IMG/VR virus record: IMGVR_UViG_3300032116_001161
Location: 1 to 26,184 of that record
Length of the DNA: 26,184 nt
Reading direction: 5' to 3' (one strand)
DNA from: a virus
The translations under genes were made by a program, and so were the position numbers. The notes below the pieces were generated by a model, which worked only from the letters and a program-made list of their open reading frames with translations, was not told the origin of the DNA and did no database searches. This document shows, one piece after another, positions 1 to 26,184 of this stretch (position 1 is its first letter; every line of letters begins with the position of its first letter).

Positions 1-1100
1 CAGGAGAATCTGGCGAACTAGGCGGAACAGCCCCTGGTCTTTATCAAGGTCAAGGTGCATTCGCTTCAGGTGGTGTTGGAGGTGTAACAGATCCAGGTGC
101 AGATACACTTGGAAACATTCCTAACGCTAACTTTGGTGTTACCACTGGTCCTAATGCCGTAAACCCTTCGGGTGATGCTGCAAGCGGAATCCTACGTCCT
201 GAACAAGCACGTCGTTTTATCGATTATGTTTGGGATGCTACCGTTCTCGCCCAAGATGGTCGTCGTGTGACCATGAGAGCAAACACCATGGAATTGGAGA
301 AGATCAACGTAGGTGAGCGTGTAATCCGTGCTGCTGCTCAAGCAGTAGGCGATTATAAGAACACTGGTGCGACCTTCTCAAAAGTAGAACTTACCACAAA
401 GAAAATCCGTTTGGATTGGGAAGTTTCTGCTGAAGCACTAGAAGACAATGTCGAGGGGGGTGCTTTGGAAGATCATCTAGTAAGATTGATGACCAACGCA
501 TTTGCTAATGACATTGAAGATCTTGCTATCAACGGTGATGGTGCAACAGCGCCATTCCTTTCAATTATGCCTGGCTTCATCAAGAAGCACAAGGACAATG
601 GAGATTCACATGAGGCACTAATTACAGTTGCTGATAATGCATGGACTCCAGAGAAGATGCAGGAAATTATTCTTGCTATGCCACGTAAGTACCGTGCACT
701 TAAGAACAATCTTAAGTTCTACGCAGGTACAGATGCATTCGCAGGTATCGTTAAGAACAACGGTACATTGTCTGATGCAATCGCTGAGGCACTTGGTAAG
801 AATGGTAATACCTATGCAAATACACAGGCATACCTTGATGGTCAAGGCCAGACATTCGGTGGAGCACGTACAACTCGTGTTCTCGGAATTGATGTCCAAG
901 AAGTTCCTTATTACCCTGAAGGATATGTCGATTTGACATTCCCACAGAACCGTGTATGGGGCTTCCAGCGTGATATCGTCGTCAACCGTGAATATGTTGC
1001 GAAGAAGGATACAATTGAATATACTGTATTCGTTCGCTTCGGTATTCAATGGGAAGAAGAAGACGCAATTGCGTGGGCAGACTCTGCAGCAGATGCATAA
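1..1100 (+). CDS. Major capsid protein, HK97 fold (5' end outside window)
   Basis: This is the main shell protein of the phage head. The reading frame is open from base 3 with no stop, so 365 residues are visible and the true start is upstream; the ATG at 267 is internal (residue 89 of the visible part). The first 65 or so visible residues are rich in Gly, Ala, Pro and Asn and look flexible. From about residue 66 the chain resembles HK97-type capsids: a helix with RPEQARRFIDYVWD, then VSAEALEDN, an AINGDG segment near the middle, and a C-terminal strand ending in RFGIQWEEEDAIAWADS. The gene uses CGT/CGC for arginine almost throughout and few ATA codons, unlike most later genes, which suits a very highly expressed protein. 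A terminator follows directly. The family call is by pattern recognition; head-neck genes downstream support it. Confidence 0.88.
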   Translation, partial: GESGELGGTAPGLYQGQGAFASGGVGGVTDPGADTLGNIPNANFGVTTGPNAVNPSGDAASGILRPEQARRFIDYVWDATVLAQDGRRVTMRANTMELEKINVGERVIRAAAQAVGDYKNTGATFSKVELTTKKIRLDWEVSAEALEDNVEGGALEDHLVRLMTNAFANDIEDLAINGDGATAPFLSIMPGFIKKHKDNGDSHEALITVADNAWTPEKMQEIILAMPRKYRALKNNLKFYAGTDAFAGIVKNNGTLSDAIAEALGKNGNTYANTQAYLDGQGQTFGGARTTRVLGIDVQEVPYYPEGYVDLTFPQNRVWGFQRDIVVNREYVAKKDTIEYTVFVRFGIQWEEEDAIAWADSAADA

Positions 1101-1120
1101 TCTGTAAGCAGTAACCTTTG

Positions 1121-1160
1121 AGAGGGGGTAGGGGTTAGATCTCCTCCCCCTCTTATTCTT
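1121..1160 (+). terminator. Rho-independent terminator after the capsid gene
   Basis: AGAGGGGG (1121-1128) pairs with CCCCCTCT (1146-1153), and AGG (1130-1132) can extend the stem with CCT (1143-1145) across a bulged T. A T-rich tract (TATTCTTT) follows. It should end most capsid mRNA before the neck genes. Confidence 0.8.
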
Positions 1161-1168
1161 TAGTATTC

Positions 1169-1177
1169 TGTTATAAT
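1169..1177 (+). promoter_or_regulatory. Extended -10 promoter for the neck operon
   Basis: TGT-TATAAT, a TGn extended -10 with a perfect hexamer at 1172-1177. It sits just after the terminator and 21 bases before the next start codon. I see no -35 match 16-18 bases upstream, which is usual for extended -10 promoters. It should restart transcription for the genes beginning at 1199. Confidence 0.65.
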
Positions 1178-1185
1178 AGTCATAT

Positions 1186-1191
1186 AGGAGG
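1186..1191 (+). promoter_or_regulatory. Strong ribosome binding site (AGGAGG)
   Basis: A full AGGAGG lies seven bases before the ATG at 1199 and fixes that start. Stronger than the sites before most neck genes. Confidence 0.8.
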
Positions 1192-1198
1192 TAAAATA

Positions 1199-1684
1199 AT
1201 GGAAGAAAATAATTTTAATAATGAAAACAATGAGGCACCAGTAGAAAATATTGTTGCTGAAGAGGCTCCTATTGAAGCACCAGTTGCTGAAGAACCAGTA
1301 GTTGAAACAAAGGTAGAAGAAGTTGCTGCTGAAAATAATATTCAGGCATCAGTTTCTGAAGTATCAGAATCTTCTGATGCTATTACTACAAACGACTTAA
1401 GCAGATCTGCAAGTGATACAGTGCAGGCTGTAGGTTCTATCGTAAATGGTGTGATTGGAGTCACACAAACACCACGTCCAGCAAGAGAAGCAGTAAATGT
1501 TGCCCCTAAAAAGTCAAACAAAACTGTTGCAATTCATTCTACTAAGAATGTAAGTTGGTCTGGAGTGGGCAAGGTGTATCGTGGATATAATATTGTTACA
1601 CCTGAGCAGGCTGATAAATGGCTAACTCGTAGTCATGTCAGACTTGCTACACCAGAAGAAGTAGCCAAGGAGTTTGGTCGCTAA
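1199..1684 (+). CDS. Acidic GYN-motif structural protein, probable head accessory
   Basis: A 161-residue protein whose biochemical role I do not know. Residues 1-60 are a low-complexity, Glu/Ala/Pro/Val-rich acidic stretch with short repeats such as EEAPIEAPVAEEPVVE, probably disordered. Residues 60-105 are Ser/Ala-rich. Residues 108-161 form a compact domain with WSGVGKVYRGYNIVT, a Trp-Leu-Thr-Arg segment and an ATPEEVAKEFG ending. Small proteins with this C-terminal pattern are common just after the capsid gene in actinobacteriophages, usually listed as hypothetical or head proteins. It has its own promoter and a full AGGAGG. Its stop touches the next start (TAAATG), so it is first in the neck operon. 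A head decoration or capsid-neck accessory role is inferred from position. Confidence 0.6.
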   Translation: MEENNFNNENNEAPVENIVAEEAPIEAPVAEEPVVETKVEEVAAENNIQASVSEVSESSDAITTNDLSRSASDTVQAVGSIVNGVIGVTQTPRPAREAVNVAPKKSNKTVAIHSTKNVSWSGVGKVYRGYNIVTPEQADKWLTRSHVRLATPEEVAKEFGR

Positions 1685-2563
1685 ATGGAAATTCTAAGAG
1701 TTCCGCCATATAACTTAACCGTTACACTTGATGTTGCATTAGCAACTACAGAGTATGAATATAAAATTGTAGATATGGCGGACTCTTCAGAAATAACTGG
1801 TGAAGTTACTTCAAGTGCTTCAAAAAAAGTAACTATTCCACTTTCTTCAAAATATGATACTCAATATAAAATTACGGTAGATGGAGAAGACACATACGTA
1901 GATGTAGTACGTCCATATATAAATCCTAATACTCAAGGTACAACTGCCAGCGAGGTAGAGTCATATAGAAAAAATGAAGAACTAGCCAGAGCAATAATTG
2001 ACTCGGTTTGTGATGTAGAATTTTATTATAAAAAAAGAGTTTTAGAGACTACAGGTCAAGGATTAGACTATCTACCTATTTGGGTAGACGCAAAAAATAT
2101 TTTAAAAGTTTATGAAAACAATGTTTTGTTATATGATGCAGATGATTTAGAAAATTCTATATCAACATTTGAAATTACATCAGATGGATCTGCAATAACA
2201 ATGTCATATAGCGATGCAATTAATAGAGATGAATCAGCACGTATTTTATTGCCTGCATCTCCTACTGATATAACAGAATTAGATTATTCAGCAAGAGGAT
2301 TTCCAAAAGGTTGGGATTATAAAATTGTTTTAGAGGTTGGATATAATAAAGTTCCATCAGATATTGTAAGAGCAACAGAATTACTAATACATGATATTGA
2401 TTGTGGAAAGTTAGATTATTATAAGAGATATATTGGTGCATACAACACCGATCAATTTAGAATTCAGTTTGATAAGGCTGTGTTTGAAGGCACAGGTAAT
2501 TTACTAGTAGATAAAATACTTGATAAGTATCGTAAACCGATTGAGTTCGTTGGGGTTCTATAA
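1685..2563 (+). CDS. Head-tail adaptor (gp6/gp15-like connector)
   Basis: Likely the adaptor ring that binds below the portal and begins the neck. The 292-residue protein has an N-terminal beta-rich part (about 1-85), then a helical segment starting YRKNEELARAIIDSVC (about 96-111), an aromatic patch with TGQGLDYLPIWVDAKNILKVY (split here as TGQGLDYLP and IWVDAKNILKVY), and a C-terminal part with VPSDIVRATELLIHDIDCG. The helix plus the 'VPxDI..A..LLxxD' pattern is typical of gp6-like connectors. The N-terminal beta domain is additional to the short classical forms. It has an AAGGAG site inside the preceding gene. Its stop overlaps the next start as TAATG (2561-2565), suggesting translational coupling. 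The call rests on pattern and gene order. Confidence 0.65.
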   Translation: MEILRVPPYNLTVTLDVALATTEYEYKIVDMADSSEITGEVTSSASKKVTIPLSSKYDTQYKITVDGEDTYVDVVRPYINPNTQGTTASEVESYRKNEELARAIIDSVCDVEFYYKKRVLETTGQGLDYLPIWVDAKNILKVYENNVLLYDADDLENSISTFEITSDGSAITMSYSDAINRDESARILLPASPTDITELDYSARGFPKGWDYKIVLEVGYNKVPSDIVRATELLIHDIDCGKLDYYKRYIGAYNTDQFRIQFDKAVFEGTGNLLVDKILDKYRKPIEFVGVL

Positions 2564-3012
2564 TGGTAATATGCGAAACTCCAGACTTCGCATTCCCAAT
2601 GCAAGCAGATATATATCATCCAATAGTTGAGCAGGGTGTATATGGTGAAGTTAAAAAGACTTGGATATTAGATAGAACTATTGCATGCTCATTTGCACCA
2701 GCAGGAACGGCATTTAAAGAAGAAGTTATTCCTAATATTAACATAACTCAAGATAAAATATTACTTGGTCGTGCAAAAACAGATATTCGTATATCAAGCA
2801 TGGAAGCAAGAAACTCAATTACTAATGTTATTATAACAAATATTAAGGATCAAAATTGTAATGAGATATATGTAGAAACTTCTGGACCACGTGCTGGCAA
2901 GTCAACAATATTTGAGATAGCAACTCAGGATCCATTTACTGGACCTTTTGGAAATGTTGAATACTATAAACTTATTATACGTAGGTCTGAAAATCAGGCG
3001 GTAGATGTATGA
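2563..3012 (+). CDS. Head-tail stopper / head closure protein
   Basis: A 149-residue, mostly beta-strand protein at the position of the stopper that seals the filled head and presents the surface for the tail. The pattern QADIYHPIVEQGVYGEVKKTW followed by a Cys-Ser-Phe strand is typical of these small barrels: an opening strand naming an element such as 'ADIY', a tyrosine-glycine turn and a Trp. A KILLGR segment (about 66-71) and an IFEIATQDPF turn near the end are also consistent. The start overlaps the upstream stop (TAATG) and the stop overlaps the next start (ATGA at 3009), so expression is probably coupled on both sides. Confidence 0.6.
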   Translation: MVICETPDFAFPMQADIYHPIVEQGVYGEVKKTWILDRTIACSFAPAGTAFKEEVIPNINITQDKILLGRAKTDIRISSMEARNSITNVIITNIKDQNCNEIYVETSGPRAGKSTIFEIATQDPFTGPFGNVEYYKLIIRRSENQAVDV

Positions 3013-3683
3013 TAAAAATGCGAGTTGATTCTAAAAAGTTTAATAAAGATATGAGCAATATTATGGAATATTCGTTTGGCTTTTTAGAAGGAATTAACAG
3101 AGGAAAAAAGGCTTTTTATACAGCGCTTGGACCACAAATAGCAGAGTTAGCATCTCAATTTATTGACTCTAATTCTAAAGTATCTCCAGAACTTCTTCAT
3201 CACATATATGAATGGGACAGAGTTGGAAGTCCAAAGGCTAGACTTTTTGATATAACATTTGTTGTTAGTAATCTTGGACTAACTTTTAATTCTTCATTAA
3301 AACAATCTCAGTCAATAAAAACTGGATCAAAGGTGCCATTTTATAACAAAGCAGAGATAATGGAAAATGGTGTTGCGGTAACAATTAAACCAGTTAAAGC
3401 ACAGGTATTAAGGTTTGAGATAGGTGGAGAAGAAATCTATACATCAAATCCTGTAACAGTAGATAATCCTGGCGGACAAACTCAAGGTCAATTTAAAAAT
3501 ATAGTCGCAAATTTCTTTGGAGTTTATTTTAGACAATCTTTCTTAAGAGCAAGTGGAATAAAAGATTATTTAGAAAATCCAGTTGTATATAAAAAGAATT
3601 TACAAAAGGGCAAGGATCGTGGAAGATCAGAAGGAATAAAGACAGGCTATCGCTGGATAGTCAGTGCAGGAGTTAGGGCATGA
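3009..3683 (+). CDS. Neck / tail-completion protein, HK97 gp10-like by position
   Basis: A 224-residue protein between the stopper and the tail terminator, the usual place of the HK97 gp10-like component. It has a helical N-terminus (residues 8-55, including ALGPQIAELASQFIDSN), a central part with an IYEWDRVGSP turn, a beta-rich middle, and a basic C-terminal tail with KKNLQKGKDRGRSEG. I recognise the general shape rather than a diagnostic motif. It starts with an ATGA overlap on the preceding gene and ends with another on the next (3680-3683). Internal ATG at residue 4 is an alternative start, but the overlap favours 3009. Confidence 0.5.
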   Translation: MIKMRVDSKKFNKDMSNIMEYSFGFLEGINRGKKAFYTALGPQIAELASQFIDSNSKVSPELLHHIYEWDRVGSPKARLFDITFVVSNLGLTFNSSLKQSQSIKTGSKVPFYNKAEIMENGVAVTIKPVKAQVLRFEIGGEEIYTSNPVTVDNPGGQTQGQFKNIVANFFGVYFRQSFLRASGIKDYLENPVVYKKNLQKGKDRGRSEGIKTGYRWIVSAGVRA

Positions 3684-4234
3684 CAGAATCAACATCAGTA
3701 TTAAATACGCCAGTATTATGGATAAATAAATATCTTCAGGAAAAACTACAAGATGTTTTGGAAGGTGATTTTGTTCCATTTTTCCCAACTGGCCCATCTA
3801 CACTTGAAACTCTTCAAACACAGTTCCCAGAAGGTGGCGCTATGGCTGTTTATGACAGAATGTTTAGAATGCGTAGAGGACCATTCCCTCATATAAAGTG
3901 TGAACAAGTCTTATATTATTTTTATGCTTCAGCAAGTGAGCCTACCTTAAAAATGATTAAAATACAAGAAGCAGTACTTAGACTTCTAGATCGTGGAGAT
4001 GAAAGTGCTGAAGAGTTAAACAAGTGGGTTCAGGGCAAAAATTTTGATGGCATGTCTTGCGAATTCTACTTTCATAATTTTAAGATATATCAACTAGAAG
4101 AGGCACGGGATATAGTAGACTTTGGAACAGCCCGAACCTATGCTGGTAACAAGATAATTATTGACTATGATTATCATCAGTCTACTACCAGATATAGAGA
4201 TGGTGTCCTTACACAGGGGATATTAGGAAATTAA
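3680..4234 (+). CDS. Tail terminator protein (by position and size)
   Basis: A 184-residue protein just before the tail tube gene, the normal place of the terminator that caps the tail tube when it reaches its final length. It begins with a helix (VLWINKYLQEKLQDVL, about 12-27) and continues with an FVPFFPTGPSTLETL segment, a buried strand CEQVLYYFYAS (about 74-84), and a helix KMIKIQEAVLRLLDR (about 91-105). This order (helix, PFFPTGP-like turn, strand, helix) matches terminators of the gpU/Tc1 type in a general way. The start is coupled to the previous gene by ATGA with a GGAG a little upstream. A 70-base gap follows. Confidence 0.6.
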   Translation: MTESTSVLNTPVLWINKYLQEKLQDVLEGDFVPFFPTGPSTLETLQTQFPEGGAMAVYDRMFRMRRGPFPHIKCEQVLYYFYASASEPTLKMIKIQEAVLRLLDRGDESAEELNKWVQGKNFDGMSCEFYFHNFKIYQLEEARDIVDFGTARTYAGNKIIIDYDYHQSTTRYRDGVLTQGILGN

Positions 4235-4239
4235 TAAAC

Positions 4240-4279
4240 GGCTGTATACTTATCAATGAGGAAACACGCCTTTTAATTT
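4240..4279 (+). terminator. Weak terminator-like hairpin before the tail tube gene
   Basis: GGCTGT (4240-4245) can pair with ACA-c-GCC (4264-4270) with one bulged base and an 18-base loop, followed by TTTTAATTT. The stem is short and the loop large, so this may only attenuate transcription. Confidence 0.25.
4245..4250 (+). promoter_or_regulatory. Possible -10 element (TATACT) for the tail tube gene
   Basis: TATACT in the 70-base gap before the tail tube gene, without the TGn extension seen at the other promoters and without a clear -35. The tube gene should be strongly expressed, so a promoter here is expected, but the match is modest. Confidence 0.25.
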
Positions 4280-4304
4280 CTAGAAAAATAAAGAGGTGAA
4301 ATAA

Positions 4305-4922
4305 ATGGCATATACACGTGGTGATAGTACCCAGATTATCGTAGGTGCAGCAGCACTTTTTACGTATGAGAATGGTCCACTACCAGAAGCAGGAATTCTT
4401 CCAGGATATACTGCTGGTACATCCTACAAAGAAACTCTTTCCACAGAGGAAGGTTTCCGTAACGTAGGTTATACAATGAATGGTTTGGAACTTCAGTTCC
4501 AGCCAGACTTCGGTGAAGTTGCTGTTGATCAGGTTCTTGACGTTGCTAAGTTGTTCAAGCAAGGCATGCAAGTTAACCTCAATACAACATTTGCTGAGGC
4601 TACACTCGAAAATCTTCTCTTTGCTCTCGCAGGCAAAGGTGATGATTTGAACACGGTGTCTGGCAATCCAACACTCAATCTTTCAGCAGGCGATATTGGC
4701 GAATGTCCAGTAGAGCGTGGTTTGGTTGCAGTTGGTCCAGGAACTGGCGATTGTGCTGACTCAGATTCTATTGAAAGAATCTATGTTGCATATCGTGCAC
4801 TCTCAATTGAGAGCGTAACTGTTGGTGCAAAGCGTGATGAGGCAACAATGTTTGAAGTCTCATTCCGTCTGCTTCCAAATGATAACGCATCTTACGGTAA
4901 AATCGTAGATCGTTCTCTATAA
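4305..4922 (+). CDS. Major tail protein (tail tube subunit)
   Basis: A 205-residue subunit that stacks into the tail tube around the tape measure. The central stretch GLELQFQPDFGEVAVDQVLD (residues 64-83) followed by AKLFKQGMQVNLNTTFAEAT is the characteristic tube-protein pattern: a strand, a 'VDQ' turn naming the target, and an amphipathic 'TLENLLFAL' helix. C-terminal strands include ATMFEVSFRLLPNDN. An AGAGGTG site lies 6 bases before the ATG. Seven of eight arginine codons are CGT and ATA is avoided, like the capsid gene and unlike the neck genes just upstream, matching hundreds of copies per virion. A strong terminator follows at 4943-4965. The large tape measure downstream supports the assignment. 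Confidence 0.85.
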   Translation: MAYTRGDSTQIIVGAAALFTYENGPLPEAGILPGYTAGTSYKETLSTEEGFRNVGYTMNGLELQFQPDFGEVAVDQVLDVAKLFKQGMQVNLNTTFAEATLENLLFALAGKGDDLNTVSGNPTLNLSAGDIGECPVERGLVAVGPGTGDCADSDSIERIYVAYRALSIESVTVGAKRDEATMFEVSFRLLPNDNASYGKIVDRSL

Positions 4923-4942
4923 TACAATTTAATAATACAGAT

Positions 4943-4975
4943 AGCCCAGCCCAAAAGGTTGGGCTTTTCTGTTTT
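4943..4975 (+). terminator. Rho-independent terminator after the tail tube gene
   Basis: AGCCCAGCC (4943-4951) pairs with GGTTGGGCT (4957-4965; one G-T pair) around a 5-base loop, then TTTTCTGTTTT. The end of its T-tract runs into the next promoter. Confidence 0.88.
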
Positions 4976-4983
4976 GGTATAAT
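4975..4983 (+). promoter_or_regulatory. Extended -10 promoter, leaderless, for the long tail chaperone
   Basis: TGG-TATAAT with the hexamer at 4978-4983. Only 6 bases separate it from the ATG at 4990, so a start site at the usual distance falls on or next to the A of the ATG. No ribosome binding site lies between. The 10-mer TGGTATAATT recurs at 5687 and 22201. Confidence 0.7.
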
Positions 4984-4989
4984 TGATTG

Positions 4990-5676
4990 ATGCCTACTCA
5001 AATTTATGATAGTGAAATAGTTACATTAATAGACGGCACAGAAATATATGTAACTCCACTAAAAATAAAATACTTAAAACTTTTTATGAAAGAGTTTGAT
5101 AGGGTAAAGAATGCCAAAAATGATTATGAGGCAATTGATGCTTTATGTTCTTGTGCCACAATAATGATGAGACAATTTTATCCTAAAATAAAAACACAAG
5201 AAGAACTTGAAAATAATATTGATATGCCAACCATATATAAAATATTAAAGGTTGCTGGCGGAATTAGCGTTAATGAAAAATCAGAAGACTCTGTAAAGGA
5301 TCAGGCAACAAAAAGTGGCGCAACCTGGGAAGAGTTAGATTTAGCAGAATTAGAGTCTGAAGCATTTCTTTTAGGTATTTGGAAAGATTATGAAGAACTA
5401 GAAACCTCTATGTCTATGCCAGAATTAACATCTACATTAAAAATAAAAAGAGAATTAGACTATCAAAATAAAAAGTTTTTAGCAGCAATTCAAGGGGTAG
5501 ACTTGGATAAAGAAAGCGGGAAACAAAATGCCTGGGAAGAAATGAAGGCTAGAGTATTCAGTAAAGGTAAGGCAGCAAACGCTAAAGATGTTCTAGCCCT
5601 ACAAGGGGCAAATGCACAAAAGGCTGGATTTGGTATTGGTATGGGCCTAGACTATGAAGATCTAACTAAAAAATAA
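4990..5676 (+). CDS. Tail assembly chaperone, long form (GT-type)
   Basis: A 228-residue chaperone expected to bind the tape measure and tail tube subunits during tail assembly. Residues 1-95 match the next gene residue for residue over much of their length (LIDGT, PLKI, an MK-F pair, and DMPTIYKILKVAGG against DLPTVYQVVEAASG). Residues 96-228 are an extension with FLAAIQGVDLD and a C-terminal GFGIGMGLDYED, as found in long chaperones normally made by frameshifting. Here the extension is in frame with the N-terminal domain in one uninterrupted gene. Start: an in-frame TTG at 4987 exists, but the ATG at 4990 is preferred because it lies 6 bases after the -10. Arginines are all AGA/AGG and ATA is common, suggesting low expression. 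Confidence 0.78.
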   Translation: MPTQIYDSEIVTLIDGTEIYVTPLKIKYLKLFMKEFDRVKNAKNDYEAIDALCSCATIMMRQFYPKIKTQEELENNIDMPTIYKILKVAGGISVNEKSEDSVKDQATKSGATWEELDLAELESEAFLLGIWKDYEELETSMSMPELTSTLKIKRELDYQNKKFLAAIQGVDLDKESGKQNAWEEMKARVFSKGKAANAKDVLALQGANAQKAGFGIGMGLDYEDLTKK

Positions 5677-5686
5677 AACCTCGCTA

Positions 5687-5695
5687 TGGTATAAT
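5687..5695 (+). promoter_or_regulatory. Extended -10 promoter for the short tail chaperone and tape measure
   Basis: TGG-TATAAT (hexamer 5690-5695), 26 bases before the ATG at 5722, inside a 45-base gap. No -35 match. It should raise short-form output above that of the long form and feed the tape measure. Confidence 0.68.
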
Positions 5696-5709
5696 TTACT
5701 TAATACCTT

Positions 5710-5716
5710 AAGGAGG
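5710..5716 (+). promoter_or_regulatory. Strong ribosome binding site (AAGGAGG)
   Basis: AAGGAGG five bases before the ATG at 5722. The homologous long-form gene just upstream has none. Confidence 0.8.
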
Positions 5717-5721
5717 AATAA

Positions 5722-6045
5722 ATGGCTACAACTGTGCATGAAGAAAAAGAGATTACTCTTATTGATGGCACAAAAGTTAATATCAGACCACTTAAAATAT
5801 CACTTCTTCGTCAATTTATGAAGAAGTTTGAAGGTTTGGCTGATGTTCAAGAAGATAATGATAAATCTATGACTTTGCTTATTGAATGCGTTCAGATCGC
5901 TATGAAGCAATATAAGCCAGAGTTAGCAGATGACCTTGCTAAACTAGAAGATCTATTAGACCTTCCAACAGTTTATCAAGTTGTTGAAGCAGCATCAGGA
6001 GTGAATCTTTCAGATACCGCACTTCTTGCTTTAGCACAACAATAA
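5722..6045 (+). CDS. Tail assembly chaperone, short form (G-type)
   Basis: A 107-residue protein homologous to residues 1-95 of the gene at 4990 and lacking its C-terminal extension. Shared features by eye are LIDGT, PLKI, FMKKF against FMKEF, a spaced C-I-M-Q-P pattern in the middle, and LPTVYQVVEAASGV. It therefore corresponds to the short, abundant chaperone G. It has its own promoter and an AAGGAGG site, and it uses mainly ATT/ATC for isoleucine (one ATA in six in the shared part, against about eight of twelve in the long copy). I looked for a frameshift extension: only 23 bases separate its stop from the tape measure start, so no long form can be made from this gene. Confidence 0.75.
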   Translation: MATTVHEEKEITLIDGTKVNIRPLKISLLRQFMKKFEGLADVQEDNDKSMTLLIECVQIAMKQYKPELADDLAKLEDLLDLPTVYQVVEAASGVNLSDTALLALAQQ

Positions 6046-6068
6046 AAAATTAATACAGGAGGCGGTTA

Positions 6069-9000
6069 ATGGCAGGAGATGTAAATAGCAACATTTTTAT
6101 TAATGTTGATACTTCTTCGGCTATGGCACAACTTCGTGCCTTAGAAAAAGAATTAACTGCTCTTAACCGTGCTCTTGTAATAGGTACAAAAACTGCAGCG
6201 CAAGCGCAAGCAAAATATGCACAAGGATTATTACATAATGTAAACGCAACTGGTCAGTGGACAGCATCTATGACCAGAATGAAAACTGCTACAGAACAGT
6301 TTTCAACAGCACTCGATAGATCAAAATTATCACTCAAAGATTACTTTAGATATGGTGTTGCATCAACAAAAACATTTGGTAGAGTATTTGGTAGCGAATT
6401 TGACACAGTTTCTAAACTTGTTGAAAAACGTGTAAAAGTATTACAGCAACAATATGTTCAATTAGGTCGTGATGCTCAGGGTGCAATGAATGCCCTTAAG
6501 TTTACACCAAAAGCATTAAACTATAGAGATGTAACAACACAATTAATGTTGGCAACACAGCGTCAACAAATATTTAATAAGTTACTTGATGATGGATCTA
6601 CTAAGTTATTAAATTTTGGTAAGAATACTCAGTGGGCTGGTCGTCAGTTAATGGTTGGTTTTACTGTTCCTTTAATGCTTTTTGGAACACAGGCAATTAG
6701 AGTATTTAAAGAAATAGAAACAGAAACTATTAAGTTTAAAAAAGTTTATGGAGATATTTTTACTGATCCAGGACAAACAGATCTAGCATTAAAAAACATA
6801 AGAGCATTGGCTGATGAATATACTAAATATGGATTAAAGGTTTCTGAAACAATCAAGATGGCTGCAGAGGCAGCAGCAGCAGGTAATAGTGGAAAGCAAT
6901 TAGAAGAAATAGTAAACCAGACAAATAAGTTAGCCGTCCTTGGTGGTGTTACTCAAGAGAAAGCACTTGAGACTACAATTGCACTACAAAATGCTTTTAA
7001 AATTGATAGTAAAAATTTAGGTCAAACAATTAACTTTTTAAACGCTGTTGAAAACCAAACTGTTGTTGCCCTTGAAGATTTAACTGAAGCAATTCCACGT
7101 GTCGCTCCAGTTGTTCAACAGTTAGGTGGAGATGTTAAAGATCTTGCATTCTTTATGGCTGCTATGCAAGAAGGTGGTATCAGTGCAGCACAAGGTGCTA
7201 ACGCATTAAAGTCTGGTCTTGGTTCTTTGATTAATCCAAGTAAAAAAGCAGCACAGGCTGCTGCTGATGTTGGAGTTAATATTAAAGGAATTGTTGAAGC
7301 AAACCAGGGTAACTTAAGAAATATAGTTGTTGGATTTGCTCAAGCATTAGAGCCATTAACAGAATTGCAACGTACTAGAGTCATCGAAGATGTATTTGGA
7401 AAATATCAGTTTGCAAGAATTTCTGCTTTATTAAATAATATTACAAAAGATGGAACTCAGGCTGCTAGAGTTTTGCAATTAGCAAATGCATCTGTTGAAG
7501 AACTTGCAATTTTATCAGAGCGAGAATTAGGAACTCAAGCAAATTCTGCAATGAACAAACTTGTAGGTGCTACAGAAAGACTAAAGGCTGCAATTGCACC
7601 TATTGGAGAGGTATTTGCCAAAACACTAACTCCAGCAATTGAGTTTATTACTCGAATGGCTGAAAAATTTAATAAATTACCAGATGGGATTAAAAAGGGA
7701 ATTGCAGTAATTACTGCTGTAGTAGGTGGATTAGGACCAATATTTTTAATGACTTTTGGTTTGCTTGCAAATGCAATTGCAAACGTTATGAAAGGATTTA
7801 ATGTACTTCGTAAAGGATATCAGTCTTTAGCATATGGATCTAGCGATGCTGCATTAAAAACACAATATTTAACAAATGAAGAACTAGAAAATATTTCAAT
7901 AACAAATGCTCTTTATTCTTCTCATGAAAGATTATCGGCAGCATATAAAATAGAGTCAGCAAGTCTTGGAGCCTTAATTGCTCAATATCAGAGTGGAGCC
8001 TCAGCAATGAGGGCATTCTCTGCATCTAATCCAGGACTATTTATTCCTGGAAAAGGTGTTCCGCCACTTCGTCGTGCAGGAGGAGGTGTGATAAGTGGAC
8101 CAGGAACTTCTACATCAGACTCAATTCCAGCATACGTATCTGATGGAGAATACGTAGTAAATGCAAAGGCAGTAGATAAGTATGGAGTAGAGACATTTGA
8201 TGCACTAAATGCAAGAAAATATTCTACTGGTGGTCCAGTAATTGGTAAAGATGGAGTTCCTAGATTATTTGGTGGCGCATGGATGAACTCAATTCGTTCT
8301 ATGATGCCAAAGACAAGACTTGGTATTGTTCAGGATGGGTTTGCTTTATCTGGATTTGGCGGGGCAGCCAGAGCAACAACTAATGCATTATATTATCCTA
8401 ATTCTCCAAAATTAAAGAATTGGAGATCAATACCATGGGAAGATGACAAAGATGGTTTGATAATAAGAGACCCAGGTACTGGAGAAACATATAAGATTGC
8501 TAAATCAAAAAAGAAAGAGTTTGATGATGCTTTTGCAGAACTTGTCTCTGCTGGCGGAGTTCAAAAATTTAAAGATAGACCAAGCATGACTGCTGGCGAA
8601 TATTTAATACATAGATTACATAAATATCAAAAAGTTAAAAAGAAACCATTAAGACCTTCTAGCATATTTGGTCAGGTTGGATCAGCAGGTAAGAAAAAGA
8701 ATAAAAATGCTCCTTCAGAAGTTAAAAGTGCATTAACAAAGGCTGCAATGGCAGATCCAAGTTCAAATGCTGCAAAAGTTCTTAGGTCATTAAAATCTGA
8801 TATAGATTTTCTTGAAGATACTCCAAGGTTAACTGCTGAAGAAAAAAATACAATTAAAAAATATCTAACTGTTGATGTTGCCCATATAGATCCTAAAGAT
8901 AGATTCCTGTGGTCAACTAGAACAGGAAGTCGAGATGTTGGTGTAATTAATAGAACATTGGCATATGAAAGAAAAGGATATCCACTTAAAGGTTCTCATA

Positions 9001-12000
9001 TATTTACTGCTAAAGAGGCTGAAGATTTCCTTAATTATCTAAAAGTTAAAGAAATGGTTGCTTCTAATATGGGAACGCAACTTCCTGCAACACACAAAGC
9101 AGCAATGCTTCTTTTAGAAAGAAGAATAGCAAATGGATTTTATGATAAAGTTAAAATAAAAGATACTGATATTGGTTTGCAGTATAGATCATATAGAACA
9201 GATCCAGAAACACGCAAATCATCTATAGTTGATGAATTTGCTAAAGGTGGAAGAGTTAGAAAGTATGCTAATGGTGTATTTTCAGTACCTGGACCAAAGG
9301 GTGCTGGAGATGTTGTTCCTGCAATGTTGTCGCCAGGAGAAGCAGTAATTCCAACAGCACAAACCGCAAAGTATCAACCATTAATAAAATCTATCATTGC
9401 AGATAATGTTCCTGGTTATGCTGGATCAAATTTAGATGATCCTTGGGCAGATGATACAAGATATACAAATTATAGAACATCAAGAGCAGAGGCTAATGTA
9501 GATAGAATAGCAGAAAAAATAGCAGGAAAGATCGAAAGAGGTAAAACAAGAGGCGGCATTGTAGGAAGAATGTCTGCTCGTGCTGAAAGGGCAATAGTAA
9601 ATGCAGTTAATGCAGAACCAGTAAGATCAACTAAAGCAGTTCCTCCAGCAGTTGCACAACCGTTCATGGCACTTAATAATACCGTTGCTGCAAATACAGC
9701 AGCAGTTCAAGACGATACTGATGCAACAAGAACTTCTGCTAGAACTACTCAGCAAATAGCAAATGACGATAAAAAACTTAACAGAACACGTGGTGTTCGT
9801 GGATATATGCTTGGATATGGTAAAGTTCCAGATGTTGATCCAGAAACTGGAAGACGTTTAAGTTATCAAGAAAAACAGAACTATCGTCAAAATCAAAGAA
9901 TGCAAAGAGGACTAGGTCCTTCTATGGCTTTAGGTGCTGTTGCTTCTACTGCAATGATGTATGGAATGGCAAAGCCAGATAGTTTTGCTGGTCAAAATAT
10001 GAATTTACTTATGGGCGTAACTGCACTTGCAGGCATACTGCCATTACTTAATAGTCCATTAAAAATGATGATTGCATCTATTGTAGGGCTAGTAGGATTA
10101 TATAAAATGCAGTCAGCACAAATTAAACAGGCACTACTTGATGGAGAAGCACAGGCAAAAGCAATGTCTATGACCACTGCTAAACTAGAGTCTCTTGGCA
10201 AATATACAAATCAGGTCTCCATAACACAAGTTTCTGCTGCTCAACGTGCTAAAAGAACTACTGAGATTACGCCAGTCAATCAAACATTTGGTTTTAACTT
10301 TTTGGGATCTGAAACAGGCAAAGCCTTTATGTCAGAATTTAATAAAACTGTTAAAACTATGGGTACAGATGTTGCTGCAAAAAATTTAGCAAATCAATTA
10401 GGATCCGCAGTACAACAGGGTGTGTTAACAGCAGATCAAGCAGAATCTATTGCAACTAATATTGCTAGATCATTAAATGATACAGTGCTTGAGGCAAATC
10501 TTCGGGGTAGAATAATTGAACTTGTCGGACCTAACGGTATTAATTTATCCAAAAACCCATATGAATTAAATGTTAAATTGATGACTGATGCAAGAGAATT
10601 AGAACAACTTTCATTAAGTCAATTAAATAAAACAGCAGGCGATGTTAATCAAGGATTACTTGGCATTGGTGGTAAACGTGCAAACTTAAAGCCTGGTGGA
10701 GCGATTATGGGCAATCCACTTCAATGGAGTGAAACTGCACAACTTCAGGGTATTGCGGCTTCTGGAACTGCTGCCAGTTTACTCAAAGCGGCAAAAGTAG
10801 CAAGAGTTGCAAAATATGCTGCTGCTGCTGCAACTGGACCAGAAACTCTTGGAATTGGAGCAGTAGCATCACTTGTAATTGGAGAAGCAATTACTGCTTC
10901 CTTAGTCTTTGCAGCACGACAACTCCAAAGAGGTGAAGAAAAGAAGGTTATTGCAAAAGTTGCTGGACAACTTGCTGGAACAGTAGCGCAAAATCTATCA
11001 TTAAGCCAACAAGGTATTGATGCTATGAATGCTGAATATAATGCTTCCATACAAAATTTAGAAATTAGAAGACAACAAGCAAAAACTGCTAAAGAAAGAG
11101 CAAATCTTGAAGAACAAATCTTAGATCTAGAGACCAAACGAAATGATGCTATTAATAAATCAAGAGTTCAGCAGGCTAAAATAATTACAGACTCTGCAAA
11201 TTATATTGATCAACTGACTACTCAAGAAGCAAAAAACAAATATGCTGATGCTTATAAAGAACAACTTAGTCAAAAATTCAAAGATGATCCATTTTTAAAG
11301 GCTAGAGCAGATCAATTAACATCAAGTATGCAGGCTGCTAATCTTGATCAAAAGGGTACTATTCAAATTCAGGCTTTAATAACATCAGATCAACTTAGTT
11401 TAGGCCAGGCAGAAGCACTTGTTGCAACCTTAACAGCAGATAAAGGAGATTTGAAAAAAGAAATTGAATTAATTGTTAGAACAACAGGAACTGAAGGTCT
11501 TACAAGATTTGCCGAAATAGCACAGTACCTTGGTAAAAATGCACAAAAGAATTTAAAAAATATTGTTGATGCAAACTTATTAAGAGGATATACTGAAAGC
11601 GTAAATGATTTATACTCTGGCCTAGAAGAGTTAATTAAATTACCAGAGTTTGTCGGTATTAAGATTGATACAGAAATTGATCCAAATGATGTTATATTGC
11701 TTGAAAGAGTTGGCAGAGATGCAAACTCTCTTAAGAAAAAGTTTGATGGAAAACCAATTACATTAGAAGCATTACAGTCATATAAAACAGAATTAAATGG
11801 ACAAGGAGTAACTAATAATGTATTAGATACTGCAATTAAAAACTGGAAACTTCTTTCATCTCTTGATCCTAATGTAAGACTTCAAGCAATGATGACACTA
11901 GCAACATTAACTGTTAGTGATAGTATAAGTGGACAAATAACATCAGAACAAAAGGCTGCTTTTTTAAAAACTGAAAAAGGAAAGTCTCTTAAAGATTTTG

Positions 12001-15000
12001 CTAATTCTGGTCAGGGATATCAAGCAGATTTATTTGCTAAAGAGTTTGCAGCATATCAAAGTTCTGCTGCAGGACAAAAAGTAGCACAAACTTATACTGC
12101 CGATCTAATGAATAGAATATTTCCTCCAGCAAAAAATGATACAGTAAATAAACCAATCTCGACTGGGGATACAACAGGAGAGAAACAAGACACATCCTGG
12201 CTTTCTGATTTGTTGCAAAAACTTAAACTATTTAAAGAGGCTTCAATAGATGCAACTGGTAACTTTAAGCAACTGCTTGGACAGGTTCAAAAATACTTTG
12301 GGCCAAAATTATTTAAAGATAATCCAATGCTTGGAGCACTTGATAAACAAAGAAGTGCTATTGAAAAAATACAAACAGCAGCATCAAAGGCTGGAATAAC
12401 ACTTTCTAGTTCATTTTTAGATTTCTTAAAAGGTTTAGATGCAGAACAATTTGAGGAAATTACAAAACAATTATTTAATATTAATAAAGAAGGAGAATAT
12501 TCTCTCAAGGTATTCCCAGGTGTAGAAAAGGTATTAAATCGTTTAGCACCAGAAGATAGGCAATTAGAAGCAAGTCAGACAATAGTTGGAGCAATTAATG
12601 AAGCATTTAAGCAAGGAACCCTTGTAGACTTTATTAATTCTCAAAGAGAGTCAATTAAACAAACTGATGATCAAACAATTGCGTTTCAAAAATTAACAAA
12701 CGGAGTTCTTGGTTTTAAGATGAGCGCACAGTTAGCATCAGATTTTATAAAAAATAATAAAGATTTAACAGCAGATATTGCAAGCGGTGCGAAAATATTT
12801 TCTGAGGATGAAATTAAAGGAGTAACTAAATCTCTTAATGAGTATTATTCAACAATTGCAAAAAATAATATTACAAAAATATTGCCAGAAAAAAGTGCAA
12901 TACAGGATCAAATTACTGCCCTAAATACTCTTACAGCACAGGGAGTAGAATATGAAACTGCTCTTAACCTAATACAACAAGAAGGAATGGCAGCATATAT
13001 TGCTCTTAATCCAAAAGCAATTACTGAAGATTTAAAGGATTTAGTTTTAGAAACACAAAATTTATTAGACTTAGTAAAGGCATTAGAAAATACTAAGTTC
13101 TTTAAAGAAAGAACTGCAACAATTCAACTTAAAGAAGACTTTGCTGCAATTGCTCCATTACTTGTAGATATGGGCCTTAGTTTAAGTGATGTTAATGAAA
13201 TATTAAGTAATCCAAATCTTGCAAAAGCATTTATCCAAGATCTAAAAGATGGTAAGTTAGATGCAGAACAATTAAAGAAATATATTGATGAAATACCAGA
13301 ATCCAAAACATTTGATTTGCAAATTAAACTTTCTACAAGAGAAGGCCAAGAAGAGGAATTTGATAAGTTATTTAGCAAGGCTATGGAGTATTATGACTTG
13401 CTAGAAGGTAAGATTGAGGATGATTTTGAGCCATTACTTAAAAATGCTCAGGATGCTATTGATAAGACTCAAGAAAAAATTGACGGCATCAATAAAGAAA
13501 TACAAGACTATCAAGATAATATCGATGCAAAACAAAGAAAGATTGAATTAGAAATAACACGACCAATAGAAATATTACAGAAAGAGTCATCAGATTTAGG
13601 TAATGATCTTGATTTAATGAATAGAAGTGCTGATGAAATAACTAAGAGATATGATGAGCAGGCAGATGCTTTAACAAAAGTATTTGAAATAAATTCAAGA
13701 ATTGCAAATCAACAAAAGCAACAACTAACACTTGCAGATGCTTTATCTCAAGGTGATATTTCTGCAGCAGCCGCAGCAGCACAAGAAATGAGAGCATCCG
13801 AGATAGAGGCAATGAAAGAGGATCAATTAGGAGTTTTGGGTGCTGCAAAAGATCAACAGATTGCAAATCTAAGAAGTAAAGGTGGGCTAACTAGATTACA
13901 AATAGAAAATCGTCAGTTTGCAATTAGTCAGCAGGTGTATGAACTTGAAAAGAAACGAGACGCTCAGTTATTAGAAATTAGACAAATTGAAGATAAGATT
14001 TATGATATTAAAGTTGGAAGATTAAAACTTGCACAAGACGAATTAGATTTGGCCAATAAGACCTTAAAAGATTATCAGAAGCAAAGAGATGCTGCTATAG
14101 AGGCAATAGATAGGCAACGAGAAGTTTGGAGAGATGCTCAACTTGCAATTGGATTTGCAAGAATAGATGCTGGATATTATAATGATGTTATTGAATTTTC
14201 AAATACTCTTGTTAATTTAATGAAGGATGGATGGCTTGGAGTTGGAGATGCTATTCTTGCTGCTGTTTCTGCTCTTGCTCTTTATAATGCAGGACTTACC
14301 AAAAAACCTCTTACTTTTGAGCAAGCACAGGCACAGGCTCAAGGAACTTTAACTGGATATCTAGATAATTTCTATACTCAACTTGGAAATAACGATCAAA
14401 AGATAGTCGACCTAGAACTTAAGATTGCAGAAGCAATGGAAAGAGGAGAAGACACTACAGCATTAGAGGCAGAATTAGCAGCATTAAGAGCATCAACTGA
14501 AGTCCTAGCAGATAATATGTACGATGTGGGGACTGCACTTAGTAATGTTGATGATGCAACAACAATAGCAGGAATTAATGCAGCAGTTTCTCAGGCTACC
14601 AGTGTTGTAAAAAATCCTTATGGAGATATAGATATTGAATATGATGGACCATACTGGGTTCCTGGAGATGGTGAGGGTGGAGCAGGAGGAGACTTTATTC
14701 AAGTAGCCTCTAAAGGCGGTATTATAAAACCAAGATACCTTCGTAAAGGTGGATTAACAGGATCACTATATCGTTCAATGGGTGGAACAATACCACGTTT
14801 CTTAAATGGTGGATTTGCTAAAGGCACAGATACTGTTCCAGCAATGTTAACTCCAGGGGAGTTTGTAATGAGTAGGTATGCAGTAAATTCTCATGGAATA
14901 GATAAAATGAGAGCAATTAATAGTGGGGACTCAATAGGAGACTCAGTGTATAATTATAGTATTAATGTCAATGTTAAGTCTGATGCAAACCCTGACGAAA

Positions 15001-15068
15001 TTGCACGGGCAGTAATGACGCACATTAAGCAAGTAGACTCAAAGAGACTTAGAGGAGCAAACTTATAA
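6069..15068 (+). CDS. Tape measure protein, TP901 type, 2999 residues
   Basis: Sets tail length and is released at injection. Taking about 0.15 nm per residue, as known for this family, predicts a tail near 450 nm. Residues about 200-540 carry the conserved TP901 core (the ETIKFKKVYGDIF region through EELAILSERELGTQ). Hydrophobic segments lie near 195-214, 544-570, 1286-1301, 1314-1345 and 1595-1617. Long charged helices, probably coiled coils, lie near 1655-1705, 2445-2510 and 2560-2710. Three copies of a Pro-Ala/Gly-Glu motif lie at 671-706, 1060-1100 and 2905-2943. The region between copies 1 and 2 is an unassigned domain. The end, with VNVKSDANPDEIARAVM, is typical. An AGGAGG lies six bases before the ATG. 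The first few hundred codons mix CGT and AGA; later parts use mainly AGA. Confidence 0.93.
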   Translation: MAGDVNSNIFINVDTSSAMAQLRALEKELTALNRALVIGTKTAAQAQAKYAQGLLHNVNATGQWTASMTRMKTATEQFSTALDRSKLSLKDYFRYGVASTKTFGRVFGSEFDTVSKLVEKRVKVLQQQYVQLGRDAQGAMNALKFTPKALNYRDVTTQLMLATQRQQIFNKLLDDGSTKLLNFGKNTQWAGRQLMVGFTVPLMLFGTQAIRVFKEIETETIKFKKVYGDIFTDPGQTDLALKNIRALADEYTKYGLKVSETIKMAAEAAAAGNSGKQLEEIVNQTNKLAVLGGVTQEKALETTIALQNAFKIDSKNLGQTINFLNAVENQTVVALEDLTEAIPRVAPVVQQLGGDVKDLAFFMAAMQEGGISAAQGANALKSGLGSLINPSKKAAQAAADVGVNIKGIVEANQGNLRNIVVGFAQALEPLTELQRTRVIEDVFGKYQFARISALLNNITKDGTQAARVLQLANASVEELAILSERELGTQANSAMNKLVGATERLKAAIAPIGEVFAKTLTPAIEFITRMAEKFNKLPDGIKKGIAVITAVVGGLGPIFLMTFGLLANAIANVMKGFNVLRKGYQSLAYGSSDAALKTQYLTNEELENISITNALYSSHERLSAAYKIESASLGALIAQYQSGASAMRAFSASNPGLFIPGKGVPPLRRAGGGVISGPGTSTSDSIPAYVSDGEYVVNAKAVDKYGVETFDALNARKYSTGGPVIGKDGVPRLFGGAWMNSIRSMMPKTRLGIVQDGFALSGFGGAARATTNALYYPNSPKLKNWRSIPWEDDKDGLIIRDPGTGETYKIAKSKKKEFDDAFAELVSAGGVQKFKDRPSMTAGEYLIHRLHKYQKVKKKPLRPSSIFGQVGSAGKKKNKNAPSEVKSALTKAAMADPSSNAAKVLRSLKSDIDFLEDTPRLTAEEKNTIKKYLTVDVAHIDPKDRFLWSTRTGSRDVGVINRTLAYERKGYPLKGSHIFTAKEAEDFLNYLKVKEMVASNMGTQLPATHKAAMLLLERRIANGFYDKVKIKDTDIGLQYRSYRTDPETRKSSIVDEFAKGGRVRKYANGVFSVPGPKGAGDVVPAMLSPGEAVIPTAQTAKYQPLIKSIIADNVPGYAGSNLDDPWADDTRYTNYRTSRAEANVDRIAEKIAGKIERGKTRGGIVGRMSARAERAIVNAVNAEPVRSTKAVPPAVAQPFMALNNTVAANTAAVQDDTDATRTSARTTQQIANDDKKLNRTRGVRGYMLGYGKVPDVDPETGRRLSYQEKQNYRQNQRMQRGLGPSMALGAVASTAMMYGMAKPDSFAGQNMNLLMGVTALAGILPLLNSPLKMMIASIVGLVGLYKMQSAQIKQALLDGEAQAKAMSMTTAKLESLGKYTNQVSITQVSAAQRAKRTTEITPVNQTFGFNFLGSETGKAFMSEFNKTVKTMGTDVAAKNLANQLGSAVQQGVLTADQAESIATNIARSLNDTVLEANLRGRIIELVGPNGINLSKNPYELNVKLMTDARELEQLSLSQLNKTAGDVNQGLLGIGGKRANLKPGGAIMGNPLQWSETAQLQGIAASGTAASLLKAAKVARVAKYAAAAATGPETLGIGAVASLVIGEAITASLVFAARQLQRGEEKKVIAKVAGQLAGTVAQNLSLSQQGIDAMNAEYNASIQNLEIRRQQAKTAKERANLEEQILDLETKRNDAINKSRVQQAKIITDSANYIDQLTTQEAKNKYADAYKEQLSQKFKDDPFLKARADQLTSSMQAANLDQKGTIQIQALITSDQLSLGQAEALVATLTADKGDLKKEIELIVRTTGTEGLTRFAEIAQYLGKNAQKNLKNIVDANLLRGYTESVNDLYSGLEELIKLPEFVGIKIDTEIDPNDVILLERVGRDANSLKKKFDGKPITLEALQSYKTELNGQGVTNNVLDTAIKNWKLLSSLDPNVRLQAMMTLATLTVSDSISGQITSEQKAAFLKTEKGKSLKDFANSGQGYQADLFAKEFAAYQSSAAGQKVAQTYTADLMNRIFPPAKNDTVNKPISTGDTTGEKQDTSWLSDLLQKLKLFKEASIDATGNFKQLLGQVQKYFGPKLFKDNPMLGALDKQRSAIEKIQTAASKAGITLSSSFLDFLKGLDAEQFEEITKQLFNINKEGEYSLKVFPGVEKVLNRLAPEDRQLEASQTIVGAINEAFKQGTLVDFINSQRESIKQTDDQTIAFQKLTNGVLGFKMSAQLASDFIKNNKDLTADIASGAKIFSEDEIKGVTKSLNEYYSTIAKNNITKILPEKSAIQDQITALNTLTAQGVEYETALNLIQQEGMAAYIALNPKAITEDLKDLVLETQNLLDLVKALENTKFFKERTATIQLKEDFAAIAPLLVDMGLSLSDVNEILSNPNLAKAFIQDLKDGKLDAEQLKKYIDEIPESKTFDLQIKLSTREGQEEEFDKLFSKAMEYYDLLEGKIEDDFEPLLKNAQDAIDKTQEKIDGINKEIQDYQDNIDAKQRKIELEITRPIEILQKESSDLGNDLDLMNRSADEITKRYDEQADALTKVFEINSRIANQQKQQLTLADALSQGDISAAAAAAQEMRASEIEAMKEDQLGVLGAAKDQQIANLRSKGGLTRLQIENRQFAISQQVYELEKKRDAQLLEIRQIEDKIYDIKVGRLKLAQDELDLANKTLKDYQKQRDAAIEAIDRQREVWRDAQLAIGFARIDAGYYNDVIEFSNTLVNLMKDGWLGVGDAILAAVSALALYNAGLTKKPLTFEQAQAQAQGTLTGYLDNFYTQLGNNDQKIVDLELKIAEAMERGEDTTALEAELAALRASTEVLADNMYDVGTALSNVDDATTIAGINAAVSQATSVVKNPYGDIDIEYDGPYWVPGDGEGGAGGDFIQVASKGGIIKPRYLRKGGLTGSLYRSMGGTIPRFLNGGFAKGTDTVPAMLTPGEFVMSRYAVNSHGIDKMRAINSGDSIGDSVYNYSINVNVKSDANPDEIARAVMTHIKQVDSKRLRGANL
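8079..8186 (+). repeat. Tape measure PA-GE motif, copy 1
   Basis: Encodes tape-measure residues 671-706: a Gly-rich lead, then SDSIPAYVSDGEYVVNA. Shares the D-x-[IV]-P-A-x-[LV]-x-x-G-E-x-V pattern with the copies at 9246 and 14781. Known from phage tape measures as a recurring short motif; role unknown to me. Confidence 0.75.
8187..9245 (+). other. Unassigned domain in the tape measure between motif copies 1 and 2
   Basis: Encodes residues 707-1059. This part is polar and basic, with mixed strand/helix character rather than the long helices of the rest. It includes IIRDPGTGETYKIAKSKKK, a Lys-rich linker near 850-885, a TVDVAHIDPKDRFLWSTRTG segment and an LPATHKAAMLLLERR helix. It is flanked by two copies of the same short motif, which suggests a cassette. 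I do not recognise the fold and assign no activity. Confidence 0.45.
9246..9368 (+). repeat. Tape measure PA-GE motif, copy 2
   Basis: Encodes residues 1060-1100: GGRVRKYANGVF, then GDVVPAMLSPGEAVIPTA. Closest to copy 3 in the PAML-[ST]-PGE core. Confidence 0.75.
14781..14897 (+). repeat. Tape measure PA-GE motif, copy 3
   Basis: Encodes residues 2905-2943: GGTIPRFLNGGFAKG, then TDTVPAMLTPGEFVMSR. Lies about 55 residues before the C-terminus and about 1800 residues after copy 2. Confidence 0.75.
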
Positions 15069-15751
15069 TGTCAACGCTATCGTATATGACAGGTAGGAAA
15101 AAGTATCAAAGGCCACAAGCAATGCTTTGGGCCAATAATTCTGGTACATTAGTTTCTGCTCCAAAAGAAGGCGATCCAGATTTTAAGGTATATGTTCCTA
15201 ATGGATTAGAGATAGGACAAAATCCAGGTTCAGAGACAGATGAATCTGTATACAATCAATTTTTAATTTTATCTGACGACAATAGAAGTTCATTAGATTT
15301 TAATACTACGAGAATTGAAACAAGAGAAAGAATGATTAATGGAAGAATGAGATCTTATCATATTGCTGATAAGTTACAACTTTCAACATCCTGGCAAATG
15401 TTGCCATCACGATCATATTTTACTGTACCAGATTTTAATGCTACAACAGGAATTTCTCCAAACAATGGATATGGATTAAGTACTGGCGCAGATCTACAAT
15501 ATACAACAGATGGTGGAGCAGGTGGAGTAGAAATATTAGACTGGTACGAAAACCATCAAGGTCCATTTTGGGTTTATTTATCATATGATAAATATTCTAA
15601 TTTTGGAAAAGATTCTAAAGCATATGGACACTTAGGGCAATATAGTCAATTGATGCAAATGTACTTTGCAGATTTTACTTATAGTGTTGTAAAACGTGGT
15701 GGAAGTAACTTTGACTTTTGGAATATTTCTGTAACTCTGGAAGAGGTATAA
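15068..15751 (+). CDS. Minor tail protein, distal-tail (Dit)-like by position
   Basis: A 227-residue protein directly after the tape measure, where siphophages keep the distal tail protein that links the tube to the tip. It is strand-rich, with NGLEIGQNPGSETDESVYNQ near residues 45-64, an ERMINGRMRSYHIADKL segment (about 86-102) and a closing strand FADFTYSVVKRGGSNFDFWN. The 'FDFWNISVTLEEV' ending, in which a domain closes with a planar Phe-Trp pair and an acidic strand, is common in this tail-tip family. Start and stop both overlap neighbours as TAATG (15066-15070 and 15749-15753), and an AGAGGAG lies upstream. The Dit assignment is inferred mainly from order. Confidence 0.6.
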   Translation: MSTLSYMTGRKKYQRPQAMLWANNSGTLVSAPKEGDPDFKVYVPNGLEIGQNPGSETDESVYNQFLILSDDNRSSLDFNTTRIETRERMINGRMRSYHIADKLQLSTSWQMLPSRSYFTVPDFNATTGISPNNGYGLSTGADLQYTTDGGAGGVEILDWYENHQGPFWVYLSYDKYSNFGKDSKAYGHLGQYSQLMQMYFADFTYSVVKRGGSNFDFWNISVTLEEV

Positions 15752-18700
15752 TGTTTCAAAACGAAGAACTTAAAACATATTTAGAAACATCTCCAACTGT
15801 TAGGACACAGTCTGCAGTTATTGCAGAGTGGAATATGAACATTGCAAAAAATATTTTTAGAATAGGAAATTATAGATATAGACCATCATCAGATATATCT
15901 GATAAATATAAAACAATTCCAAATACCTTTGATGTAAATGACACAGGTAATTTTTATACTGGAGCAACTGATGCTGATGTAAAAATTGATGGCGGAATAG
16001 ATCCAGAAAATAACTCTCAGCCCTGGTTTTTATTGGCACAAAATAAAAAGAATGAAATGTTATATTCTTTAGAAGACTGCTTTAAAAGATTTAGACCACG
16101 CTCTGGAATAAATAAGGCAGCATATCTTCCAGGTAGAAAACTTCATCATTCTAACATGAATATGTCAAATAGGCCTAGATACTATATGGCAGATAAAAAT
16201 GATAACTTTAAATATTGGACTTCCTTTAGAACAGATTCTGGAAATTTAAGAGGTATAGCAAATAAGTTATTTAATGGGCAAAATTATATAGATGATACAG
16301 CACCATTCGTAGTGTATGAAAATCCAGTACCTGCAAATAGAATAGTTATTAAAATGCAGACAAATGTTGGCTCTGTAGATCTTGGACCATTCTCTAATTC
16401 ATCAGGATCATTTTCAGATCCATTTTATGGAGATTCCAATAAAACTACACCAGTAAAATGGAAAGTACAACTATTAAATAATAATAATTGGATAGATGTC
16501 ATATCTTTTAATTCTGGTACTACAAGAAAAGACGGCACTCCAATAATAAAAGAAGATGGATATGTTGAAATATCTTATGGCTTAATTGTTCCAGATAAGT
16601 ACAAAGATGTTTTTATAAGGGCTGAAGAATATAATAATGTATTATTTCTACCAGAAAAATCCATTGAGGGATACGCTTATTTAGTTAAATCAGATGAATC
16701 TGATATAGGCCAATATCATATTTGGTTTAATAATGATTGGGAAACCTTTACTCCAGAATACGGATGGATATTGGCAGAAGAAACTGTAGACCGTTTAACT
16801 AATTTTGTTACTGATTTTGTAAATCCTCCAAAATTTTTATCAAGTTCAGAAAACAAAAATATTTATCGTGAATTTGAATATATCAAGGGTTTAAGAATTG
16901 TTGTTGATAGTATGAATAAGATAAATTCTACTTTTGATCTTATTGAACTTTCACCAAGACTTTGTGCAGATATATCAGACAAGGTGGTAAGTTTTGATTT
17001 ATCTAAGACTGCCTCAGATTTGGGAACTAGCGGATTGCCTGTAGGACAACTTTTGGCATCTAACGGCAAGGTACAAATTTTTGACTATGATAATGCGTTT
17101 AGCGAAAACAATAGTTTAAGTATAATAAAAGACTATGCATCAAATAATCTACAGATTAAGTTTTATGAAATTATTGTTAATGTTAGTGGGTATGATTACT
17201 TTATCCCCATAAAGACTATGTACTCTGAAGGGTTTTTTGGTTTTTCTCATTCTAATAGAAAAGTAGATATTAATTTACGAGATTTATATTTTTATTTTGA
17301 ATCAACTAAGGCGCCAGAAATGCTTGTCCCAAATGTATCTCTTAGTTATGCAGTATCTTTACTGTTAGACTCTATAGGGTTTTCTAACTATACCTTTAAA
17401 AGAATTTTAGGGGAAAAAGAATTAATAATACCTTTCTTTTATATAGCACCAGATAGAACAATATCGGAGGTATTAAATGATCTTGCTGTTTCAACTCAAA
17501 CATCAATGTTTTTTGATGAATACAATAACTTTGTTATGATGAGTAAAAATTATATGATGCCATCAAACACAGATAGAAATATAGATATGTCGCTTATTGG
17601 ATCAGACGACCTTATAGATACTGGTGTTATTGAAAACAAAGATAAGCAAAGTAAACTTGCCAATATTATTGAGGTGTCTTCTGAAGAAAAAAATGTATAT
17701 AATGATGGAGTAATTAATTACGATACAAGATATATTCAAAGATCTTATGGAAGTATAAAACAAGCATCTATGATTGATAATGAAGTTGCTGCTAAAAATT
17801 GGATATATAAACCAGTACTATTATGGGAAATAGTTGGAGATAAAAATCTTAGATCAATTAACAATGAAACTAGAGATCAGTCGTCATATAATCTTTCTGC
17901 AATCCCACTAAATTCTAATTTGTCTTCTAAGGTTCCAAATGTTGTAAATAATACTTTGATAGATAATGTTATAGATTTAGGAGAAGCAGTTTATTGGCTA
18001 GGAAGACATAACGGATATTTTTATGCTAATGGTGAAATTATAAAGTTTGACGCTGTTCAATATAATATTCCTGGAACAGAAAAAAATATTATAACTGGAG
18101 AAAAAGATGGAAAGATATTGTATACAACAGAAACAGTCGGGGCAGTAGGAAATGTATGGATTAGTAGTAATCAAGAATATCAAGACTATATGTCTAAGTT
18201 ATCATTTAATGGAAAAATATATCCGACTGGCCTTGTTAGAATATATGCTGAACCTAAATATGAAGAAATTAACGGTAAGACTGTAATGAAAAATGGAGAA
18301 GTGGCAAGACACGGACGTGGACAATTTGGAACTACAATAGTTTCTCATGATGCTGGATTAAACTCACACTGGTATAACGATTTATATGTTCGTGGAATGA
18401 ATATGGAAAGTAAGCATCTGTTTGGATTAAATGAACAAGATATATTAGATAATAATGATATAGCAACCTTATCTTTGGGAACATCCATTCCTGCTGGTGT
18501 TAATAATAATAAAGCAAAGGAAACAGTAAGATCTAGCATAATTAAAAACTTTTTATCTCATTCATACGTTAATGAGTCTCAAACCAATACAACTAAATCT
18601 ACTCAGGCAGGATCAGTTCAAGCATCTGCTTTAGTTATGAGTGGGCCTTCTTTCAGCACCATAGAAACTCCATTAAAATTTGTTTCCTATCAATACAAGC

Positions 18701-20148
18701 CATTAGATAATAAGTATAAGCATTTTGGAACAAGAATGAGAATCATAGGCAAACTTGAAGTAAGTGATACTAAAGAACAAACACCAGTTAACTCTATGCC
18801 AGTATATGTTTTGCCAGGAAGTCAGCCAAATCAGCAATTAAATATTTCTGGTGGGTCTGGTGGCATTGGTGTTATGATAAATCCAACAACTAATGTTGGA
18901 TATTACTTAGAGGTTATTGCATTAACAGAAAAAAATATAAGCGAGTATTCTTCAGAAGTAGACAATCTTCACAATGTGATATTTTATAAAATTTATTCAG
19001 ACCCAAGTGGTAAGGCTATTCCTGTAAAACTTTGGGGAGGACTTAGCAATATTATAGTTGATGATGGTAAATTTACAGGACAGTCCAGAATGCTTGGTGA
19101 GCAAAGTCCAACTGTATATGATCTTGCAGTAGAGTATGAAGATGTGGGATCATTCAGAAGATTTTACCTATACATGAACAATAACTTAATAAAAATTGTT
19201 GATGACTCATCTCCTTTGCCAATTTATAATAATGTTGCGTTATTTGTTCGTGGTGGATCAAAATGTATGTTTGAAAATATTTATGCTCTTGCAAGTAATT
19301 ATAGCCAAAACACAGCATCAACCATTGATACTCCAGTTGCTGCAGCATTTGGAGATGAGCACATTACAACAAATGAATCATTTAGAAAATATGCAATGTC
19401 TGGAATGGTTCAGTCAACATATTTATCTGGAATTAATATGAGTCAGCCGCCATCATTTAATATTTATTTTGATGAATTTGGAACAATTATGAGAGAAGCC
19501 GCTTATCTAAAAATAAGATATGATAAAGCCTATCCCGCTTTATACGCACAACTTTCTCCAACATTCAATAGAATAAAAGGATATGCAATTTCAGGATTTA
19601 AGGCAGGATCATATGGCGCAGAATTTATGGTCTTTAATGCTACAGATACATCTCTTAATCTAGATGAAACAAGTGGTAACTATTTAAGAATTCAAGGTAT
19701 TACATTTACACAAGAATCAAATGATCAACTAACTGTTGATTCTTATTTTGCTAAGAATGCGAACTTTTCTGATCCAGCAATAGGAAAAGATGGTCTTATT
19801 GTTTCTCCAATAAGATCCGCACTAGATTACGATAAGATAAAAACAAGTAGACTATCTTATGGTAAAAAAGAATTTTCATTAAATCCAGTCTATATCCAGT
19901 CAAACGATGATGCAAATGATTTAATGGGTTGGATGATTAATAAAATGCTAAAGCCAAGAAAAAATGTTGGAGTAAAAGTATTTACTAATCCTATGATTCA
20001 ATTAGGAGATATTGTAAATATAAAATATAAAGATAGTTCTAATAATGATATAATATCTTCAGAAGATACAAGATTTGTCATTTATCATATGGAATATAAT
20101 AAAAATAGCAGTGGTCCACAGATGACACTGTATATGAGTGAGGTTTAG
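15751..20148 (+). CDS. Large minor tail protein: tail hub/adsorption protein with lectin-like domains
   Basis: A 1465-residue tail-tip protein, probably the structural hub (Tal/gp27-like) carrying host-binding domains. Residues about 184-275 resemble a discoidin-type (F5/8C) sandwich, with ANRIVIKMQTNVG and a WKVQLLNNNNWIDV strand. Residues about 531-620 (LSYAVSLLLDSIGF, then FYIAPDRTISEVLNDLA) match the hub domain of tail-associated proteins. Residues about 1039-1184 look like a LamG/concanavalin sandwich (GIGVMINPTTNVGYYLEV, then FRRFYLYMNNNLIKIVDD). The end (about 1391-1427) has the hub pattern LKPRKNVGVKVF...IQLGDIVNI. Start: the frame is open back to 15718, but the ATG at 15751 overlaps the upstream stop and follows GAAGAGG. 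Domain names are by eye. Confidence 0.7.
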   Translation: MFQNEELKTYLETSPTVRTQSAVIAEWNMNIAKNIFRIGNYRYRPSSDISDKYKTIPNTFDVNDTGNFYTGATDADVKIDGGIDPENNSQPWFLLAQNKKNEMLYSLEDCFKRFRPRSGINKAAYLPGRKLHHSNMNMSNRPRYYMADKNDNFKYWTSFRTDSGNLRGIANKLFNGQNYIDDTAPFVVYENPVPANRIVIKMQTNVGSVDLGPFSNSSGSFSDPFYGDSNKTTPVKWKVQLLNNNNWIDVISFNSGTTRKDGTPIIKEDGYVEISYGLIVPDKYKDVFIRAEEYNNVLFLPEKSIEGYAYLVKSDESDIGQYHIWFNNDWETFTPEYGWILAEETVDRLTNFVTDFVNPPKFLSSSENKNIYREFEYIKGLRIVVDSMNKINSTFDLIELSPRLCADISDKVVSFDLSKTASDLGTSGLPVGQLLASNGKVQIFDYDNAFSENNSLSIIKDYASNNLQIKFYEIIVNVSGYDYFIPIKTMYSEGFFGFSHSNRKVDINLRDLYFYFESTKAPEMLVPNVSLSYAVSLLLDSIGFSNYTFKRILGEKELIIPFFYIAPDRTISEVLNDLAVSTQTSMFFDEYNNFVMMSKNYMMPSNTDRNIDMSLIGSDDLIDTGVIENKDKQSKLANIIEVSSEEKNVYNDGVINYDTRYIQRSYGSIKQASMIDNEVAAKNWIYKPVLLWEIVGDKNLRSINNETRDQSSYNLSAIPLNSNLSSKVPNVVNNTLIDNVIDLGEAVYWLGRHNGYFYANGEIIKFDAVQYNIPGTEKNIITGEKDGKILYTTETVGAVGNVWISSNQEYQDYMSKLSFNGKIYPTGLVRIYAEPKYEEINGKTVMKNGEVARHGRGQFGTTIVSHDAGLNSHWYNDLYVRGMNMESKHLFGLNEQDILDNNDIATLSLGTSIPAGVNNNKAKETVRSSIIKNFLSHSYVNESQTNTTKSTQAGSVQASALVMSGPSFSTIETPLKFVSYQYKPLDNKYKHFGTRMRIIGKLEVSDTKEQTPVNSMPVYVLPGSQPNQQLNISGGSGGIGVMINPTTNVGYYLEVIALTEKNISEYSSEVDNLHNVIFYKIYSDPSGKAIPVKLWGGLSNIIVDDGKFTGQSRMLGEQSPTVYDLAVEYEDVGSFRRFYLYMNNNLIKIVDDSSPLPIYNNVALFVRGGSKCMFENIYALASNYSQNTASTIDTPVAAAFGDEHITTNESFRKYAMSGMVQSTYLSGINMSQPPSFNIYFDEFGTIMREAAYLKIRYDKAYPALYAQLSPTFNRIKGYAISGFKAGSYGAEFMVFNATDTSLNLDETSGNYLRIQGITFTQESNDQLTVDSYFAKNANFSDPAIGKDGLIVSPIRSALDYDKIKTSRLSYGKKEFSLNPVYIQSNDDANDLMGWMINKMLKPRKNVGVKVFTNPMIQLGDIVNIKYKDSSNNDIISSEDTRFVIYHMEYNKNSSGPQMTLYMSEV

Positions 20149-20149
20149 T

Positions 20150-20653
20150 ATGTCACCAGTAAACAGTACTCCAGATCTACCCTCTTCAAGTCCAAATCCT
20201 AATCAAGATAATCAAGATGTAAAAGCAGCAACTACAGATATTATTCTTTTTGATGATGAGACAACTCCTATAGAAATAATGACAGATCTAATATTTGAAA
20301 ATATAGGTGGTCAAGAACTTATAAATATTTTAAGGTCTGATATTATAAATGGTCAAAATATTTCTTATCAACCAATAAAGAATTTAACTAACTTATATTT
20401 TCAGTATAATCCTCAAAATATATTGGCATTGCAAGATACAGATTCAAACTATTTTAAAAAATTCCCTATAAACTTTTCAGCCAAAGTGCCATCTTGCGGT
20501 ACTGGTCCAAACTGCTCTATTGTATATATTGATTCAGAGACTGGAAACCTTGTTATAAATGTAGTTAACTTAGGGCGGGACGAGCAGGTAGAGGTTTCAA
20601 TAGTCGCTGACGGCGAAGTATTAGATGATACAATATATGAGGTGAATCCATGA
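20150..20653 (+). CDS. Minor tail protein, conserved actinophage type
   Basis: A 167-residue protein with a Pro/Ser/Asn-rich N-terminal 30 residues, then FDDETTPIEIMTDLIFENIG and GGQELINILRSDIINGQNIS, a YNPQNILALQDT strand, and a beta-rich C-terminus with YIDSETGNLVINVVNLG. This FENIGGQEL...NGQNISYQPIKN pattern recurs in the tail-tip gene cluster of actinobacteriophages; the function is not known to me beyond a virion role. Start: a GTG at 20138 also opens the frame, but the ATG at 20150 has GAGTGAGG at good spacing and lies just after the preceding stop. The stop overlaps the next start (ATGA at 20650). Confidence 0.6.
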   Translation: MSPVNSTPDLPSSSPNPNQDNQDVKAATTDIILFDDETTPIEIMTDLIFENIGGQELINILRSDIINGQNISYQPIKNLTNLYFQYNPQNILALQDTDSNYFKKFPINFSAKVPSCGTGPNCSIVYIDSETGNLVINVVNLGRDEQVEVSIVADGEVLDDTIYEVNP

Positions 20654-21768
20654 TTACAAATACAGGAAAAGCGATATTAGCAAAATATTTAATTGGCCAG
20701 GCGCCAGCCTATGCATCTTATATTGCAATAGGATGCGGAGCCAAGCCATTAGCAACAAATCAAAATTTTGGAGACTATTCTAGTAAGCAATCGTTAGATT
20801 TTGAAATGTTTAGAGTTCCAGTTACATCAAGAGGGTATGTAAATGAAGATGGATTAGATAAAATAGTTCTTACAGCAGAATTGCCAACAGATGAAAGATA
20901 TGAGATTTCTGAAGTAGGAGTTTACTCTGCTGGTGCTAATCCATCTGCAGGAGCATATGACAGTAGAACATTATTTGCATTTACTGTAAATGAAAATTGG
21001 GAATATCATAATCAGTCTTCTGCAACAGCACTTCCGATTGTTTATGCACCATTGGATGGATCAAATAATGACAATGTTATTAATCAGCCATATGATGCAT
21101 TTCAGACAAACTCTGATAACAGATTATTTACAAATACTGACAGAATCTCAAGATATGAGAGAGCACGTTTTTATAATAATATAGTTATGTTAAAAGGTGA
21201 TTCAGCAAACTTGACAGTTTCTGGAGGTCATTTAAATATAACATCAGGGTCAAACCACATCCATCTTTTGGGTGTGGGATTAGACTTTAACTCTAATGCA
21301 CCTACTGATCAAATTAAATTAGCATTTAGTATTATAAACAAAGATCCAGATCCTTCTATTGTTCCAGACGAAGTAAGAATATTATTAGAGTTTGCAGAAA
21401 GTGATACGGCTGGAGTTGCAGAGTGGGCTAGATTTGAAGTTGTAATGAATGCAAATGATTATAACTTTGCAACTAATAGGTATCATGTTATAACCAAACA
21501 AATACAGGAACTATATAAAAGCACTGGCTTCACATGGAATAATGTTAGTATTGTAAAAATATATACTACTGTAATAAACAATGGCGTACCATCTCCAGAC
21601 TTTTATATTGGCCTTGATGCAATAAGATTTGAAAATATTTCTACAATCAATCCAGTTTATGGAATGACTGGCTATACAGTTTTAAAAAATACAAATGCAG
21701 AGACTATTATTAAGGCAGCAAATACAAGCAATTATATAGAGTTTAGATTTGCTTTGGATGTGCAATAA
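20650..21768 (+). CDS. Minor tail protein, tail-tip/baseplate-like
   Basis: A 372-residue protein. The N-terminal half begins ITNTGKAILAKYLIGQAPAY and goes on through IAIGCGAKPL, an FRVPVTSRGYV strand and ELPTDERYEISEVGVYSAG, a pattern shared with many phage minor tail and baseplate attachment proteins. The second half (about 185-372) is strand-rich, with LTVSGGHLNITSGSNHIHLL and a late VYGMTGYTVLKNTNAETIIK, and looks like a separate beta-sandwich that could bind the host surface. GAGGTG lies before the ATG, which overlaps the previous stop. The stop overlaps the next ATG as TAATG. The attachment/host-contact split is inference. Confidence 0.55.
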   Translation: MITNTGKAILAKYLIGQAPAYASYIAIGCGAKPLATNQNFGDYSSKQSLDFEMFRVPVTSRGYVNEDGLDKIVLTAELPTDERYEISEVGVYSAGANPSAGAYDSRTLFAFTVNENWEYHNQSSATALPIVYAPLDGSNNDNVINQPYDAFQTNSDNRLFTNTDRISRYERARFYNNIVMLKGDSANLTVSGGHLNITSGSNHIHLLGVGLDFNSNAPTDQIKLAFSIINKDPDPSIVPDEVRILLEFAESDTAGVAEWARFEVVMNANDYNFATNRYHVITKQIQELYKSTGFTWNNVSIVKIYTTVINNGVPSPDFYIGLDAIRFENISTINPVYGMTGYTVLKNTNAETIIKAANTSNYIEFRFALDVQ

Positions 21769-22208
21769 TGCCTACTCCAGACTCTGGTATTAAAAAAATT
21801 ATTATACCAAAATCAAAACTACCTGGATTTTTTGGCGAGAATAGAAAATATGTTTTAAGATATAGATTTATATCTGAAGATAAAAATAGAATGTCGCACT
21901 GGTCTCCAGCGTATAAAATTATAGCAGAAGATACTCCATCAGAAATTTTAAATAGTATGATTATAGATAAGACAAATAGAGTTATTAATTTAGCGTGGCA
22001 GCCACAGGCTGGGATGGAAGAATATTGTATATATGTAAAATGGAATAATTCTGGATGGCAGTTTTATACTAAAACATCTCAAACAAATTATTCTATAGTT
22101 TATGATGCAGCAAAAACATATGTTCATATTGCTGTACAAACAAAAACCATACCGTTAGAAAGATTTGCAGATGCTATATTATTTGAAAATGAAGGCAGTC
22201 TGGTATAA
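21768..22208 (+). CDS. Small minor tail protein with fibronectin III-like fold
   Basis: A 146-residue protein. Its C-terminal two thirds read like one fibronectin type III domain: VINLAWQPQAGMEEYCIYVK (a strand, a Trp, an acidic turn, then a YxIYV strand), WQFYTKTSQTNYSI and a closing VHIAVQTKTIP. The N-terminal part includes YVLRYRFISEDKNRMSHWSP, which could be a preceding strand pair of the same kind. Such domains are frequent in tail-tip proteins and may bind carbohydrates weakly. There is no ribosome binding site; it starts by TAATG overlap with the previous stop. Its stop codon (22206-22208) lies inside the next promoter hexamer. Confidence 0.55.
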   Translation: MPTPDSGIKKIIIPKSKLPGFFGENRKYVLRYRFISEDKNRMSHWSPAYKIIAEDTPSEILNSMIIDKTNRVINLAWQPQAGMEEYCIYVKWNNSGWQFYTKTSQTNYSIVYDAAKTYVHIAVQTKTIPLERFADAILFENEGSLV

Positions 22209-22209
22209 T
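22201..22209 (+). promoter_or_regulatory. Extended -10 promoter for the fibre-tip-like gene
   Basis: TGG-TATAAT (hexamer 22204-22209), overlapping the stop of the preceding gene and 15 bases before the ATG at 22225. It contains the same 10-mer as at 4975 and 5687. No -35 match at normal spacing. Confidence 0.62.
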
Positions 22210-22224
22210 TAGACAGGAGGAATA

Positions 22225-22668
22225 ATGGCAAAAATACCATCACCAGAACCAGGACAACCAATAGATGTATCTTATATAGATCAAATAGTTCGTGCTATCA
22301 ATGATTTATCTGTTCAGGTATCCCCTGCAATTTATAAATATGTTACGGTAGATGTTCCTAACTTTACATCTCAGAGTGCAAAAATATCTGAAACAAGAGT
22401 TATAGCAGGATATATTGATGTTGTTAAGAGTAGCAACCAGAGCGTCGGAAGCCAGCAATCTTTTTCCTATCAAATAAAGCCAGAATTTAAATATCCTCCA
22501 ATAGTTACGGCATCTCCTGTAAATAGTGGTGATACAGAAGCAGGTAAAAACGTAAACGTGGTAATAAAGAAAATTACAACATCTAGGGTAGACGGTGTAG
22601 TTAATTTTAATTCCTCTGGTGACGTTTCTGTTGGTGTTAATTTAATTATTTTTGGTATACCTAATTAA
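22225..22668 (+). CDS. Last tail-module protein, fibre-tip or H-type lectin-like candidate
   Basis: A 147-residue protein at the end of the tail genes. The start, MAKIPSPEPGQPIDVSYIDQ, continues into a short helix VRAINDLSVQV that resembles the trimerising lead of fibre or tip proteins. The rest is strand-rich; FKYPPIVTASPVNSG near residues 92-106 followed by VNVVIKKITTSRVDGVVNFN resembles an H-type lectin-like sandwich. There is no signal peptide or membrane segment, so it is not a holin. It has its own promoter and an AGGAGG (22215-22220) five bases (22220 to 22225 gap of four) before the ATG, unlike its weakly signalled neighbours. Receptor contact is inferred. Confidence 0.45.
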   Translation: MAKIPSPEPGQPIDVSYIDQIVRAINDLSVQVSPAIYKYVTVDVPNFTSQSAKISETRVIAGYIDVVKSSNQSVGSQQSFSYQIKPEFKYPPIVTASPVNSGDTEAGKNVNVVIKKITTSRVDGVVNFNSSGDVSVGVNLIIFGIPN

Positions 22669-22859
22669 TGATAAGATGCAAAAAATGTTCAAGAAAAATG
22701 ATGGTAGACAGAGTTTTCAACTCATTATCTCATTTAGAAATTTTTTGTTTAATGTGCGGATCAAGAATTTTTTATCATCCGCCATCTGATTCGGAGGAAG
22801 GTAGATGGCTACTAAAAAAGGAAATAGAACGAGCGAAGAATACAATGTCGCTCCTGTAA
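22668..22859 (+). CDS. Small zinc-ribbon protein
   Basis: A 63-residue protein with two CxxC knuckles, C4-K-K-C7 and C27-L-M-C30, nineteen residues apart, the arrangement of a zinc ribbon. The C-terminus is a charged helix (LLKKEIERAKN). The role is unknown; such ribbons bind nucleic acid or proteins in phage replication and transcription. It starts by TAATG overlap with the tail gene before it and has no ribosome binding site. A poor TATACC at 22656-22661 lies 6 bases before the ATG, the leaderless spacing seen elsewhere, but the match is weak. The last 55 bases overlap the next gene in another frame. Confidence 0.6.
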   Translation: MIRCKKCSRKMMVDRVFNSLSHLEIFCLMCGSRIFYHPPSDSEEGRWLLKKEIERAKNTMSLL

Positions 22860-23347
22860 TACCTGGAAATAAAAAGGTATGGTTTTTAAATAAAGATCTT
22901 GTTAGAATTGTGCATTATAACAGATCCAATGGCATTATGTCAATTTATAATATTAATAAAGATAGATTAGAAAGTTGTTTAATTAGTGACTTTAAAAATA
23001 AAAGAGAGCGAGCATATACAGTAGGAGAAACTGCTGATCTTGTTAATAGACATAAAAAGTATATGCCTTCATTAATGAAACGTGGAATTATTCCTTTTCC
23101 AACGGGATCTCAAAAAGGTGGAGCAAGAGGATGGCAAGTACGATCTTATTATTCTGAATCACAAGTAAAAGAGATTCGTGATATACTGGCTACATACCAT
23201 ATTGGTAGACCAAGAAAAGATAATTTAATAACAAATGATATTACTCCTACAAAGGCTGAGTTGACCAGACGAATGGGAGATGGTATACTTACATATACAA
23301 AGACTGAAGATGGTAGATTCATACCAATTTGGTCAGAATCAATATAA
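22805..23347 (+). CDS. MerR/excisionase-like winged-helix DNA-binding protein
   Basis: A 180-residue protein. Residues 71-95 (YTVGETADLVNRHKKYMPSL, then MKRGIIP) form a helix-turn-helix of the MerR/excisionase type. A Gly/Arg-rich wing with KGGARGWQVRSYYSESQ follows at 104-120, then a helix. Residues 134-138 read GRPRK, the core of an AT-hook, which would fit minor-groove binding in AT-rich DNA. The N-terminal 65 residues may be a small beta domain (VWFLNKDLVRIVHYN). GGAGGAAGG precedes the ATG, which lies inside the end of the zinc-ribbon gene. It is the first obvious DNA-binding protein after the tail module, so it may control the switch between modules or act in replication. No promoter of its own is visible. 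Confidence 0.65.
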   Translation: MATKKGNRTSEEYNVAPVIPGNKKVWFLNKDLVRIVHYNRSNGIMSIYNINKDRLESCLISDFKNKRERAYTVGETADLVNRHKKYMPSLMKRGIIPFPTGSQKGGARGWQVRSYYSESQVKEIRDILATYHIGRPRKDNLITNDITPTKAELTRRMGDGILTYTKTEDGRFIPIWSESI

Positions 23348-23361
23348 CAGAAGGGTATGAA

Positions 23362-23568
23362 ATGGAAGATACAAAAGTAACAGTTACTTTGGGTTACACA
23401 TTAAATCTTGGCAATTTTCAATCTCTAAGATTAGATCTTGGAGTTACAGATTCGAAGCGTGATGGAGAAAATACAGATCAGGCTTTTGAACGTGTATATA
23501 AATTTGTTGAAGATAAATTATCAGCAAAAATCGCAGAAGCAAAGGTTGAACTAGAAGAAAGCAATTAG
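23362..23568 (+). CDS. Conserved small protein of unknown function
   Basis: A 68-residue acidic protein with two clear parts: a beta hairpin (KVTVTLGYTLNLGNFQSLRL, then DLGVTDSKRDGEN) and a C-terminal helix (FERVYKFVEDKLSAKIAEA). The compact 'GYTLNLGNFQSLRLDLGV' strand pair looks conserved and I have seen similar small proteins beside phage replication genes, but I cannot name the function. Start: an earlier in-frame start at 23329 would overlap the preceding gene and lacks a ribosome binding site; the ATG at 23362 has AGAAGGG seven bases upstream. The next gene starts two bases after its stop. Confidence 0.55.
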   Translation: MEDTKVTVTLGYTLNLGNFQSLRLDLGVTDSKRDGENTDQAFERVYKFVEDKLSAKIAEAKVELEESN

Positions 23569-23569
23569 T

Positions 23570-23878
23570 GTGACAGAAAAACAGAAGCGTTTGGCTCTGT
23601 TAAGTAGGTTTGATAAACACTATAAGTTTAAACTAGGACAGGCGCCAAGATATAATAAATGGATTGAGCAGTGGTCTGCTGATGCCTTAATAGAATCTTA
23701 CGGCATGGAAGTATGTTATGAATTACTTGAATATTATTTTGAAGTAACAGAAAATCCTACATGGAATCATTTTTCCTATATTGCACATGATATACTGGAA
23801 GCAATAGAGCAACAAAAAAGAGATTTAAAAGAAAGACAAGAACGTAAGAAGATGGCTAAGGAGTGGTTAGGTGAATAA
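23570..23878 (+). CDS. Small helical protein beside the helicase, possible helicase accessory
   Basis: A 102-residue, mostly helical protein starting with GTG. Features are a basic N-terminus (KQKRLALLSRFDKHYKFK), a GQAPRYNKWIEQWSADALI segment, a YELLEYYFEVTENPTWNHFS stretch rich in aromatics, and a long charged C-terminal helix (about 78-98, with KRDLKERQERKK). It lies directly before a DnaB-like helicase and its stop overlaps the helicase start. That position and the helical make-up fit a helicase loader or partner, but no motif proves it. There is no classical ribosome binding site at the GTG. If not an accessory, it is a conserved protein of unknown role. Confidence 0.5.
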   Translation: MTEKQKRLALLSRFDKHYKFKLGQAPRYNKWIEQWSADALIESYGMEVCYELLEYYFEVTENPTWNHFSYIAHDILEAIEQQKRDLKERQERKKMAKEWLGE

Positions 23879-25097
23879 TACAGAATCAAAATTAATCTCA
23901 GCCGTTCTTAAAGATAAGTTAGCCCATGTTCTTTTACAAGCAAATGTTGAAAACATATTAACCACGCATGTTGACATATGGCAGTTTATTAAAAAATATT
24001 ATGAGAATAATGGATCTGTTCCTCCAGCAGATTTGGTTATAGATAAGTTTAGAGATTTTCAATTAATAGATGGCGTTGGATCAACAAAACATCATCTTGA
24101 AGAATTACAAGCAGAATATCTAACTAATAGTTTGAAGGACATTATTCGCTCTGCTGCTACAGATGTGCAGGGTGGCTTAGGACTAGATGCTCTTGAATCT
24201 CTCATTACTAAGACAGCAGAACTAAGAAAAAATACAGCAGCGATTCGTGATATTGATGTTACAGATTTAGACTCTGCTGTTGCATATTTTGAAAATCTTA
24301 AAAAACAACAAGAGGCTGGGGCACTTGGAATTAAAACTGGACTTCCAGGGTTTGATAATTATCTACCCTCTGGAATTATGCCAGGGCAGTTGGGAGTTTT
24401 CCTTGCATATCCAGGTATAGGAAAGTCATGGCTGTCTCTCTATTTCGCTGTACAGGCTTGGAAACAGGGTCGTAGTCCAATGATCATAAGTCTTGAAATG
24501 TCTGAGGTAGAGGTTCGTAATCGTGTATTTGCAATCATGGGCGAGGGAGTTTGGTCACATAGAAAACTAAGCGCTGGACAGGTTGAAATGGATATGCTTA
24601 AGTCTTGGCATACAAAGCACGTAACTGGCAAACCAGAGTTCCACATTATCTCAAATGATACTGGTGGAGAAATTAACCCCATGGTTCTTCGTGGAAAGAT
24701 TGATCAATATAAGCCAGATTTTGTTATTGTTGACTACTTACAACTAATGTCGCCAAACCAAAAATCTGATAATGAAACTATTCGTATGAAAAACCTTTCT
24801 CGTGAATTAAAGTTAATGGCTATTGCAGAAGAGGTTCCTATTATTGCTATTTCATCTGCTACCCCAGATGATGTAACCAAGTTAGATACGGTGCCAACAC
24901 TGGGTCAAACCGCATGGTCACGACAAATCGCATATGATGCAGACTGGGTATTGGCTTTAGGCAGGGCATCTAATAGTGATATTATTGAATGCGTATTCCG
25001 AAAGAATCGTAATGGTTTTATGGGCGAATTCTTAGTTCAGGCTGATTTTGACAAGGGATATTACAGGTATAAGGATTATGAAGATAAGTCAGTATAA
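23871..25097 (+). CDS. DnaB-like replicative DNA helicase
   Basis: A 408-residue hexameric helicase expected to unwind the phage replication fork using ATP. Walker A is A179-Y-P-G-I-G-K185-S186; SLEMS with the catalytic Glu209 follows; Walker B is FVIVD288YLQLM. A lid/DNA-binding part with ETIRMKNLSRELKLMA and an arginine-rich end (VFRKNRNGFMGEF) completes the RecA-like core. The N-terminal 100 residues, with ESKLISAVLKDKLAHVLL, correspond to the DnaB N-terminal domain, and a linker leads into the core. Start is GTG at 23871 with AAGGAG at 23859-23864, overlapping the previous stop. The stop (25095-25097) lies inside the next promoter hexamer. CGT is frequent in its second half. Confidence 0.9.
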   Translation: MNNTESKLISAVLKDKLAHVLLQANVENILTTHVDIWQFIKKYYENNGSVPPADLVIDKFRDFQLIDGVGSTKHHLEELQAEYLTNSLKDIIRSAATDVQGGLGLDALESLITKTAELRKNTAAIRDIDVTDLDSAVAYFENLKKQQEAGALGIKTGLPGFDNYLPSGIMPGQLGVFLAYPGIGKSWLSLYFAVQAWKQGRSPMIISLEMSEVEVRNRVFAIMGEGVWSHRKLSAGQVEMDMLKSWHTKHVTGKPEFHIISNDTGGEINPMVLRGKIDQYKPDFVIVDYLQLMSPNQKSDNETIRMKNLSRELKLMAIAEEVPIIAISSATPDDVTKLDTVPTLGQTAWSRQIAYDADWVLALGRASNSDIIECVFRKNRNGFMGEFLVQADFDKGYYRYKDYEDKSV

Positions 25098-25098
25098 T
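25093..25098 (+). promoter_or_regulatory. -10 element, leaderless, before the gene at 25106
   Basis: TATAAT overlapping the helicase stop, 7 bases before the ATG at 25106. No ribosome binding site lies in or near the gap. The TGn extension is absent (CAG instead), so it is weaker by match than the other promoters. Confidence 0.5.
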
Positions 25099-25105
25099 AT
25101 GCTCC

Positions 25106-25432
25106 ATGGAAACATTTCCACACAAGGCTATAAAGCGGTTTGGATTGGATGGGATTATCGTAGATGACTCAGCCATATATAGACTGCAACAAGAATATAT
25201 CAGACTACTGGTATCAGAAATGCGCCTATCTGGATATGCTCCAAGATTTGACATTAACCCAGAATTTACTTTATCATATAATGAACAAAAAAATTATTTT
25301 AATTTTGAATTAAGCGTATACGGAATATATATAGGGAGAAAAAAAGCAGAATGGATATTAGGGATAGACGGAACCAGACCAATTTATACACAGCCAGCCA
25401 AGTTAAAAGAGTACTCGCAGGATCGGGCGTAA
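25106..25432 (+). CDS. Conserved small protein between helicase and primase
   Basis: A 108-residue protein I do not recognise. It has an N-terminal helix (AIYRLQQEYIRLLVSEMRLS, residues 23-42), then a strand-rich part with PRFDINPEFTLSYNEQKNYF, FELSVYGIYIG and AEWILGIDG, ending in a polar tail. The alternating strands suggest a small alpha/beta domain. Its position between helicase and primase suggests a replication role. No ribosome binding site precedes the ATG; the TATAAT at 25093 gives a leaderless start. The last 82 bases are shared in another frame with the primase start, so the basic tail (PAKLKEYSQDRA) may be constrained by that overlap. Confidence 0.5.
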   Translation: METFPHKAIKRFGLDGIIVDDSAIYRLQQEYIRLLVSEMRLSGYAPRFDINPEFTLSYNEQKNYFNFELSVYGIYIGRKKAEWILGIDGTRPIYTQPAKLKEYSQDRA

Positions 25433-26184
25433 CTGTAGAAAAAGAAGCAGAGTCTGAATATATTGTATTTTGTCCATTTCACTCTAACCATCGCACCCCT
25501 GCTGGAGAAATAAATAAATATAGCGGATTATTCTTTTGTTTCTCCTGTGGAAAAACAGCAGACCTTATAGAGTTAGTAATGCATTTTTCAAATAGAACAT
25601 ATTTTGAGTCTGTTAGATTTATTAAAAGCAAAGAGATTGAAACAGATATTTTGTCTGAAGTAAATTCTAAATTGGTAGATAAAGAAGAGTGGACAGAGTT
25701 TGATATGTCCATGGTTCAAAGACTTCATGAACAAGCCCTTTTATCAGAAAGGGCAAAAGAATATTTTATTAAAAGAAAAATTACCAAGGAATCTGTAATT
25801 AAGTTTAAACTTGGATATTCTGAAAACCAAGATATGATTTGTATACCAGTACAGAATAATGAAGGCCTCTGTGTCGGATTTGTTGGAAGATCTATTGAAG
25901 GAAAAGATTTTAAAAATACCTCAAAACTTCCTAAGTCAAAAGTATTATTTAATTTAAATAGAGTTAAGGCAGCATCAAAAGTTTACGTAGTTGAGTCTTC
26001 GTTCGATGCAATTAGACTAGATCAAATTGGATTTCCAGCAGTTGCTACGCTGGGAGCCAATGTGTCATCAAAACAAATAGATTTGCTTCAAAGATACTTT
26101 AGTGATATAATAATTATTGCTGATAATGATGAAGCAGGCGGTAACATGAAAGAAAAAATAATTGAAAGATTACAAGGAAATGTT
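25351..26184 (+). CDS. DnaG-like DNA primase (3' end outside window)
   Basis: Makes RNA primers for lagging-strand synthesis; 278 residues are visible and the frame stays open to the window end. A CHC2-type zinc-binding domain is clear: C41-P-F-H44 and C63-F-S-C66, within VFCPFHSNHRTPAGE and FFCFSCG. The N-terminal core follows, with RAKEYFIKRKIT and FKLGYSENQDMICIPV. The TOPRIM domain has the acidic strand VYVVE215SSFDAI and the metal-binding D258-N-D260-E-A-G. The usual Gly after the TOPRIM Glu is Ser here. Start: the only upstream stop in frame is TGA at 25306, and ATG 25351 is the first ATG, with an AGGGAG 12 bases before it. This starts 82 bases inside the preceding gene. Confidence 0.87.
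   Translation, partial: MDIRDRRNQTNLYTASQVKRVLAGSGVTVEKEAESEYIVFCPFHSNHRTPAGEINKYSGLFFCFSCGKTADLIELVMHFSNRTYFESVRFIKSKEIETDILSEVNSKLVDKEEWTEFDMSMVQRLHEQALLSERAKEYFIKRKITKESVIKFKLGYSENQDMICIPVQNNEGLCVGFVGRSIEGKDFKNTSKLPKSKVLFNLNRVKAASKVYVVESSFDAIRLDQIGFPAVATLGANVSSKQIDLLQRYFSDIIIIADNDEAGGNMKEKIIERLQGNV

Follow-up and report, generated by a model that had tools for sequence, protein, structure and literature searches.

The short (G) and long (GT) tail assembly chaperones of the phage studied here are encoded by two adjacent paralogous genes. Very probably, one frameshift gene was duplicated and split into a low-output GT gene and a high-output G gene. Few recoding events in phages are as widely conserved as the G/GT frameshift. 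The window, meaning the whole stretch of DNA that was analysed, comprises 26,184 nucleotides of IMG/VR virus record IMGVR_UViG_3300032116_001161. A first-pass annotation made from its letters alone had inferred that duplication and division of labour replaced the frameshift; its observation of two paralogous genes is confirmed, on evidence stronger than was then stated, and the inference is supported. As far as sequence can establish them, homology, ancestry, loss of junction signals, the promoter and Shine-Dalgarno pattern and the codon contrast are secure.

Two paralogous chaperone genes

The GT gene (4990..5676, + strand, 228 aa), encoding the long chaperone, was identified by matches to phrog_10504 and phrog_10474, and the short G gene (5722..6045, + strand, 107 aa), encoding a chaperone without the T domain, by a phrog_10504 match, its paralogy to GT and its place in the G tree. 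Both open reading frames were present where the first-pass annotation had placed them. Their N-terminal halves, judged by eye to be roughly 30% identical over about 83 residues, were found by alignment to share 32% identity and 68% positives over 100 residues (E=2e-21). Failure of these domains to align in a profile comparison would have refuted the proposal; in profile searches both proteins matched phrog_10504 at about 1e-22. GT consists of a G domain (approximately aa 1–105) and a T domain (approximately aa 106–228) in the same reading frame, and the T domain, an extension carried only by the long gene as had been noted, gave a separate match to phrog_10474 (6.8e-15). PHROG family membership was thus met for both G (phrog_10504) and T (phrog_10474). 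On these sequence comparisons, GT and short G are paralogous tail assembly chaperones.

A C-terminal helix predicted at aa 99–105 of short G aligns with the G tail of the frameshift relatives described below. GT lacks this helix, as expected if it was lost at the old slip site.

The pair lies between the major tail protein gene (4305..4922, + strand; phrog_2175, E=5e-30; in relatives the gene at this position carries the annotation major tail protein), which was used as a flanking marker, and the gene for a tape measure protein of 2999 aa (6069..15068, + strand; phrog_10030, 5e-93; PF10145, 2e-29), which is preceded by AGGAGG. Membership of the G/GT system requires this position, and also requires a short N-domain protein together with a long protein having the same N domain and a C-terminal extension; both features were found. 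A relation in sequence or fold to recognised chaperones was met as well: homologues in annotated phage records are annotated as tail assembly chaperones, and the GT structure model (pLDDT 75) matched, in Foldseek searches of BFVD, N15 GT (prob 0.99), the EfaCPT1 chaperone frameshift protein (0.99) and the Kitkat chaperone (0.95). Comparison of predicted structures had been proposed as a check on the paralogy, and the G and GT models have the same order of strands and helices, with the qualification that the G model is the weaker one (pLDDT 66). Sequence and fold searches of the PDB gave no significant match for GT or G, Pfam and NCBIfam held no usable model for either, and no relative was found in a scan of bacterial genome contigs. 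Neither protein matched PF12322, the family of T4-like gp26/gp51; the best result from 40 homologues was a single weak match (E=0.047).

In the best explanation of these data, the pair provides the tail assembly chaperones of a long-tailed phage that has Stanwilliamsviridae among its relatives. By analogy, and in the absence of binding data, G is inferred to coat the tape measure protein and GT to bring in the major tail protein; this functional model, and the importance of the ratio, are based on work with lambda and TP901-1 (PMC5009743, PMC4493119).

Frameshift relatives

A tblastn search of annotated phages returned 127 Streptomyces records (Stanwilliamsviridae where classified) and 3 Rhodococcus records, each with a single matching place and hence one G per record. 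Ten Streptomyces phage loci were read, and in all of them T came after G in the -1 frame, overlapping it by 46–91 nt. EGole and its relatives encode the T domain in an ORF of its own in the -1 frame, and in Rhodococcus phage Francesca the chaperone is annotated as a joined gene. Scans of IMG/VR with profile classification gave 138 distinct loci with a fused GT gene followed by G and 48 distinct loci with G followed by T in the -1 frame (with near-copies included, 201 and 52, plus 4 split G matches and 1 cut contig), so that the search for one versus two chaperone genes among related phages, also proposed as a check, recovered both states. The first two scans were queried with GT and short G and are therefore biased toward two-gene loci, and the totals should not be read as a census. 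The 138 loci are also related by descent, and a feature present in all of them does not represent 138 independent events.

A canonical slippery heptamer was present in 32 of the 48 distinct frameshift loci (CCCAAAY in 26, GGGAAAC in 4, GGGAAAA in 1 and AAATTTA in 1), and most of the remainder had CCCGGAA at the same codons. A programmed -1 frameshift, the usual mark of G/GT, is thus met in the sister phages.

Three side observations were made on these relatives. In Boydwoodruffvirinae-type phages (L003, L165–L167, L172–L174), CCCGGAA occupies the place of CCCAAAY and is non-canonical with respect to XXXYYYZ; it is possibly an unusual slippery site. In Streptomyces phage records L003 and L164–L170, T is mostly listed as its own hypothetical protein or chaperone, in many cases with a start well inside the -1 ORF, and the frameshift product is unannotated. 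Four frameshift loci (L183, L190, L222, L236) have an extra TATAAT box, mostly TG-extended, between T and the tape measure gene, which may have its own promoter there.

Expression signals of GT and G

An intrinsic terminator (4943..4975, + strand), with a 9-bp stem (hairpin to 4965) and a T-rich tail, separates the major tail protein gene from GT. A hairpin followed by a T-run was found before GT in 112/137 loci and in 0/137 shuffled sequences. The GT extended -10 box TGGTATAAT (4975..4983, + strand) ends 6 nt before the ATG and is predicted to be a leaderless-mRNA promoter. Across the 138 loci, the TG extension was present in 131, and the hexamer was TATAAT in 54, TATACT in 48 and another sequence in 36. 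The spacer between box and start was exactly 6 nt in 107/138, and no locus had a Shine-Dalgarno site (0/138). Since TANNNT approximately 12 bp upstream of the start marks leaderless genes in bacteria and is common in Actinobacteria (PMC3160421), GT is predicted mostly to start leaderless, as the first-pass annotation had held for the long copy; no transcription-start data exist. In M. tuberculosis, leaderless genes show lower expression (PMC3898074). In about a quarter of GT loci the spacing differs from 6 nt, reaching 15, and some of these genes may have a short leader lacking a Shine-Dalgarno site and not be truly leaderless.

The short G gene has an extended -10 box of its own, TGGTATAAT (5687..5695, + strand), with a predicted transcription start near 5702, and a Shine-Dalgarno sequence, AAGGAGG (5710..5716, + strand). 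The latter had been reported earlier; the G promoter and the terminator before GT had not. TGNTATAAT precedes short G in 136/138 loci (TATAAT 136/138, TG 136/138), and a Shine-Dalgarno match of at least 4 nt was present in 138/138. Neither promoter was detected in a generic sigma-70 scan, since neither has a recognisable -35 box; both were called from the extended -10 pattern and its conservation. A terminator-like hairpin between GT and G was found in only 4/138 loci, so GT transcripts should run into G; no terminator was found after G (0/138). Nearly all frameshift relatives have a single G with an extended -10-like box and a Shine-Dalgarno site, like short G, which indicates that short G has retained a start of the ancestral kind and that the GT start is derived.

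Elsewhere in the window, TGNTATAAT boxes at 1169–1177 and 22201–22209 precede genes starting at 1199 and 22225, both with a Shine-Dalgarno site. Exact TGNTATAAT sites number 10 in the window versus 3.2 expected, and these boxes may be late promoters of the phage.

Codon usage and the G:GT ratio

ATA accounts for 9/16 of isoleucine codons and AGR for 4/4 of arginine codons in the GT gene of the window, versus 1/6 and 1/2 in short G, which agrees with the first-pass description of a long copy rich in ATA and AGA/AGG and a short copy with fewer ATA codons. Codon adaptation, calculated with the capsid and major tail protein genes as reference, was 0.420 for GT, the lowest among the tabulated window genes, and 0.624 for short G, and was higher for G than for GT in 138/138 loci. 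Among 58 cluster representatives, ATA made up 50% of isoleucine codons in the G part of GT versus 8% in short G. AT-rich frameshift phages served as an internal control: ATA was 8% in G and 41% in T, indicating that codon choice tracks expected output. Judged by these codon counts, the same G domain is shifted to low-output codons once it is in GT.

In lambda, the G:GT ratio is approximately 30:1 (PMC5009743). For the two-gene phages, the Shine-Dalgarno site, promoter match and codon adaptation were used as proxies for excess of the short form, no protein levels being available. Nested transcripts without an intervening terminator favour G over GT. Given the separate -10 boxes, the Shine-Dalgarno site absent before every GT and present before every G, and the codon contrast at every locus, the ratio is probably determined by the promoters, the mode of initiation and the codons. 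The proposal that transcription and translation signals took over control of the ratio is supported to this extent, the ratio itself being unmeasured.

GT and G could instead be distinct subunits, with the G domain of GT specialised, for example for one end of the complex or one part of the tape measure, and the difference in expression secondary. The G part of GT (GT-G) and short G have kept only 32% identity, the GT-G branch is 0.75, and GT-G diverges more among phages (mean identity 57%) than short G does (68%), whereas the two G parts of a frameshift phage are identical by construction. This is considered unlikely as the main explanation: low expression may account for the faster divergence, and specialisation alone leaves the conserved asymmetry of expression unexplained. 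It is conceivable, though doubtful, that splitting freed the G domains and GT-G then specialised, for example as an end cap or a binder of a tape-measure segment, making the chaperone complex an ordered hetero-oligomer and not a random mix of proteins with a common N domain.

Origin of the two-gene arrangement

In a G-domain tree of 118 rows, GT formed one clade (98/96) and short G one clade (99/96), and short G grouped with the frameshift G of L183, L197, L222, L190 and L236 (98/87). The major tail protein tree alone required 4 state changes and had weak branches; for the number of origins it was replaced by a tree of the concatenated major tail protein, tail terminator and tape-measure N-terminus (49 rows, 1034 columns). 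There, all two-gene phages formed a single clade (100/99), recovered in 100% of 200 bootstrap trees; the same five frameshift lineages adjoined it, and it lay within the frameshift outgroup. With the two-gene phages in one clade and frameshift phages as both sisters and outgroup, phylogeny makes the frameshift the ancestral state, with a single replacement in this sample, attributed to one duplication. The replacement inferred in the first-pass annotation is therefore supported by the 48 outgroup loci with G and -1-frame T, the clades of the G tree, the single two-gene clade of the flanking-gene tree and the loss of junction signals described below.

The grouping of short G with the G of sister frameshift phages, with GT-G elsewhere in the G tree, would also result if short G had been transferred from a related frameshift phage to a place beside an already fused GT. 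A fast-evolving GT copy can give the same placement, however, and both trees indicate one origin. Transfer in place of tandem duplication is thus regarded as quite unlikely, and since donor and recipient would be sister lineages, the outcome would be nearly unchanged.

Loss of the frameshift signal

GT is in-frame and heptamers are at background, so a programmed -1 frameshift at a slippery site, met in the sister phages, is not met here. In-frame heptamers occurred near the GT junction in 17/122 loci, versus a background of 16% elsewhere in GT, and at the 3' end of short G in 7/138, versus 8% elsewhere. None was found near the GT junction of the window itself, and synonymous conservation showed no peak at the GT junction, where sites were no more conserved than average; the 3' end of short G likewise lacked synonymous conservation. 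The G stop and the tape-measure ATG lie 23 bases apart, as reported earlier, which leaves no room for T.

The heptamers at those 17 loci, A-rich or other, and -1-frame stops within about 10 codons in many of them would allow slippage or termination at the junction still to release a little short G from the long gene, the second gene being an accessory copy; with heptamers no more frequent than chance, absent from the window and not accompanied by synonymous conservation, and with low-expression codons even in the G domain of GT, this is very improbable. Virtually no weight is given to the idea, to which only the modest confidence of the G model and the lack of a usable Pfam or PDB match lend anything, that the second gene encodes something other than a chaperone or that the pair is an artefact of assembly or annotation: both genes recur in 138 distinct loci and their homologues are annotated tail assembly chaperone. 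Assembly artefact and a non-chaperone second gene were accordingly ruled out by the many conserved loci.

Proposed model

In the preferred model of duplication and split, the ancestor would have had a single gene from which -1 frameshifting gave abundant G and little GT. The module would have been duplicated once at the base of the two-gene lineage. In the upstream copy, G and T would have fused in frame, and a leaderless start, a more variable promoter and low-expression codons would have made it the low-output GT gene. The downstream copy would have lost T and the slippery site and kept a Shine-Dalgarno start, a consensus extended -10 box and high-expression codons, as the high-output G gene. 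Each GT transcript could also carry G, and the G promoter would add G-only transcripts. The actual transcription starts, the protein ratio and the roles of G and GT are inferred, as neither RNA nor protein data exist and no member is in culture.

Comparison with known systems

The G:GT ratio is essential in lambda and TP901-1, and this large group of uncultured tailed phages indicates how a conserved device for setting it can be replaced. It is a natural replacement, traceable to one event, with both sisters and outgroup using the frameshift, and the alternative control can be read from sequence as leaderless versus Shine-Dalgarno start, promoter match, codon choice and nested transcripts. The lineage also permits a test of whether ratio control is the sole reason for retaining the frameshift or whether the need for a common N domain contributes too. 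The open-access literature yielded no account of a frameshift gene giving way to two genes in this lineage, and no traced replacement of a frameshift gene by a leaderless and Shine-Dalgarno-led pair. In 342 SEA-PHAGES genomes the annotation lists two chaperone genes that are not joined, and the PRFect authors put many of these cases down to incomplete annotation (PMC10885494). The present loci are a warning that two chaperone genes need not imply a missed frameshift.

In T4, gp26 and gp51 are short and long paralogues encoded by separate genes, both in PF12322, and likewise have a two-gene layout; they have no close homology to the family in the window, and their genes are divergent, but they may be a precedent. 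They are presumably the chaperones treated by Vladimirov et al. (2022), whose title reports a mechanism different from frameshifting for T4-like chaperones. The frameshift is usual but not universal, and T4 has been named as an exception (PMC5009743).

Lambda-type G/GT systems have the same position between the major tail protein and tape measure genes, a short N form and a long N+C form, and an expected excess of the short form, but use a -1 frameshift where the two-gene phages have two genes, two promoters and no slippery site. Stanwilliamsviridae (EGole, Annadreamy) have homologous G and T domains in the same gene order, and their G is preceded by a terminator, an extended -10-like promoter and a Shine-Dalgarno site, also as in the two-gene phages; they differ in having one G gene, behind which T lies in the -1 frame and is often recorded as a hypothetical protein of its own. 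The engineered permanent G-T fusion of TP901-1, which leads to non-infectious particles (PMC4493119), resembles the window in its in-frame GT; that mutant is without free G, whereas in the window the second gene supplies it.
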